DNA of 64,000 nucleotides from Fodinibius sp. Rm-B-1B1-1. Its GTDB lineage: Bacteria; Bacteroidota; Rhodothermia; Balneolales; Balneolaceae. Location of the stretch: positions 186,001 through 250,000 of the forward strand of contig NZ_JBCFYD010000002.1 in NCBI RefSeq assembly GCF_038594945.1. The letters run 5' to 3'. Positions within the stretch are counted from its first letter, which is position 1. Every line of letters begins with the position of its first letter. The notes beneath the pieces were generated by a model. The model was not told the origin of the DNA, searched no databases, and worked only from the letters and a program-made list of their open reading frames with translations. Shown in pieces: positions 1-64,000 of this stretch. The translations under genes were made by a program, and so were the position numbers.

Positions 1-57
1 ATACACAATAGATGATAGCCAATCAAAGATTTTACTGCAGATTTTTATGATTTATAT

Positions 58-85
58 AGATCCTGAAACAAGTTCAGGATGACAC
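58..85 (-). repeat. REP-like hairpin, left copy of 28-bp inverted repeat
   Basis: Exact reverse complement of 475-502. It contains TCCTGAA, a 5-nt loop and TTCAGGA. The opening GTGTCATCC and closing GGATCT boundaries (read on the minus strand) are also seen in other dispersed repeats of this window. Confidence 0.85.
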
Positions 86-157
86 GGAAATTTTAATGTA
101 AGTATATTGCTATGAAAAGGTCATACTATTGATTCATGAAGAGAAAATCGAAAGTAT

Positions 158-466
158 ATGGCTTACAGAAATTATTCTGGTAAAAATGGGTTCGTTTATT
201 TTTTGTCGAACTATAACAGAAATGTGCTATATATCGGTGTTACAGGTGAATTGGATAAAAGAATACTTGATCATAAATTTGGCCAAGGTTCAAAGTTCAC
301 TTCAAAATATAATTTGAAAATCCTATTATACTTCGAGGAATATCCAAATATTAATGAAGCGATAGAAAGAGAAAAACAACTTAAAAACTGGCATCGAAAA
401 TGGAAGTTTAATTTGATTAAAAAATCAAATCCAGAATTAAAAGACTTATGGGGTCAGATTGACTAA
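158..466 (+). CDS. small GIY-YIG nuclease family protein
   Basis: A 102-residue protein made almost entirely of a GIY-YIG domain. The VYF triplet (residues 13-15) stands for GIY and YIG is at 25-27. They are followed by Arg35, a Glu in EREKQLKNW and Asn in the NPE motif near the C-terminus, in the order expected for the catalytic Tyr/Tyr/Arg/Glu/Asn set. This single-domain type (UPF0213/YhbQ-like) is common in bacteria and is predicted to nick or cut DNA, but its cellular role is poorly defined. There is no DNA-binding add-on domain as in homing endonucleases. The gene is the only one inside a perfect 28-bp inverted repeat of REP-like hairpins, which suggests that the nuclease and the repeat may be functionally linked. 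The ATG follows AAAGTAT with no clear Shine-Dalgarno site. Confidence 0.85.
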   Translation: MAYRNYSGKNGFVYFLSNYNRNVLYIGVTGELDKRILDHKFGQGSKFTSKYNLKILLYFEEYPNINEAIEREKQLKNWHRKWKFNLIKKSNPELKDLWGQID

Positions 467-474
467 CCCAGTGG

Positions 475-502
475 GTGTCATCCTGAACTTGTTTCAGGAT
501 CT
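475..502 (+). repeat. REP-like hairpin, right copy of 28-bp inverted repeat
   Basis: Mirror copy of 58-85. The stem ATCCTGAA (480-487) pairs with TTCAGGAT (493-500) around the loop CTTGT. It starts 9 bp after the GIY-YIG stop codon and ends 10 bp before the stop of the convergent glycosylase gene, so it may also help terminate both transcripts. Confidence 0.85.
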
Positions 503-512
503 GGAGGCCTGA

Positions 513-1415
513 CTATTTAGAAAGGGTCTCTAACAGGTGCTTATATTCTTTAATAAGCTGACGTCGAATGGGTTGTGACTTTTCATAAATGGACATCTGT
601 TTTTGCATATATTCTTGACGTCCCTTGTCAGTTTCAATCTTAATGGGTTCCAACCCTCGGTCGCGCAGGTCATAGGGACTGGCTTTCATATCCATAACAC
701 GTGTTTCAATGGCTAATTCAAAGGCCTGACGAATAGTATTACTCGAAATCCAGGGATACATTTTGAATCCCCATTTATATAGATCCATATTCGTATGCAG
801 ACAGCCCGGCTGTTCCATCTCGGCAAAGGTATCGCGATTGAGTGCAAACTTATTTTGGGGCTTGGCCTCATCCGTAAAAAAGCGGAAAGCGTCAAAATGT
901 GTGCAAACCAACGGACGTGATTCTACGAACTCCGCAAGCTCATCTTTGTCCATGCGCAGGGAAAGATAATCATGTCGAACGCGATCAGCTTTGTAAACCA
1001 TGGCCCACTCATGCATTCCAAAACACCCAAACGAAGGTTTTCGGTCAAGCGATTGCTCCAGTACATTTAAAATCCACTTGACGGCAGAAATGCGATCTTT
1101 ATCAAAATGTCGAATGTCAAGAAAACAGTTGCCGCCGGTGGTTTCCATTTCATCAAACATCCAGTCGTTGACAGAGCTGTCCTTTAACAATGTTCCTAAC
1201 CCCGGCGACCAGCGTTTTAAGTAGGAGGGACGAAAAGCGTAGTATTCAAAGAGGAAATCGAGCACGGGATCTTTCTGTTGATGGGATCGACGCTCAAGAT
1301 AATCGTCAATGAGCTCACTGATCGCTTGGGAATGGTTATGTTTTTGTTGCTGCCACTGTTTCGGTGACAACTGCTTGAGAATGTATGCTGGCATTTTTGT
1401 TTCTGTGGAAATCAT
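513..1415 (-). CDS. putative 3-methyladenine DNA glycosylase-like protein
   Basis: About 300 residues. It resembles a family annotated as 3-methyladenine DNA glycosylase in actinobacteria and Bacteroidota. Recognisable family blocks in order are: DPVLDFLFEYYAFRPSYLKR near the N-terminus, CFGMHEWAMVYK in the centre, THFDAFRFFT, EQPGCLHTNMDLYKW, and DMKASPYDLRDRG with a following IET-GR-EY motif. I see no helix-hairpin-helix, so the enzymatic name rests on family annotation and not on a catalytic motif that I can verify. The open frame extends upstream to 1490, but that would overlap the divergent UbiA gene. Met at 1415 (or 1394) is preferred and leaves a 70-90 bp divergent promoter region. No signal peptide is seen, so the protein is cytoplasmic. 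Confidence 0.65.
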   Translation of the reverse strand: MISTETKMPAYILKQLSPKQWQQQKHNHSQAISELIDDYLERRSHQQKDPVLDFLFEYYAFRPSYLKRWSPGLGTLLKDSSVNDWMFDEMETTGGNCFLDIRHFDKDRISAVKWILNVLEQSLDRKPSFGCFGMHEWAMVYKADRVRHDYLSLRMDKDELAEFVESRPLVCTHFDAFRFFTDEAKPQNKFALNRDTFAEMEQPGCLHTNMDLYKWGFKMYPWISSNTIRQAFELAIETRVMDMKASPYDLRDRGLEPIKIETDKGRQEYMQKQMSIYEKSQPIRRQLIKEYKHLLETLSK

Positions 1416-1484
1416 AGCCCCAAAGATACCAATTGTTAATTGGATTGATAAGCCTAAATTACTATGCTGATTATCTGAATTGTG

Positions 1485-2426
1485 ATGCAATTAATGAAAG
1501 CCATGAGAGCAGCCAATCGAAATTTAGTGAAGGAGTTGTGGCATTTTGTGCTGCACCTGCGGTGGCATTACCAGCTGTTTATTTTATCCGGTGGTTTCTT
1601 GTTAGGGGGATTGTTGAGCTCGGGCTTGGAGATATGGTCGTTCATAATACAGTTTTTGAATGTTCACTTGCTGCTTTTTGGGGGTGCCACGGTTTATAAT
1701 TCGTATTGGGATAAGGATGAAGGTCCTATTGGGGGGCTCAAACATCCCCCGAAAATAGTACCATGGATGTGGGGCGCTTCGTTGATTTTTCAATTTATAG
1801 GTTTTGGAATAGCGATAAGAGAAGGAGTTGTGTTCACAGGCATTTATGGATCGAGTATGTTTTTTTTCTGGCTGTATTCTACACCACTGGCACGATGGAA
1901 AGGTCATCCCATAAAAAGCTTGGTGGCCATCGGTGTGAGTACGGGCTTAAACGCTGTGTTAATGGGTTATCTGGCAGCTGGAAATTCTCAACTGCCATTT
2001 TGGGTGTTGGTGGCTGCTCTGGGAGCATCGTTATTGTTGCTTAGCTTATATCCCATATCACAAATTTATCAGCAGGATGAAGACCGAAAACGCGGAGATC
2101 GGACGTTTGCTGTGCGTTATGGGAAAAGGGGAGTTGAGCGATTTTTTATAGGGGGTTTTACGAGCGGGTTGGTACTCGTAGCTTTGGCAATGGGACAATC
2201 ACACGTGATGTTGTCGGTGCTTTTTGGAGTTGTTGGACTGCTGATTTTGATAGTCGTATATCAAATTATTTCTTCTTTGGATAGTACGGAAGGTGACTAT
2301 TCTACAGTTATGTGGATAAAATATGGAACGTCATTGGGTTTTGTATGCTTTCTAATTGCGAGCATTATCTTAAAGCATATCGAGATTGATGGAATATCTT
2401 GGGTTGCCAAATTGTTGTTAGAGTAA
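1485..2426 (+). CDS. UbiA-family prenyltransferase-like membrane protein
   Basis: A hydrophobic protein of about 313 residues with 7-9 predicted membrane segments. Two polar cytoplasmic loops match the aspartate-rich loops of UbiA-type intramembrane prenyltransferases. The first is NSYWDKDEGPIGG (about residue 70), in the position of NDxxDxxxD. The second is YQQDEDRKRGDRTFAVRYG (about 195). UbiA enzymes bind a polyprenyl diphosphate through Mg2+ at these loops and transfer it to an aromatic or other acceptor, in quinone, heme or lipid synthesis. The acceptor cannot be told here, because no menaquinone or heme genes adjoin. The frame opens with GTG at 1482 and an ATG follows at 1485. The gene is divergent from the glycosylase-like gene and ends 62 bp before the thioredoxin-fold gene. 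Confidence 0.75.
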   Translation: MQLMKAMRAANRNLVKELWHFVLHLRWHYQLFILSGGFLLGGLLSSGLEIWSFIIQFLNVHLLLFGGATVYNSYWDKDEGPIGGLKHPPKIVPWMWGASLIFQFIGFGIAIREGVVFTGIYGSSMFFFWLYSTPLARWKGHPIKSLVAIGVSTGLNAVLMGYLAAGNSQLPFWVLVAALGASLLLLSLYPISQIYQQDEDRKRGDRTFAVRYGKRGVERFFIGGFTSGLVLVALAMGQSHVMLSVLFGVVGLLILIVVYQIISSLDSTEGDYSTVMWIKYGTSLGFVCFLIASIILKHIEIDGISWVAKLLLE

Positions 2427-2488
2427 GACCTTCAAGGTGTTGTTCATCAATGATATGAACGTGAATTACAATTACATCTACAGACAAT

Positions 2489-3109
2489 ATGAGTATAGCA
2501 GCAGAACAGGTTATTACTGACGAAATAATTGACGAGGCTTATACCTATGAGGAATATCGGAACATGATTGATGAGCTTTTGGAGGAGGATAAAACAACAG
2601 GCGATAACCACTCCAAAGCGATGATCCATTATACGAAGATGAATGTACAGCGCATGAGTCGCTGGGATAAACGGGTAGACATTAATGATTCTTTGATTGA
2701 TCTGCTTGAGAATATGGATGCAGAGTGGGTTTGGCTGGTCATTACTGAAGCGTGGTGTGGCGATGCAGCCCAAAATATTCCTGCTATTGTAAAAATGGCT
2801 AATGAAACTGATAAGATTGATATCCGGTTCATTTTACGGGATCAGAACCTTGATATTATGGATGAGTATTTGACTAATGGTGGACGTTCTATCCCAAAGC
2901 TCATATGTCTGGATGCCGAAACGCTCGAAGAGGTTGGTACGTGGGGACCGCGTCCAGAGGTGGCCCAGAAGAAGGCGATGGAATGGAAAGAAGATGAAAG
3001 CATCAGCAAAAAAGAGTGGGCTAAGAAACTCCATAAATGGTACGCTAAAAACCGGAATCAGGAGCTGCAGAAAGAGTTTGAGCAGTTAATTTCAGAATGG
3101 CAGCAGTAA
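2489..3109 (+). CDS. thioredoxin-fold family protein (CGDA active site)
   Basis: A 206-residue cytoplasmic protein whose central part (about 75-170) matches the Thioredoxin_9-type family found in Bacteroidota and Firmicutes. It shows a strand (VWLVITEAWCGD), the cis-Pro region (RSIPKLICLD) and GTWGPRP. The usual CxxC is reduced to Cys90-Gly-Asp-Ala93, so only the first cysteine is kept. It therefore cannot form the classic intramolecular disulfide; a monothiol or non-redox role is possible. The C-terminal 50 residues are highly charged and probably helical. It sits 27 bp upstream of the class III aminotransferase on the same strand, so the two may be co-transcribed. The family's biochemical role is not established. 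Confidence 0.75.
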   Translation: MSIAAEQVITDEIIDEAYTYEEYRNMIDELLEEDKTTGDNHSKAMIHYTKMNVQRMSRWDKRVDINDSLIDLLENMDAEWVWLVITEAWCGDAAQNIPAIVKMANETDKIDIRFILRDQNLDIMDEYLTNGGRSIPKLICLDAETLEEVGTWGPRPEVAQKKAMEWKEDESISKKEWAKKLHKWYAKNRNQELQKEFEQLISEWQQ

Positions 3110-3136
3110 ATCCCAATAATAAAGAGTGTAGTTAGT

Positions 3137-4324
3137 TTGAGTAACAAAGATTCTTTTTACGAGCACGTAGCCCAAACCAGCGATGCGCCAATGGGATTGG
3201 AGATAGCCCGTGCTGAAGGTCCCTATATTTACACAACTGATGGCAAAGAGTATGTTGATTTTATTTCCGGTATTGCAGTGAGCAGTTTGGGACACCGTCA
3301 TCCCAATGTTGTGGAGGCCGTTAAGCGTCAGGTTGATCGGCACTTGCATGTGATGGTGTACGGTGAGTTCATCCAGGAGCCGCAGTCAGCTTATGCTGAA
3401 TTGCTGACGTCCCAATTGCCGGATAAATTGGACCGCGTTTATTTTGTAAACAGTGGTACCGAGGCTAATGAAGGAGCCCTCAAATTAGCCAAGAAGTATA
3501 CGGGTCGTCATAAGTTTGTGGGATTTCATCATGGTTATCACGGCGATACGCACGGATCGCTGAGCGTAACAGGCCGAGATGTATATCGCGATCCGTACTT
3601 GCCACTGTTACCCGATGTCGACTTCTTGGATTTCAACAGTTTTGATGGATTAGAAACTATTGATGGAGAAACGGCAGCTGTAATTATGGAACCGATTCAG
3701 GGCGAAGGGGGGATTATCCCCGCAAACAAAGAGTGGCTGCAAGCAGTACGCCGACGTTGTAATGAGGTGGGGGCACTGCTTATTTTTGATGAGATCCAGA
3801 CGGGTTTTTACCGTACGGGTTCGCTGTTTGCTTTCCAGGGATATGACGTTATGCCTGATATTATGAGTCTGGCTAAGGCAATGGGGGGAGGTATGCCAAT
3901 GGGAGCTTTTGTATCCTCATCTGAAATTTTTGAAGTATTTAAGCATGATCCGCCCTTAAATCATGTGACGACTTTTGGTGGTCATCCCGTATCGTGTGCT
4001 GCGGCACATGCTACGCTTACGGAGTTGTTGTCGGATGATTATGGAGGTCGGGCAACAAAGATTGAGCAAATTGCGAAAAAAGAATTAACCGCAGATGGAA
4101 TTTCTGAAATCCGTGGTGTGGGAGCGATGTTAGGTATGGAATTGGCTGATCGGGACCTTACGCAAAAGGTAGTTGAAGCATGTTTTAAGAAGGGAATCAT
4201 CCTTGGGTGGACCCTTCACTCAAATACATTGGTACGATTGGCGCCGCCGTTAATCATTGAAGAGCAATTGCTTCGAGAAACTTTGCGTAGTATTAATCGA
4301 CAAGTGAATCGATTTTCAGAGTAG
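3137..4324 (+). CDS. class III (PLP-dependent) aminotransferase
   Basis: A 395-residue fold-type I aminotransferase of the acetylornithine/ornithine/GABA subgroup. Visible motifs are NSGTEANEGALKLAK (about 105-119), the HHGYHGDTHG turn, EPIQGEGG (185-192), FDEIQTGF with the PLP-nitrogen ligand Asp218, and Lys247 in LAKAMGGGMP as the Schiff-base lysine. It would transfer an omega- or alpha-amino group to 2-oxoglutarate. The exact substrate cannot be read. The next gene is a succinate-semialdehyde-type dehydrogenase 66 bp away, which makes an omega-amino acid such as GABA the most economical guess; the argD-like alternative is open. The start is TTG at 3137, since no ATG occurs near the conserved N-terminus. 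Confidence 0.85.
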   Translation: MSNKDSFYEHVAQTSDAPMGLEIARAEGPYIYTTDGKEYVDFISGIAVSSLGHRHPNVVEAVKRQVDRHLHVMVYGEFIQEPQSAYAELLTSQLPDKLDRVYFVNSGTEANEGALKLAKKYTGRHKFVGFHHGYHGDTHGSLSVTGRDVYRDPYLPLLPDVDFLDFNSFDGLETIDGETAAVIMEPIQGEGGIIPANKEWLQAVRRRCNEVGALLIFDEIQTGFYRTGSLFAFQGYDVMPDIMSLAKAMGGGMPMGAFVSSSEIFEVFKHDPPLNHVTTFGGHPVSCAAAHATLTELLSDDYGGRATKIEQIAKKELTADGISEIRGVGAMLGMELADRDLTQKVVEACFKKGIILGWTLHSNTLVRLAPPLIIEEQLLRETLRSINRQVNRFSE

Positions 4325-4390
4325 CTTCTGACTGGAAATTTACTATACTTAATAACGTAGGTTATTTAATACTAAGAGAAAAAAGTCGCT

Positions 4391-5752
4391 ATGAAATCAA
4401 TTAATCCAGCAAATGGAGAGCTTATCGAAGAGTATAAACAGATGGATGATGAAGCCTTGCATGCTATTGTGGAAGATGCTGCTTCGGCACAAGAAAAGTG
4501 GCGGAAAAATTCGTATTACGAACGAAGTTTATTGTTGCAGCGCGTAGCTGAGTTATTGGAGGAACGGTCGTCGAAGTATGCAGAACTAATGGCTCGTGAG
4601 ATGGGAAAGCCGCTGGCTCAGGGAAAGTCGGAGGCTGAAAAGTGCGCTTGGGTATGTAATTATTATGCCGAGAATACCAAGAAGTTTTTAAAGAATGAAT
4701 ATATCAAAACGGATGCCAGCGAGAGTTATATTACTTATAATCCGCTTGGTACTGTCTTGGCGATTATGCCGTGGAATTTTCCGTTCTGGCAGTTGTTTCG
4801 TTTTGCTGCTCCGGCGTTGATGGCTGGTAATGCAGTAATCTTAAAGCATGCTGCTAACGTTACGGGCTGTGCGTTGGCCATTGAGGAGCTTATGCATGAG
4901 GCTGGAATCTCCGACAATTTGTTCCGTACGGTGATTGCCGATAACGATCAAACAAACGAGCTTATCAAGCACCCGGATATTGCTGCAGTTACATTGACAG
5001 GAAGTACGCGGGCTGGAAAGGCCGTGGCATCAACGGCAGGAAGTGTGCTCAAGAAAACAGTATTGGAGCTGGGCGGTAGCGATCCATACCTGATTTTGGA
5101 AGATGCCGATGTGCAAAAATCAGCTGAGACCTGCGTGACTTCCCGCTTAATAAACAGTGGACAAAGTTGCATTGCGGCCAAACGATTTATTGTGGTTGAG
5201 GAGGTCTATGATGAATTTTTGGAGATTGTTGTAGATTTGATGACAGAGAAAAGGATAGGCGATCCGTTTGAGAGCCAAACAGATATTGGGCCTATGGCAC
5301 GGGAAGATTTGCGGGATGGATTGCATGATCAGGTGCAGCAAAGTGTTAAAGCTGGAGCCGAGTGTATTATTGGCGGATATATACCGGATCAGGAAGGGTA
5401 TTTTTATCCCCCAACTGTTCTTACGGAAGTTGCAAAAGGGATGCCGGCATACGAAGAAGAACTCTTTGGTCCGGTAGCATCGATTATTAAGGCTGAGAAT
5501 GAACAAGAAGCAATTGCGATAGCCAACGACAATAAATATGGGTTGGGAGCAGCAGTATTTTCGGAGGATTTAGAACGAGCACAGTTTATTGCTGAGCATG
5601 AATTACAGGCAGGGTGCTGTTTTATCAATGATTTTGTGAAGTCTGATCCTCGGTTGCCATTTGGAGGAGTGAAACAATCAGGCTATGGTAGAGAATTGTC
5701 CCACCTTGGAATCAGGGAGTTTGTGAATGCCAAAACAGTATATAAAGCATAG
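4391..5752 (+). CDS. NAD(P)-dependent succinate-semialdehyde dehydrogenase-like ALDH
   Basis: A 453-residue aldehyde dehydrogenase. The nucleotide-binding segment MPWNFPFW lies at 126-133, the general base is Glu226 in ELGGSDP, and the nucleophile is Cys260 in GQSCIAAKR. The C-terminal EELFGPVA and LPFGGVKQSGYGRE motifs are intact. Length and motifs match the short Sad/YneI-type succinate-semialdehyde dehydrogenases, which oxidise succinate semialdehyde to succinate. Together with the upstream class III aminotransferase it could complete a GABA-type shunt feeding the TCA cycle; this pairing is inferred from adjacency only. Related semialdehydes such as glutarate semialdehyde from lysine are possible, given the lysine and ornithine transaminases elsewhere in the window. 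The start codon is ATG after an A-rich stretch. Confidence 0.85.
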   Translation: MKSINPANGELIEEYKQMDDEALHAIVEDAASAQEKWRKNSYYERSLLLQRVAELLEERSSKYAELMAREMGKPLAQGKSEAEKCAWVCNYYAENTKKFLKNEYIKTDASESYITYNPLGTVLAIMPWNFPFWQLFRFAAPALMAGNAVILKHAANVTGCALAIEELMHEAGISDNLFRTVIADNDQTNELIKHPDIAAVTLTGSTRAGKAVASTAGSVLKKTVLELGGSDPYLILEDADVQKSAETCVTSRLINSGQSCIAAKRFIVVEEVYDEFLEIVVDLMTEKRIGDPFESQTDIGPMAREDLRDGLHDQVQQSVKAGAECIIGGYIPDQEGYFYPPTVLTEVAKGMPAYEEELFGPVASIIKAENEQEAIAIANDNKYGLGAAVFSEDLERAQFIAEHELQAGCCFINDFVKSDPRLPFGGVKQSGYGRELSHLGIREFVNAKTVYKA

Positions 5753-5869
5753 TATTTTGTAAGGATTTGTGGTTTCGTTGGTCTTACTTATAGAGATAAC
5801 TTCATTGAACTGATTTTGTGTGGAGTTACGTATCTATAAGTAGGTAAAGACAAATAAATCCAGAAAACT

Positions 5870-6667
5870 ATGTTTAAACGTTACAAACTAATATTACCAC
5901 TCGTATTAATAATTGTATTGGCAGGCTGTGGCAAGGATAATGGGGTAAACCCAGATCCTGGTGAACCACCCGCTTTGCCAGAAGTGCAAAGTGAAGCTGC
6001 ACAACCTGATATTTCCTTTTTTGAAAATAATGAGCCCCAAAAAATTTTGGCCAAAGGAGATACGGCCAATTACTATGAGGCACGTTCATGGGCACTTTTG
6101 CAAGCTGGTACCTTCGCTTTTGCCAGTACTTATAACAGCTTTTTGATGGGAAGTAATAACGAAGAGGCTGTTTATGAAGATGGTATGTGGGTTTGGGAGT
6201 ATTCATACCAAAGTGAGGAAGGAAGTTTTACTATGAAATTAACTTCTGAAGAAGTGTCTGATGGTTATGAATGGGCCATGTACTGGAGTTATGATGATGG
6301 GGAAACCAGCGTTGATAATTATAAGATAATGGAAGGTACTGTTTCGGAAGATGGTTCCGAAGGTAATTGGACGTTCAACTCATTAGATACGGAAACCAAT
6401 GAAGAACGAGTAGCTTATACCTCAGAATGGACGGTTACCAGTGAGACGGAGAGTTCAATGGTAGCTAAGTGGTATGATGAATCTGGCACGGCTACATTAA
6501 CAGCCAGTTATGAGAAGAATGAACCAAATCATACGATGGTTTACACCTATCCTAATGAGCCAAATATTACCTTATATTGGAATACGGATACCAATGAAGG
6601 ATCATTTGAACAAGGGGGAGAAAGTTCTTGCTGGGATGAAGATTTTAAGGATATTCCTTGCAACTAA
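5870..6667 (+). CDS. hypothetical lipoprotein
   Basis: A 265-residue predicted lipoprotein: a signal segment of about 17 hydrophobic residues ends in the lipobox LAGC with Cys20. A Pro/Glu-rich linker follows, then a domain rich in Trp, Tyr, Thr, Glu and Asp with repeated short beta-strand-like phrases (WVWEYSYQSEEGSF, WAMYWSYDDGE, TSEWTVTSETES). Two cysteines close to the C-terminus (CWDEDFKDIPC) may form a disulfide. I do not recognise a named family. The composition suggests a beta-rich envelope protein exposed in the periplasm or at the outer membrane. It is monocistronic, with a strong terminator directly after it. Confidence 0.8.
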   Translation: MFKRYKLILPLVLIIVLAGCGKDNGVNPDPGEPPALPEVQSEAAQPDISFFENNEPQKILAKGDTANYYEARSWALLQAGTFAFASTYNSFLMGSNNEEAVYEDGMWVWEYSYQSEEGSFTMKLTSEEVSDGYEWAMYWSYDDGETSVDNYKIMEGTVSEDGSEGNWTFNSLDTETNEERVAYTSEWTVTSETESSMVAKWYDESGTATLTASYEKNEPNHTMVYTYPNEPNITLYWNTDTNEGSFEQGGESSCWDEDFKDIPCN

Positions 6668-6687
6668 ATCCTTACTATTTTGAGTTC

Positions 6688-6716
6688 AAAGCCTGGTGAA
6701 AGCCAGGCTTTTTCTT
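6688..6716 (+). terminator. rho-independent terminator after the lipoprotein gene
   Basis: A 9-bp stem (AAAGCCTGG/CCAGGCTTT) around a 6-nt loop, followed by a T-rich run. It sits 20 bp after the stop codon. Confidence 0.9.
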
Positions 6717-6738
6717 TTGCGTGGAAATAATGAAAAAG

Positions 6739-6758
6739 TATGACACTATGGTGTCATA
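6739..6758. promoter_or_regulatory. 8-bp inverted repeat upstream of the radical SAM gene
   Basis: TATGACAC-TATG-GTGTCATA, a perfect dyad 48 bp before the radical SAM start. It has the size of a dimeric repressor operator, but no neighbouring regulator gene points to it. Confidence 0.4.
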
Positions 6759-6805
6759 AAATCTGTTATGCTTTAGGTGAGAAAGAAAAACAGATTGTGA
6801 CTACC

Positions 6806-7867
6806 ATGAATGAAAAGGACAAAAATCCGATTCGCGGTCGCGGTGCTTCGGATAATCCGGCAAATCGGTTTGAGGGTCGATACACCGATTATGATTTAGA
6901 TGAGGATTCCGGAGAAAAGCCATCCCAGGAAACGAAACTGATTCGTGATGATACTAAAGAGATCCTCTCTAAGAATGACAGCCCCGATATCCCTTTTACT
7001 TATGGGTTGAACCCATATCGTGGATGCGAGCATGGGTGTATTTATTGTTATGCACGTCCCACCCACGAATTCTTGGGCTTTTCGGCCGGCCTTGATTTTG
7101 AATCACGGATCATGGTTAAATATGATGCCGCTGATAAATTACGTACTAAATTTGCTGATAAAAATTGGAAGCCCGAACCTATTACATTAAGTGGGGTTAC
7201 CGATCCATATCAACCGGTTGAAAGAGAGCTTGAAATTACCAGGAGTTGCCTGGAGATTTTTGCTGAAGCACGGAACCCGGTGGGTATTATCACGAAGAAT
7301 TATCTGGTCACTCGTGATATTGAGCTATTGAAAGAATTATCGCAATACAATGCGGTACATGTAACACTATCGATAACCACGCTTGATCGGGATTTGGCCC
7401 GGGTGATGGAACCACGAACTTCTCAGCCATATCGACGCTTGAAAGCCATCGAAAAATTGGCGGAGAATGATATTTCTGTAGGTGTTAATGTGGCTCCTAT
7501 AATACCGGGACTTACTGATCATGAATGTCCCGGTATTTTAAAGGAAGCTCGTAATGCCGGGGCCACTCATGCCGGTTATACTATTGTTCGGTTACCTTAT
7601 GGAGTTAAAGATTTGTTCACAGAATGGCTCGCACAACATTTCCCTGATCGCAAAGAAAAAGTACTGAATAGAATTCGTGATATGCGGGGCGGTAAGCTAT
7701 ATGAAAGTGAATTTGGCAAGCGTTTTACCGGAGAGGGAGAGTTTTACAGCCAAATAAAAAGCATGTTTAAGATTCATGTTGAAAAATATGGATTTAATCA
7801 GTCTCCATTATCATTGTCGAGAGAGCATTTTCAACGTCCCGAAAAGGGACAATTAACATTGTTTTAA
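6806..7867 (+). CDS. PA0069-family radical SAM protein
   Basis: About 353 residues. The N-terminus carries the family signature GRGASDNPANRFEG. The [4Fe-4S] cluster motif is Cys74-x3-Cys78-x2-Cys81 in RGCEHGCIYCYARP, and it is followed by a TIM-barrel core with SGVTDPYQPVE and ITKNYLVTRD. This places it in the PA0069/SplB-like radical SAM group, which generates a 5'-deoxyadenosyl radical. The substrate of the PA0069 family is unknown to me; a DNA-repair-type role has been suggested by similarity to spore photoproduct lyase. The frame extends upstream to 6740, but the conserved N-terminus begins at Met 6806, and the upstream part would overlap a palindrome. It is a single-gene unit between two terminators. 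Confidence 0.85.
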   Translation: MNEKDKNPIRGRGASDNPANRFEGRYTDYDLDEDSGEKPSQETKLIRDDTKEILSKNDSPDIPFTYGLNPYRGCEHGCIYCYARPTHEFLGFSAGLDFESRIMVKYDAADKLRTKFADKNWKPEPITLSGVTDPYQPVERELEITRSCLEIFAEARNPVGIITKNYLVTRDIELLKELSQYNAVHVTLSITTLDRDLARVMEPRTSQPYRRLKAIEKLAENDISVGVNVAPIIPGLTDHECPGILKEARNAGATHAGYTIVRLPYGVKDLFTEWLAQHFPDRKEKVLNRIRDMRGGKLYESEFGKRFTGEGEFYSQIKSMFKIHVEKYGFNQSPLSLSREHFQRPEKGQLTLF

Positions 7868-7920
7868 TGTAACATTTCTGGTGTATATATCGTTAAAGGA
7901 AACATAGAGATAGTACCTTG

Positions 7921-7993
7921 ACCCGGTATCTGTAAAACAGGAAATTTTCTATTACCATAGCCCTGATTTGTCATGCAGATATCGGGTTTTTTT
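7921..7993 (+). terminator. rho-independent terminator after the radical SAM gene
   Basis: A 12-bp stem with one G-T wobble (7921-7932 with 7976-7987) closes a 43-nt loop, and a run of T follows. The long loop contains a small secondary CAGG/CCTG pairing. Confidence 0.75.
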
Positions 7994-8095
7994 ATTCATT
8001 TTCCATTTCATTTCGCATATATTCAGTGAACAGAAAACGCCTGATTTTTGTACGTTTAATCTGAATAAAATTTAAAACAAACACTATTACTGCTT

Positions 8096-8677
8096 ATGTC
8101 AAGTACTCCTTCAACGATGATGGATCTGGGAACAAAAGCGCCAGATTTTAAATTATTTGATACCGTTAATAACCAGTTGGTTTCACTCGATGATTTTGAT
8201 AATGCTAAGGGCCTGTTGGTTGTTTTTATGTGTAATCACTGTCCGTATGTGAAGCATATTTTAGATGAATTTGTAGTGGCGGCTCGCGATTTACAGCAAA
8301 AAGGTATTGGTGTTGTTGCAATAAGTTCTAATGATGTCGAGAACTATCCAGATGACAGCCCGGTTAAGATGGCTGCCGAAGCACGTGCCCACCAGTTTTC
8401 GTTCCCTTATCTATATGATGGTACGCAGGAAGTGGCAAAGGCATATAATGCAGCCTGTACACCTGACTTCTTTTTGTTTGATGAAAAAGATGAGTTGGTT
8501 TATCGCGGGCAATTTGATGACAGTCGTCCGGGTAATGATAAACCAGTAAATGGTAAAGATCTTCGAGAGGCAGTAGAATTATTATTTGATGGGAAGGTAA
8601 AAGAAGATCAAAAGCCAAGCATGGGATGTAACATTAAGTGGAAAAAGGGGAATGCTCCGGAATATTTTGAAGGGTAA
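8096..8677 (+). CDS. thioredoxin-like / AhpC-TSA family protein
   Basis: A 193-residue cytoplasmic thioredoxin-fold protein of the AhpC/TSA-Redoxin group. It starts with the GTKAPDFKL segment typical of peroxiredoxin-like proteins. The redox motif is Cys46-Asn-His-Cys49 followed by Pro-Tyr-Val, and a cis-Pro region lies at AACTPDFFLFD. The CNHCPYVKH motif defines a subgroup annotated as thioredoxin family protein in Bacteroidota and proteobacteria. It probably acts as a thiol-disulfide oxidoreductase or a peroxide reductase. It is 9 bp upstream of pdxH, and the three genes up to trmB look like one operon. Met at 8103 or 8117 are alternative starts. Confidence 0.8.
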   Translation: MSSTPSTMMDLGTKAPDFKLFDTVNNQLVSLDDFDNAKGLLVVFMCNHCPYVKHILDEFVVAARDLQQKGIGVVAISSNDVENYPDDSPVKMAAEARAHQFSFPYLYDGTQEVAKAYNAACTPDFFLFDEKDELVYRGQFDDSRPGNDKPVNGKDLREAVELLFDGKVKEDQKPSMGCNIKWKKGNAPEYFEG

Positions 8678-8686
8678 GTAGTTGAG

Positions 8687-9346
8687 ATGCCTGACAATAG
8701 TCGATCAGATAAAGAAATAGCAGAATTACGGCGCGAATATTCCCGGCAGGTATTGGCGGAATCAGAGGTTGCTGCGCATCCCATTGATCAATTCACGCAA
8801 TGGTTTCAGCAGGCTCTTTCTGCCGAGCTGCTTGATGCCAATGCAATGACTCTTGCTACTGCAAATAAAGATGGGCAGCCTTCGTCACGCATTGTGTTGC
8901 TTAAAGGGGTTGATGAGAATGGATTCCGTTTTTATACGAACTACAATAGTAGAAAGGGACAGGAGTTAACAGAAAATCCCCATGCAGCGCTCTGTTTCTA
9001 CTGGGCTCCTTTGGAACGTCAAGTGCGGATTGAGGGAAAGGTTGCAAAATTAAGTCAGGCGGCATCAAAAGAATATTTCAAGCAGCGTCCACGCGAAAGT
9101 CAATTGGGGGCTTGGGCTTCAAAGCAAAGTTCAAAAGTTGGTACCCGAGAAGCACTCGAAAATCGATTTAATGAAATCAAAGAGCGTTTTGAGGGACAGG
9201 AAGTGCCGTTACCGGAATTTTGGGGCGGATTTCTGCTTCGACCTCATCGGGTAGAATTTTGGCAAGGGCGTGAAGGGCGAATGCACGATCGGATCTGTTA
9301 TGAAAAAAAAGATGATCGGTGGAATATCTTCAGACTTGCTCCGTAA
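8687..9346 (+). CDS. pdxH: pyridoxamine 5'-phosphate oxidase
   Basis: A 219-residue FMN enzyme that oxidises pyridoxine or pyridoxamine 5'-phosphate to pyridoxal 5'-phosphate, the last step of vitamin B6 synthesis and salvage. Conserved blocks are MTLATANKDGQPSSRIVLLKG (FMN site, about 66-86), FYTNYNSRKGQEL, FYWAPLERQVRIEG, and the C-terminal PHRVEFWQGREGRMHDR with the terminal RLAP. Length is normal for PdxH. It supplies the cofactor used by the several PLP aminotransferases and racemases in this window, though it is not in an operon with them. It lies 9 bp downstream of a thioredoxin-family gene and 36 bp upstream of trmB. Confidence 0.95.
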   Translation: MPDNSRSDKEIAELRREYSRQVLAESEVAAHPIDQFTQWFQQALSAELLDANAMTLATANKDGQPSSRIVLLKGVDENGFRFYTNYNSRKGQELTENPHAALCFYWAPLERQVRIEGKVAKLSQAASKEYFKQRPRESQLGAWASKQSSKVGTREALENRFNEIKERFEGQEVPLPEFWGGFLLRPHRVEFWQGREGRMHDRICYEKKDDRWNIFRLAP

Positions 9347-9382
9347 AAAGCATTTCTCACAGTTGACATATCTTTAGCTCCG

Positions 9383-10075
9383 ATGGGAAAAGGAAAACTC
9401 GAAAAATATAAGGAAGTATCAGCATTTTCGAATACCCTGGAGCTTACCAACTTTCAGGATGAGGAATCTGAAAAGCCAAGGGGACGTTGGCATACTGATG
9501 TTTTTGGCAATGACAATCCTATTGTATTGGAATTAGCGTGTGGTAAGGGTACGTATACGCTGGAGTTGGCACGACGGAATCCGCAGAAAAATTTTATAGG
9601 CGTTGATATTAAGGGACATCGTATTTGGAAGGGGGCAAAGGAAGCATTAGAAGAAGATTTGGATAATGTTCGGTTTCTCCGAATTTATATTGATCACCTT
9701 GATGAATATTTTGCCCCGAAAGAGGTTGATGAGATATGGATTACTTTTCCTGACCCTTATCCCCGTCATTCTAATCGCACCAAGCGACTTTCGAGTCCGA
9801 AGTTTTTAAAGATTTATCAAAGCGTAATGAAGCCGGAAGGAGTGGTTCATTTCAAGACGGATAGCAATGAGCTTTTTTCGTTTACGAAGAAAGTGGTCCG
9901 AAAGTCGGGATGCGAGGTGCAGGATAGGGTAGAAGAAATATATGATGAACGTCCCGATGATGAATTACTGACTATTCAAACCCATTTCGAAAAACGTCAT
10001 CTTGAAAAGGGACGATCCATATCTTATATAAAATTTTCGTTACTCGGATCTAACATCACTTGGACCCTTGATTAG
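9383..10075 (+). CDS. trmB: tRNA (guanine-N7-)-methyltransferase
   Basis: A 230-residue Rossmann-fold S-adenosylmethionine enzyme that methylates N7 of G46 in the tRNA variable loop. The SAM-binding motif LELACGKGTYTLELA lies near residue 50, and the acidic GVDIKGHRIWKGA follows. The tRNA/catalytic motif TFPDPYPRHSNRTKRL (about 122-137) is diagnostic of TrmB, as is the late HLEKGRSISYIKF segment. It is the last gene of the run thioredoxin-pdxH-trmB. No internal promoter is obvious in the 36-bp gap. Confidence 0.93.
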   Translation: MGKGKLEKYKEVSAFSNTLELTNFQDEESEKPRGRWHTDVFGNDNPIVLELACGKGTYTLELARRNPQKNFIGVDIKGHRIWKGAKEALEEDLDNVRFLRIYIDHLDEYFAPKEVDEIWITFPDPYPRHSNRTKRLSSPKFLKIYQSVMKPEGVVHFKTDSNELFSFTKKVVRKSGCEVQDRVEEIYDERPDDELLTIQTHFEKRHLEKGRSISYIKFSLLGSNITWTLD

Positions 10076-10148
10076 GGATTGATTATATCTCAAAAATAGT
10101 TTTATCAAGGTATTGCTTTATCGGAGCAGAAATGTTTAATTGCAAATA

Positions 10149-10163
10149 GTTAACACCGTTAAC
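10149..10163. promoter_or_regulatory. putative TetR operator (GTTAAC-N3-GTTAAC)
   Basis: Two copies of the self-complementary hexamer GTTAAC separated by ACC form a 15-bp dyad ending 10 bp before the TetR start codon. The position is typical for autoregulation by a TetR dimer. That this protein binds here is inferred from position only. Confidence 0.45.
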
Positions 10164-10173
10164 CTTTACTGAT

Positions 10174-10797
10174 ATGGCTCCGTCGAAGGAAAAAAGTCTT
10201 AAAAATAAGATTGTTAATGCAGCTCGGCAGGTATTGCTATCTGATGGGTATCGAAATTTTTCACTTCGCAAAATAGCTCGAACCATTGATGTAAGTGCTA
10301 CGAGCATTTATCTGCATTTTGAAAACAAGGACGATTTGGTTCATACCCTAATTGAAGAGGCCATCGAGCGGCTAAACAATAGGCTCCAGAAAGTGGTTGC
10401 AGCCGGTAACAATCCCATCGAAAAGCTGGAAGCATTGGCACGGGAGTATGTGGACTTTGCCTTAGACCATCCGAGAGAGTACCAAGTGATTTATCTTGTC
10501 AGTTCGGATGAAATGACGCGCTATCCCAAAGAAAAATTCCGCAAGGCTCGAAAGGGATATGATCTTGTCATTGAAGTGCTAAAACAAGGGGTTGAAGAAG
10601 GATTAATTGCCGAGGAAAAACCAAGAATAGCAGCATATACATTTTGGGCACAACTGCACGGGGTGATGTCAGTGGTACTATCAAAGCGATTAGACACACG
10701 TATTAATCAGCAGGCATTTATAGAGGAGGCTATTGAACATATTATTGACGGATATCAAGTGCGGACTGCATTATCAACAAACAACAGAAAAGTGTGA
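10174..10797 (+). CDS. TetR/AcrR family transcriptional regulator
   Basis: A 207-residue repressor with the usual TetR layout. An N-terminal helix-turn-helix covers about residues 10-57 and includes FSLRKIARTIDVSATSIYLHFENKDDL. A helical ligand-binding and dimerisation domain follows. The next gene, 21 bp away on the same strand, is a FadE-type acyl-CoA dehydrogenase, so a fatty-acid-responsive (FadR/PsrA-like) regulator sensing acyl-CoA is the natural inference. A 15-bp dyad just before the start codon is a candidate autoregulatory site. Confidence 0.88.
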   Translation: MAPSKEKSLKNKIVNAARQVLLSDGYRNFSLRKIARTIDVSATSIYLHFENKDDLVHTLIEEAIERLNNRLQKVVAAGNNPIEKLEALAREYVDFALDHPREYQVIYLVSSDEMTRYPKEKFRKARKGYDLVIEVLKQGVEEGLIAEEKPRIAAYTFWAQLHGVMSVVLSKRLDTRINQQAFIEEAIEHIIDGYQVRTALSTNNRKV

Positions 10798-10818
10798 TTT
10801 AACCAATAGGTGATTGTT

Positions 10819-13311
10819 ATGGAATTTTTGAATGAAAGCTTCGGATTTTTATTTCAGTACCCGTTGTGGGCTGTTATTGTAAGCATGGTAATTGTTGCTA
10901 CGCTTTTTGCATTCTGGGGTACACCGCTTTGGGTTTGGGCCATAGCCGGATTTGTAGCACTTTGGGGGTTTTCTGCCCCAACCTGGCTTTTTGTAGTCTT
11001 TGCAGCCCTGGTGGTTGTATTCAATGTTAAACCTATTCGTCGCACGCTTCTAACAGGTCCGTTGATGAAATTATTGGATGCGATGAACTTTTTGCCTCAA
11101 ATTTCTGAAACGGAACGTACGGCTATTGAAGCTGGTAATGTATGGGTAGATGCTGAGCTGTTTTCTGGTAAACCCAACTTGAAACGATTGGCAAGTGAAT
11201 CTTATCCCGAATTAAGTGAAGAGGAGCAAGCATTTCTTGATGGGCCCGTGGAAAAACTCTGTTCAATGGTTTCGGACTGGGATGTGTTTGTCCGCAAAGG
11301 ATTTACTGACGAAGTTTGGAACTTTATGCGTGAGCATAAGTTTTTTGGATTGATTATTCCCGAAAAATATGGTGGACTCGAATTTTCTGCTTCTGCACAC
11401 AGTGCTATTGTCACAAAGTTGGCTTCGCGGTGTGGACCGCTGGCAACAACTGTGATGGTTCCCAATTCACTGGGGCCTGCTGAATTGCTAATGCATTATG
11501 GTACTGACGAGCAGAAAGATCGTTATCTGCCGAGACTGGCTACGGGAGAAGAAATGCCCTGTTTTGCACTCACAGAACCTACAGCTGGTTCGGATGCCGG
11601 GGCGATGACGGCCGAGGGTGAGGTATTCAAAGGAGATGACGGAGAGCTTTATATCCGCCTGAATTTTACTAAACGATATATTACTCTTGCGGCTATTTCA
11701 ACGTTGATAGGACTTGCTTTTAAACTGCGTGACCCCGAAAACCATTTGGGGAAAGGAGAATATCCTGGTATTACATGTGCGCTTATCCCAAGTGATACTG
11801 AAGGCATTATTTTGGGGCGTCGGCACGATCCGCTGGGGGTACCGTTCTATAACTGTCCTATTGATGGAGAAGATGCCGTGGTATCGGTCAATCAAATTAT
11901 TGGGGGGCCCGAACAGGCAGGAAATGGTTGGCGCATGCTGATGGAGTCGCTCGGCGTAGGACGTGGTATCTCACTGCCAGCGCAAAGTATGGGCGGTGCT
12001 AAAGTAGCAACGCGTGCACTTGGAGCTTATACGGCTGTCCGTAAACAGTTCGGTATCAACATTGGTAAGTTCGAAGGTATTGAGGAGCCGATGGCTCGTA
12101 TTGGTGGATTCACGTACCTAATGGATGCTGCACGCCGTTATACATGTGCCGGACTGGATATTGGAGAAAAACCATCGGTAGTAACAGCAATCGCGAAATA
12201 CAATTTTACGGAGCTGGGGCGTCAGATTGTTAATGATGCCATGGATATTCAGGGCGGAGCTGGAATTTCTCGTGGCCCTCGCAATATTTTTGCCCACGGT
12301 TATATTTCACTTCCTATTGCTATCACAGTTGAAGGAGCCAATATTTTGACGCGGAGTCTGATGATCTTTGGTCAGGGTGCTATTCGTTGTCACCCTTATG
12401 CCTATGATGAAATTGACGCTTTAACCCGCGGTGATGTAAAGGCTTTTGATGGTGCTTTTTGGAAGCATATCGGTCACGTGGTGCAGAACATGTCCCGTTC
12501 GTTGCTAATGAGCCTGACACGGGGTACTATTGCTTCTTCACCAGTTAGTGGACCAGCTAAAAAGTATTACAAGAAATTGTCCTGGGCTTCTGCCTCGTTC
12601 GCCTTTTTAGCTGATGTTGCGCTCGGTTCTTATGGTGGTGGACTCAAAATTAAAGAGAAGATCAGTGGTCGCTTCGCGGACATTTTAAGTTGGATGTATC
12701 TTGCTACTGCAACCTTACGTCGTTACGATGCGGAGGGACAACGAGAAGAAGATCGCATCTTTTTCGAGTGGTCGATGGAGTATGCTTTTGCCCAAATCCA
12801 AGAAGCCTTTGATGCTATATATCGTGAAATTAAAGTACCGGGTCTAAGCTGGTTATTCCGAGGACCTATTGCTCTGTGGTCGCGGATGAATCGCATTAGT
12901 AGTATGCCGTCTGATAAATTGGGACACAAAGTGGCTCAGGCCATGCAGCAACGAAGCGAACAGCGTGATCGCATCACAGATGGAATTTATATTCCTGAAG
13001 ATAAGGAGGAGGCGCTCGGCCGTTATGAATACGCTTTTAGGCTTTCGCAAGAAGCTGCACCAATTTATAAGAAGATTCATAAGGCAACCAAGAAAAAAGA
13101 ACTACCTAAAACGCAGGTGCGTTTTGTAATTGATCAGGCGTTGGAGAAAGGCATTATTGATGATGACGAAGCTGTACTGCTACGTAAAGCCGAAAACGCT
13201 CGCGTAGATATGGTTCAGGTTGATGACTTTACGCTTGAAGAGTATGAAAACCTGACACCATCGACTCCCAAACTTAAAGATAGTGCCAAAGCAGAAAATA
13301 TAGCTGAATAA
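10819..13311 (+). CDS. fadE: FadE-type acyl-CoA dehydrogenase
   Basis: About 830 residues, the size of the large FadE acyl-CoA dehydrogenases (E. coli FadE is 814). The N-terminal 70 residues hold two or three hydrophobic segments, which fits membrane attachment. The central part has the dehydrogenase N-terminal, middle (CFALTEPTAGSDAGAM) and C-terminal flavin domains, including IQGGAGISRGPRN. The last 280 residues match the FadE-specific C-terminal domain. The enzyme catalyses the first step of fatty-acid beta-oxidation, giving trans-2-enoyl-CoA with FAD. The frame opens with GTG at 10810, but ATG 10819 is better placed behind AGGTGA (10808-10813). It follows a TetR gene that probably controls it. 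Confidence 0.9.
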   Translation: MEFLNESFGFLFQYPLWAVIVSMVIVATLFAFWGTPLWVWAIAGFVALWGFSAPTWLFVVFAALVVVFNVKPIRRTLLTGPLMKLLDAMNFLPQISETERTAIEAGNVWVDAELFSGKPNLKRLASESYPELSEEEQAFLDGPVEKLCSMVSDWDVFVRKGFTDEVWNFMREHKFFGLIIPEKYGGLEFSASAHSAIVTKLASRCGPLATTVMVPNSLGPAELLMHYGTDEQKDRYLPRLATGEEMPCFALTEPTAGSDAGAMTAEGEVFKGDDGELYIRLNFTKRYITLAAISTLIGLAFKLRDPENHLGKGEYPGITCALIPSDTEGIILGRRHDPLGVPFYNCPIDGEDAVVSVNQIIGGPEQAGNGWRMLMESLGVGRGISLPAQSMGGAKVATRALGAYTAVRKQFGINIGKFEGIEEPMARIGGFTYLMDAARRYTCAGLDIGEKPSVVTAIAKYNFTELGRQIVNDAMDIQGGAGISRGPRNIFAHGYISLPIAITVEGANILTRSLMIFGQGAIRCHPYAYDEIDALTRGDVKAFDGAFWKHIGHVVQNMSRSLLMSLTRGTIASSPVSGPAKKYYKKLSWASASFAFLADVALGSYGGGLKIKEKISGRFADILSWMYLATATLRRYDAEGQREEDRIFFEWSMEYAFAQIQEAFDAIYREIKVPGLSWLFRGPIALWSRMNRISSMPSDKLGHKVAQAMQQRSEQRDRITDGIYIPEDKEEALGRYEYAFRLSQEAAPIYKKIHKATKKKELPKTQVRFVIDQALEKGIIDDDEAVLLRKAENARVDMVQVDDFTLEEYENLTPSTPKLKDSAKAENIAE

Positions 13312-13343
13312 TGGTTCATGCTAATTTCTCTTGAATGTAGGAC

Positions 13344-13379
13344 GCCCCGTTAGCCTTTTCGGTTAGCGGGGCTTTTTTT
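13344..13379 (+). terminator. rho-independent terminator after fadE
   Basis: A GC-rich 12-bp stem (GCCCCGTTAGCC/GGTTAGCGGGGC, two wobble pairs) around TTTTC, followed by seven T. Confidence 0.93.
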
Positions 13380-13449
13380 GTGGCAAAACCCCAAATTAAA
13401 TGAAATATTAGGCACTTAATCGGAAGAGTGTTATAAATACCATCGCAAT

Positions 13450-16400
13450 ATGCAAGAGAATCAGAGTTTGTCTTGGCAAATTTGGATTGACACTGGGGGT
13501 ACGTTTACGGATTGTATTGCTCGAACACCCGACGGCCATCGCAAAACCGCCAAAGTGCTAAGTAACAGCTCTTTACGTGGTAAAATCACAAGTGCCGGTT
13601 CAGAGACTCATACCTATAAAATAGAGCAGGAATGGGATGCACCGGATGACTTTGTTAAAGGATTTTGTTTCAAGTTATTAGGAGATAATAAAAGCGAAGC
13701 CAAAGTTACAGCTTTTGATAGCAAAACCTCTGTATTAACATTAGATCGTTCGATCCAGGTCAATGAGGGAGTATCTTTTGAAGTGCGATCGGATGAGGAG
13801 GCCCCGGTGTTGGCTATGCGACTGGTGACCGAAACGTCGGTCAGGGATACATTGCCACCCATCGATTTGCGATTGGCAACGACCAAGGCAACCAATGCAC
13901 TGCTTGAAGAAAAGGGTGTGCCCACAGCTTTCTTTGTTACAAATGGATTCGAAGATCTGCTGGAAATTAGTACGCAGCAGCGTCCGGATCTTTTTGCATT
14001 GGAAATAAAAAAGCGATGCCCAATCTATGAGCAGGTGGTGGGGGTAGAAGAGCGGTTGGGTACTGATGGAGATATCATAACGAGCTTAGAGCTTTCGCCG
14101 CTCGAGTCCAGAGTAGAGCAGATACTGGGTGAGGGCATAAAGTCGGCGGCTGTTGCGTTTATGCATAGCTATAAAAACGGGGAGCACGAGCGCCAATTAA
14201 AACAATGGCTGCTGGAAAAGGGATTCGAGCATGTATCCATATCCTCTGAGCTCAGCCCTTTTATTCGGATTATCCCCCGCGCCGAAACGACCTTGGTCAA
14301 TGCTTACCTGGTACCGATTATTCAGAGGTATCTCGATGATGTAGAGGCTGTGCTTCCAGAAGAAAATATGCACATAATGACCAGCGCAGGTGGACTTACC
14401 CAAAAGCAAGATTACTTACCAAAGGACAGTTTGCTGAGCGGTCCGGCGGGTGGAGTTGTAGGTGCGGCTGCAGTGGGAAAAGAAGCTGCTTTCGATAAAA
14501 TAATCTCGTTGGATATGGGCGGGACCAGCACAGATGTGTCTCGCTACGATTCGGATTTTGAATATAACTTCGAACACCAGGTCGGTAATGCTCATCTTAT
14601 TGCTCCTACACTCAACATCGAGACCGTTGCGGCAGGCGGTGGATCCATCTGCTATTTTGATGGATATAAGCTTTGCGTGGGACCGCAAAGTGCAGGAGCG
14701 TGGCCGGGTCCGGCCTGTTACGGTGCGGGTGGCCCGCTAACTATTACCGATGTGAATCTTTTGCTGGGTCGTTTGGATCCCCGGAACTTTCATATCCCTG
14801 TGGATGTGGAAGCTGCTAAAAAGAAGCTAAAAGAGTTGCAAAAAGAAGTTGAAGCGACAGGACGAGAAAATCCCACTGAACAAGAGCTATTATCGGGATT
14901 TTTGAAAATTGCCAACGAACGGATGGCCGACGTCATCAGAAAAGTGTCCGTTCGCAAGGGTTATGATACCCGTGAATATGGAATGGTAGCGTTTGGTGGG
15001 GCCGGCGGTCAGCATGCCTGCGCGATTGCTCGTCGCCTGAATATCGATACGGTATTGGTACCTAAAGAAGCGGGGTTACTGAGCGCTTATGGCATCGGTA
15101 ACGCCCGCATCGAGCAGTTTGCAGAAACGCAACTCTTGAAGTCCTATGATCAGGTTGAAGATGAACTGGAGCAATTTTGTGAGAGTCTGGCACAGCAAGC
15201 TCGGCAAAAGCTAAAAGACACCGGGATTGAAAGTGACCGAATTGTTGAGCGACGGCAAATTTTATCGATGCGTTTAGAGGGACAGGAGACCTCCATCGAG
15301 ATTGATTACGATCCGGAATCGGATCCCAAAAAAATATTTAAGAAAGCATACGAAGAACAGTACGGCCATTGGATATCGGACCGTGCTATTGAGGTGGAAA
15401 GCCTGAGGGTAGTCGCTTCGGTGAAAACGAATACTCAGGAGAAAAAAGCTATTTCCAAAGTTCAGGGAGCCCCAAAACCAAAGTTCGAGAAACCAATTTG
15501 GTTTGAGGGTGAAGAGAAAGCTACGCCTGTATATGATCGCAACGATTTTAAACAGGGACACGAGATTGACGGACCTGCATTGGTTCTGGATCCCCATAGT
15601 ACGATTGTTGTGGAGCCTGATTGGAGGCTGTCAGTAACGGAGCAGGATACTTTAAAGATAGATCGACAAAAAAGTAAGGAGGATGTTGACGATCAGGTAG
15701 TATCTGAGGTCGTAAAGTTGGAGCTTTTTACCAATAGGTTTAGCTCCATTGCCGAAGAAATGGGAGAGGTGCTCCGGCGCACAGCGCTGTCGGTGAATGT
15801 TAAAGACCGGCTGGATTTTTCGTGTGCTTTACTAAATGCAGAAGGAGAACTGGTCGTAAATGCACCTCATATCCCGGTGCATCTTGGTGCTTTGGGATTG
15901 TGTGTGCGGAAGCTTAAGGAACATATTACCATGGAGCCTGGTGATGTTGTTATTACCAATCACCCGGCTTATGGAGGTTCGCACCTACCAGATGTAACTA
16001 TTGTAACGCCAGTTTTTACGGATGATCATCAGCTTGTGGGGTATGCCGCCAGTCGTGCGCACCATGCCGAAATTGGAGGGACGGCTCCGGGATCAATGCC
16101 GCCGACGGCAACCAGCCTTGCGGAAGAGGGTGTAGTGATTCCACCGATGTATGTGATTAAAAACGGTAATGAGCGATGGGATGAAATTAAAAATCATCTT
16201 CGCAACGGAGAATATCCAAGCCGGAATGTGGAGGAAAATATAGCAGATATTAGGGCAGCAATAGCTGCCAATCAGCGTGGACGGAATAGCTTAAGATTGC
16301 TATGCGAAAATTATGGTTTTGAAGAAGTACATCACTATATGGCAGCGTTGACCAATCACGCCGAGCAGAAAATGTGTGATACTATCAAAAATATACCTTC

Positions 16401-17247
16401 AGGCCAATACGAAAGTGAGGAGTTTTTGGATGATGGAACGCCGTTGAAAGTATCGTTGCAGATAAAAGAGGAGGATATTGAGATTGATTTTTCCGGCACG
16501 GGTGCGGTGCATCCCCGTAACCTGAATGCGACTCCGGCTATTGTTAACAGTGTGGTAATGTATGTGCTACGCTTGCTGATTGACGAGCAAATTCCGCTGA
16601 ATGAGGGGATTTTAAAGCCGATAAATATGGAGTTACCCACTTGTTTGCTTAATCCTGATTTTGATGAAGATCCGAGCCAATGTCCCGCTGTGGTAGGTGG
16701 CAATGTTGAGGTAAGCCAGCGTTTGGTCGATACCTTGCTCAAGCCTTTTGAACGCGTGGCTTGTAGCCAGGGCACGATGAATAATATTTTGTTTGGCAAT
16801 GACAAATTTGGGTACTATGAAACGGTCGGCGGAGGAACGGGAGCGGGGCCTGATTTTGAGGGGGCGAATGCCGTTCATCATCATATGACAAATACGCGTG
16901 GTACCGATCCTGAAGTGTTGGAACATCGTTATCCGGTCCTGCTCGAAAAATACGCGATTCGAAAAGGATCAGGCGGAAAAGGAAAACATCGGGGTGGCAA
17001 TGGTATTGTTCGAAAGATTAAGTTCCTGGAACCGGTCGAGTTGACTGTCTTAACGCAACATCGAAAAGAAGTGCCATACGGATTACAAGGTGGAGAGTCG
17101 GGCCAAGCTGGTGAACAATATGTTGTAAGAAATGATGGGCGGCGTGAACAGTTGGCTGCAACAGATGGAAAATTCTTGGAAGCTGGAGATCGATTTATCC
17201 TTAAGACACCCGGCGGCGGTGGCTTTGGGAAGCCACCGGAGTATTAA
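13450..17247 (+). CDS. 5-oxoprolinase (ATP-hydrolysing), fused HyuA-HyuB
   Basis: A 1265-residue protein joining both halves of the hydantoinase/oxoprolinase family, as in eukaryotic OPLAH. The N-terminal half is an ASKHA ATPase: the phosphate motif DTGGTFTD starts at residue 14, with a second acidic motif LDMGGTSTDVS in the Hydantoinase_A domain and GGAGGQHACAIA later. The C-terminal half (from about 745) is Hydantoinase_B, with VHLGALGLCVR, THPAYGG-like NHPAYGGSHLPDV, and a terminal GGGGFG. 5-oxoprolinase opens 5-oxo-L-proline to glutamate at the cost of ATP. N-methylhydantoinase or acetone-carboxylase-like relatives are less likely because both subunits are fused. An Nramp-like transporter follows after 27 bp and may supply the substrate. 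Confidence 0.88.
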   Translation: MQENQSLSWQIWIDTGGTFTDCIARTPDGHRKTAKVLSNSSLRGKITSAGSETHTYKIEQEWDAPDDFVKGFCFKLLGDNKSEAKVTAFDSKTSVLTLDRSIQVNEGVSFEVRSDEEAPVLAMRLVTETSVRDTLPPIDLRLATTKATNALLEEKGVPTAFFVTNGFEDLLEISTQQRPDLFALEIKKRCPIYEQVVGVEERLGTDGDIITSLELSPLESRVEQILGEGIKSAAVAFMHSYKNGEHERQLKQWLLEKGFEHVSISSELSPFIRIIPRAETTLVNAYLVPIIQRYLDDVEAVLPEENMHIMTSAGGLTQKQDYLPKDSLLSGPAGGVVGAAAVGKEAAFDKIISLDMGGTSTDVSRYDSDFEYNFEHQVGNAHLIAPTLNIETVAAGGGSICYFDGYKLCVGPQSAGAWPGPACYGAGGPLTITDVNLLLGRLDPRNFHIPVDVEAAKKKLKELQKEVEATGRENPTEQELLSGFLKIANERMADVIRKVSVRKGYDTREYGMVAFGGAGGQHACAIARRLNIDTVLVPKEAGLLSAYGIGNARIEQFAETQLLKSYDQVEDELEQFCESLAQQARQKLKDTGIESDRIVERRQILSMRLEGQETSIEIDYDPESDPKKIFKKAYEEQYGHWISDRAIEVESLRVVASVKTNTQEKKAISKVQGAPKPKFEKPIWFEGEEKATPVYDRNDFKQGHEIDGPALVLDPHSTIVVEPDWRLSVTEQDTLKIDRQKSKEDVDDQVVSEVVKLELFTNRFSSIAEEMGEVLRRTALSVNVKDRLDFSCALLNAEGELVVNAPHIPVHLGALGLCVRKLKEHITMEPGDVVITNHPAYGGSHLPDVTIVTPVFTDDHQLVGYAASRAHHAEIGGTAPGSMPPTATSLAEEGVVIPPMYVIKNGNERWDEIKNHLRNGEYPSRNVEENIADIRAAIAANQRGRNSLRLLCENYGFEEVHHYMAALTNHAEQKMCDTIKNIPSGQYESEEFLDDGTPLKVSLQIKEEDIEIDFSGTGAVHPRNLNATPAIVNSVVMYVLRLLIDEQIPLNEGILKPINMELPTCLLNPDFDEDPSQCPAVVGGNVEVSQRLVDTLLKPFERVACSQGTMNNILFGNDKFGYYETVGGGTGAGPDFEGANAVHHHMTNTRGTDPEVLEHRYPVLLEKYAIRKGSGGKGKHRGGNGIVRKIKFLEPVELTVLTQHRKEVPYGLQGGESGQAGEQYVVRNDGRREQLAATDGKFLEAGDRFILKTPGGGGFGKPPEY

Positions 17248-17274
17248 TTAGGGTTAATTTTCAATAACAACACT

Positions 17275-18588
17275 ATGAAAAAACGTTTGTTGGAAATTTT
17301 ATTTTGGGGCGTTATCTCGGCAGCTTTTATTGGTCCCGGTACCATAACAACGGCGGCCGCGGCGGGTGCTGAATTTGGATACGCTATCGTCTGGGCACTG
17401 GTTTTTTCGACCATCGCCTGCATTATTTTGCAGGAGTCGAGCGCGCGGTTAACCGTGGCCTCGGGTATCAACCTGGGTGAAGCCCTCAAGAAATATTTGT
17501 CAGATAGTATGCTGGGCAAGACAACACTCTGGTTGATTCTCGCGGCTATTATTCTCGGCTGTGCTGCCTACGAAGCGGGCAATATTTTGGGTGCTGTGGC
17601 TGGTATCGAGCTGCTACTGAATATACCATCGTACTGGGTAACCTCGCTGATCGGTATAATCGTTTTCTTATTGTTTTGGGTTAACAGCGTGGATGTAGTT
17701 GCTAAAATTATGGGCGTTATTGTTGCTTTTATGGGGGCTTGCTTTTTTGCTACGGCTGTAATTATGCAACCTGATTGGGGATCACTCTTGCAGAACATGG
17801 CGCTTCCCAGTTTCCCCGAAGGGTCGAGCATGCTTGTTTTGGCGCTTATTGGGACAACCGTTGTACCCTATAATCTGTTTTTGGGCTCCGGGATTGCAGC
17901 GGGTAAAAATTTGAAAGAAATGCGCATTAGCTTGACCATCGCGATTGGCCTTGGTGGACTCATTTCTATTGCGGTATTGGTTGTGGGGACGGCCATCATG
18001 GGGGAATTCAGTTTTGAAGGGCTTGCCGCCGCGTTAAGCGTACAGCTTGGTGGTTGGGCTTCAGTATTGTTGGGACTCGGATTGTTTGCCGCGGGATTAA
18101 CGTCGTCGATAACGGCCCCGATGGCAGCAGCTATTACGGCGCGAAGTATTTTAGCGGAAAAGGATAAAAAATCTAAAGGCAAGTGGAAGGAAAAGGGGAG
18201 ATTCTTTCGGATGGTCTGGATTGTGGTATTGCTGGTAGGACTCGCTTTTGGTCTATCACAAGTACGTCCCGTGCCCGCCATTATTCTGGCTCAGGCACTA
18301 AATGGAATTATTCTCCCACTGGTTGCGATCGGGTTGTTGATACTGGTTAATAATTTAGAGCTTATGACTCAGCGATCGGTGAATACGATTTTGTTTAATG
18401 TTGTGATGAGCATTGTAGTATTTATTACTATCATTATTGGAGTACGAAATATAGCGGGGGCGTTCACCAATTTTCTACCGATCGAACTTGTAAAAGAATC
18501 TTACATTTTAGGGACTTCTTTAATTGTGACGCTATTAATCAGCTGGCCAGTGTATCGAACAATTAGAAGATTACGAGAACAAAACTGA
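17275..18588 (+). CDS. Nramp-fold transporter lacking canonical metal-site residues
   Basis: A 437-residue protein with about 11 membrane segments and the LeuT-like Nramp layout. In true Nramp metal transporters TM1 carries DPGN and TM6 carries (A/M)PH. Here the TM1 sequence is Gly20-Pro-Gly-Thr23, and TM6 reads Val197-Pro-Tyr199-Asn. So the Asp, the Asn and the Met/His that hold Mn2+ or Fe2+ are all replaced. A metal function is therefore doubtful. The gene is 27 bp behind a 5-oxoprolinase, and B. subtilis also keeps an Nramp-family gene (ycsG) in its 5-oxoprolinase (kip/pxp) operon. Uptake of 5-oxoproline or a similar small acid is a reasonable inference. Basic residues at about 300-312 form a cytoplasmic loop. 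Confidence 0.75.
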   Translation: MKKRLLEILFWGVISAAFIGPGTITTAAAAGAEFGYAIVWALVFSTIACIILQESSARLTVASGINLGEALKKYLSDSMLGKTTLWLILAAIILGCAAYEAGNILGAVAGIELLLNIPSYWVTSLIGIIVFLLFWVNSVDVVAKIMGVIVAFMGACFFATAVIMQPDWGSLLQNMALPSFPEGSSMLVLALIGTTVVPYNLFLGSGIAAGKNLKEMRISLTIAIGLGGLISIAVLVVGTAIMGEFSFEGLAAALSVQLGGWASVLLGLGLFAAGLTSSITAPMAAAITARSILAEKDKKSKGKWKEKGRFFRMVWIVVLLVGLAFGLSQVRPVPAIILAQALNGIILPLVAIGLLILVNNLELMTQRSVNTILFNVVMSIVVFITIIIGVRNIAGAFTNFLPIELVKESYILGTSLIVTLLISWPVYRTIRRLREQN

Positions 18589-18605
18589 TTATAATTTCCC
18601 AAAGG

Positions 18606-19388
18606 CTACCAGCCGCCGCTGGCACCACCACCGCCGGAGCCAAATCCGCCCCCGCCGCTGAAGCCCCCAAATCCACCGCTGCCGGAACTTCCGCCTCCGA
18701 AACCGCCACCGCCGAGGAAGATAAACCCACCGGGACCAAGGGTTCTTCTTCGCTTACCTTTTTTACCACGCCCTTTACCTCCACCACAGGAAGAGGAGTA
18801 AAAGACAAAAAAGAGAAACAATAAGAAAATGATAAAGTCAGCGGTATTGCCGTCTTCTGATGATTTATTTTCAGTCAATTGCCCTTGGAACTCTCCGCTT
18901 GCGAGTTGAATGAGTGCTGAGGTAGCTCGATCTAATCCTCCGTAATAATCAGCTTTCTTAAAGCTGGGGGTCAATATTTCACGAACAATTCGTCCCGCCA
19001 TTACATCAGGGATAGCACCTTCCAATCCATATCCTACTTCAATACGCATTTTACGTTCTTCCTGAGCAATAAGAATGAGTACTCCGTTATCTTTATTGTC
19101 TTCCCACATTTTCCAATCATTAAATAAGGTGGTAGCCGCTTCTTCAATTGAGATCCCACCCAAGTTATCGAGCGTAGCAATAGAAATTACGGTAGTGGTT
19201 GTATCTCTATAATTGCGTAGTTTCTCTTCGAGCTGTTGACGTTCACCGGATGTAAGCATTTTGGCGAAATCATTGACGTGACCCACTGGTTCGGAGGGTA
19301 GGTCCTGTGCCAAAATAATACTGGGTAACAGGAATAGCGCGAGCAGAAAAGTTTTAAATAATGATGTTCTTCGTTTCGTGGAAAACAT
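18606..19388 (-). CDS. TPM-domain (YgcG-like) membrane protein
   Basis: A 260-residue protein with an N-terminal signal or anchor ending at ILAQ (about 27) and a TPM domain at about 35-165 (VGHVNDFAKMLTSGER, DNKDNGVLILIAQEERKMRIEVGYGLEGAIPD). A single membrane helix (DFIIFLLFLFFVFY) follows, then a basic patch, then a 35-residue tail almost wholly Gly/Ser/Phe. This arrangement is typical of YgcG proteins, which commonly pair with LemA. The TPM domain faces the periplasm. Proposed roles include photosystem II repair in plants (TLP18.3) and envelope maintenance in bacteria; no clear activity is established. It is the last gene of the lemA-ykoF-TPM-TPM operon, 24 bp after the previous TPM gene. 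Confidence 0.85.
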   Translation of the reverse strand: MFSTKRRTSLFKTFLLALFLLPSIILAQDLPSEPVGHVNDFAKMLTSGERQQLEEKLRNYRDTTTTVISIATLDNLGGISIEEAATTLFNDWKMWEDNKDNGVLILIAQEERKMRIEVGYGLEGAIPDVMAGRIVREILTPSFKKADYYGGLDRATSALIQLASGEFQGQLTENKSSEDGNTADFIIFLLFLFFVFYSSSCGGGKGRGKKGKRRRTLGPGGFIFLGGGGFGGGSSGSGGFGGFSGGGGFGSGGGGASGGW

Positions 19389-19412
19389 AACGGCTGTACT
19401 AAAAATTAAATC

Positions 19413-19862
19413 CTAATTCTTGTTGTTATTATAGCTAACCTCATTCGAAAGTTCATCGAGATCTCCTTTCTGATGATAAGGGAACAGTTGCTCCAGTTTA
19501 TTGCCTACTTTATGGACGGCTTTCTCAATACCCTCTTCGTATTCCTCATTTTTAAAGTGTTGAACTAAGATTTGCAGTATATCATCCCAGAATCCCTCAT
19601 CAACTTCACGATGAATGCCTTTTCCCGCATAGACGGCTGCTTTGTGGTCTTCTGTAGCAATATATATTAAAACGCCATTTTGTAGCTGGGTTTCATCCAT
19701 ACCCAGCTCGTGAAAAATTTGGGCCGCTTGATCTAATGCATCTCCTTCGCAGTGATGTTCAAGATGTATACGGATTTCTCCCGATGTTTTTTGTTCAGCA
19801 TTATTAATTGCTTCAACAATCTGCTGTTCTTCTTGTTCGCTTAAAAATTGTCTGGCAGGCAT
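19413..19862 (-). CDS. stand-alone TPM-domain protein
   Basis: A 149-residue protein consisting of one TPM domain, with EQKTSGEIRIHLEHHC, NGVLIYIATEDHKAAVYAGKGIH and DDILQILVQHF. It has no signal peptide or obvious membrane helix, so it may be cytoplasmic, unlike the second TPM protein encoded next to it. The Asn/Lys-rich C-terminal end looks disordered. It is third in the minus-strand operon, 25 bp after the ykoF-like gene. Function is unknown beyond the link with LemA. Confidence 0.82.
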   Translation of the reverse strand: MPARQFLSEQEEQQIVEAINNAEQKTSGEIRIHLEHHCEGDALDQAAQIFHELGMDETQLQNGVLIYIATEDHKAAVYAGKGIHREVDEGFWDDILQILVQHFKNEEYEEGIEKAVHKVGNKLEQLFPYHQKGDLDELSNEVSYNNNKN

Positions 19863-19887
19863 AGGAAAGTGTTAATAATTCAGATTA

Positions 19888-20466
19888 TTATGTTGGACTA
19901 TTAGCCGAAATGGATACGGTCATTACAGTGTGATTAGAACCCGCTTCTTTTGTTTTTTGAAAAACGCTGTGCAGCCCTTTAAAAATATCGTGAGAGTTTC
20001 CATCAAGACGGGTTTCGTAATGGGTTGGGGTAACTTTGACACCAAATGATTTCATATTCTCAATTTGCTCATAAATGGTATCCATATAATCACCCCCATC
20101 CATGGGGTATAGGGCGAACTTTGCAGCCACATCAAGCGAAAGGCGCTTGTTTGCAGATATATTCATGAGCTCATCACTTTCAGCCATATAGGAGTGTCCT
20201 TTTGTATCACCGGGACAACCCACAGAATAAGTGGCATGAAAAGCCACATGCTTCCCGCTTTGAGCAGTGTGAGCCAGTACTGATTGGCTGACATCAAGAA
20301 CATGAGCCATTCTTCCCCGCACGATGGTACTTACTTTATCGGTTTGTGTCCATGTTTTGGAAGTATCTGTTTTATCAATAGCCTTTGTTATGAGTTCAAC
20401 AAAATTATCACTCATAGGATGGATAGAAAAACTGCATCCTGCTAATGCTGCATTATCATCTGACAT
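19888..20466 (-). CDS. ykoF: YkoF-family thiamine/HMP-binding protein
   Basis: A 192-residue protein that clearly resembles B. subtilis YkoF. Shared blocks are AGCxFSxxPMxDxF near the N-terminus, TDTSKxWTxTDxxSTxxRG, FSIGCPGDTKG-like YSVGCPGDTKGHSYM, FALYPM, HYETRLDGNSHDIF and MTVSISANSP at the end. YkoF is a dimer of ferredoxin-like domains that binds thiamine or its pyrimidine (HMP) and is linked to HMP uptake (ykoEDC). No ykoEDC-type transporter or TPP riboswitch is visible here. The open frame continues upstream into lemA, but Met at 20466 begins the family-like N-terminus and leaves 43 bp after lemA. Its position between lemA and two TPM genes is unusual. Confidence 0.88.
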   Translation of the reverse strand: MSDDNAALAGCSFSIHPMSDNFVELITKAIDKTDTSKTWTQTDKVSTIVRGRMAHVLDVSQSVLAHTAQSGKHVAFHATYSVGCPGDTKGHSYMAESDELMNISANKRLSLDVAAKFALYPMDGGDYMDTIYEQIENMKSFGVKVTPTHYETRLDGNSHDIFKGLHSVFQKTKEAGSNHTVMTVSISANSPT

Positions 20467-20509
20467 AGTATTTGAGAAATTAGATTTGCAAATTTTAAAG
20501 GGGAATGAA

Positions 20510-21100
20510 TTAGGAGTCAAAGTTAACTTCCGGAACTTCTTCAGCTCCTTCATCGGCCTCGAAGAAAGCTTTTTGATCAAAGCCGAAAATTCCTGCAAAT
20601 ACGTTATTTGGGAATCTCTTTACCGTAGTATTGTAGTCTCGTACAGCTTCATTAAAACGTTGTCGTTCAGTTGCTATTCGGTTTTCGGTTCCTTCGAGTT
20701 GGACTTGCAGATCCCTGAAATTCTGATTGGCTTTTAGCTCAGGATATTTTTCTACAGTTACAAGCATCCGTGATAAGGCGCCGGAAAGCTGCTGTTGCGC
20801 CTGCTGGAACTGCTGAATCTTTTGTGGATTATTGAGGTCATCAGCTGATATCTGAATAGAACTGGCTTTGCTACGTGCTTCTGTAACTTGAGTTAGTGTT
20901 TCCTGCTCAAAATCAGCCGCCCCTTTTACTGTATTGACTAAGTTGGGTACCAGGTCGGCGCGTCGTTGGTATTGGTTTTCAACTTGTGCCCAAGATTGTT
21001 CAACGTTCTGTCCTTGCTCTACTAAAGTATTATATTTTCCAATGCCGATAAAAACCAACAAGGCGATAACGCCTAATCCGATAATAGTCTTAATATTCAT
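20510..21100 (-). CDS. lemA: LemA family protein
   Basis: A 196-residue protein with an N-terminal membrane helix (IIGLGVIALLVFIGIG) followed by a four-helix-bundle domain. The LemA signatures are present: YNTLVEQGQNVEQSWAQVENQYQRRADLVPNLVNTVKG at about 24-61, LVTVEKYPELKANQNF, and a C-terminal YNTTVKRFPNNVFAGIFGF. LemA proteins are anchored in the membrane and often lie in operons with TPM-domain genes, as here. Their biochemical role is unclear. The gene heads the four-gene minus-strand operon and is divergent from the HAD gene. Confidence 0.92.
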   Translation of the reverse strand: MNIKTIIGLGVIALLVFIGIGKYNTLVEQGQNVEQSWAQVENQYQRRADLVPNLVNTVKGAADFEQETLTQVTEARSKASSIQISADDLNNPQKIQQFQQAQQQLSGALSRMLVTVEKYPELKANQNFRDLQVQLEGTENRIATERQRFNEAVRDYNTTVKRFPNNVFAGIFGFDQKAFFEADEGAEEVPEVNFDS

Positions 21101-21295
21101 GACCTAAATGTATTTTGTTAATAATTGTGGAGCACAAATATACGAAAGCATTCATAAATTGATGCATGCTTTCCGATTAAAAAAAAATTGAAGATTATTA
21201 TAGAAGGGCAAATACTTAGGGGGTTTTCATTTTTAAATCTTAGCAATCAAATCCCTATCTTTGAGCGAATCATTTTTCAACTGCAAATTTACGCT

Positions 21296-21988
21296 TTGTC
21301 TTACCAATTTATCTACTTTGATCTGGACGATACGTTACTGGATCACAAATCTGCAGAGGCCGCGGGATTAAAAGATGTCCACCGCCATTTTGGGCTTTTT
21401 GAAAATACCGGCACTGAAGAACTTATTGATGTATATCATCAAGTTAATAGCAAGCAATGGAGTTTGTATAGTCAGGCAAAAGTGACCCGGGATGAGCTAC
21501 AGCGCAATCGGTTTGAGTTGACGCTAAAAGAGCTCGGTCTGGATAAAAGCCGATACGAAGAAGTTGGTAATTTTTATATGCAGGCGTATCGCAATCACTG
21601 GCAGTGGCTTGATGGTGCGAAGGAAGCATATTATGGAATTCTTGAGAAGTATCCCGTTGGTATCTTAACCAATGGCTTTGCCGAAACGCAGCGCAAAAAG
21701 TTCGAAGCTTTTGATTTATATAATTCTGCTCAGGCAACCGTCATTTCGGAAGAGGTTGGAGTGCTAAAACCTCATCCCGATGTGTTTGAATACGCTACTG
21801 AGCAAGCGGGAGTCTCTAAAGATGAGATTTTATATGTAGGTGATTCATTTAGTTCTGATGTGGAAGGAGGAACACAGTTTGGATGGAATGTAGCTTGGTT
21901 TACCCAAAATGGGGAGGCGGATAAGCATCAGAAAGCCGATTTTGTATTTGCTGATTTTATAGATTTGAAAAACTTGTTGAAGGTTTAA
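21296..21988 (+). CDS. HAD superfamily hydrolase, YjjG-like
   Basis: About 230 residues of a HAD phosphatase with a helical cap domain. Motif I is DLDDT with the nucleophile at Asp9 if TTG 21296 is the start. Motif II is in ILTNGF, motif III the Lys of LKPHPDVF, and motif IV GDSFSSDVEGG. The arrangement is that of YjjG/pyrimidine 5'-nucleotidases, which remove phosphate from non-canonical or surplus nucleotides. The frame is open from 21188, but the extra 36 residues resemble no part of the family, so the start just before SYQFIYFDLDDT is preferred. It is divergent from lemA and 72 bp upstream of purL. Confidence 0.82.
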   Translation: MSYQFIYFDLDDTLLDHKSAEAAGLKDVHRHFGLFENTGTEELIDVYHQVNSKQWSLYSQAKVTRDELQRNRFELTLKELGLDKSRYEEVGNFYMQAYRNHWQWLDGAKEAYYGILEKYPVGILTNGFAETQRKKFEAFDLYNSAQATVISEEVGVLKPHPDVFEYATEQAGVSKDEILYVGDSFSSDVEGGTQFGWNVAWFTQNGEADKHQKADFVFADFIDLKNLLKV

Positions 21989-22038
21989 AGTTAAAGGTTG
22001 AGGGTTAGATCTTTGTCTAACCTTGAACCTTCAACTTT
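21987..22038. repeat. imperfect 23-bp inverted repeat between the HAD gene and purL
   Basis: Arms 21987-22009 and 22016-22038 match at 20 of 23 positions around a 6-nt loop. The arms are built from the phrase GTTGAAGGTT, also found as a tandem repeat at 37151-37192. It starts inside the last codon of the HAD gene and lies just upstream of the purL start. Confidence 0.75.
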
Positions 22039-22060
22039 CCATCATATAACAATAAGCCTA

Positions 22061-24319
22061 ATGTCTGATAACACGATGAAGGAGCCGGAAGTAACACTTG
22101 AATTAGCCAAAGATCACGGATTGACCGAAGAGGAATTTGAGATGATCAAAGATTATCTCGGTCGTACCCCAAATTTTACCGAGCTTGGGGTTTATTCGGT
22201 GATGTGGAGTGAACATTGTTCGTATAAAAACTCTATCTTAGAAATAAAAAAACTGCCCAACGAAGGTCCGCAGATGCTGGTAGGAGCAGGAGAAGAAAAT
22301 GCCGGGTTAGTTGATATTGGTGATGGACTTGGTTGTGTATTTAAAGTTGAGAGCCATAATCACCCGTCCGCAATTGAACCGTATGAAGGTGCTGCGACCG
22401 GTGTTGGTGGCATTCATCGTGATATTTTTACCATGGGTGCTCGTCCGGTTGCCAGTCTCAACTCCTTACGTTTTGGTGATATGGATACGCCTCGTGTTCG
22501 TTTCCTGTTGGATGGCGTTGTGCGCGGTATCGCAGATTACGGTAATTCCTTCGGCGTGCCGATGGTAGGCGGAGAAATCTATTTTGATGAAAAATATGAG
22601 GGCAATCCGCTGGTAAATGCTATGAGTGTTGGAATTGTAAAGGAAGATCAGACGGCATCGGCTATTGCCGAGGGGGTTGGGAATCCGGTAATTATCGTTG
22701 GTTCAGATACCGGACGAGATGGTATTCACGGGGCAACCTTTGCCTCTGAAGAAATTAGTGAAGAAAGTGAGGATAAGCGTCCCAGTGTGCAAGTGGGCGA
22801 TCCGTTTTCAGAGAAGCAATTGCTCGAAGCTACACTTGAAGTTATTAAAAATGGCGGTATCGTTGGTGTTCAGGATATGGGGGCTGCCGGCATCAGTTGT
22901 TCGTCTTCTGAAATGACTGCCAAGGGAGGCGTGGGAATGAAGCTGGACTTGGACAAAGTTCCAGCCCGCGAAGATGGTATGACGGCTTACGAGCTGTTGC
23001 TCTCCGAAAGCCAAGAGCGGATGCTGGTTGTAGCTGAAGAAGGACGTGAACAGGAGATTATCGATATTTATGAGAAGTGGGATCTGAATGCGGTAGTTAT
23101 TGGTGAGGTTGTCGAAGGTGAAAACGTAACCTATCTCAAAGATGGCGAAGTGAAAGCTGATATTCCCGCTGATAGTTTGGTGTTGGGCGGCGGTGCTCCG
23201 CGTTATAAGCGTGAGACGAAGAAGCCCGAATATTTGGATGATGTGCAGTCATTTGACATTGATTCACTTGACCATCCCAAAAACCACAATGATGTAATTA
23301 AAAAATTATTAGGATCACCGAACATTGCTTCCAAGCGTTGGGCGTATGAGCAGTATGATACGATGGTACGCACTAATACAGTGAACGGCCCTGGTGCTTC
23401 GGATTCTGGCGTGGTACGTATCAAAGGCACGAAAAAAGGGCTGGCTGTTAAGACCGATTGCAATGGTCGATATGTGTATTTGAATCCACGTAAAGGTGGA
23501 CAAATTGCGGTGGCAGAATCAGCTCGAAATGTGGTTTGCAGTGGTGCTAAACCGATGGCTATTACAAACTGTCTGAACTTTGGAAATCCCTATAAACCAG
23601 AAGTGTATTGGACGTTTAAGGAAGCACTTGCAGGGATGGGTGAAGCTTGTCGGATGTTTAATACGCCGGTGACGGGTGGAAATGTGAGCTTCTATAATGA
23701 GAATCCTGAGATGGCAATTTTCCCAACGCCGGTTATTGGTATGTTGGGATTGATTGAAGATGTGGAAAATCATCGTATGACTCCTGAGTTTAAGAATGAG
23801 TCTGATGTAATCTATTACGTTGGTGCTCCTCGAAAAGGGTTAGGGGGGAGTGAGTATCTGCATACGCTTCATGATTTGACGACGGGTGATGCTCCCGATA
23901 TTGATCTCGAATTTGAGAGTCGATTGCAATCAACGTTGCTGGAAGCAATTCAGCAGCAGATTGTTAATGCGGCACATGATATTTCGGATGGCGGTCTGGC
24001 AACAACGTTAGCTGAAATGGCGATATTTGCTGGCAAGGGCGCTGACATTTCAGTAGATGATTTGGGAGATAATGACTATGAAGTACTTTACAGCGAAGCA
24101 CAATCTGGAGTAGTAGTCACTTGCGAAGCCGAAATGAAAGGGCAGCTCGAATCACATCTACAAAACCAAGAGATTCCTTTTGAGGAATTAGGTACTGTAA
24201 CAAATAATGATTTGTTAACTGTAGATGAGCTGGTGAACTTGTCGGTAGAGGAGATGTACGATATCTATGATAACGTTATTGAGCAAGCTATGAAGCAAAA
24301 AGATGATGTGGTAGCGTAG
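22061..24319 (+). CDS. purL: phosphoribosylformylglycinamidine synthase subunit PurL
   Basis: About 752 residues, the small (Bacillus-type) PurL. It makes FGAM from FGAR and ATP in purine synthesis, and needs PurQ and PurS as partners, neither of which is in this window. Typical blocks are [44 protein letters not shown], and the second ATP domain with ISDGGLA. ATG 22061 ([11 protein letters not shown]) is the likely start; the in-frame upstream extension to 21998 crosses an inverted repeat. A terminator follows. Confidence 0.95.
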
Positions 24320-24346
24320 TTTGGATTCTAAATAGTGAAAGTTATG

Positions 24347-24384
24347 GGCTGTCGGTAATCTGTATGCTGGCAGCCTTCTTTTTT
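24347..24384 (+). terminator. terminator after purL
   Basis: GGCTGTC pairs with GGCAGCC (one wobble) around a 15-nt loop, followed by TTCTTTTTT. Confidence 0.75.
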
Positions 24385-24479
24385 GAACGAAAGTTCAGCC
24401 AATTTTATTCAATTATTTTCACAATAAATAATTATCCGTTCAGATCAGTGTGTATCTGTGGCTTAAAAAAACGAGTATT

Positions 24480-25199
24480 ATGAAAAATAAGATTGTATTG
24501 ATTGTTGGTGGATCAGGAGGAATTGGAAGTGCTTGTGGACGCGTGTTTGCCAAGGCGGGTGCCAAAGTGGTACTTGCAGCGCGAAACCAGGAGAAGGTAG
24601 AAAAGGTGGCTCAAGAAATTAATGATTCCGGTGGGGAAGCCTTTGTGATTGGCGTTGATGTCACTGATTTAGCTTCGGTATCAAAAATGGCCCGGGAGGT
24701 AACCCAGGATCTCGGACCTATTGATGTGCTGGTGAATGCTTTCGGTACTGCTGTTATTCAACCACTTTTGGACATCAATCCCGAAGAAGCCAAAGAGATG
24801 CTGGATGTGAATGTGTATGGGACGTTTTTGGTGACGCAGACGGTGGTGCGTTATATGGCGACGGAGAAGAAGGGACGTGTTATTATGTTTCCTGGCAGTG
24901 TGGGTAAGTATCCTATGAAGAATTCGTCGATCTACTCAGCTTCGAAATTTGCCATTACAGGATTTACAAAGTCGCTGGTTGAAGAGCATAAGCGTAGCGG
25001 AGTTAAGTTTACGCTTATGCATTTGGGCGGCGTAGATACCCCGATGTGGGATAGCAATACCGTGGATATGCGTGTTCAAAAAGACAAAATGTTGTCGCCA
25101 GAAGAAGTGGCTAAATCCGTGTATTATGCTGCCAATCAGCCTGAAGGTTCGGTCCTAAACGAAATTACGATTCAGCCTGAATCGCATCAAATGGTGTAA
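24480..25199 (+). CDS. SDR family oxidoreductase
   Basis: A 239-residue classical short-chain dehydrogenase/reductase. The cofactor motif GGSGGIGSACG lies at 10-20, with the acidic VDVTD at 59-63 and VNAFG at 85-89 (in place of NNAG). The catalytic residues are Ser140, Tyr152 and Lys156 in YSASK. The protein is cytoplasmic and uses NAD(P)H. The substrate is not apparent, and no pathway genes adjoin. The frame extends to 24450, but ATG 24480 begins the conserved strand. The gene is convergent with the lysine transaminase gene. Confidence 0.88.
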   Translation: MKNKIVLIVGGSGGIGSACGRVFAKAGAKVVLAARNQEKVEKVAQEINDSGGEAFVIGVDVTDLASVSKMAREVTQDLGPIDVLVNAFGTAVIQPLLDINPEEAKEMLDVNVYGTFLVTQTVVRYMATEKKGRVIMFPGSVGKYPMKNSSIYSASKFAITGFTKSLVEEHKRSGVKFTLMHLGGVDTPMWDSNTVDMRVQKDKMLSPEEVAKSVYYAANQPEGSVLNEITIQPESHQMV

Positions 25200-25208
25200 A
25201 ACAGTTGA

Positions 25209-25251
25209 CAGTTAGCAGTATTTTAGTTCTGATATTATTTACTGCTAACTG
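25209..25251. repeat. perfect 12-bp inverted repeat between convergent genes
   Basis: CAGTTAGCAGTA (25209-25220) and TACTGCTAACTG (25240-25251) enclose a 19-nt AT-rich loop. It may serve as a bidirectional terminator for the SDR and lysine transaminase genes, though the T-tracts are weak. Confidence 0.7.
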
Positions 25252-25289
25252 TTACTGCTTACTAATTTTGTTTGAGTGAGGGGCGGAGA

Positions 25290-26618
25290 TTAATCCATTG
25301 TTGACTTAATGGACTCCTCGATGATGTCGAGTCCTTCCTCAATTTGATCTTTATTGACGGTTAATGGCGGACGGAATCGCATGGTTCGTTCTCCGCAGGA
25401 GAGAATCATCAAGTTATTCTGGAAGCATTCTTTAATTACTGAATCCCGGGTATGGGTATCGGGGAAATCAACAGCACAGAACAACCCTTTACCCCGTGGG
25501 TTTGTAACGTGTTCAAATTTTTGGGTTAGATCATTAATTTTATCCTGTAAAAAGTTACCTACCGTAGCGGCATTATCGACGAGGTTTTCATCTTCAATTA
25601 CCTGTAAAATACGTCCAAACCGAACCATATCTACCAGGTTTCCGCCCCATGTCGAGTTAATACGTGAAGAGACATGGAAGCAATTGGTTTCGACATCGTC
25701 GATACGTTTACTGGCTAAGATTCCACAAACTTGTGCTTTTTTACCAAAAGCTAAGATATCTGGTTTAACATAGTGCTCATGGGCCCAGAATTTTCCAGTT
25801 AGTGCAACGCCCGTTTGTACCTCATCATAAATGAGCAGCGCTTCATGTTTATCGGCCAGATCACGAAGCGCTTGGTGAAATTCCTTGCGAAAATGACGGT
25901 CGCCTCCTTCACCTTGAATGGGTTCCAGGATGATACAGGCAATTTCATCTTTGTACATCTCAAAGTATCGCTCGGCTTGGGCAATAGCGCGTTCTTCATG
26001 CGCCACCGTTTGTCGGATATGTTCATCAGTAGCTGGATAAGTCATAGCCGGAGAGGTAATGCGCGGCCAGTCGAACTTTGGAAAGTATTTTACTTTTTTG
26101 GGATCTGTATTGGTCAACGACATCGTATATCCCGACCGACCGTGAAAGGCCTGTTCTAAGTGGAGGACTTTATGTCCTTTTTCTTGCCGATAACCTTTCT
26201 CAAAATTCTTTTGCACTTTCCAATCAAAGGCTACCTTAAGGGCATTTTCAACCGCTAATGCACCGCCGGAAATAAAGAACGAGTAGGGGAGGTAATCCGG
26301 AATGCCGACACGATCAAAATTGTCTACAAATTCAGCCATCTCTTCGGTATAGACATCCGAGTTGGAAGGCTTGTTAATAGCAACTTTGCCAATCTTTTGT
26401 TGGAACTCCTCGTTAGCCAGTTGAGGGTGATTCATTCCCAGTGGATTAGAGGCAAAAAAAGTAAAGAAATCCAGATAACGCTCTCCGCTCTTCGCATCAT
26501 ATAGATAGGTCCCTTCACTCTTTTCGAGATCAAGCACAATATCGTACCCATCCGTTAAAATATGTTTTTGTAGAATCTTGTGTACTTGTGCGGGAGCAAC
26601 TGTGTTGGATGTGGACAT
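25290..26618 (-). CDS. lat: L-lysine 6-transaminase
   Basis: A 442-residue class III aminotransferase. Family-specific blocks are FFTFFASNPLGMNHP, the FISGGALAVENALK dimer/PLP region, EPIQGEGGDRHFR, YDEVQTGVALTGK, the PLP-lysine segment ILAFGKKAQVCG, and INSTWGGNLVDMVR. The last is typical of lysine epsilon-aminotransferase. The enzyme moves the epsilon-amino group of L-lysine to 2-oxoglutarate, giving 2-aminoadipate 6-semialdehyde (which cyclises to piperideine-6-carboxylate) and glutamate. It could act in lysine catabolism or in making pipecolate or aminoadipate. It is divergent from the initiator tRNA gene and monocistronic, with an inverted repeat behind it. Confidence 0.9.
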   Translation of the reverse strand: MSTSNTVAPAQVHKILQKHILTDGYDIVLDLEKSEGTYLYDAKSGERYLDFFTFFASNPLGMNHPQLANEEFQQKIGKVAINKPSNSDVYTEEMAEFVDNFDRVGIPDYLPYSFFISGGALAVENALKVAFDWKVQKNFEKGYRQEKGHKVLHLEQAFHGRSGYTMSLTNTDPKKVKYFPKFDWPRITSPAMTYPATDEHIRQTVAHEERAIAQAERYFEMYKDEIACIILEPIQGEGGDRHFRKEFHQALRDLADKHEALLIYDEVQTGVALTGKFWAHEHYVKPDILAFGKKAQVCGILASKRIDDVETNCFHVSSRINSTWGGNLVDMVRFGRILQVIEDENLVDNAATVGNFLQDKINDLTQKFEHVTNPRGKGLFCAVDFPDTHTRDSVIKECFQNNLMILSCGERTMRFRPPLTVNKDQIEEGLDIIEESIKSTMD

Positions 26619-26689
26619 ATGCCTCCTAATAGCTTTTAATTAATGTTTATGTGTCGGAGTCTAACCGGGAAAGAATTTTGAATTTACTA

Positions 26690-26721
26690 TTGACAACTAC
26701 CCATGTCAAGCTGTATCTTTA
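26690..26721 (+). promoter_or_regulatory. promoter of the initiator tRNA gene
   Basis: TTGACA (26690-26695), an 18-bp spacer and TATCTTTA (26714-26721) fit the Bacteroidota consensus TTG...TAnnTTTG. The distance of 11 bp to the tRNA 5' end suits transcription starting just before the tRNA. Confidence 0.75.
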
Positions 26722-26732
26722 CTGACTCACAT

Positions 26733-26805
<73 letters not shown>

Positions 26806-26810
26806 CTACC

Positions 26811-26850
26811 AAAAAGGCGACTTTCTGTTTAACAGGAGGTCGCCTTTTTT
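26811..26850 (+). terminator. terminator after tRNA-fMet
   Basis: A perfect 11-bp stem (AAAAAGGCGAC/GTCGCCTTTTT) with an internal CTGTT/AACAG pairing, ending in six T. Confidence 0.93.
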
Positions 26851-27389
26851 ATTTGCGTAGTACAGGAAAAGTACAAATAAATTATTTTCTTACCCTCTTA
26901 AAACAGTACTGCGAACATATTTACTGAAGCAAACCGCATACTTTTGACAAGTTTTAAGCTATTTGTTCTATAGTTAGCTAAAGATATAACTTGTTTTTCA
27001 TTTATTGGGATATGTGATTTTTGAACTAACTATTGAGCTTAACATTGCTACGAGAAGTGATAATGCAATTAAAGCAATGATTAGGCGACACCCAGTATTT
27101 AAGGTTTAAAGAAAGTATCCTTTGTTACTACCACCAGCGAAGTTCCTAATAGGATTCTTACCCTAAGGTGGACTGGAAATATGTATATTATTTTTCATAG
27201 GTCTGCACCTTAATATTGTTTTAACTTGAGAAGAGAGAGAGGATGAAAATCCTGACCTGAAGCTTGTTCTTTATAAGAATGAGGATATAATTAAAGGGCA
27301 TAACTTAGAGTCAATTTCAGAGGTAAAAATATAACTCGTATGATAATCAGGTAGTTACGAGTTAAAGCTGATTTTGGAAATTTCCATAT
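26851..27389. other. gene-free AT-rich stretch
   Basis: No credible open frame on either strand and no clear structured RNA. Given the receiver-domain relic immediately downstream, this may be decayed coding sequence, but I cannot assign any part of it. Confidence 0.5.
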
Positions 27390-27540
27390 ATGTTGATAGT
27401 AGATGACAAACCATGAAAAGATTTTGTGAGAGATACTGTCCGAAGAACTTCGTTACGCATAACTTGGGAACTTTCAGGGATAATTTTATTGTTTAGCAAT
27501 GATCATGCAATGGCTACTATTTTAGTTTTGATTTTTGAAG
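27390..27540 (+). pseudogene. relic of a response-regulator receiver domain
   Basis: Starting at ATG 27390 the frame reads MLIVDDKP, then a stop (TGA at 27414), then KDFVRDTVRRTSLRITWE. The first part is the hallmark receiver-domain beginning (hydrophobic strand plus DD), and the part after the stop fits helix 1. Further downstream only vague similarity remains and more stops appear. It lies directly upstream of a NarL-type histidine kinase, where a partner response regulator would be expected. Assignment is from pattern alone. Confidence 0.45.
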
Positions 27541-27690
27541 TAGGTTATTGGAAATAAGATGAAGTACTGCAGGAAGTGGATACAAAGAGAAGGGGAATAC
27601 AGTTGTAAGGGAAGAAAATATCAGCCTTCTTTTAAGCTTTTTTAGGAAGGTATGTACAAAATAATATCCCCTTACGAAAGAGAAACCATT

Positions 27691-28788
27691 ATGAGCAACG
27701 TAAAAGATGACAAAAGAAAAGTTACCTCCTCAGGTTCATCAGAAAAGGTGGTAGATTTACATATTAATGGGCCTTTTAAGGGGCCAGAAGAAAATATAGC
27801 CGGTACCATTTATGTAAATCAAAAAAATCGAATCAAATGCGTTATTTCATCTATTACTGAACTGATCAATTCGAACTCTTTCAATGAGGATCTGGAAATT
27901 AAGGATTTTTCCCAGCAGCTGAAGTACGAGGGGATTACAGACGATATTAGATATGTACTTAAATATCGGGATAGGGTTCAAAAAGAAGTAGAAGGGAAAA
28001 GTGGGAGATGGTATTTGATGGAGTTGCATCCTCATTCACCAGAAGATGATATTGAAGGGGTGGTAATAACATTTGTTGATATTACTCAACTTAAAGACAC
28101 TGAACAAAAGCTCGCAGAAAAAATAGAAAAAAATAAAGAATTGCAGCAGCAGATTATTAAAAAGGACGTAAGCGAACGTTGGAGGATCGGACAATTTCTG
28201 CATGATAATATTGGCCAAACATTGGTAGCGGCCGAACTTTTGCTTCAGGAAACGAGAAAAAAGTTAGCAAGAGGAGAAAAAGGGGTAGAGGAAGATATAG
28301 ATCAGGTGTTAGAGATACTCAGAGAGAGCAATACAGATGTCCGCGATTTATCTCATGATATCATGCCCATTCAAATAGAAGAGCACGGCATAACTCAAGT
28401 GTTCCGCAATTTTGGCCGACAACTTGAAAAAAGATATGACATTCACTGCGACCTGGAATATGATATCACTCCTGATAATATTACAAACATTGAGGTAGCA
28501 ACACATTTATACCATATCGCCCAAGAGTCGGTCAAAAATGCAGTTCTCCATGGAAACGCTGAACATGTTAAGATCTCTTTAAGGTCGGATGAAGATTATA
28601 TGTATCTTACTATAGAAGACGACGGAACCGGTTTCTCAGATTCTTCAACAGGAGATGAAGGAAGAGGCATTGATATTATGCGCCACCGGATGGAAATGGT
28701 TGACGGGAAATTTGAAATTCTGGACACTTCTGATTTAGGAAACGAAGGCATTACCGTTTCCTGCAAGCTACCAATAGAAAAGCTATAA
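27691..28788 (+). CDS. PAS-domain sensor histidine kinase (HisKA_3/NarL type)
   Basis: A 365-residue cytoplasmic kinase. A PAS domain at about 36-135 is of the type found in CheB/CheR fusions (SGRWYLMELHPHSPEDD, IEGVVITFVDIT). A short coiled coil (135-160) leads to a HisKA_3 dimerisation domain with phospho-acceptor His171 in RIGQFLHDNIGQ. The HATPase domain has the N box QESVKNAVLHG, the G1 box DDGTGF and a G2-like GRGIDIMRHR. The family normally phosphorylates a LuxR-type response regulator. No intact one is adjacent, and only a receiver-like relic lies upstream, so the kinase may be orphaned. The frame extends to 27652, but ATG 27691 is more likely. Confidence 0.87.
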   Translation: MSNVKDDKRKVTSSGSSEKVVDLHINGPFKGPEENIAGTIYVNQKNRIKCVISSITELINSNSFNEDLEIKDFSQQLKYEGITDDIRYVLKYRDRVQKEVEGKSGRWYLMELHPHSPEDDIEGVVITFVDITQLKDTEQKLAEKIEKNKELQQQIIKKDVSERWRIGQFLHDNIGQTLVAAELLLQETRKKLARGEKGVEEDIDQVLEILRESNTDVRDLSHDIMPIQIEEHGITQVFRNFGRQLEKRYDIHCDLEYDITPDNITNIEVATHLYHIAQESVKNAVLHGNAEHVKISLRSDEDYMYLTIEDDGTGFSDSSTGDEGRGIDIMRHRMEMVDGKFEILDTSDLGNEGITVSCKLPIEKL

Positions 28789-28972
28789 AAATACTTGTTA
28801 GCTTCCTGCCTTTTTATTTTCTGCCCTTTTTAGTTCAATGAGTAATTTTGTCTACCCATCCAAAAAGTAACCCCTGATACAGTTCAATATAGATACTATA
28901 GAATATTATTAGGTGTGAAAAATACATTTATTATATTGAGTTTCGTTGTTAATCGTATTAAAAGAGAAGATT

Positions 28973-30040
28973 ATGAATAGAAAAAGCTGTCTGCCGGTAC
29001 TTGTTCTTATATTATTAGTGGGAAGTTTTATGCAGGTTGAGCTTGTACAGGCACAATCGTCAACATCAGACAAAGTTTCAGCGGAATATACGAATCCGCT
29101 AATATTGCAACGAGCTGATCCCTGGGTATATAAACATACCGATGGCTATTACTATTTTACGGCATCAGTTCCTGAATTTGATCGTTTAGAAATTCGTCGA
29201 TCAAAAACCATAGAAGGATTGAAGAAGGCGGAGCCAAAAGTGATTTGGCGAAAACATGATGAGGGTATCATGGGAGCACATATTTGGGCACCTGAGTTAC
29301 ACCATATTAATGGAAAATGGTATATGTACTTTGCTGCAGGATCTACGGAAGATATTTGGGCCATTAGAATGTATGTGCTTGAAAATGAGGCGGCAAACCC
29401 GATGAAAGGAGAATGGGTAGAGAAAGGAGAGACAAAAACCCAATGGGATACCTTCTCCCTTGATGCAACTACTTTTGAACACCGAGGCACGCGATATATG
29501 GTATGGGCCCAACATCCCCCGGATTTTGATGGTAATACAGCCCTTTATATTGCGGAGATGGATACGCCCTGGAGTATCAAACAACCGCAAGTGGAGTTAA
29601 CGCGTCCCGAATATGAATGGGAAGAGCAGTTGTTCAAAGTGAATGAAGGGGCAGCAGTAATTAAAAGGAATGATAAAATTTTCATGACGTATTCGGCCAG
29701 TGGAACGAATCACAATTATAAGGTAGGTCTGCTTACGGCTGATGAGGATGCTGACCTGATGGACCCCGATGCATGGAAAAAATCGAAAGAGCCGGTGTTT
29801 TCGTCGTCAGAAGAAAATGAGATATACGGTCCGGGTCACAATAGTTTTACAACAACACCGGACGAATCTACTGATTTGATGATATATCACGCCAGAAGTT
29901 ATAAGGAAATTGAAGGGGATCCCTTGAATGATCCTAATCGGCACACCCGTGTTCAGGTAATAAAATGGAATGAGGATGGAACGCCTGAATTTGGTATCCC
30001 ACAACCAGATAATGCTTCAACAGATCCATCTGGAAGGTGA
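28973..30040 (+). CDS. glycoside hydrolase family 43 protein (arabinan/xylan-type)
   Basis: A 355-residue exported protein with a signal peptide of about 27 residues ending VQA. It has a five-bladed beta-propeller of GH43 type. The catalytic base is Asp49 in RADPWV, the pKa modulator Asp164 in LDATTF, and the general acid Glu225 in VNEGAAV. HIWAPELH (103-110) and GPGHNSF are also typical. GH43 members remove arabinofuranose or xylose from plant polysaccharides; the exact specificity cannot be read. It is a lone gene with its own terminator. No SusCD pair or other glycosidase adjoins, and the nearest SusC is 10 kb away. Confidence 0.88.
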   Translation: MNRKSCLPVLVLILLVGSFMQVELVQAQSSTSDKVSAEYTNPLILQRADPWVYKHTDGYYYFTASVPEFDRLEIRRSKTIEGLKKAEPKVIWRKHDEGIMGAHIWAPELHHINGKWYMYFAAGSTEDIWAIRMYVLENEAANPMKGEWVEKGETKTQWDTFSLDATTFEHRGTRYMVWAQHPPDFDGNTALYIAEMDTPWSIKQPQVELTRPEYEWEEQLFKVNEGAAVIKRNDKIFMTYSASGTNHNYKVGLLTADEDADLMDPDAWKKSKEPVFSSSEENEIYGPGHNSFTTTPDESTDLMIYHARSYKEIEGDPLNDPNRHTRVQVIKWNEDGTPEFGIPQPDNASTDPSGR

Positions 30041-30067
30041 TTTAATTACTTATTTTTTCAGATATAG

Positions 30068-30109
30068 AAAACTCCGCAGGATTTATATCTCCTGTGGAGT
30101 TTTGTTTTG
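30068..30109. terminator. bidirectional terminator between GH43 and rocD
   Basis: A 14-bp stem (AAAACTCCGCAGGA with TCCTGTGGAGTTTT, one wobble) around an 8-nt loop. T-rich on the plus side, with A-tracts that give U-tracts on the minus strand. Confidence 0.85.
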
Positions 30110-30119
30110 GGAAAATTAT

Positions 30120-31358
30120 TTAAACGGAAATGGACTCCTCGAAGGTTGCAATAGTATCTTTAATAATAGTTATACAATCCATAAGCTGATCTTCGGTCAT
30201 TACCAATGGTGGAGCAAAGCGTATAATATTACCGTGTGTTGGTTTGGCCAAAAGACCATTTTCTTTGAGTTTAAGGCAAATATTCCATGCCGTATCACTT
30301 TCTTCTGAATCATTAATGACGATGGCATTGAGTAGCCCCTTACCCCGAACGAGCTTTACAAGGTCAGATTCCTGAACGAGATTATTCATCTCATCACGAA
30401 ATATGTTGCCCAGTTGGTCGGCATTGTCAGCTAATCCTTCTTCTTCAACTACCTTTAGCGCCTCCATAGCCACGGCACAAGCCAGCGGATTTCCACCATA
30501 GGTAGAACCGTGTTCGCCGGGGCGCAAGCATTCCATAATATCGTCATCAGCCATAACTGCTGACACGGGATAAGCTCCGCCCGAAAGGGCTTTCCCTAAA
30601 ATCACAATATCAGGACGGACATTTTCGTGATCCACGCACAGCATTTCGCCCGTCCGGGCAATACCGGTTTGGATTTCATCCGCAATAAAAAGAGTGTCGT
30701 ACTTTTCACAGAGCTCAGATGCTTTTTTAAGATAATTGTCATCGGGAACCACAACGCCGGCTTCGCCTTGAATGGGCTCAACTAAAAATCCTGCTACATC
30801 TTTTTTCTGCAACGCCTGCTCAAGGGCTTCCAGATCATTATAAGGAATTGAGACAAATCCCGGCGTATAGGGGCCAAAGTTTTTACGGGCTACCGGGTCA
30901 TTTGAAAAGGAGATAATGCTGGTTGTACGCCCGTGAAAGTTTCCTTTTGCAACAATGATCGTCGCTTTTTCAGGCGTCAGGTTTTTCTTTTCATACGACC
31001 ATTTGCGGCACAATTTGATGGCCGTTTCGACACCTTCCGCCCCGGTATTCATGGGCAAGAGCTTATCATATCCAAAAAGATCGTGCATATATTCTTCATA
31101 TTTCCCCAGCAGATCGCTGTGAAAGGCCCTTGAGACGAGTGTCAGCTTTTTAGCCTGTTCTTCAAGGGTATTAATAATACGAGGATGACAATGCCCTTGA
31201 TTTACGGCAGAATACGCCGATAAGAAATCATAATACTTGTTTCCCTCGGGATCCCAAACATGAACCCCTTCACCTTTTGAAAGTACTACTGGCAAAGGAT
31301 GGTAATTATGAGCACCAAATTTATTTTCAAGTTCAATAGCTTGGGTTGTGGTAATCAT
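30120..31358 (-). CDS. rocD: ornithine aminotransferase
   Basis: A 412-residue class III aminotransferase of the RocD/OAT group. It shows [19 protein letters not shown] at the N-terminus, [54 protein letters not shown], the PLP lysine in [12 protein letters not shown], and [12 protein letters not shown]. These are characteristic of ornithine--oxo-acid transaminase, which makes glutamate 5-semialdehyde from L-ornithine and links arginine/ornithine use to proline or glutamate. It is monocistronic on the minus strand. An ornithine-racemase-like gene is encoded about 4 kb away on the other strand. Confidence 0.93.
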
Positions 31359-31560
31359 CTAATTATATCGATTAGTTTGAAAGAAATGTTTTACTGAAGA
31401 TAGGATCTATAGAATATAAGGTAAATTAATTTCTTGATGGGATGATGAAATTTTTGGGAGACAGGTTCGATACATTTATAATAGTATTCTCTATAAAAAA
31501 TTTATATAATCCACAACACGTTGCGAAAAGGGTACTTGTCATCAATAAAATTAAGTAATC

Positions 31561-32592
31561 ATGGATATTTCAGTATTTCCAAGCGTATATGAATCAACGC
31601 GATCAGATTTAAGCGGAGTTAGTAACGACTTATTGAGCGGTCTCAAGATCGACTACAACGATGAGTCATATATTATTGGCGAATTAGCGCTTCAAGAAGG
31701 GCTTTCACCTCATCGACTTATTAATACAGCTCCCGGAGAGTTAGATTTTGACGTGCTTTTTCGGGCAGCATTGCTGCTGGCGCAAGAAAAAGCTGGGAGC
31801 GACTTTTCCATGACCATGGGTTTTCCCTTTGAGATGTATCAAAAGCACAGCGATATGGCGAAGCAGCGACTAACTAAGTCATTCGATGTGTTGTATGACA
31901 GTTCTACTTTTGCTACGAATGGAGCAACCGGCAAGCAAGCAGCAACTATTCAGCTGCGAAATGTAGACGTCATTCCCGAGATTGCCGGTAGTATTATTTC
32001 ATTGCGGTATGGTGACTATCGCGAAGAAGATGATTTCTTTGTTGTAAGTCTTGGATATGGTTCGATGGAGGGAGTTGTTAGTACCGATAATGGTATTATT
32101 CGCCGAACGGCTACCAGTACGCACGGTATTCGTTATGCAGTAAATATGATGAAGGAAGAGCTACAGAAGGATTACTATCTCGGTTTCAAAACTGAGCATC
32201 AGCTCAACGTCGCTTTCAAAAACGGCAAAATTAATATTGACAAGCGTAATATTGACCTTACTGCCCTGCGCCGAAAAGTGCTGAAGTCATATTTCCAGAA
32301 TATTATTCATCCGGCCCTGGCAAATGCATTTCAGGATTCTGATTTTGCCGATTGTTCAACCATGTACCTGGTAGGAGGAGGTGCTTATTTTAGTGAGCTC
32401 ACGAACTTAATATCCGATGAATTTGAGGGTATTCTTAATATCGAAATTCCTGATAAGCCCGAACAGATGGCTGTTAAAGGATATTGTCTGAACACTGCAA
32501 TGCAGTTTGAAGGAGAAGGTACGCCCGTTGGAATTGATATGGGGAATGCCAATACCCTTATTGCAATTATGGATGAAGAGGTAGGGGCATAG
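31561..32592 (+). CDS. ParM/StbA-like actin-fold protein with relocated phosphate-1 motif
   Basis: A 343-residue actin-superfamily protein in an unusual order. The N-terminus begins at FPSVY (6-10), the segment that normally follows the first hairpin of ParM/ALP proteins. GELALQEG (40-47), MGFPFEMYQK (86-95), phosphate-2-like VVSLGYGSME (161-170) and the adenosine motif YLVGGGAYF (269-277) follow. After MAVKGYCLNTA, where such proteins usually end, comes VGIDMGNANTLIAIMD (323-338), which is a phosphate-1 motif. In canonical proteins this is at residues 1-20. A stop codon 9 bp upstream of ATG 31561 rules out an N-terminal extension. The phosphate-2 Asp is replaced by Ser163. This looks like a circular permutation. 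A bactofilin gene follows after 9 bp, so a cytoskeletal role is inferred. Confidence 0.75.
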   Translation: MDISVFPSVYESTRSDLSGVSNDLLSGLKIDYNDESYIIGELALQEGLSPHRLINTAPGELDFDVLFRAALLLAQEKAGSDFSMTMGFPFEMYQKHSDMAKQRLTKSFDVLYDSSTFATNGATGKQAATIQLRNVDVIPEIAGSIISLRYGDYREEDDFFVVSLGYGSMEGVVSTDNGIIRRTATSTHGIRYAVNMMKEELQKDYYLGFKTEHQLNVAFKNGKINIDKRNIDLTALRRKVLKSYFQNIIHPALANAFQDSDFADCSTMYLVGGGAYFSELTNLISDEFEGILNIEIPDKPEQMAVKGYCLNTAMQFEGEGTPVGIDMGNANTLIAIMDEEVGA

Positions 32593-32601
32593 TATTGCAA
32601 G

Positions 32602-32952
32602 GTGGACGAACGTAATACTTTTATTAGCAAGGATTCCTCATTTGAAGGTGATATTTCTGCCAATCGTATTGTGGTGGCAGGAACAGTGATAGGAAATCTT
32701 ACGGCTTCTTCTACAATCATTCTTCAGGAATATGCCCAGATAAGGGGAGATATAAAGGCCCCCAAAGTATATATTGCTGAAAATTGCTATCACGAGGGCC
32801 TGATTTGCCTTGGAGATCCCGACAAACCTGCTCCGGAGAAAATAGATATTGGGAGCTCGAAATCCGAAGCCGTTGAGGATGAGATCAAATCCGAGAGTAA
32901 GTCCGAGAAAACTGTTTCTGTTTCCCAAAAGAAGAAAAACAAGCTGTGGTAA
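32602..32952 (+). CDS. bactofilin-family cytoskeletal protein
   Basis: A 116-residue bactofilin (polymer-forming, DUF583). The core at about 5-70 shows the repeating beta-helix pattern FEGDISANRIVVAGTVIGN, LTASSTIILQEYAQIRG and KAPKVYIAENCYHEG. A charged, Ser/Lys/Glu-rich tail ending KKKNKLW is probably disordered and may bind membrane or partners. Bactofilins form nucleotide-free filaments involved in cell shape, polar localisation or cell-wall enzyme recruitment. The start is GTG at 32602, 9 bp after the actin-like gene, so the two are almost certainly one transcript. A terminator follows at 33026. Confidence 0.85.
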   Translation: MDERNTFISKDSSFEGDISANRIVVAGTVIGNLTASSTIILQEYAQIRGDIKAPKVYIAENCYHEGLICLGDPDKPAPEKIDIGSSKSEAVEDEIKSESKSEKTVSVSQKKKNKLW

Positions 32953-33025
32953 CAACAGTTTATAAAAAATGTTGTGGCACTTGCACCATACGGCATTTAT
33001 AAGGTATATTAACCCTTGAAATAAG

Positions 33026-33058
33026 AACCCTTGAGTGTAATAGCTCAAGGGTTTTCTT
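33026..33058 (+). terminator. terminator after the actin-like/bactofilin pair
   Basis: A 10-bp stem AACCCTTGAG/CTCAAGGGTT with an 8-nt loop, followed by TTCTTATT. Confidence 0.85.
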
Positions 33059-33091
33059 ATTAGATAGAAATTCAACAGAGTTGCACAATTT

Positions 33092-34573
33092 ATGCATTGG
33101 ATAGACCTGACGATTTTTATTGCCTATATGATGGCAATGTTGGGTTTTGGATATTTCTTTCTCAAAAGAAATGAAGGCGCTGAGGATTATTATGTAGGTG
33201 GACGAAATATGAGCAGCCTGCATATTGGGCTTTCGGTTGTAGCTACTGATGTGGGAGGCGGTTTTTCCATTGGACTGGGTGGCCTCGGTTTTGTTATGGG
33301 GATATCCGGATCTTGGATGCTTTTTACCGGCCTGTTGGGAGCTTGGTTAGCTGCAGTTTTTCTCATCCCAAAAGTGAAAGGAAACCCCGTATTTGATGAA
33401 GCCTATACCTTTCCTGAAGTATTTGAGTACTATTTCACGCCACAGGTAGCATTAGTGGCCGGAATTATTTCTGCCATTGGATACGCCGGATTTACGAGTT
33501 CACAGATATTGGCTGGCGCTAAGTTAGCTACGGGTACATTTGCTAATCTCGATCTGCAAACAGCGCTCATTATTATGGGATCTGTGGCAGTTATCTACAC
33601 CGTAATGGGTGGACTTAAAGCCGTGATCTATACTGATACGGTGCAATGGACTATTCTGATGATTGGTCTTATTTTTATTGGTATCCCCATTTCATACACG
33701 GCTGTCGGTGGTTGGGAGGCTATTTCTCAAGCGGTAGATCCTGCTTTGCTTTCTATGACAAATATTTCCTGGCAGGACGTTGTCTATTGGACGGTAACTA
33801 TTATTCCCATCTGGTTTGTGGGGATGACTCTCTACCAGCGTATTTACGCCTGTAACGATGAGGAAACGGCAAAAAGAGCGTGGTATTTGGCAGGGGTTTT
33901 TGAATGGCCGATTATGGCTTTTATGGGCGTTGCATTGGGATTATTTGCTAAGGTTGGCGCCGAACAGGGTATGTTTGCATATCTTGGTGCAGCCGATGTT
34001 TCAGAAACCGATCCCGAAACCGGTCTGCCGATGTTGCTGCGTACGGTATTGCCCGTTGGGCTTATGGGGATTATGATGAGTGCCTACTTTTCTGCTATTC
34101 TATCGACGGCCGATAGTTGCCTTATGGCAGCATCGGGCAATGTGGTTTCCGATATAATTGGCTATTTTAAGGATGTTGATCATGACAGCGATACGTTTTT
34201 ACGATTTTCACAGATTACAACACTGTTGATTGGAACATTTGCCTTGCTCGTGGCTACAACAATGACGAATGTGCTCGATTTAATGTTATATTCCTATGCC
34301 TTTATGGTGTCGGGATTGTTTGTCCCCATAATTGGAGCTCTTTATTGGTCCAAAAGTAGCAGCATCGGGGCTATTGCAGCCATGATTTTAGGCGGGGCCA
34401 CAACAGTCTGCTTAGAACTTTTTTTAGAAGAATTACCGGCTGGACTTGATGCAAATGTATTTGGCATTAGTGTCTCAGCCATAGTATTTATTTTAGTTTC
34501 GCTGGCATTTCCCGATAATACCGGTAAGCCGCGGACTGAGGAATTGAAACAGTCTAATGTCACAAGCACATAA
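33092..34573 (+). CDS. sodium:solute symporter family protein
   Basis: A 493-residue membrane protein with about 13 membrane segments. The SSS signature region includes EDYYVGGRNMSSLHIGLSVVATDVGGG near residues 31-53 and the GLKAVIYTDTVQW segment at about 173-185. STADSCLMAASGNVVSDI at about 346-363 is the typical TM8 sodium-site stretch. Relatives carry proline, pantothenate, sialic acid or sugars; the substrate cannot be told from sequence. It shares one base with the next gene (TAATG) and is followed by an ornithine-racemase-like gene, so an amino acid is a reasonable guess. Confidence 0.88.
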   Translation: MHWIDLTIFIAYMMAMLGFGYFFLKRNEGAEDYYVGGRNMSSLHIGLSVVATDVGGGFSIGLGGLGFVMGISGSWMLFTGLLGAWLAAVFLIPKVKGNPVFDEAYTFPEVFEYYFTPQVALVAGIISAIGYAGFTSSQILAGAKLATGTFANLDLQTALIIMGSVAVIYTVMGGLKAVIYTDTVQWTILMIGLIFIGIPISYTAVGGWEAISQAVDPALLSMTNISWQDVVYWTVTIIPIWFVGMTLYQRIYACNDEETAKRAWYLAGVFEWPIMAFMGVALGLFAKVGAEQGMFAYLGAADVSETDPETGLPMLLRTVLPVGLMGIMMSAYFSAILSTADSCLMAASGNVVSDIIGYFKDVDHDSDTFLRFSQITTLLIGTFALLVATTMTNVLDLMLYSYAFMVSGLFVPIIGALYWSKSSSIGAIAAMILGGATTVCLELFLEELPAGLDANVFGISVSAIVFILVSLAFPDNTGKPRTEELKQSNVTST

Positions 34574-35016
34574 TGATTGAATTTGATCTGATACATTCGG
34601 ATATCGAGAACCCTACGCCATTTAGCAGGGAAGATGTCGCAGATTTTTTATATGAGCATCTGGACGAGTATGGGGATGAAAAGAAGCATATTTTGTCGTG
34701 TATTGCTTATGCTTATGGAGATGAGGAAGGCCAAGATGGGTTTATTTTGGTTGCCCATGAAAAAGAACAAATTGTAGGGGCTGTTATCATTAACCATACC
34801 AATATGGCAGGTTTTATTCCCGAACATATATTGGTCTATATTGCAGTTCACGGTGATTATCGCGGTCAAGGATTAGGAAAAGAATTGATGGAACGTATAA
34901 TTGATAGTACAAAAGGAGATATCGCTCTGCATGTAGAACCTGATAATCCGGCAAAATACCTGTACGAAAAATATGGGTTTACCAATAAGTATCTTGAAAT
35001 GCGACTCAGCAAATAG
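34573..35016 (+). CDS. GNAT family N-acetyltransferase
   Basis: A 147-residue GNAT protein. The acetyl-CoA pyrophosphate loop is in VHGDYRGQGLGKELMERI (Q/RxxGxG/A form), and the late strand/helix LYEKYGFTNKY is typical of the fold. The acceptor is unknown. The start codon overlaps the stop of the symporter gene by one base, and the racemase-like gene starts 2 bp after its stop, so the three are translationally coupled. An amino acid or a D-amino-acid detoxification role is inferred from that context alone. Confidence 0.83.
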   Translation: MIEFDLIHSDIENPTPFSREDVADFLYEHLDEYGDEKKHILSCIAYAYGDEEGQDGFILVAHEKEQIVGAVIINHTNMAGFIPEHILVYIAVHGDYRGQGLGKELMERIIDSTKGDIALHVEPDNPAKYLYEKYGFTNKYLEMRLSK

Positions 35017-35018
35017 AG

Positions 35019-36092
35019 ATGGCTTTTATAAAACTATATCGCGATAAGTTACGTCATAATTACGATTTTCTTGATAAGCTTTTCAAAGATAACGGTATCA
35101 AGTGGGGTATTACCACCAAGCTGTTGTGTGGACATGAAGAATATTTAAAAGAGGTGGCCGATTTGGGGATTGGGGATATGCTCGATTCTCGTATCAGCAA
35201 TCTTAAAAAGATAAAGGAGATTGACTCTGATACGCTTACTACCTACATCAAGCCACCACCCAAAGATATTATTGAGTCGGTGGTTAAGTATGCCGATATC
35301 AGCTTGAATACCGAACTTCCCACCTTGCACGCCCTTTCTGAAGAAGCTCAGCGCCAGGATAAGGTGCACAAGGTTATTATTATGATTGAACTGGGAGATC
35401 TGCGCGAAGGGGTAATTCGCGAAAATCTGATCGACTTTTATGAAAAGGTATTTAAGCTCGAAAATATTGAGGTTATCGGCATCGGGGCTAATCTCAACTG
35501 TATGCATGGGGTAATGCCGGATGAGGATAAGCTTATTCAGCTTTCTCTTTACAAGCAGATTATTGAGCTCCGTTTTGATAAAAAAATTCCTTTGGTTTCG
35601 GGAGGTACTACAGTGACCATCCCATTGCTTTTACGCAACCAGCTGCCCAGTGGCATTAATCATTTCCGAGTAGGAGAAGCTCTTTTCTTTGGTAAAAACC
35701 TATTTACCGATGGCACCATTGAGGGCATGCACAATGATGTGCTCGAATTGTATCCGCAAATTATTGAAATTGCTGAAAAGCCCAAGGTTCCCAGCGGTGA
35801 GCTCGGAATGAATCCACAGGGAGAAGTTGTCGATATTGATGAAGATGATTACGGTGAAACATCGTACCGGGCTATTTTGGATATTGGTTACCTTGATATT
35901 AATCCAGATCACCTAATTAGTGAAGAAGACGGAATTGAGATTGCCGACGCCAGCTCTGATATGCTTATCCTGGATGTCGGGGATAATAAAGCCGGCTACG
36001 AGGTGGGTGACTTTATTCGGTTCCGGATGAAATATATGGGAGCACTTGGAATTATGAATTCCGATTATATTGACAAGGTTGTAGAAGAATAG
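35019..36092 (+). CDS. alanine/ornithine racemase family PLP enzyme (Orr-like)
   Basis: A 357-residue fold-type III PLP protein. The N-terminal barrel has the PLP lysine Lys34 in GITTKLLCGH, and later IELGDLREGV, GIGANLNCMHG, PLVSGGTTVTIPLL and FRVGEALFFGK mark the family known from ornithine racemase (Orr) of Clostridium sticklandii. This group converts L-ornithine, and sometimes lysine or other amino acids, to the D-form. The C-terminal beta domain is smaller than in Alr. It is third in the symporter-GNAT-racemase operon. With rocD and lysine transaminase nearby, ornithine or lysine is a likely substrate, which is inference. Confidence 0.83.
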   Translation: MAFIKLYRDKLRHNYDFLDKLFKDNGIKWGITTKLLCGHEEYLKEVADLGIGDMLDSRISNLKKIKEIDSDTLTTYIKPPPKDIIESVVKYADISLNTELPTLHALSEEAQRQDKVHKVIIMIELGDLREGVIRENLIDFYEKVFKLENIEVIGIGANLNCMHGVMPDEDKLIQLSLYKQIIELRFDKKIPLVSGGTTVTIPLLLRNQLPSGINHFRVGEALFFGKNLFTDGTIEGMHNDVLELYPQIIEIAEKPKVPSGELGMNPQGEVVDIDEDDYGETSYRAILDIGYLDINPDHLISEEDGIEIADASSDMLILDVGDNKAGYEVGDFIRFRMKYMGALGIMNSDYIDKVVEE

Positions 36093-36117
36093 TAAAGGAA
36101 ACTGATATATATAATAT

Positions 36118-36148
36118 GGCGTCGTAGTTCCTCTACGGCGCCTTTTTT
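36118..36148 (+). terminator. terminator after the racemase operon
   Basis: GGCGTCGTAG pairs with CTACGGCGCC (one wobble) around a short loop, then six T. Confidence 0.9.
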
Positions 36149-36177
36149 ATTTAATAGAGGGTTTAGGCAAGACCGAT

Positions 36178-36277
36178 GTGTCATCCTGAATTTATTTCAG
36201 GGTCTGGAACAAAAGTGGGGGTAGAAGCTTATGATGAACGGTTAACTATAGGTGCTGAAACAGGTTCAGCATGGCAT
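36178..36277. repeat. inverted pair of REP-like hairpins
   Basis: Two hairpins of the same family as those at 58-85 and 475-502 face each other 43 bp apart (36178-36209 and 36253-36277). The stems show compensatory change: CCTGAA/TTTCAGG in the first and GCTGAA/TTCAGC in the second. No gene lies between them. Confidence 0.75.
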
Positions 36278-36554
36278 TAGGTAGTCTATCAAAGTCCTAT
36301 AATTATAGGTTATAAGGGAGTTCAATAACCGATAAATTAAGTGCATCAAAGTTTTCTCCTTTCAAAGGGGAGATGTAAGAGAGCTGCTTCTTAATTTTAG
36401 TAGAGGTTTATAATTATTTTTAGAGATTCGTATTACGTTATCATTAATTTTGCTTGTCGAGGGTAGCGGGAGTTGTACTCTCGAAACAAGAAGTGTTATT
36501 TTCTCATATCATAGATTTATTAATAGGTGTGATAACACTACTTAAATATAGACC
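36278..36554. other. intergenic stretch before the M23 gene
   Basis: No open frame. It holds GGGAGTTGTACTC followed by TCGAA (about 36468-36485), a phrase repeated with small changes near 57317-57340, and a GTGTTAT/ATAACAC dyad close to the M23 start. Confidence 0.5.
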
Positions 36555-37151
36555 ATGAAAGAGCTTGCCGATTATGATTTTGCCAAAGTGATGGATTACC
36601 CGGATCGCAGGGACAAACTGTATGTGTTTGATTTTTCGGAAGGATATGACGCCGATTTTATTGAGACTAAGGATTGGGGCATTGGTAAATACAATGAACA
36701 GCGTTCCAACATGTACTTAGCTTCTCAGTATAATAATGAGCGTAACGTCCACATGGGGATTGATATCTGGACGGAAGCGGGAAATCCGGTCTATTCATTT
36801 TGGGATGGCAAAGTAGCCTACATGCAAGATAACGATCAGGCGGGGGATTATGGCCCCACTATTGTTATCGAGTATCAGTTAAAAGATCAGGTATTGTACA
36901 CTTTGTATGGACACCTCGCAAGGGAAGCACTGGATAGAGTAACGATTGGCCAGAAAGTGAAAAAGGCGCAACAGATTGCTACGCTTGGTGCCTCGGAAGT
37001 TAATGGGGGATGGGTACCGCATCTTCATTTCCAGTTATCAGTCGAAGATCCGGGAGAGGCCGATATGCCGGGCGTGGTAGCACCTGCTAACAGAGAAAAA
37101 GCCCTGGAAAAATATCCTGACCCCCGGCTGGTGATGGGCAATTTGTATTAG
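36555..37151 (+). CDS. M23-family (LytM-like) metallopeptidase without signal peptide
   Basis: A 198-residue protein with the complete LytM active-site set: His66 and Asp70 in NVHMGIDIW, His120 in LYGHLA, and His156/His158 in PHLHF. Such enzymes cut glycine or stem-peptide bonds in peptidoglycan with a zinc ion. Oddly, the N-terminus (MKELADYDFAKVMDYPDRRD) is charged and has no signal peptide or membrane helix, and no upstream in-frame start supplies one. So it may act in the cytoplasm on recycled fragments or small peptides, or leave the cell by another route. The M20 amidohydrolase and alanine-racemase-family genes downstream fit a cell-wall peptide or D-amino-acid theme. Confidence 0.85.
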   Translation: MKELADYDFAKVMDYPDRRDKLYVFDFSEGYDADFIETKDWGIGKYNEQRSNMYLASQYNNERNVHMGIDIWTEAGNPVYSFWDGKVAYMQDNDQAGDYGPTIVIEYQLKDQVLYTLYGHLAREALDRVTIGQKVKKAQQIATLGASEVNGGWVPHLHFQLSVEDPGEADMPGVVAPANREKALEKYPDPRLVMGNLY

Positions 37152-37226
37152 TTGAAGGTTATAGGTTGAAGGTTATAGGTTGAAGGTTGTAGGTAACTTC
37201 TAACATTTCAACATGGAGCTTTCAAC
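37151..37226. repeat. three 14-bp direct repeats with partial inverted copy
   Basis: GTTGAAGGTTATAG at 37151-37164 and 37165-37178, with a third copy differing by one base at 37179-37192. A run of TTTCAAC phrases ending at 37226 is the inverse of GTTGAA and could pair back. It belongs to the same repeat family as 21987-22038. Confidence 0.85.
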
Positions 37227-37302
37227 AAATTTGAGTTAGCAATTTTGCAGTAAAATCCACTACTTGTGCCTTGCACAAATTGTGATTTAGATATTACCCG
37301 GT

Positions 37303-38466
37303 ATGCCCTTCAATATCGAAAATGACTTGCTATTACAACTTAGAGAATTACGTCAGAAACTACATTCCATGGCAGAAGTATCGGGCAAGGAACACCAGAC
37401 AGCAGAGGAAATTACTGCCTTTTTGAAGAAGGCCAATCCCGATAATATACAAACAGGTATTGGGGGCACCGGAATATTGGCAACGTATAAAGGAGAAAAT
37501 GAGGGGCCGTACCTGCTAATACGTTGCGAGCTGGATGGCTTACCCATTGCCGATAATATTGAGACCGAATACCAGTCTAAAACAGAAGGGATAGGCCATA
37601 AATGTGGGCACGACGGACACATGGCAATAGTTTGTGGAGTGGCTAAGCTATTGGAAAATAAGCGTCCCGAGTCTGGTACTGTCTCTCTTCTTTTTCAGCC
37701 GGCCGAAGAAACAGGAGAAGGAGCCCAGAGCGTTATTGATGACTCTGATTTTGATACGGGATTATTTGATTACTGCTTTGCACTCCATAATCTGCCGGGC
37801 TATCAAAAGCATCAAATCATCGTAAAAGAAGATACCTTTGCTGCCGCATCAGTGGGAATGAAAGTTTTATTTAAAGGAGCAACGGCCCATGCAGCCCATC
37901 CCGAAGAGGGAAACAGTCCGGCCTTGGCAGTAGCTCAAACCATACAAGCCTTTTCGGCTATTCCTCAGTTTTATGTGCCATTAGAAGAGGCAGCAAAAGT
38001 GACAGTGATACATGCCAATGTGGGCGAAGAGGCATTTGGTACATCGCCCGGGGAAGGAGGGGTAATGGCTACGCTGCGAACCTATGATGATGCACTACTG
38101 GAAAAGCTGAAGAATAAATGTATTAAAATAGTAGAAGGATATGCCCAGACGCATAATCTGAATTTCGAAATCGAATGGGTAGAGCCTTTTGCTGCTACGG
38201 TAAATAGTCCCGAGGCCACCAAAATTGTATCATCCTCTGTGGAGCAGTTAGGGATTGATAGACATCAAAAAAAGAAGCCATTTAGCTGGTCAGAAGATTT
38301 TGGACATTTTACACAACAGATCAATGGGGCTATGTTTGGATTAGGTGCCGGGATCGAACAACCTGCACTACATGCCGAAAGTTATGACTTTCCCGATGAT
38401 ATTTTGAAGACCGGAATTTCGATGTTCATGCAAATAATTAATGAAGTAACAAATAGAAATGAGTGA
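37303..38466 (+). CDS. M20-family amidohydrolase
   Basis: A 387-residue metal-dependent amidohydrolase of the peptidase M20D type (hippurate hydrolase, N-acyl-amino-acid deacylase or IAA-amino-acid hydrolase relatives). Metal and catalytic motifs are CGHDGHM (about 105-111), FQPAEETGEGA (about 131-141) and ALHNLPG, with a late LGAGIEQPALHAESYDF segment supplying the last ligand His. It cleaves an N-acyl or peptide-like amide; the substrate is unknown. Its end overlaps the start of the racemase gene by 8 bp. The coupling suggests that it releases an amino acid that is then racemised, for example from an N-acyl-D-amino acid or a cell-wall dipeptide. Confidence 0.87.
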   Translation: MPFNIENDLLLQLRELRQKLHSMAEVSGKEHQTAEEITAFLKKANPDNIQTGIGGTGILATYKGENEGPYLLIRCELDGLPIADNIETEYQSKTEGIGHKCGHDGHMAIVCGVAKLLENKRPESGTVSLLFQPAEETGEGAQSVIDDSDFDTGLFDYCFALHNLPGYQKHQIIVKEDTFAAASVGMKVLFKGATAHAAHPEEGNSPALAVAQTIQAFSAIPQFYVPLEEAAKVTVIHANVGEEAFGTSPGEGGVMATLRTYDDALLEKLKNKCIKIVEGYAQTHNLNFEIEWVEPFAATVNSPEATKIVSSSVEQLGIDRHQKKKPFSWSEDFGHFTQQINGAMFGLGAGIEQPALHAESYDFPDDILKTGISMFMQIINEVTNRNE

Positions 38467-39631
38467 AGAGTTATATCCCTCAAGAATTGAACTGAGTAAA
38501 TCAGCTTTTAAAAAAAATATCTCTTTCCTGAAAGATTACATTGGTAAAGATGTGATATTCAGTTCGGTCATTAAGGGCAATGCTTATGGCCACGGTATTG
38601 GACATTTTGTGCCTATGGCTGAAGAATGCGGCATTCGTCACTTTTCGGTGTTTAGTTCTGATGAGGCACGACAGGCTGTACGTGCAAGTTCGCATGACGA
38701 TACCCATGTAATGATTATGGGGATGATTAATGAGGGTGCCCTTGGATGGGCCATAGAACGGGATGTTTCATTTTTTGTCTTCGAGTTGGATCGCCTGAAA
38801 TGCGCGGTGAAGGAAGCGAAAAGGATTGGCAAACCGGCGCGTATACATCTTCATCTGGAAACGGGGATGAATCGGTTGGGATTAGAAGAGAGTGAATTTG
38901 AGGAGGCCGTAGAAATCATTAAAGGTAACGATCGTCATTTAAATCTTGATGGTCTCTGTACGCATTTTGCCGGGGCTGAGAGTGTGGGAAATTATGTGCG
39001 CATCCAGGAACAGATTGAACGTTTTGAAGAGTATAGCTCTTGGTTCGAAAGTCAGGGTATAAAAGCTAAAAGTCGGCATACAGCGTGTTCTGCATCGGCT
39101 TTAAACTATCCTGAAACGATTATGGATATGGTTCGTTTCGGTATTGCCCAATACGGCTTTTGGCCGAATCGGGAGACCTATATGAACTTCGTGAAAAAAT
39201 ATCCCGAGATAAATAAAGAGCATAAAGATCCTCTTGAACGGGTACTGAGCTGGAAGAGCCACGTAATGAGTACCAAGAAAGTGCCGGCCGGTGAATTTGT
39301 GGGGTATGGCAATACTTATTTAACCAGTCGCGACGAAATCATTGCATCAGTGCCCATTGGATATTCTCACGGTTTTGGTCGTAATTTGACGAACGTGGGT
39401 ATTGTTCTGATTAACGGCAAACGGGCCCCGGTGGCAGGATTGGTAAATATGAATTTGCTCACGGTGGATGTAACGGATATTCCCGATGTAGAAATTGGAG
39501 ATGAGGTTGTTATTATCGGCAAACAGGGAGAGCAACAGATAACGGTAGCATCATTCAGTGAAATGCGGAATAATCTCAATTACGAGGTGCTTGTTCAGAT
39601 TCCCGCAGGCCTGCCGCGCAGTATTGTGTGA
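38459..39631 (+). CDS. alr: alanine racemase family protein
   Basis: A 390-residue fold-type III racemase. The PLP lysine is Lys39 in IKGNAYGHG, and the MVRFGIAQYG and IGYSHGFGR segments hold the Arg and Tyr positions of Alr. Differences from typical alanine racemases are visible: the GYADG motif reads GYSHG, and the usual xMD motif near the substrate site reads VNMNLL. Such changes may alter substrate range, so an amino-acid racemase other than for alanine is possible. The start ATG overlaps the end of the M20 gene. No second alr is present in the window, so whether this is the cell-wall alanine racemase is open. Confidence 0.85.
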   Translation: MSEELYPSRIELSKSAFKKNISFLKDYIGKDVIFSSVIKGNAYGHGIGHFVPMAEECGIRHFSVFSSDEARQAVRASSHDDTHVMIMGMINEGALGWAIERDVSFFVFELDRLKCAVKEAKRIGKPARIHLHLETGMNRLGLEESEFEEAVEIIKGNDRHLNLDGLCTHFAGAESVGNYVRIQEQIERFEEYSSWFESQGIKAKSRHTACSASALNYPETIMDMVRFGIAQYGFWPNRETYMNFVKKYPEINKEHKDPLERVLSWKSHVMSTKKVPAGEFVGYGNTYLTSRDEIIASVPIGYSHGFGRNLTNVGIVLINGKRAPVAGLVNMNLLTVDVTDIPDVEIGDEVVIIGKQGEQQITVASFSEMRNNLNYEVLVQIPAGLPRSIV

Positions 39632-40144
39632 GGAGTGATTGGGGTTAGTTGAAAAGCTATCAGTTTTGTTACTGTCAAGGCTTTAATTTATCCACTGTCT
39701 GGCATACCCAACCAATAACTGAATGTGCCATAGGACGGGGGATCTATCGGACGACAAGCCCAGCTTTTCGATGGATACGTAATCCTAAATTAGGCTGAAG
39801 AAATGTAAACGCTTTTTTTCATCTCGTTAACAGCTTAAGGGATTAACTGTCAAGCGGAGAGGGGAAAACCCTACAATAAGTGAAAATCTCGAGCTTATCT
39901 TTTCTATAGTGATGTTCAATTACTATTAGCTTCATAACAATGGTAAGAGTAAGAGAACAAGTGGTTTAGCATTAAAAAAGTATAAGGGCTTTTAAAAAGA
40001 AATTAAGATGAGCTGTGTAATGATATCCACAGTTTATGTTAATACAATTAACAATAAATAGCATTGCTCTTCTGCCAGTTCAAAGCTGACATATCTAAAG
40101 TAGGCTATTTATAAATCAACAGCTAACAGCAAACGGTCAAAACT
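39632..40144. other. 513-bp leader region upstream of susC1
   Basis: No gene. It includes a G-rich block followed by ACAAGCCCAGCT (about 39733-39770) that loosely resembles the CCAGGGCT elements before susC3 and susC4, and a CCTAAATTAGG palindrome (39784-39794). The susC1 start follows an A-rich segment with no Shine-Dalgarno site. Confidence 0.4.
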
Positions 40145-43024
40145 ATGTTCAAAAAGTTACTTTCGTTGGGGGTGCTATGTGTGCTTGCAAATCTCGCATA
40201 TGCACAGTCAACAATTACAGGTACGGTTATTGATTCAGAAACAGAAGAATCTTTGCCGGGAGCTAATATTCTAATACAGGAACTTGAAAGAGGGGCTGCT
40301 ACAAATGCCTCAGGAGAGTATGAAATCACCAATGTAGAATTTGGTACATACACTTTTAGAGTGACCTTTATAGGATATAGAACAGTAACCAGAGAGGTTG
40401 AAATTAATAATGAAAATCAGACGGTTAATTTCGAGCTACAGTCGGATCTGCAAAACTTAGAAGAAGTGGTCGTTTCAGGTATTGCTTCTGAAACATCCAG
40501 ATCTGTTACGCAAATTTCAGTTGCAAAGGTTAATGCCGAGGAGCTACAGGTATCAAACTCTTATACTGGTATAAGTGAGCTTTTACAAGGTAAAGCGGCA
40601 GGCGTAAATATATCGGCAGCATCCGGTAACCCCGGTGGTGGAATTCGTTTTCAAGTACGTTCCGGAGGTGGCCTTGGAGGAGATGGGCAGCCTATCATTT
40701 ATATTGATGGAACGCGTGTTGATAACAGCGAAATCGAAGGTTTTGGAGTAGGTGGACAGGGTATAGGTGCGTTGTCTGATCTAAATCCGGATGATATTGC
40801 TTCGGTAGAAATACTTAAAGGTCCTGCTGCTGCTGCACTTTATGGAACGAGTGGTTCAAGTGGAGTCGTGCTTATTGAAACGAAGAGTGGGCGTGGTGTA
40901 AGTGGCGGAGCTGTGCAAGTAGATTTTAAGTCTACTTATGGAATAAACACTAAACAGCAAGAATACTCAGAGGATGAAATTTATAGTGCTGAAGAAGCAA
41001 ACGAAACTATAGAGAGTAATCCCTATTATAATAACTCAATTACGGTTAGCGGAGGAACGGAAACCATTAGGTATTTGACTGGTTTAACCCAACGCTATGA
41101 AGAGGGGCTTGGGCCAAAAAATACGTTGGATCGACAATCATTCCGCGGGAATTTTGAAGCGTTTCCAAATGATAACTTTACGGTTTCAGCAAATACCTCA
41201 TTTACGTTGAATGAAATTAGCAGGCCTCAAGCTGACAACAATATATTTGGCTATTTAGGTAACTTGATTCTTGCCCCAGGCGGAACTACTTATAATTTCA
41301 CTGCTCGCGAAGCTATTGACGCCATAGATGATAACAACAAGACTAACAGATTTGTCGGTAGTTTATCGGCAACCTGGACGCCGGTTGAGAACTTAGACAT
41401 ATCGGGTTCGTTTGGTTATGATGGTGCTAACTTACGTCAAAGCCAATTTTTTAGCCCTGACTTTGGTTATGCCGGTATCATAAATGGAGAACGTGCAATA
41501 TTTATGAGAGAAAATAAAAACTTCACTTATGATTTAAATGCATCATATAATTATAACATTGGTGAAGATGTAAGTATCACTTCAATTGTTGGTACTCAGA
41601 TTTTCAATAGAAGGTTAAATACTACTTTTGTACAAAAAGATGATTTCCCCTCAAGTGCGATAAGAAATGTAGCATCGGGGGCTGTATTAATTGATGCTGA
41701 TGAAACTTTTTTGCACACTCGTGAGGCAGGTGTTTTCACTCAGCATGACTTTTCATATGATGACACCTATTACCTGTCACTTGGTGGTCGGTTTGATTTC
41801 GCGAGCTCCGTTGGTGATGAAGCTCCAACGATTTTCTATCCCCAGGCTCGTGCTTCTGTACGCTTAGAACAGTTTGATTTCTTGCCGGAATCTATTGATC
41901 TGTTTAAGGTTCGTGCTGCGTACGGTGAAACCGGACAGTTACCAGGTATTTTCGATGGAACCACATTACTGTTTGGAGCAGCAGCCTATGGCGTAGGACG
42001 AGGCGTGATAATCGAAGAGGTTGGAAACCCCGATATCGAGCCCGAACGAATTAAGGAACTCTCCACAGGTATTGATGTCGATTTTCTGGGAAGTTACGGT
42101 ATTGGCGTTACCTACTACAATCAGTGGGCACGGCAATCCATTATCGGTTTTGAGGAATCGCCTTCAACAGGCCTAACCTTTGATGATCCGCCATTTAATG
42201 TAGGAGGCGTTGACAGCTGGGGTGTTGAAGTCGGATTAACGGGTACGCCATTCCGATCTCGAAACTACCAGTTTGATTTTAACCTGCAGTGGAGCTATCA
42301 GGAAAATGAGGTGGTAGATCTCGGTGGAGCACAACCTATCTTTGACGGTTTCGATGTTAATGTTATTGATGAGGGGCTTCCCAAATCTGCATTTTATGTG
42401 CTGGATGTGGATGGAGCTCTGCGAGATGATGACGGCAATATTGTACTCGGATCTGATGGGTTACCTGCCGTAAACTTGAGTGAAGATCGAGTGTTTAAAG
42501 GACAACCGTATCCCGAGCAGAATGGATCACTTTCGCTAACATTCCGATTCCTGCGCAATTTCGAGCTCTATCAAAACTGGGATTTTGCTACAGGCTTAGA
42601 TGTCTATAACAATACGCGTATTTTCATGATATTGTTTGGAAATGATGTAAAATACGATGAAAAAGTTGAGGCCTTTTCTAATGCAAGCCCGGGTAGTGAT
42701 GAATACCGCCGTCTGGCCGATGAGTTGGCAAATCTGAATCCAAACTATGACGGGAACTTTATTGAGGATGCTTCGTATCTCAAGCTTCGTGAATTAAGCT
42801 TTTCGTATAACTTTAATACCCTTATTCAGAATAGCCCACTTGTCAATACCATCCGAAATTTAAGACTTTCTGTGTCGGGCCGGAATCTGCTGACCTTTAC
42901 CGATTACAGCGGAATTGATCCCGAAGTTAATTTCACAGGGGCCAGAAGCTTAACCAGGGGTGCAGATTTCTTGACGCTGCAGACTCCTCGCGTATTCTCG
43001 GCAACACTCAATATTGGTTTTTAA
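40145..43024 (+). CDS. SusC/RagA TonB-linked outer membrane protein (pair 1)
   Basis: A 959-residue TonB-dependent transporter. A signal peptide of about 20 residues precedes a carboxypeptidase-like regulatory domain (ITGTVIDSETEESLPGANILIQ onward, to about 105). The plug follows at about 120-250, with GKAAGVNISAASGNPGGGIRFQVR, PIIYIDGTRVDN and VEILKGPAAAALYGTSGSSGVVLIETKSG. A beta-barrel ends in the terminal aromatic ATLNIGF. It is the shortest of the four SusC proteins here, near the lower end for the family. It imports a large substrate with the lipoprotein encoded 28 bp downstream. Its substrate is unknown, and no CAZyme or peptidase gene lies beside the pair. Confidence 0.93.
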   Translation: MFKKLLSLGVLCVLANLAYAQSTITGTVIDSETEESLPGANILIQELERGAATNASGEYEITNVEFGTYTFRVTFIGYRTVTREVEINNENQTVNFELQSDLQNLEEVVVSGIASETSRSVTQISVAKVNAEELQVSNSYTGISELLQGKAAGVNISAASGNPGGGIRFQVRSGGGLGGDGQPIIYIDGTRVDNSEIEGFGVGGQGIGALSDLNPDDIASVEILKGPAAAALYGTSGSSGVVLIETKSGRGVSGGAVQVDFKSTYGINTKQQEYSEDEIYSAEEANETIESNPYYNNSITVSGGTETIRYLTGLTQRYEEGLGPKNTLDRQSFRGNFEAFPNDNFTVSANTSFTLNEISRPQADNNIFGYLGNLILAPGGTTYNFTAREAIDAIDDNNKTNRFVGSLSATWTPVENLDISGSFGYDGANLRQSQFFSPDFGYAGIINGERAIFMRENKNFTYDLNASYNYNIGEDVSITSIVGTQIFNRRLNTTFVQKDDFPSSAIRNVASGAVLIDADETFLHTREAGVFTQHDFSYDDTYYLSLGGRFDFASSVGDEAPTIFYPQARASVRLEQFDFLPESIDLFKVRAAYGETGQLPGIFDGTTLLFGAAAYGVGRGVIIEEVGNPDIEPERIKELSTGIDVDFLGSYGIGVTYYNQWARQSIIGFEESPSTGLTFDDPPFNVGGVDSWGVEVGLTGTPFRSRNYQFDFNLQWSYQENEVVDLGGAQPIFDGFDVNVIDEGLPKSAFYVLDVDGALRDDDGNIVLGSDGLPAVNLSEDRVFKGQPYPEQNGSLSLTFRFLRNFELYQNWDFATGLDVYNNTRIFMILFGNDVKYDEKVEAFSNASPGSDEYRRLADELANLNPNYDGNFIEDASYLKLRELSFSYNFNTLIQNSPLVNTIRNLRLSVSGRNLLTFTDYSGIDPEVNFTGARSLTRGADFLTLQTPRVFSATLNIGF

Positions 43025-43051
43025 TATCAGATTATTAACGAGGTTAATATT

Positions 43052-44299
43052 ATGAATTATAATAAAATAATACTTTTCGTATTTGTTGCCGGCTTCATTT
43101 CGATTACCGGCTGCGAAAATTTTGTACAAGAAGTTGACGACCCTATTGATGTGGTCAGCTCTGAGCAGCTAAACAGCGAAGACCAGGTATCATTTTTTAT
43201 GAACGGGGTTATCGGACGTTTTGATATCACGCACGATGCTCTAACCGTAATTGCCGGAGGTTTGTCGGATGCCCTGGAATTTGACAGTGATAACGTTCGT
43301 GACGCTACCTTTCCAACATTTCGTGATATCGATAATGGGGATATCCAATTTGACAACAATAGTGTTGACGGACCTTTTAACACGTTGGGGCAGGCGCGGT
43401 TTTTGGCTGATGATTTTCTAAGTCGAGTCGAAGAAATCGATTTCGAGGATGCTGATCTGCGTCAACAAGCCATTTATAATGGCAATTTATATGCCGGGTT
43501 GACTCGTTATATTTATGCGGCCTACTTTGGGCTTGAGCCCGAAAATGGCGGTGGAGTTATTAATAACAGTCCGTTTATTCCTTCTCCTGAAATGTATAAC
43601 AGGACACTGGGATTTTTAGAAACGGCCCTGACGAATGCTCCATCGGACTATGATGCTCGCGTAGTAAACTCCCTGATTGGCAGAATTCATGTTTACCAGG
43701 GTAACTATGGGACGGCATTGAGCTTTCTCGAAAATGGGCTCGAGTCTGGCGATGCTCCTTTCCAATCGATCCATAGTTTGGAGTCGCAAAATGCCTTTTC
43801 AGCCCAGGCTGGGGCAAGCCGAAACCAGTATACGGTAGCATCACGATACAATGACTATATCGAAGCCGATCCTGACGAGGCCAATCGAATTTCGCTGGAA
43901 GTGTTGCCTGAAGATGAGGTTACAGATGCAGGAGTTGAAGCCGGTGTGGTTATTTTCAGGCAAACTAAGTACTTCGAGGACACGAATATCAATATTATGT
44001 CGTGGCAGGAGAACCACCTCATGCTTGCTGAAGTAGAGCTACAGGAAGGTGGGGCAACGGGACAAGCGAACGCCCGTACCTTAATTGATGAAGTTCGTGC
44101 CAGTCATGATATAGATCCGCTACCCTTATCGGTAACGGTGGATATTGATTTGTTACTGGAAGAGCGGGATAAAGAGCTGTATCTGACTGGCAATCGTATG
44201 ATTGATCAACGGCGATATGATAATTGGCATCTGCCTGCAGGAAGCTGGAAGTATTTCCCCATCACCCAAAGTGAAAGAAATAACAACCCAGAATTATAA
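43052..44299 (+). CDS. SusD/RagB-like lipoprotein (pair 1)
   Basis: A 415-residue surface lipoprotein, with the signal ending at Gly20-Cys21 (SITGCENF). The N-terminal domain and TPR-like helices (RIHVYQGNYGTALSFLENGLESG) and the C-terminal ERDKELYLTGNRMIDQRRYDNWHLP segment are typical of RagB/SusD proteins. It caps the SusC1 barrel and captures the substrate. It is smaller than the 500-residue norm. It is co-transcribed with susC1 and followed by a strong terminator. Confidence 0.88.
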   Translation: MNYNKIILFVFVAGFISITGCENFVQEVDDPIDVVSSEQLNSEDQVSFFMNGVIGRFDITHDALTVIAGGLSDALEFDSDNVRDATFPTFRDIDNGDIQFDNNSVDGPFNTLGQARFLADDFLSRVEEIDFEDADLRQQAIYNGNLYAGLTRYIYAAYFGLEPENGGGVINNSPFIPSPEMYNRTLGFLETALTNAPSDYDARVVNSLIGRIHVYQGNYGTALSFLENGLESGDAPFQSIHSLESQNAFSAQAGASRNQYTVASRYNDYIEADPDEANRISLEVLPEDEVTDAGVEAGVVIFRQTKYFEDTNINIMSWQENHLMLAEVELQEGGATGQANARTLIDEVRASHDIDPLPLSVTVDIDLLLEERDKELYLTGNRMIDQRRYDNWHLPAGSWKYFPITQSERNNNPEL

Positions 44300-44326
44300 A
44301 TCAGAACATCAGAAACAGCTGATTTT

Positions 44327-44362
44327 AAGCCGCTCTTTATGTAAATAAGGAGCGGCTTTTTT
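44327..44362 (+). terminator. terminator after the susC1-susD1 pair
   Basis: A perfect 9-bp stem AAGCCGCTC/GAGCGGCTT with a 14-nt loop and a run of T. Confidence 0.92.
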
Positions 44363-44447
44363 GTTAATTTCGATGGGGATAGCATGACAGTTGAAATGGC
44401 GCAGGTTTATAAGTTTTGGCAGGATAAAGGTTTCTAAAAAATAAAAA

Positions 44448-44669
44448 TTGATGTCATCCTGGCCAACGTGGAGGGATCTCCAGCCACAAGGGTCGCGGTG
44501 CTTATACATGAGCAGATGTTCCCACCCATCGAACAGTAAAACCAGCTTTCTAATGGGTACTAAATATAGAACGGGGCTAAGTTAACTTTGGTTAGTTGAA
44601 ACCTTTTTTGTTCTAAAACTCTGTCCCTTTGCAACTTAGTCACTTAGTAACTGAATCACCTAATAACTT
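44448..44669. repeat. composite intergenic repeat, copy 1
   Basis: It begins with TTGATGTCATCC and GGAGGGATCTCCAGCCAC, and ends about 180 bp later with TTTGCAAC and AGTCACTTAG-type phrases. The same order of phrases recurs at 63770-63999. The opening GTCATCC...GGATCT frame is shared with the REP-like hairpins at 475-502. No gene lies within. Confidence 0.55.
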
Positions 44670-44675
44670 TCCAAA

Positions 44676-46103
44676 CTAAATCTGACGCTCAAGAATACGA
44701 CCACTTAACCATAAACCACGTTGGGTATATACGATATTATGATAATTGTTATTACGGTTTAATATATAATGGTCGAAGGGGAAAAACTGGTTGTTGAGCT
44801 TTGGCTGCTCAAAGAAAAATCGGTAGCGCGGGTCCTCTGTATTATAGGAATAGTACCAAATTAACTGCTTTAGGCGATCACGAGTATGAAACGGTTCCCC
44901 AAAAAGGATATAGATCATGCCTCGATCCGTTTTCCAGCCCTCCTTAAAATTAGAGAACCGTTTGTTGGCTTCCTCAACACGCGTATAATATTGTTGAATA
45001 ACTTGCTGTGCCTCCTGTTTGTTTCCCACATTTTTTAGCCAAAATCGGTCGATAGCTTGTTTAAGAGAATCCGTATCAGAAATGGCCATCAGTTCTTCAT
45101 GGTCGCCGCGACCCATTAAATAGTAAAGTGGACGTGCTAATTCCTGCACACTTTTTACCGCCGGAAAATTCTCGCTTTTGATGCCATAAGAGCGTCCTTT
45201 AAAAATTTCTTCTCCGTCGTCACCTTCTTTTAATGCCGTAACTTCGAATCGGTAATTTCCTCGATTTTGATTAGCAAATTTATACTCTACAAACACGCTG
45301 CTGTAATCCGTGAGAATACGCCGGTTGCTTTGTAGTTCCGTTTCCTGATCAAAATCAATTCCCTTGTACTCGATGCTTGAAGAGCTATAATTGTTACGGG
45401 TAATGGCTCGGGGCAGACCGGTATCAGAAGCAAAAGAAATTAGACGAGCATCAAGTGTCAGGGGCACGTCCGACTGGGGACTGATAACTTGGAATACAAA
45501 ACGAAGTGAATCCATGGCATTGGAGACATGGTAGCCGGATAATTGTGTCCACTGTTTCTCTCCTTTTTCTTTGCCAAATAGCTGTATCTCGCTGAGGGTA
45601 TAGTCGCTCTCTGTAGTACCGGGAATATAGACGTTACTGGTTTGGGTAAGCTTTTGATCAGAGTTGAGATCTTGAACGGTTACCAATATTTCATATTCAC
45701 CTGGAGCTACCTGTAGCTGGTAAGAAATATGTTCGATTTCCCGGCTATTCGTAATAGATTTATCGGCTGTTACTATCTGGCGCGTGATACGTTTCGAGCC
45801 AATGTTTTGCTCACCGCTAAGATCTGTAATCTGGATATCTAATGCTACTTCGCCAGAAAGAGAATCCCCCTTTCGGCTATACACTAAACTCCCTTTAACA
45901 ATGTCCGTATTGATATCAATAACAGGACCTTCCTTTTCATCTACAAAGCCAAAGGCGCTGGATCGGAATTCCGGATACCCCGATTTGTAATTATAATCGA
46001 TGCCGCGTTGTATATTATCCATTTTGCTACTGCTGCAGCTAAAAAGGAAGGCGATAATTAAACTTGTAAATAAAAGTAAAAAAGTTCGCATTGATTTAGT
46101 CAT
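44676..46103 (-). CDS. GWxTD domain-containing lipoprotein
   Basis: A 475-residue predicted lipoprotein, with the signal ending FLFSC (Cys23). The N-terminal two thirds look beta-rich, and the C-terminal part carries the GWxTD domain: RFWLKNVGN followed by YYTRVEEANKRFS and Gly389-Trp-Lys-Thr-Asp393-Arg-Gly, with IYILFGEP behind it. GWxTD proteins are found in Bacteroidota, Acidobacteria and relatives and have no established function; an envelope location is likely. It is a single minus-strand gene between two SusCD operons, convergent with pair 1 and divergent from susC2. Confidence 0.87.
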   Translation of the reverse strand: MTKSMRTFLLLFTSLIIAFLFSCSSSKMDNIQRGIDYNYKSGYPEFRSSAFGFVDEKEGPVIDINTDIVKGSLVYSRKGDSLSGEVALDIQITDLSGEQNIGSKRITRQIVTADKSITNSREIEHISYQLQVAPGEYEILVTVQDLNSDQKLTQTSNVYIPGTTESDYTLSEIQLFGKEKGEKQWTQLSGYHVSNAMDSLRFVFQVISPQSDVPLTLDARLISFASDTGLPRAITRNNYSSSSIEYKGIDFDQETELQSNRRILTDYSSVFVEYKFANQNRGNYRFEVTALKEGDDGEEIFKGRSYGIKSENFPAVKSVQELARPLYYLMGRGDHEELMAISDTDSLKQAIDRFWLKNVGNKQEAQQVIQQYYTRVEEANKRFSNFKEGWKTDRGMIYILFGEPFHTRDRLKQLIWYYSYNTEDPRYRFFFEQPKLNNQFFPFDHYILNRNNNYHNIVYTQRGLWLSGRILERQI

Positions 46104-46363
46104 AATGGTACAATGGCAGAGTTATTTACTTAAGGAAATTAAGTGGCCCTCTTAATGTTGTCAATTCAAATTAAGAAGGGGATGGAAATACACAAAACTT
46201 TAAGTTGACAAGGTAACACTGATTTGTTAATGTTGGCACCATCATTCAATGGTGTTATGGAATCAATTAGGATATACAGGATGTTTGCACTTTGACTCAT
46301 CCAATCTTATTAAGGCTATTAATATTAAGAATATTGCTCTTGAAAAAAATTAGGTACAAGAAT
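46104..46363. other. intergenic stretch upstream of susC2
   Basis: Divergent promoter region of the GWxTD gene and susC2, without an open frame. A GGCACCAT/ATGGTGTT dyad lies at about 46234-46256. Confidence 0.45.
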
Positions 46364-46420
46364 TTAAGGTGTTTTTGCGTTCTGCAATCCACATCTTAAT
46401 CACAAACAACTCCTTTTAAT
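46364..46420 (+). promoter_or_regulatory. conserved leader hairpin upstream of susC2
   Basis: TTAAGGTGT (46364-46372) pairs with ACATCTTAA (46391-46399) around an 18-nt loop containing TTGC/GCAA, followed by CAAACAACTCCTTTT. The same arrangement, with compensating differences, precedes susC3 at 51617-51673. Confidence 0.55.
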
Positions 46421-46492
46421 AGTGCGTATATAATGTTGGCCTCTCTAATTTATTTATATTAGTTGGCTTGGGTTACCGCGGTATTAAAAGGC

Positions 46493-46505
46493 TAATCATC
46501 TAATC
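46493..46505 (+). promoter_or_regulatory. 13-mer TAATCATCTAATC before susC2
   Basis: It ends 17 nt before the susC2 start codon. Identical 13-mers lie 17 nt before susC3 and 18 nt before the LytTR gene. The fixed distance suggests an untranslated-leader or translation-initiation element. Confidence 0.55.
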
Positions 46506-46522
46506 TAAAATTATCTCTAATT

Positions 46523-49500
46523 ATGAAGTTGAAGGTACTATCTCTATTAGTATGTACTTTCGGTTTGCTGTTTGCTACTTCGGCATTTGCACAAGACGTT
46601 ACCGTTTCGGGTACGGTTGTGGATGCTGAGGGTGGTGAACCACTACCGGGAGTTACAGTTATGTTACAAGGCACAAACCGAGGAACCGCTACCGGATCAG
46701 ACGGAACCTATGAAGTTGATGCTCCATCTGACGGTACATTAACGTTCTCTTACGTTGGTTTTGTTACCCAAGAAATAGATATCGATGGTCGGACGACTAT
46801 TGATGTTGAGCTAGAATCCGATGTTGCCCAATTAGGTGACGTTGTAGTAACAGGTTATGGTGAACAGGTAGAACGAGGAAACTTGACAAGCTCCATTACT
46901 TCTGTTAGTTCAGAAGATTTTGACGATGTTTCTTCTTCAAACGCTAATTCACTCTTACAGGGACGTGCTGCAGGTGTGAATATTGTGCAAAACTCGGGTA
47001 CTCCGGGCGGCGGTATTAAAGTTCGTGTTCGTGGTGCTACTTCTATTAACGCATCAAACGAGCCGCTTTATGTTATTGACGGTGTTCCCGTTTCTAATGA
47101 AAGTAATTCTGCTGTCGGGGTTGGTAATCAGGGACTAAATGGCCTTTCTACCGTGAATCCACAGGATATTGAATCTATTGAGGTGCTTAAAGATGCTTCG
47201 GCTACCGCTATTTACGGTGCTCGTGGCGCTAATGGGGTCGTACTTATTACCACTAAAGACGGTTCTGCCGGTGATACTCAGATTGATTTTGGGTACAGCC
47301 ACGGCGTAAAAGAATTCAATAATGAGATTGATATGCTGAGTGGTCCAGAATTTATCAAAATGTATGTTGACGGTTTATATGGCGACTTCTTTGGTTACTC
47401 CAATTGGGGATCCTATGAAGATCGTTATAATGCTATGGATTCCTTTCTTGCTTCCAATGGGTTGACATTTGGAAGTTATGCAGGTATCGGAGCAATTGAC
47501 GAATACGGTGCTAACCCATCAGAAGCCACGACTACTGACTGGCAGGACAAGGTCTTTAATACGGGAATTACTGATGAGTTTAATATTTCTGCCCAAGGTG
47601 GAGATGAAACTACGCAGTATTTTCTCTCTGGTAATTACTTTAACGAAGAAGGTATCATGGAAAATGCTGGTTTCGAGCGCCTTAGTGGCCGTATGAATCT
47701 GGAGCATCAAATTAGCGAGCGGGCGGATATTAGCTCTCGTGTTTCTTACAGTCGTTCTACTACGGAGCGTTTGGAAAATGACAACAACATTTACGGTGTA
47801 TTAACAAACGCTATATTGTCCTACCCGACAGCACCTGTTCGTACAGATGATGGTGATTACAATCCAAGTGTTGGGGCATTTTCAAATCCTGTGTCAGCTG
47901 CTCAAGTTACTAATGATGCCGTTCGTACGCGCTTTATTGGTAATGTAGAAGCCAGCTATGATTTGACAAATAATCTTACAGTGACAGGTACAGCTGGTGT
48001 TGATCGTTATGATCTGGATGAAGAAACCTATTCACCAAGCTTTACGAATCAGGGATCACCCTTGGGGAGTGGTTTTTATAGTATTGGTTTGGAGCAGACA
48101 TGGTTGACGGAGCTCCGACTTGCCTATACTAATGATTTCGGTGCTCACAGTTTGAATGCACTTGGAGTGGTTAGTTATCAGGAAACGCAGTTTGAACGAA
48201 CATTTTCTGATGGTCAATTTTATCCAAGTGATGATTTGACTACTATCAATAATGCAGCAACTACAACAGGTGGTTCTTCATTAACTACAAATGGGTTGGA
48301 ATCATACACTGCCCGAGTTAATTATGATTACGATGATCGTTATTTAGTAACTTTAACTGGGCGTGTGGATGGTTCTTCACGATTTAGTGAAGACAATGCC
48401 TATGGGGTTTTTCCTTCCGCATCTCTGGCTTGGAGAGTTACGAATGAAGGTTTCATGGAAGATGTAGATGCCATTAACAATTTGAAAGTACGACTAAGTG
48501 CTGGTATCACAGGTAATCAAAGCATTGGTAACTTTTCATATCAAGCCCTTTATGATGTGGAAAGTTATTCAGGTACTCCTGCACTTGCTCCTACCCAGTT
48601 GGCTAATCCGGATCTTCGATGGGAAGAAACAACTCAATATAACGCAGGTATTGACCTTGCTGTCCTTGAGGAACGTCTTATCGTAACTCTCGATGGTTAT
48701 ATCAAGCAAACGGATGATTTGCTTTTGAATCGTCCTGTGCCTGCCACTACAGGTTTTACTGGATTTGACAGTAATATTGGTTCTATTGAGAACAAAGGGG
48801 TGGAGTTAGCAATTAACTCAATCAATGTACAGACCCAAGATTTCTCTTGGACTACTGATTTCAACATCTCGCATAATAGCAATGAAGTTACAGCGCTATA
48901 TCAAGACCAGCCGTTTGCTTCTGGTTTTGCTAACCGTGTTCAAGTAGGTGAACCGTTAGGTGCTTTTTACGGTTATGTTTCTGATGGAATATGGAACACC
49001 CAGGAAGAGTTAGATAATGCTGATTATGATGCAGGACCTGCTCAACCTGGAGATGTCAAATTTGTTGACATCAATGATGATGGCGTTATCAACTCAGAAG
49101 ACCAAAAGGTGGTTGGTTCGGCACAGCCCGACTTTACTGGAGGCATTACAAATAAGTTGAGCTACAAAGGTTTTGAGCTAAGTGCATTTCTGCAGTTTAG
49201 CTATGGAAATGAAATCTTTAACAACGCCCAAGGATTTTATGGCCACTACGGTTATGCCTATAACTCTTGGGATCGGGCTCGTGATCGATGGACACCGGAG
49301 AATACGGATACCAATGTACCTCGTGCTTCATGGTTTGATGATAACCAAAATACGCGGGAGTCTGATTTCATGATGTATGATGGTTCTTATATGCGTATTA
49401 AGTCTGCAACTTTGGCCTATAATTTTACGGCTGACCAATTAGAACAATTTGGTCTCCGCAGCTTGCGTATTTATGCAACAGGTCAAAATCTCATAACATG

Positions 49501-49627
49501 GACAGATTATCCGGGCTTAGATCCAGAAATTAATACTTTCGATGGCAGTAACACTGCGTTGGGTACTGATTTCTTTAGTTACCCACATGCTCGTACTGTT
49601 CAGGTAGGAATTAATATTGGACTTTAA
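46523..49627 (+). CDS. SusC/RagA TonB-linked outer membrane protein (pair 2)
   Basis: A 1034-residue transporter with a signal peptide of about 23 residues (TSAFA before Gln24). The regulatory domain TVSGTVVDAEGGEPLPGVTVML follows, then a plug with GRAAGVNIVQNSGTPGGGIKVRVRGATS and YVIDGVPVSN. IEVLKDASATAIYGARGANGVVLITTK closes the plug, a motif set typical of large SusC proteins. The barrel ends in VQVGINIGL, so the last residue is Leu and not the usual Phe or Tyr. It pairs with the SusD gene 22 bp downstream. Its leader shares a hairpin and a 13-mer with susC3, which points to common control of pairs 2 and 3. Confidence 0.93.
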   Translation: MKLKVLSLLVCTFGLLFATSAFAQDVTVSGTVVDAEGGEPLPGVTVMLQGTNRGTATGSDGTYEVDAPSDGTLTFSYVGFVTQEIDIDGRTTIDVELESDVAQLGDVVVTGYGEQVERGNLTSSITSVSSEDFDDVSSSNANSLLQGRAAGVNIVQNSGTPGGGIKVRVRGATSINASNEPLYVIDGVPVSNESNSAVGVGNQGLNGLSTVNPQDIESIEVLKDASATAIYGARGANGVVLITTKDGSAGDTQIDFGYSHGVKEFNNEIDMLSGPEFIKMYVDGLYGDFFGYSNWGSYEDRYNAMDSFLASNGLTFGSYAGIGAIDEYGANPSEATTTDWQDKVFNTGITDEFNISAQGGDETTQYFLSGNYFNEEGIMENAGFERLSGRMNLEHQISERADISSRVSYSRSTTERLENDNNIYGVLTNAILSYPTAPVRTDDGDYNPSVGAFSNPVSAAQVTNDAVRTRFIGNVEASYDLTNNLTVTGTAGVDRYDLDEETYSPSFTNQGSPLGSGFYSIGLEQTWLTELRLAYTNDFGAHSLNALGVVSYQETQFERTFSDGQFYPSDDLTTINNAATTTGGSSLTTNGLESYTARVNYDYDDRYLVTLTGRVDGSSRFSEDNAYGVFPSASLAWRVTNEGFMEDVDAINNLKVRLSAGITGNQSIGNFSYQALYDVESYSGTPALAPTQLANPDLRWEETTQYNAGIDLAVLEERLIVTLDGYIKQTDDLLLNRPVPATTGFTGFDSNIGSIENKGVELAINSINVQTQDFSWTTDFNISHNSNEVTALYQDQPFASGFANRVQVGEPLGAFYGYVSDGIWNTQEELDNADYDAGPAQPGDVKFVDINDDGVINSEDQKVVGSAQPDFTGGITNKLSYKGFELSAFLQFSYGNEIFNNAQGFYGHYGYAYNSWDRARDRWTPENTDTNVPRASWFDDNQNTRESDFMMYDGSYMRIKSATLAYNFTADQLEQFGLRSLRIYATGQNLITWTDYPGLDPEINTFDGSNTALGTDFFSYPHARTVQVGINIGL

Positions 49628-49648
49628 AATTTATAAACACGAATTATT

Positions 49649-51025
49649 ATGAAGAACATATTTAAAAACATAACAACTGCATTGTTGGTTGTGTTTGTGG
49701 TTTCGTCATGTGATGTGACCAATCAAACCCCCCAGCAAAGTTTACCATCGGAGACGGTGTTAACCACCGAAGATGGAGCTAATTCCACTTTGGCTGGTGC
49801 GTATTCCGCATATCAGGAAGTAATTGAGGATGATTATGTATTTGCTGAATTAGCCGCCGATTATGCCGGGCATTCAGGTTCTTATCCTTCTTGGGCATCT
49901 GTTAACCAGCATAATTTACTGCCAACGAATGCTGAAGGCCGTGACATGTGGATTGAGTACTATGAATTGATTAATATCACAAATAACCTTATCGGGAATG
50001 TTCCTGATATTGAAGAGGATGGATTTTCTGATGCTGAAAAGAATCAGATCGTTGCGGAAGCTAAAATTCTGCGAGCATTAGCTTATCATTCTCTAGTACG
50101 TTATTTCGGTGGTGTACCACTGATTACTACCCCAACCACTTCGTTGGGTGAGGAAAGTTTTGTAGAGCGAAGTTCGGTTTCGGCTGTGTATGACCAGATC
50201 GTAACTGATTTGGAACAGGCCGAAAGTACATTGGGGGCTGATGGTTCAGCCAATTCTCGTACTGCTACTGGATATACTGCTAAAGCTCTATTAGCTCGCG
50301 TACACTTATATCAAGGTAATCATGGGGCAGCAGAAGACTATGCTACTGAAGTGATTGATAGTGGTACATTCGCTCTTGGTACTTATGAGGGCTTATTTGG
50401 TAATACTCCTTCTACTGCTGAACCAATTTTCAGGTTGGAATTTACCTCAGAGGATGATAATTCTCTTTCATTTTTTGCGCGCCCGAATGGTTATGGTGGA
50501 CGTAGAGAGTATGCTCCTACGAGTGATTACACTTCCGCTTTTGCAAATGAAGATATGCGCGAATTAGTTAATTTAACTGATTTTGATCCCAGTGAAGGTA
50601 ACGGTTCAGAGTTAGCTAAATATTTCGAGCTTGAAGGTAATGACGATGTTATCATCGTACGACTTGCAGAAATGTATCTTATTCGTGCAGAAGCGCGTGG
50701 TTTAAAAGATACCCCTGATTATGGCGGTGTTGCTTCAGATCTAAATATGGTCCAGCGACGAGCATATGAAAATCAAGAGCCTTCGGGAGGCCCATACTCC
50801 ACAGATTATGCTGCAGCTGATTTTACTTCCGATCAAGAGGTAATTGATGCTGTTATGTATCAACGTGGTTTAGAGTTAGCACAAGAAGGTCATCGCTGGT
50901 TTGATTATAAGCGTTTGGGTATGGCTACCAGTCAGTTTGGAATTGATCAAGCAATGACCTTGTGGCCAATACCTCAACGAGAAATGGATTCCAATCCAAA
51001 TTTAGAACAAAATCCTGGTTACTAA
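49649..51025 (+). CDS. RagB/SusD family lipoprotein (pair 2)
   Basis: A 458-residue lipoprotein with the lipidation site at Cys21 (VVSSCDV). Classical SusD features are present: the TPR segment AEAKILRALAYHSLVRYFGGVPLIT, TGYTAKALLARVHLYQGNHGAAEDYATEVI, and the C-terminal QRGLELAQEGHRWFDYKRLG with LWPIPQREMDSNPNLEQNPGY. It matches the canonical RagB/SusD domain, unlike the two SusD-like_2 types further on. It binds the substrate of SusC2 at the cell surface. Confidence 0.93.
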   Translation: MKNIFKNITTALLVVFVVSSCDVTNQTPQQSLPSETVLTTEDGANSTLAGAYSAYQEVIEDDYVFAELAADYAGHSGSYPSWASVNQHNLLPTNAEGRDMWIEYYELINITNNLIGNVPDIEEDGFSDAEKNQIVAEAKILRALAYHSLVRYFGGVPLITTPTTSLGEESFVERSSVSAVYDQIVTDLEQAESTLGADGSANSRTATGYTAKALLARVHLYQGNHGAAEDYATEVIDSGTFALGTYEGLFGNTPSTAEPIFRLEFTSEDDNSLSFFARPNGYGGRREYAPTSDYTSAFANEDMRELVNLTDFDPSEGNGSELAKYFELEGNDDVIIVRLAEMYLIRAEARGLKDTPDYGGVASDLNMVQRRAYENQEPSGGPYSTDYAAADFTSDQEVIDAVMYQRGLELAQEGHRWFDYKRLGMATSQFGIDQAMTLWPIPQREMDSNPNLEQNPGY

Positions 51026-51050
51026 TTGGCAATGTGCTGTTAGTGCTTCA

Positions 51051-51082
51051 AAAGCCGCCTCGTTTTCGGGGCGGCTTTTTTT
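51051..51082 (+). terminator. terminator after the susC2-susD2 pair
   Basis: AAGCCGCC and GGGCGGCTT stem with seven T. It is almost identical to the terminator after pair 3 (56828-56859), a sign that these operons are related by duplication. Confidence 0.92.
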
Positions 51083-51329
51083 ATTGCTACGAAAAATCCT
51101 TAATTCATCAAATAGCGACAGGAGTTTCATGTTTTGACTACTTAGAGAAAATGTTTTGCAAAGCTGATAGGAGAGAGCTGATTTGTATTAAAATGGTCGA
51201 ATATGGAACTGTTTAATTATGAACTTTATCTAAGGAGAGGAAACCTTTTAGCTTATTGCAAAAGTGCGGGACTTTAACAAGAATTGACATTAGCTTTTCT
51301 TTTCATAAGATTAGTGAAAGTTAGAAAGG

Positions 51330-51400
51330 GGAAACATATCTATCGACTTTTAAAACCAGGGCTCCAAAATTTGTTTTTGTTCCCCACCTTTATGGGGCTC
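51330..51400 (+). promoter_or_regulatory. CCAGGGCT element upstream of susC3
   Basis: AAAACCAGGGCTCC (51352-51365) is followed by a CCCC-ACCTTTAT-GGGG hairpin. Related elements, also with CCAGGGCT and a nearby CCCACC hairpin, lie at 57841-57950 before susC4. The element is in a 744-bp gene-free region (51026-51769). It may be a structured leader RNA or an operator; I cannot match it to a known riboswitch class. Confidence 0.4.
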
Positions 51401-51616
51401 TTAAAAAGGTATTGATATCAAGCAGGTTGGTATTTGTAGGTTAGTTAAAAATGAATACAAATAGCTGTTTTTTGCACAAGATAATTAATGGTTGATTAAT
51501 CACTATCAAATTATTAAGGTAAGGCTGAGATTTAGGGACGGAATAAGAAGGGATTACTTTTAAGATAAAATAATTAGGGCTTGTACAGTTGGTTTTACTT
51601 TTATTTTTCCAAGAAA

Positions 51617-51673
51617 TTAAGATGTTGTTATGCAACAATAGCACATCTTAAATAACAAATAACTCCTTTTGAT
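51617..51673 (+). promoter_or_regulatory. conserved leader hairpin upstream of susC3
   Basis: TTAAGATGT (51617-51625) pairs with ACATCTTAA (51643-51651) around a 17-nt loop containing TTGTT/AACAA, followed by CAAATAACTCCTTTT. It is the counterpart of 46364-46420. Confidence 0.6.
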
Positions 51674-51739
51674 GTTGCTCTTTCACGGTCTCTCTTTTTT
51701 AAATCAAACAGTAAGAGAGTCCATGTGGCATTAAGAGGC

Positions 51740-51752
51740 TAATCATCTAATC
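51740..51752 (+). promoter_or_regulatory. 13-mer TAATCATCTAATC before susC3
   Basis: Identical to the element before susC2 and, as there, it ends 17 nt upstream of the start codon. Confidence 0.55.
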
Positions 51753-51769
51753 CAAAACTGTCTATAATT

Positions 51770-54700
51770 ATGCTTAGAAAGTTACTTTCTACAGCAATAT
51801 TTACGTTATTTCTTGCAGCTACTACGTTGGCTCAAGATGGCACCGTGACGGGTACTGTTACGGATGCAGAAACTGGTGAAACCTTACCAGGCGTAAATGT
51901 TGTGATCAATGAATTGCAAACAGGTGCTTCTACAGACGCTGAAGGTGTTTATACTATTAGCGGGGTACCAAGTGGCACATACACCATTCAAGCTTCATTT
52001 ATTGGGTATAGAACATATACGCAAGAAATTGAAGTTGGAGCAGGTGAAACTACTCATAATATTCAGATGCGTTCTGATGTCTTAGGGCTCGATGAGGTTG
52101 TTGTAAGTGCCCTTGGTTTTGAGAGCGACCGAGATGAATCAGGTGTTTCAACATCAAACATTGGTGGAGAAACAGTTGGTGAAACAGGTGAGGAGAACTT
52201 GCTTAATAGCCTATCAGGATTGGCCTCGGGTATGCGAGTAACAAGTTCTGGCGGTGATCCCGGAGCTGGATCGTATATCCTTATCCGAGGGCAAAGTACA
52301 ATTACTGGGGATACACAACCACTTTTTGTTATTGATGGTGTACCCGTAGAAAATTCTACTTTAGGTCAGGGAATTGACGGGGTTGCTCAACAGTCTCGTA
52401 TTAATGACCTAAACCCTGATGATATAGAATCGATTGAAGTACTGAAAGGTGCTTCGGCTGCTGCTCTTTGGGGTAGTCGTGCTATTAATGGTGTTGTAGT
52501 TGTAAAGACTAAAGCAGGGCAAACATCAGGTGATAAACCTGTTAATGTATCTTTTAAATCTTCCGTTAAAACTTCTGAACTGAATAAAACTGTGCCATTA
52601 CAAACCCAGTTTGGTCAAGGGTCAGGTGGTGCATATTCGTATGGTTCATCAGATAGTTGGGGAGATTATATTCCTGACCGAGAAGGTGGTGAAGATTTAC
52701 AAGTTACTTCACCTACTGGACCTTTTGGTAATCTATATAATGGTTATGGTGTTGATAACAATGATAACGAGTATTATGTAATCCCCAGCGCTGGTGCTAC
52801 GAATTCTAACACTGGAGAGGTGCTTGGGCCACATGGTGGCAAACGTTCTACACAAACGTATGACCATGGGGATGAAGTTTTCCAAAATGGATTGACCATA
52901 GAAAATTCATTGTCACTAAGTGGCGGAGATCAAGATGGAACCTATTATCTGAGCATAGGTAATGTATCCCAAGAGGGAATTATCCGTAATAACAGTAATT
53001 ATAACAGAACGAATGTTCGGTTTACTGCAGATCAGCAATTTGGTGATTTAAACCTCAGTGGTTCGGCAGCCTATAATAAAAATACGTCTGACCGAATCCA
53101 GCAGGGTTCTAACCTAAGTGGTATTTTCTTGGGAGGGCTTCGTACATCGCCAGATTTCAATAACAGTGTGTACGAGTTAGATTATTACGATACTGCTGGA
53201 AACCTTTTTCCTGACAAGCATCGCGCCTATCGTAATCCTATAGCTTCTGCTGATAATCCCGGATATGACAATCCGTTTTGGACGATTGAAAATAATGAAA
53301 ACTCTTCTGTTGTTAATCGTTTGATTGGTAAAGTGGAGGCTTCCTACGATCCAACAAGTTGGTTTAACCTTACAGGTCGAGTTGGATTAGATCGTTACCA
53401 AGATCGACGATACTCATTTTTCCCTGTATATAATGCTACGTATGATCCGGGACAAATGACAGAGGAGACGATATCGGAGTATCAGATTAATACTGATATT
53501 ATCGCTCGTGCCACGCATCAGTTAAATGAGGATTTTTCAGGTTCTGCATTGGTTGGTTTTAATTTCAACCACCGAGAATTTGATAATGTAGGTGCAACGG
53601 CCGAGAACTTTACCCTTCCGGGTGATTTTAGAGACTTAGAGAACACTGCACCTGATCAACGGTATCCATTTAATGGAGAAAGTACCGTTCGTACTGCAGC
53701 CGTATATTCTGAACTCAAGTTAAATGCTTATGATCAACTCTTCCTTACCGTAACAGGACGTGGGGAGACGGCTTCTACTTTTGGAGAAGAAGCAAGCAGT
53801 ACATTCTTTTATCCATCAGTTAGTGCAGCATGGCAATTTACTGATCTCGATGCATTGAGTGATAACAGTATTTTAAGCTTTGGTAAGTTGAGAGCTTCTT
53901 GGGGACAAGTAGGTCGACAACCAGGTCCATATTTAACAATTACCGATTATGTACCTGCTTCGTTTGGTACAGGATGGGGGCCAGCATTGAGCGCCTCAAA
54001 TTATGGTGGTGGTTACGTAAGATCTACTAACCAAGGTAATGCAAATCTTAAGCCTGAAACCAAAACTGAAATGGAAGCTGGTCTGGATTTGCGATTCTTT
54101 GATGATCGTGTACGGCCAAGTGTAACGTTTTATCAAAATGAAACGACGGATGCTATTTTTAGTGTAGACGTTGCTGCTTCTACAGGTTTTGCAGGACAGA
54201 CAGCAAATGCTGCAACACTGGAAAACAAAGGTGTTGAAGTAGAACTCGGTGTAGATTGGATTGCTTCAAATGATTTCAATTGGACTACAAATCTCCATTG
54301 GAGCACTAATGAAAATGAAGTAACTGATCTACAGGGTACTGAGTCAATTTTCTTGGCTGGATTTGCCGGTACATCGTCAAGAGCTGTTGAAGGAGAAGCC
54401 TTAGGTGTACTTTGGGGTGTTCCCTATGCTCGTGATGAGAGTGGAAACCTTGAGTTAAGTAATGCTGGTTTCCCAACCGTTAATGCTACAGAAGGTGTAT
54501 TAGGTGATCCTAATCCTGATTGGATTGGAGGTGTAACAAATACCTTTAACTATAAAGGGGTTGAACTGAGTTTCATGATCGATATTAAGCATGGTGGAGA
54601 TATCTGGAATGGAACAAAAGGGGCCCTCTATACCTTCGGTACGCACGAAGATGTTGGTACAATGACAACAGTGAGTGCCAATGAAGCCCAGAATCTTGTA

Positions 54701-55153
54701 ACCTACGGTGGTTCGACAATCGCTGATTTGGCGAATTCTTATGATAATGGCAGTTATAATGGATATGCCGTACAAAATGATGATGGTTCGTATACGTTCC
54801 GTGGCCGAGTACACGATTTTGGTGGCGGAGAAGTAGCCCTTGATGAAAGCTGGTACACCGATTTAGGTGGTGGCTTTGGTCCCGTAGCTGAAGAATTTAT
54901 TCAGGACGGCGGATATGTTCGTTTGAAACAGGTAAAGCTGGGTTACACGCTCTCTAACGAGTGGTTGTCGTCTAAAACTGGATTAAGTTCAGTTAATTTA
55001 TCGGCTCAAGGTAATAACCTGCTATTATTTACCGATTATGACGGAATTGATCCGGCGACAAACTTAACTGGACCATCTAATGGTCGTGGATTGGACTATT
55101 TCAATAATCCGAATACACGGTCATTAATTTTCACCTTAAGAGTGAATTATTAA
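51770..55153 (+). CDS. SusC/RagA TonB-linked outer membrane protein (pair 3)
   Basis: A 1127-residue transporter with a signal peptide of about 21 residues. The regulatory domain is VTGTVTDAETGETLPGVNVVI. The plug has NSLSGLASGMRVTSSGGDPGAGSYILIRG, FVIDGVPVEN and IEVLKGASAAALWGSRAINGVVVVKTK. The Trp in ALWGSRA, where most have Tyr, is a mark of the subgroup that pairs with SusD-like_2 proteins. The barrel ends IFTLRVNY. The gene is 19 bp upstream of its SusD partner. Its leader is homologous to that of susC2. Confidence 0.93.
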   Translation: MLRKLLSTAIFTLFLAATTLAQDGTVTGTVTDAETGETLPGVNVVINELQTGASTDAEGVYTISGVPSGTYTIQASFIGYRTYTQEIEVGAGETTHNIQMRSDVLGLDEVVVSALGFESDRDESGVSTSNIGGETVGETGEENLLNSLSGLASGMRVTSSGGDPGAGSYILIRGQSTITGDTQPLFVIDGVPVENSTLGQGIDGVAQQSRINDLNPDDIESIEVLKGASAAALWGSRAINGVVVVKTKAGQTSGDKPVNVSFKSSVKTSELNKTVPLQTQFGQGSGGAYSYGSSDSWGDYIPDREGGEDLQVTSPTGPFGNLYNGYGVDNNDNEYYVIPSAGATNSNTGEVLGPHGGKRSTQTYDHGDEVFQNGLTIENSLSLSGGDQDGTYYLSIGNVSQEGIIRNNSNYNRTNVRFTADQQFGDLNLSGSAAYNKNTSDRIQQGSNLSGIFLGGLRTSPDFNNSVYELDYYDTAGNLFPDKHRAYRNPIASADNPGYDNPFWTIENNENSSVVNRLIGKVEASYDPTSWFNLTGRVGLDRYQDRRYSFFPVYNATYDPGQMTEETISEYQINTDIIARATHQLNEDFSGSALVGFNFNHREFDNVGATAENFTLPGDFRDLENTAPDQRYPFNGESTVRTAAVYSELKLNAYDQLFLTVTGRGETASTFGEEASSTFFYPSVSAAWQFTDLDALSDNSILSFGKLRASWGQVGRQPGPYLTITDYVPASFGTGWGPALSASNYGGGYVRSTNQGNANLKPETKTEMEAGLDLRFFDDRVRPSVTFYQNETTDAIFSVDVAASTGFAGQTANAATLENKGVEVELGVDWIASNDFNWTTNLHWSTNENEVTDLQGTESIFLAGFAGTSSRAVEGEALGVLWGVPYARDESGNLELSNAGFPTVNATEGVLGDPNPDWIGGVTNTFNYKGVELSFMIDIKHGGDIWNGTKGALYTFGTHEDVGTMTTVSANEAQNLVTYGGSTIADLANSYDNGSYNGYAVQNDDGSYTFRGRVHDFGGGEVALDESWYTDLGGGFGPVAEEFIQDGGYVRLKQVKLGYTLSNEWLSSKTGLSSVNLSAQGNNLLLFTDYDGIDPATNLTGPSNGRGLDYFNNPNTRSLIFTLRVNY

Positions 55154-55172
55154 GAATATGAGGAGTTTAACT

Positions 55173-56804
55173 ATGAATACTATTAATAAACTTACAAGTC
55201 TGTTATTAGTTGCAGCACTTACGTTTGTAAGCTGCAATGATTTAACTGACGGATATGATAAAGATCCGAATAGTCCCTCTGATGCACCTCCCGAGCTTAT
55301 GCTCAGTGGTGCCCAAGTGGGTATGATGTTATTTATGGAAGCTGAAGGTGCTCGTATTTCAGGGATGTGGGACGGACACTTTACAGGTTCTGATCGACAG
55401 TATGTTGCTTTAAATAATTATAATGTATCAGCTACTGAATTTGATGGTCCTTGGGCTCAGGCGTATGCTAATACCTTGGGACAAACAAAAGTAATTCGCA
55501 GTAAAGCGGATGAACTGAATAATCGTATTATTAAAGGGATTGCAGGTGTTGTACAGGCACAAACAGCCGGTATGGCAGCGGCCCTTTGGGGGGATATTCC
55601 GTATTCTCAGTATGGGAATGTAGAAGAATACCCCAATCCTGAATATGATTCTCAAGCTCAGGTTTATGAATCCGTACAAACTCTGCTTGATGAGTCAATT
55701 GCTGATTTACAGTCTGGACAAGGGATTAATCCTGGAGATGATGACGTACTTTATAGTGGCGATTTGAATAAATGGATTGAAGCCGCATATACCTTGAAAG
55801 CTCGTTATTATCTACATGTAGGCGATTATGAAGCTGCTAATACGGCTGCACAAAACGGCATTAGCACTCCGGATAATGATATGTATGCCGAACACAATTC
55901 TGTTTATGGAGGGAATATGAATGCATATTTCTCCTTCTCAGTATATGATCGACCTGCATATATGTCTGCTAATGAAGCTGTTGGTCCTGATATGTTTTTT
56001 ACGAGAATGGATGGGAAAACAGATGAGATCGCAAGGGCATATTACTCTTATGTATATCCAGACGTTCTGGGAGATATTTATAACACAGGGACAGAGATCA
56101 ATTTTGTAGATGGTCCAATTTTTGGTTTAGCTCCTTACGAGGGAAAGTATGCATCGGATAGAGACTTTCCACTGGTAACTTATGCTGAAAATGAGCTTAT
56201 TCGGGCAGAAGCCCTTACAATGGACGGTCCACAGCAAGATCTCGATGAAGGTATTTCTGTACTGAATAACGTCCGCGAATATCTGCGAAACGGTTATTAT
56301 ATGGGTTCTTGGGAATCTGTACTTGGAGCTCCACGTCAGTATGACGATTATAACCGATTAGATTTTGAGGCTGGAGGCATGGCTGATGTTACTGGTTCTG
56401 GCGATGTTCAGGCGAACCTCTTTCACGAAATTATTGAGGAACGTTTCTTCACGTTGCAAGGTACATATGCAACTTTTAATGATATTAGAAGAACTGGAAA
56501 TGTTCTGGGTATTCCTGCGAATACAGGGAATGAAATTCCACAACGTTTCTTGATTCCTCAAACAGAGGTGAATGCAAATGACAATGTGCCTTCTGACCGA
56601 GGTGGATTATTTGATCCAACGCCGGTAAATAGTCAATCACAAGCCAAAGCTCTGGTTAGCCAGTTTAATTATCCTGAATGGACAAAAGAAGAGCTTCAGG
56701 AAATAAGAGCAAAACATATTTCTCAACTTCGAGAGAAGTTAAAAGGTACTTCTGAATACGAAAAAATTAAAAAGGCGTATCAGAAGGTCTTGGATCAAGA
56801 ATAG
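55173..56804 (+). CDS. SusD-like_2 family lipoprotein (pair 3)
   Basis: A 543-residue lipoprotein of the SusD-like_2 type, with the signal ending VSC (Cys21). It has the NDLTDGYDKDPNSPSDAPPELMLSGAQ segment typical of this branch, AALWGDIPYSQYGN, and a C-terminal NVLGIPANTGNEIPQRFLIPQTE. ATG 55173 is preferred to the first ATG (55158) because AGGAG at 55161-55165 is well placed for it. The unusual Lys/Glu-rich C-terminal 45 residues (WTKEELQEIRAKHISQLREK) look helical. The SusD-like_2 branch is often linked to peptide or non-glycan substrates, which is only a guide. Confidence 0.9.
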   Translation: MNTINKLTSLLLVAALTFVSCNDLTDGYDKDPNSPSDAPPELMLSGAQVGMMLFMEAEGARISGMWDGHFTGSDRQYVALNNYNVSATEFDGPWAQAYANTLGQTKVIRSKADELNNRIIKGIAGVVQAQTAGMAAALWGDIPYSQYGNVEEYPNPEYDSQAQVYESVQTLLDESIADLQSGQGINPGDDDVLYSGDLNKWIEAAYTLKARYYLHVGDYEAANTAAQNGISTPDNDMYAEHNSVYGGNMNAYFSFSVYDRPAYMSANEAVGPDMFFTRMDGKTDEIARAYYSYVYPDVLGDIYNTGTEINFVDGPIFGLAPYEGKYASDRDFPLVTYAENELIRAEALTMDGPQQDLDEGISVLNNVREYLRNGYYMGSWESVLGAPRQYDDYNRLDFEAGGMADVTGSGDVQANLFHEIIEERFFTLQGTYATFNDIRRTGNVLGIPANTGNEIPQRFLIPQTEVNANDNVPSDRGGLFDPTPVNSQSQAKALVSQFNYPEWTKEELQEIRAKHISQLREKLKGTSEYEKIKKAYQKVLDQE

Positions 56805-56827
56805 GTTAAACCTTCTTGTATAAATTT

Positions 56828-56859
56828 AAAGCCGCCCCTTTTTCGGGGCGGCTTTTTTT
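56828..56859 (+). terminator. terminator after the susC3-susD3 pair
   Basis: A perfect 11-bp stem AAAGCCGCCCC/GGGGCGGCTTT with a 6-nt loop and seven T. Confidence 0.94.
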
Positions 56860-57142
56860 ATTTATGGGAGTATAAACCTGCAGAGAAGTCTGGACAGGTT
56901 TTGCTGTTTAAGAGAAGGGTAGTAGTTCGGTAGTTTGTCCTCTCTTGTTTCTTCTACTCATTATAAAAGCACTGTCATTACGCCGCACTCCTCATAGTCA
57001 TCCTTCATGGTTTTGTCTATTATTTACTGGCTTTTAGACTATAACATTTCTTAGCTATTCACTGCTGTTTATGGTGGGCTTCTATAAGAAAAATACGATT
57101 TGTACTTTCTGCTACTGTGCTTATAAGCTTAGACTGTCTGAC

Positions 57143-57292
57143 ATAGTAAGGGAAGAGACACCGGCATTATAAGGACAGGAACATTATCATACTAAGGGCA
57201 GTGACATCGGCATTATAATGAGAGTGTCTCTAAGATAGTAAGGAGATAGACACTGCCCTTATAAGGGTAGTATCTGTATCATTATAATGCCG
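57143..57292. repeat. tandem repeat, 46-bp period, three copies plus partial fourth
   Basis: Units start at 57143, 57189 and 57235, each exactly 46 bp, and a partial unit starts at 57281. All full units open with ATAGTAAGG (one base differs in unit 2), share AGACAC-like and GGCATTATAA blocks at equal offsets, and vary mostly in the last 16 bp. Parts of neighbouring units are inverted copies: GGGCAGTG in unit 2 with CACTGCCC in unit 3, and CGGCATTATAATG in unit 2 with CATTATAATGCCG in the partial unit. Units abut without spacers. Confidence 0.8.
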
Positions 57293-57840
57293 TTGGTAAG
57301 AAGCCTTTAGATATCAGGGAGTTGTACTCACTCTCGAAGAATAAGCAAGGATTGTGTATCATCTTTTTCGGAACTATTGGTGGATCAGTTTATGGAGAAT
57401 ACGACTCTCTTAAAACGATTGTGGTTTGTTAAAGCCTTAGGAGGGTTTTAGCAATACATAGCCTCATAATGTATTGTGAACCTAAAAGCATATTCGCCAG
57501 TATTAGCAGGCAATTTCTTGGAAATAATTTTCTGATGCCTAAAAGGGTACACTTCAGCTGCTATTGGGAGATTGTGGCGGTCATCCAAAAATGGAGCACT
57601 CCCTTGCAGTAACACTGCTTTTATACTTCAATAAGTAGTAGTACTACCTTGCCCACGAACTCAAAGATCAAATTTTGGATCAATGAGCCTCTCCTTAAGC
57701 CACGAGTTTATTTGTAATTAGATGTTAGAGTCCCATACAGTAGTATTACAATCCCTTATATAGTATAGATATTAATGATTTAACAAGGGTTTACATAATA
57801 ATTGACATTACATAATCTTTTAATAACATTTACGGCTGAA

Positions 57841-57950
57841 TCGGAAGGACAGGGATGTAAGATATTTCCGACTACTACAAGCCAGGGCTCCTAAACATAT
57901 AAATTCCCACCTGAATGGTTGGGGGCAATTACATCCATAAAACCAGGGCT
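57841..57950 (+). promoter_or_regulatory. CCAGGGCT element pair upstream of susC4
   Basis: AAGCCAGGGCTCC (57879-57891) and AAAACCAGGGCT (57939-57950) flank a CCCACC/GGTTGGG hairpin (about 57906-57924). They resemble the element before susC3. TCGGAA/TTCCGA arms lie just upstream. Confidence 0.4.
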
Positions 57951-57990
57951 ACTCATATTGCTTGTTTGAATAATTCAGGCAGGTAATACG

Positions 57991-58011
57991 ACCTATGTAT
58001 CAAACATAGGT
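57991..58011. promoter_or_regulatory. 7-bp dyad before susC4
   Basis: ACCTATG-N7-CATAGGT, a perfect inverted repeat 36 bp upstream of the susC4 start. It has the size of an operator. Confidence 0.4.
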
Positions 58012-58047
58012 TCGTTTAATTAAAATAATAAGTAAACGAGGTAGTCT

Positions 58048-61000
58048 ATGTTAAGAAAGTTACTTTTAATAGTAATGGCATGTCTTGTGTCGGCCGGTAC
58101 TGCTTTTGCGCAGACGGGTACGATTACAGGAACAGTGACCGATCAAAGTTCGGGTGAAACGCTACCCAGCGTAAACGTCTTTATTGTGGAGTTGCAGCGG
58201 GGAGCCGCTACTAACGCCCAGGGAGAGTTTACGATAGAAGGGGTCGAATACGGAACGTATACCGTACGAGCCAGCTTCGTTGGGTACGACACTTTTGAAC
58301 AAGAGGTTACAGTTGACCAAGAAAATATGACTCTTGATATTGGTCTTAGATCACAAACTCAAGAGCTTGATGATGTGGTCGTGACTGCATTTGGACTTAG
58401 CCGTGATGAACGGTCTGTAAGTTATTCTGTACAAGAAGTTTCCGGAGATAACTTACCGTCAGCAGGAAATGAAGATTTAGTCAGTTCCCTTGGCGGACAG
58501 GTTTCCGGTGTTCAAGTAATTGGGAATCCGGGTGCTGCTATAGGAGGTAGTTCCAAGATCCGTATCCGGGGTGAATCGGGACTTTCTACCAGTGACCCAT
58601 TATTTGTAGTAGATGGTACACCCATAAGTAACCAAAACTTTACGTCGAACAACCGTGACTTGGGTAATTTGGCCCAGGACTTAAACTTGGATGACGTGGA
58701 ATCAGTTTCTGTTCTTAAAGGGGCTGCAGCGGCTGCTTTGTATGGTAACAGAGCTTCTGACGGTGTTGTTGTAATTACTACTAAAGGTGGAGAAGTTGGA
58801 GAACGTCCTTTTCAAGTAGAATTTAGTCACTCTACAACAGCCAGTGAAGTTTATAAGTTACCTGATTATCAAAATACATATGCCGGCGGTTATAGTCAGT
58901 CGATGATTCCTGTCGGAGAAAATGGTGAATCACTTTATTTTGATGATAATGGTGATCCATATTTGGAATATGATGAGGGATCTGATACGTACTCTGATCC
59001 TTATCAAGGTGAGGTACAACAGCGTTTAAATTATGCTGCCGACGAAAGTTGGGGGCCTAAAATGGAAGGACAAGAGTATCGCCCATGGTGGTCATGGTAT
59101 CACGGTGATTTTGACGGTGATGGTCAGGACGACTATGGTGAAACTGCTCAATTGAATCCACGACCGGACAATGTGCGTAATTTCTATGACACCGGTGTAG
59201 AAGTATCCAATAGTCTTGCCATAAGTGGAGGATCTAAAAGTTCTTCTTATCGTGTATCTATTGAGGATATTAACAGCTCTGGCGTTATGCCAAACTCTTC
59301 ACTGGATAAGACGTACTTGAACTTTAATGGTGCCCTTAATCATAATGATAGGTTTACTTCTAAGGTAAGCTTTAACTATATCAATACGCAGACGAAAGGG
59401 CAACCATCACAAAGTTATTCTCCCACACAGGGTAACCCTACACAAATGTTTAACCAGTGGTTCCAGCGTCAGCTTGATATGGATAAGCTTCAAAACTATC
59501 GGCTGGAAGATGGTACTATTGCCACATGGAATAGACGTTCAACAACGAACGGCAGCCCATTATATTGGGATAGTCCTTACTTTAGTGTAATGGAAAATGT
59601 GCCTTATAGTGATCGAAACCGTGTGTATGGGAATTATTCATTGACATATGAAATTACCAATAACTTGCAAGTTTCTGGTAAAATTCATGCTGACTTTTTT
59701 GACTTTAATACTGAAGACCGTATTGCAAGTGGTGGATTAGAAACTGACTGGTATACGGAAACCCAGCGTAGTAGAAGAGAAATGAACTATGAAGGTTCAC
59801 TGCAATATCAAAATACCTTTGGTGATTGGTCTTTTGACGGTTTCTTAGGTGCTAACCTTCGTCAAGAGAACTATAACTTTGTAACTGGTGAAACCGTTGG
59901 TGGATTAGCCGTACCAAATCTATATAACCTGGAAGCTTCCAGTGACCGACCTGATGTATCAAACTACTCTGAGGAAAAAGAGGTACGCAGTGTCTATGGT
60001 ACAGCTAATATTGGTTGGAATGACTTAGTTTATATAGATATGACCCTGCGTAACGACAGGTCATCTTCATTGCCTGAGGCTAATAACTCATATCTTTACT
60101 ATGGATTTTCTGGTAGTATGGTCTTTACGGAGTTAGATTTCTTTAACAACCTGGATTTCTTGACATATGGTAAGCTTCGTGCTTCATATGCACAGGTTGG
60201 TGACGATTTAGATCCCTATCAGATTTATAACCGGTACTTCCTGAGAAACCCACGAGGTAGTAATTCAGCTATGACGGTACCGGATTTATTAAATAATCCT
60301 GACCTTGAAGCTGCTATTACAACGGATACTGAGTTTGGATTAGATCTTCGATTTTTGGACGGACGTCTTCGTTTAGACGGTACTTACTATCGTTCAATAT
60401 CTGAAGATGAAATCCTTGATCTTGATGTATCACCAACCAGCGGTTACGATCAATCATTGATTAATGCCGGAGAATTTGAAACAACCGGACTGGAGTTTGC
60501 TCTTGGTGGTACACCGTTGCAAACCGAAAACTGGTCTTTGGACTTGAACGTGAACTGGTCAACGGTACTATCTAATCAAGTTAATGAACTTGCTCCTCAG
60601 TTGGAGACACGTGTATTAGAAAACTCCAGCTTTTATGCTCAACTTCTTGCAGAAGAAGGTGAAGAGTGGGGACAGATCCGCAGTTATGGATATGCTCGTG
60701 CTGATAATGGAGAACCCATTATTAATCCTGCGACCGGTAGTTACGCCGACGGTGGTTTGATGAAGCACGGTAGTATTATTCCTGACTGGAATGGCGGTGT
60801 TCGAGCGAACCTGAAATACAAAAGCGTCTCTCTTTCTGCCTATGTAGATTATCAGAAAGGCGGACAGTTCTATTCTATATCTAAAATGTTTAACAACTAC
60901 TCGGGTATAGGTGCTGCAACAACAGGAGCGAACACGCTCGGGAACCCCATGCGAGATCCTATCACAGATAACAATGGAAATACAACTTACGTCAACGACG

Positions 61001-61419
61001 ATGGCGAAGAAGTTTCATATGTTGCCATGCCGTTAGAAGATGCAGGTTCGGAATCTGGTGGTATTCTCGTTGAAGGTGTTGATGAAGATGGTAACCCAGT
61101 AAAATACCTGAGTGCTCCATCTACCCACTTCTACCAGGAATTCTTGAATCAGGAAGCGTACATCTATGATGCAAGTTATATCAAGCTTCGTAATGTGAAG
61201 TTGAGTTATACCTTGCCAAATAGTGTAATGGATCGTGTTCCTCTTGCAGGTGCAACTGTTTCGGTACATGCTTCGAACCCACTACTGCTTTATTCAAGCG
61301 TTGATGATCTTGATCCATCAGTAATTCAAGGTGTTGGCGAAAATAGCTTTGGCTGGTGGGAAGGTGGTTCCGTACCTGGAACACGTTCCGTTGGTGCAAG
61401 CGTGAATCTTCGATTTTAA
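58048..61419 (+). CDS. SusC/RagA TonB-linked outer membrane protein (pair 4)
   Basis: A 1123-residue transporter. Its N-terminus (MLRKLL) and domain layout match pair 3: a signal of about 21 residues, a regulatory domain with ITGTVTDQSSGETLPSVNVFIVE, and a plug with GGQVSGVQVIGNPGAAIGGSSKIRIRG. FVVDGTPISN and VSVLKGAAAAALYGNRASDGVVVITTK follow. The barrel contains a long Asp/Gly-rich loop near 280-335 and ends VGASVNLRF. It probably arose with pair 3 from one ancestor, but its leader differs: it has the 46-bp repeats and lacks the 13-mer. A GAGG site lies 9 bp before the start. Confidence 0.93.
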   Translation: MLRKLLLIVMACLVSAGTAFAQTGTITGTVTDQSSGETLPSVNVFIVELQRGAATNAQGEFTIEGVEYGTYTVRASFVGYDTFEQEVTVDQENMTLDIGLRSQTQELDDVVVTAFGLSRDERSVSYSVQEVSGDNLPSAGNEDLVSSLGGQVSGVQVIGNPGAAIGGSSKIRIRGESGLSTSDPLFVVDGTPISNQNFTSNNRDLGNLAQDLNLDDVESVSVLKGAAAAALYGNRASDGVVVITTKGGEVGERPFQVEFSHSTTASEVYKLPDYQNTYAGGYSQSMIPVGENGESLYFDDNGDPYLEYDEGSDTYSDPYQGEVQQRLNYAADESWGPKMEGQEYRPWWSWYHGDFDGDGQDDYGETAQLNPRPDNVRNFYDTGVEVSNSLAISGGSKSSSYRVSIEDINSSGVMPNSSLDKTYLNFNGALNHNDRFTSKVSFNYINTQTKGQPSQSYSPTQGNPTQMFNQWFQRQLDMDKLQNYRLEDGTIATWNRRSTTNGSPLYWDSPYFSVMENVPYSDRNRVYGNYSLTYEITNNLQVSGKIHADFFDFNTEDRIASGGLETDWYTETQRSRREMNYEGSLQYQNTFGDWSFDGFLGANLRQENYNFVTGETVGGLAVPNLYNLEASSDRPDVSNYSEEKEVRSVYGTANIGWNDLVYIDMTLRNDRSSSLPEANNSYLYYGFSGSMVFTELDFFNNLDFLTYGKLRASYAQVGDDLDPYQIYNRYFLRNPRGSNSAMTVPDLLNNPDLEAAITTDTEFGLDLRFLDGRLRLDGTYYRSISEDEILDLDVSPTSGYDQSLINAGEFETTGLEFALGGTPLQTENWSLDLNVNWSTVLSNQVNELAPQLETRVLENSSFYAQLLAEEGEEWGQIRSYGYARADNGEPIINPATGSYADGGLMKHGSIIPDWNGGVRANLKYKSVSLSAYVDYQKGGQFYSISKMFNNYSGIGAATTGANTLGNPMRDPITDNNGNTTYVNDDGEEVSYVAMPLEDAGSESGGILVEGVDEDGNPVKYLSAPSTHFYQEFLNQEAYIYDASYIKLRNVKLSYTLPNSVMDRVPLAGATVSVHASNPLLLYSSVDDLDPSVIQGVGENSFGWWEGGSVPGTRSVGASVNLRF

Positions 61420-61437
61420 AATTAAGAGGTAACGCTT

Positions 61438-62985
61438 ATGAATTTTTTACAAAAAAGTTTAAATCTATTTGATATGAGAAAAATTATTACATCAGCATTA
61501 CTTGTGATGTTTGTCTTGGTTGGTTGTGATGACCTGACCGATAAAAACATTGATCCAAATAATGCTGACGAACCACGAACTGACCTTCTACTTACAGAAG
61601 CCCAACGTACTGTTGGTGCTTATGTGGGTAGTGTGACTGGTACGCTGTATGTTCAGTATTTTGCTGAAACTCAGTATACTGATGAATCTAACTATGCAAC
61701 TGATTTCTTTAGTTTTGCAAGTGGATATACACCTACGAATAGTTCCAATACAACGAACTTGTATTCTGGTGCTTTACAAGATCTGCAGACTATTATTGAT
61801 CTTAACAATAATGAGGAAACACGTAACAAAAGTTATGTGACTGCAGGTGGAGATAGACAAAACCAGATTGCCGTTGCCAAAATCATGCAGGCATATTTAA
61901 TGCATACAGCCACGGATCGGTGGGGAGACTTACCTTATTCTGAGGCTTTAAAAGGTGCTGAAAATTATACCCCTGCATATGATACTCAAGAACAGTTATA
62001 TACTGGTCTCATAGATACTTTGGATAAATATGCTGATCAGATAGATACTGATGGTAGTATTGTTGGTGACTTTCTTTTTGCCGATGCTGGCAGTGACCAG
62101 CTAAACCGTTGGGTGGAATTTGCCAATACTATTCGAGCGCGTATGGCGCTACGTCTAACTGAGGTTGATGCAGATTATGCACAGACTGAATTTGAGGCTG
62201 CTTATGATGATGGACTTCTTGAAACAAGTGTAATGTTCCCATATCTCAGTGGCCAAAATAATGACAATCCATGGCAAGATCGTTTTGAAACGCGTACAGA
62301 CTATGCGATTTCAACAACGATGACTGAACCTATGAAAGAGTTGGATGATATGCGGCTGACTGCTTTTGCAGAACCAGCTGCTAACTTGGATAATGGTGAT
62401 GGCGAAACAGAAATGAGTGAGGTAGCTGGGCTTGAATATGGGTTATCTTCTGCTGATGCCGGAGAAATCGAAAATGATGATGTTTCATTTCCCGGTAGCG
62501 CCATTGGGTATGACAACTCATCTGCTCCGTTGCCTATTGTAAGCGAGGCAGAAATTCACTTCATGATTGCAGAAGCTGCAGCTCGAGGCTGGAGTGTTAC
62601 TGAAGCAGCTGCTACCGCTTATAATGAAGGCATTACAGCTTCTTGGAATCAGTGGGGAGTTGACGGTGTAAGTAGCTATCTTACTCAAGCTGATGTTGCT
62701 TACGATCCTGCCAACTGGGAAGAACAGATTGGCTATGAAAAATGGATTGCGTTATTCCCTCAAGGTTATGAAGCGTGGGCAGAATGGCGTCGACTTGGGT
62801 ACCCACAGTTAGATCCTGCAAATTCAGCAGATACCGATAACTTTGACGAAAATGATAATCCAGTCATTCCGGTTCGTCAGGGGTATCCTACCAGTGAGCC
62901 AAGTCTCAACGGTCAGAACTATCAGGAAGCTGTTGGAGAGGATTTCCATCCTCTGAATACCAACCTCTGGTGGGATGTAGATTAA
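61438..62985 (+). CDS. SusD-like_2 family lipoprotein (pair 4)
   Basis: A SusD/RagB-type lipoprotein of 503-515 residues. The lipobox is LVGC in the sequence MRKIITSALLVMFVLVGCDDLTD. Two starts are possible: ATG 61438, which has AAGAGG before it, or ATG 61474, which gives a normal lipoprotein signal. It shows TDRWGDLPYSEALKG, a central helical TPR region (LNRWVEFANTIRARMALRL) and the SusD-like_2 C-terminal IGYEKWIALFPQGYEAWAEWRRLGYPQL. It serves as the surface receptor for SusC4. The gene ends in a terminator and is followed by a LytTR-domain gene. Confidence 0.9.
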   Translation: MNFLQKSLNLFDMRKIITSALLVMFVLVGCDDLTDKNIDPNNADEPRTDLLLTEAQRTVGAYVGSVTGTLYVQYFAETQYTDESNYATDFFSFASGYTPTNSSNTTNLYSGALQDLQTIIDLNNNEETRNKSYVTAGGDRQNQIAVAKIMQAYLMHTATDRWGDLPYSEALKGAENYTPAYDTQEQLYTGLIDTLDKYADQIDTDGSIVGDFLFADAGSDQLNRWVEFANTIRARMALRLTEVDADYAQTEFEAAYDDGLLETSVMFPYLSGQNNDNPWQDRFETRTDYAISTTMTEPMKELDDMRLTAFAEPAANLDNGDGETEMSEVAGLEYGLSSADAGEIENDDVSFPGSAIGYDNSSAPLPIVSEAEIHFMIAEAAARGWSVTEAAATAYNEGITASWNQWGVDGVSSYLTQADVAYDPANWEEQIGYEKWIALFPQGYEAWAEWRRLGYPQLDPANSADTDNFDENDNPVIPVRQGYPTSEPSLNGQNYQEAVGEDFHPLNTNLWWDVD

Positions 62986-63008
62986 TTAGCAAATAGTTAT
63001 TATTGCTA

Positions 63009-63044
63009 TGCCTCTTCCTGTCAAAGGGAAGGGGCATTTTTATT
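63009..63044 (+). terminator. terminator after the susC4-susD4 pair
   Basis: TGCCTCTTCC/GGAAGGGGCA stem (one wobble) followed by TTTTTATTT. Confidence 0.9.
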
Positions 63045-63122
63045 TGAATATCTTTTTACAAAAAACTAACTCTAAAAGTTGTTTATTATAGTTAACACCA
63101 TTAATTATTAGGTAAATTTATT

Positions 63123-63135
63123 TAATCATCTAATC
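63123..63135 (+). promoter_or_regulatory. 13-mer TAATCATCTAATC before the LytTR gene
   Basis: Same 13-mer as before susC2 and susC3. Here it is part of a longer tandem TAATCATC-TAATCATC, and it ends 18 nt before the start codon. TAGTTAACACC at 63089-63099 also occurs at the TetR operator (10147-10157). Confidence 0.5.
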
Positions 63136-63153
63136 ATCAAAATTGACGACTTA

Positions 63154-63519
63154 ATGCAGGAAGAGAGTAAATCCAATTTGTTGAATAAGACTCCCGAAAA
63201 ACTCTTTGTAAAAAATAAAGAGAAGATTATTCCAATAAATCCCAATAATATTAATGTGATTAAATCGGAAGGGAATTATGTAGAGCTTTACCTTGATGAA
63301 CAATCTTATATGATTCGGGACAGTTTAAAGAATATCAAGGAGAAGTTGGATCCCAATGCTTTTATACGTATTCATCGATCGCATATCGTAAATATCAATA
63401 AGATCAAATACTTAGAGGCCGCTTCGGGCGGTGATTATAATGTCCGGTTAGTGAATGGTGAGGAAGTACGCCTCAGCCGGCGTTATAAAGATGTGATTGA
63501 GGATTATTTGATGAAGTAG
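63154..63519 (+). CDS. LytTR DNA-binding domain protein (no receiver domain)
   Basis: A 121-residue protein that is little more than a LytTR domain (about 20-118): INVIKSEGNYVELYL, MIRDSLKNIKEKL, FIRIHRSHIVNINKIKYL and VRLSRRYKDVIEDYL follow the standard pattern. LytTR domains bind direct-repeat DNA sites. The usual response-regulator receiver is absent, so control must come from its level, a partner protein or a ligand. It lies 168 bp downstream of the susD4 stop, has its own leader, and shares a 13-mer with susC2 and susC3. Regulation of the SusCD operons by this protein is a plausible guess. Confidence 0.88.
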   Translation: MQEESKSNLLNKTPEKLFVKNKEKIIPINPNNINVIKSEGNYVELYLDEQSYMIRDSLKNIKEKLDPNAFIRIHRSHIVNINKIKYLEAASGGDYNVRLVNGEEVRLSRRYKDVIEDYLMK

Positions 63520-63769
63520 GATGCTTCAAAATTGAGATGCTATGTTCGTTGATAAGGCAAGGGTACATAAGAGAATTGATATTTCTGTGGGTGAAGGTTT
63601 TGGGGGATTAGGAAATTGGGTGATGAAATGAATAGTTACCCAAGCTGCACGAATTTTTATTGTTGGGTGAACACTGAGTTGAAAAGCACTGGAAAAAATC
63701 TGAAGGAGAGGTATAGGGAAGTAAAACTGTAAAGTTCCAGGGAGTAGAAAATTCCTTTTCCAAATTAAA

Positions 63770-63999
63770 GTTGATGTCATCCCGATCGCAGCGGAGAGAT
63801 CTCCATCCACGAGGTTCACGTAGTAGTTGTAGGGGTCTACTCACTATATGAGTAACTTATTTCAGGGAGATGGTTCGTATTTCACTCACCATGACATTAG
63901 CGTTGTTTAAAAAAGCAATACAGTGGTCAAGAGTATAATTCTTTTGCAACTATTCTGTGTTACTCAGTCACTTAATCAACTCTTTACTAATTCAATGAG
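63770..63999. repeat. composite intergenic repeat, copy 2
   Basis: TTGATGTCATCCC and GGAGAGATCTCCATCCACGAGG at the start, then TTTTGCAAC and CAGTCACTTAATC near the end, in the same order and spacing as 44448-44669. No gene is present in 63520-64000. Confidence 0.55.
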
Positions 64000-64000
64000 A

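Follow-up and report, generated by a model that had tools for sequence, protein, structure and literature searches.

The window (the whole stretch of 64,000 nucleotides analyzed here) encodes a 343-residue protein that we consider to be a naturally circularly permuted actin-like ATPase, probably filament forming, which works together with a bactofilin in the organization of the envelope or of cell shape and not in plasmid partition. This reading is likely, with a probability of roughly 0.75; the function is inferred from the data below and not from any experiment. The fold and the motifs are those of the known actin-like protein (ALP) type, and it is the order of the chain that is new. A permuted motif order, running from beta3 to the C-terminal helix and then to beta1-beta2, with an intact fold is very likely.

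Motif layout of the ALP

The open reading frame (ORF) extends on the forward strand from an ATG start at 31561 to a TAG stop at 32592 (31561..32592), and its assignment rests on the ORF call, the Pfam family ALP_N, AlphaFold, and VIA-align. All features described here are on the same strand. The canonical beta3/FPS segment forms the new N terminus (residues 2 to 8, 31564..31584; strand 2 to 7 in the model, with P7 and S8 conserved), and FPSVY corresponds to residues 6 to 10. It is followed by (i) E140, the putative catalytic Glu of the sequence VIPEI (31978..31980), which is invariant in 44/44 loci; (ii) the phosphate-2 loop VVSLGYGSME (residues 161 to 170, 32041..32070), identified in the family alignment and aligned to phosphate-2 of BiP, with Ser in place of the first Asp; (iii) the adenosine motif YLVGGGAYF (residues 269 to 277, 32365..32391), conserved in the family and the site of a weak MreB_Mbl profile match; (iv) the canonical C-terminal helix (residues 300 to 315, 32458..32505), which is helical in the AlphaFold model; (v) a linker joining the old C and N termini (residues 316 to 320, 32506..32520), located between this helix and the strand 321 to 327 of the model; and (vi) the displaced beta1-beta2 hairpin (residues 321 to 336, 32521..32568), which carries the phosphate-1 motif VGIDMGNANT (residues 323 to 332) and is supported by the model strands, the rotation test, and family conservation. 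The phosphate-1, phosphate-2, and adenosine motifs are thus all present, phosphate-2 without its first Asp, and phosphate-1 comes last.

An in-frame TAA stop codon (31552..31554) is found 5' of the ATG, separated from it by only two codons (the frame reads VIM...), so that this ORF cannot include an N-terminal hairpin. The sequence-only reading had described an actin-like protein with phosphate-1 at the C terminus and FPSVY at the N terminus, had assigned the motifs to residues 6 to 10, 161 to 170, 269 to 277, and 323 to 332, and had excluded a lost N terminus because of the upstream stop; on re-reading the ORF, all of these statements held. It did not mention the neighboring bactofilin or the departure of phosphate-2 from the canonical motif.

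Sequence evidence for a circular permutation

The family comprises 44 loci, all with the permuted order, in the Bacteroidota, Balneolota, and Ignavibacteriota, with identities down to about 34%; some of these loci are the same or near-identical contigs counted twice. The C-terminal signature G-x-D-x-G-N-[AS]-x-T was present in 43/43 members with a readable C terminus and is kept despite an overall family identity down to about 34 to 44%. The 44th locus (L034:7995-9015, Dysgonomonas sp. Marseille-P4677) was left out of this count, as its ALP is split by a frameshift that reflects either a pseudogene or a sequencing error.

The window protein matched ALP_N (PF17989) with 43.2 bits versus a gathering cutoff of 26.3, covering profile positions 20 to 147, and on natural family sequences the match begins at profile position 15 to 21. 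In a rotation test, the C-terminal hairpin segment of five diverse members was moved in silico to the N terminus and ALP_N was rescored. The scores rose from 43.2 to 50.6, 44.3 to 54.3, 43.4 to 54.5, 48.1 to 56.9, and 34.7 to 42.8 bits (gains of 7.4, 10.0, 11.1, 8.8, and 8.1 bits), and the match reached profile position 1 in 5/5 cases. Controls with a shuffled hairpin scored 43.0, 45.1, 42.7, 49.2, and 34.0 bits, a gain of no more than 1.1. Furthermore, when the family profile was compared with BiP, its C-terminal positions 315 to 338 paired out of order with the N-terminal phosphate-1 of BiP, with a weak score for this segment. The possibility that the window copy is a pseudogene was ruled out, since dN is about 0.05 to 0.12 with dS saturated or near 1, and 10 of 20 hairpin codons are changed with only 2 to 3 residues altered.

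Structure models and comparison with known proteins

AlphaFold predicted for the window protein an intact two-domain actin-like fold (pLDDT 90.8, pTM 0.90), in which residues 321 to 327 and 331 to 336 form strands (pLDDT of about 92 and 86). The model of a second member (L023) is also a confident and complete actin-like fold, with strands at 322 to 327 and 331 to 337. The best structural matches of the two models in VIA-align were Dh-cParM1 (Z 26.6/26.9; for the window model, root mean square deviation [rmsd] 3.0 over 301 residues of 8x1i), pCBH ParM (26.3/26.5), and CorM (25.0/25.1). Residues 1 to 320 match solved actin-like proteins from their residue ~20 on: residue 1 of the model aligns to about residue 20 to 25 of most of them (20 to 23 for Dh-cParM1 and pCBH ParM) and to ~60 in CorM and BeeR. 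The structural alignments are reported as sequential ranges, and that the hairpin folds in cis into the canonical beta1-beta2 slot is therefore inferred from the model and not directly measured. A match from a single-sequence PDB search was discarded as a chance match.

Since the motif order in 44 loci, the rotation test, the BiP profile match, and the AlphaFold models agree, we regard the permutation of the ALP as near certain. It had been proposed from sequence alone, with an intact actin fold and orthologs of the same order named as support; both were found. Two observations had been named that would refute the proposal. A hairpin lying outside the beta1-beta2 slot was not seen, as both AlphaFold models have an ordered C-terminal beta-hairpin, the exact slot of which was not measured; a close homolog with a normal N-terminal phosphate-1 hairpin was looked for, and none was found.

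Proteins of the ParM/ALP type (PF17989; Dh-cParM1, 8x1i; pCBH ParM, 6ixw and 6izr) are the closest known relatives by structure and by the ALP_N score above the cutoff, and they have the conserved Glu and the adenosine motif in common with the window ALP. The window family differs from them in its C-terminal phosphate-1 hairpin, in the Ser that replaces the first phosphate-2 Asp, in the absence of a plasmid or phage home, and in its bactofilin neighbor. In ParMRC partition systems, ParM has a ParR adaptor and parC repeats beside it; the recurrent neighbor seen here, as judged by neighbor clusters only, is a bactofilin. CorM of Anabaena (9rmi), a ParM-like actin, has a ParM-type fold (Z 25.0) but is aligned from residue ~60; its FPS segment is thus preceded by further sequence, as expected for the ordinary order. 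A new actin-like family that affects the morphology of a filamentous cyanobacterium is described in PMC12645912. No mention of a bactofilin or of a permutation was found in PMC12645912. The archaeal actin homolog Ta0583 (2fsj) is similar in fold (Z 24.8), but its order is canonical (aligned from residue 20). The window ALP also matched Pfam MreB-like_C (28.2 bits versus a cutoff of 27.8). MreB shares the actin fold (Z of about 21) and, like the window ALP, is known to carry Glu as the second acidic residue of phosphate-2; however, the MreB family PF06723 scored only 15.3 bits on the window ALP, below the cutoff of 27. A true MreB (462 bits) is encoded elsewhere in the same genome, and the ALP is thus an additional system.

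The nucleotide site

The phosphate-2 motif of the family is not canonical. The first Asp is replaced by S in 41, N in 2, and G in 1 of the 44 loci, and Glu occupies the second acidic position throughout the family alignment. E140, which we take to correspond to the catalytic Glu of ParM and MreB, the Asp of phosphate-1, and the glycines of the adenosine motif are all invariant or nearly so. Binding of ATP is likely, although this is inferred and no binding data exist. Filament formation as in other ParM-type actins is likewise probable and inferred, without experimental data on polymerization. In ParM and actin, the first phosphate-2 Asp contributes to Mg-water coordination and hydrolysis. Because this residue is lost, slow ATP hydrolysis and rather stable filaments would be expected, which no experiment has yet addressed.

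Distribution and phylogeny of the family

Ten copies, including that of the window, were retrieved from 59 near genomes, and 26 were found in a collection of 84,980 species genomes. The hosts are Balneolales (Fodinibius/Aliifodinibius and uncultured Balneolaceae), Bacteroidales (Dysgonomonas and Massilibacteroides), Parapedobacter, Cognataquiflexum, Chitinophagaceae, and Ignavibacteriaceae. When the phylum was sampled evenly, 23 of 394 genomes carried the family. Nearly all of these matches are end to end (the exception is a 141-bp fragment at a contig edge), with copies starting near the FPS segment and ending with GxDxGN[AS]xT. Whole-gene scores range from 526 to 420 bits with nothing below, and accordingly no intermediate with a normal motif order was found in the 394 genomes. 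All 12 ALP_N matches in this sample are permuted family members, leaving no close relative of canonical order among them.

The distribution is patchy, and most related genomes lack the family. In the tree, Parapedobacter joins Dysgonomonas, and the window clade joins Bacteroidota lineages and not other Balneolales. The patchiness and these tree joins suggest some horizontal transfer or old paralogy. A plasmid, phage, or viral origin is not supported, since no ALP match was found in 72,556 plasmids, 50,697 phages, or IMG/VR; the window itself is part of a long contig in a 3.4-Mb assembly, and its ALP is not plasmid or phage borne. Two ALP-bactofilin pairs, both permuted, are present in one genome (L088 and L089 of G190), and another genome (G237) has two ALP copies.

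A bactofilin is the recurrent neighbor of the ALP

A bactofilin gene with a GTG start (32602..32952, + strand) begins 9 bp past the ALP stop codon. Its 116-residue product matches PF04519 (49.6 bits versus a cutoff of 27.9), has a disordered tail ending in KNKLW, and is considered dedicated to the ALP on the basis of synteny. A bactofilin lies directly downstream of the ALP on the same strand in 28/44 loci; the intergenic distance is between -28 and 272 bp in 27 of these, and the other flanking genes vary between lineages. Five loci (Dysgonomonas, Massilibacteroides, and Parapedobacter) have bactofilins on both sides of the ALP, and 13/44 have none nearby, so that, as far as operon structure is concerned, the ALP does not require a bactofilin partner. 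Cotranscription of the two genes is likely. A functional partnership is likely as well; the gene pairing is shown, and interaction is inferred in the absence of contact data.

The directly linked bactofilins (downstream of the ALP in L011-L036, L075, L082, L083, and L087-L090) share an aromatic tip, defined as W or F at the last or second-to-last position, in 28/28 cases (W in 26); it follows a low-complexity tail and reads KLW, GWW, RFW, DGWF, IEW, and others. Only 2 of 29 other bactofilins from the same genomes (three of the 29 are located after a TPR gene) have such a tip (L092, ending in QDF, and L119, ending in DGWF), and one of these two is a paralog of a linked bactofilin. A Fisher test of 28/28 versus 1/28, without the paralog, gave 7.6e-15, a value that overstates independence owing to sequence kinship. 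In the bactofilin tree, linked and unlinked sequences are separate with little mixing, which is compatible with one strict clade of linked bactofilins but does not show it. ALP and bactofilin distances are correlated (r 0.62; 0/2000 permutations), and this mirror-tree signal may reflect shared history alone.

As to the loci without a bactofilin, the small ORFs downstream of the ALP were inspected for hidden partners, and no recognizable candidates were found. At L028 and L076-L078, the ALP is located between a pentapeptide-repeat-like protein (~1240 residues) and a large repeat protein (~1170 residues), an arrangement conserved in this group. At L023:7983-9278 (Sphingobacteriaceae), which has no adjacent bactofilin, the ALP carries a 99-residue tail after the motif that ends in KFLKTGMW. 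It is possible that this is a tail of the bactofilin type carried on the ALP itself; its docking on the actin domain of the same protein is unsupported, as the tail is disordered in the AlphaFold model (pLDDT of about 35).

The bactofilin BacA and the M23 endopeptidase LmdC are an established morphogenetic pair (PMC10945521). The systems are alike in that the downstream partner of the ALP is a Pfam bactofilin and that, in several relatives, the cluster also includes an M23 gene (adjacent to the unit in L015 and L084-L086); they differ in that no actin-like protein in an operon was found in the relevant sections of PMC10945521. The window encodes an M23 peptidase family protein (36555..37151, + strand; Pfam M23, 63.9 bits) that is syntenic in close relatives, and a functional link to the ALP was not shown. 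The loci L084-L086, from three genomes of one family, share a conserved gene order of an M23 peptidase, the ALP, a TPR-like protein (assigned by eye), a bactofilin, and two small genes resembling those of membrane proteins.

Proposed mechanism and alternative explanations

In the mechanism that we propose, the chain is opened at the turn between beta2 and beta3, and ~5 residues between the last helix and beta1 connect the former termini. Approaching from the C-terminal end, the phosphate-1 hairpin would pack into its own chain and rebuild a normal nucleotide pocket, a cis placement that is inferred from the model. The permuted ALP would bind ATP and polymerize as other ParM-type actins do, and the ALP and bactofilin polymers may cooperate on the inner side of the envelope, where the disordered, aromatic-tipped tail of the bactofilin would serve as a docking peptide and the paired polymers would position cell wall remodeling. 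That the system serves the envelope or cell shape is an inference from its partner genes (bactofilin and M23).

Several alternatives were considered. The hairpin might be donated in trans, such that each subunit completes the nucleotide site of its neighbor in a domain swap that couples assembly and ATP binding. A terminal hairpin on a short linker is an arrangement that allows strand exchange, and no computation performed here excludes a swap; we nevertheless consider it unlikely, as the confident monomer models (pTM 0.90) keep the hairpin ordered in one chain, with the reservation that a monomer prediction cannot show a swap. An artefact, in which the ORF is truncated or its start misplaced and a DxG motif arose near its end by chance, is all but excluded. 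Truncation or a wrong start is ruled out by the upstream in-frame stop and by the same start in relatives, and chance occurrence of the motif is ruled out by its 43/43 conservation and by the rotation gain that is lost on shuffling; nothing remained in favor of this explanation after testing.

Other alternatives accept the permutation and concern the function. The protein could be a ParM-like DNA segregation motor that is permuted and located near a bactofilin by happenstance. The nearest solved structures are indeed ParMs, one of them chromosomal (PMC12270681), and partition proteins are known partners of some bactofilins. However, no relatives were found in the 72,556 plasmids, the 50,697 phages, or IMG/VR, and the recurrent neighbor, as judged by neighbor clusters, is a bactofilin and not a small DNA-binding ParR-like gene, which makes this explanation improbable. 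It remains possible that the protein does not itself polymerize and instead assists the assembly of the bactofilin, or acts as its chaperone, in a nucleotide-dependent manner, given the ASKHA fold, the loss of the first phosphate-2 Asp, and the tight gene coupling with one bactofilin. Against it, most of the closest structural matches form filaments, and bactofilins are known to polymerize without a nucleotide or cofactor. We retain the reading of a permuted, probably filament-forming ALP that works with a bactofilin. A bolder version, which we offer only tentatively and on balance would not yet favor, is that the permuted actin and its dedicated bactofilin are a phylum-wide two-component cytoskeleton. 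Here, a nucleotide-driven polymer would be coupled to a nucleotide-free polymer via the aromatic tip, and, through the permutation, the two ends of the actin chain would lie on an outer face that suits the partnership.

Significance

The sequence-only reading knew of no permuted actin-like filament protein. Neither a natural permuted actin family protein nor an ALP-bactofilin operon was found described in the open-access literature searched (closed-access papers and preprints were outside this search), which also contained nothing relevant on a bactofilin together with a ParM or actin-like protein. Actins are highly constrained polymers. The conserved permuted family indicates that the actin fold and its nucleotide motifs survive a cut at the beta2-beta3 turn; it makes the allowed positions of the termini of the actin chain directly testable and is a natural template for tags or split reporters in actins. 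To our knowledge, cytoskeletons of the actin and bactofilin types have not been linked genetically before, and the coupling of the ALP to a bactofilin would be the first such link.
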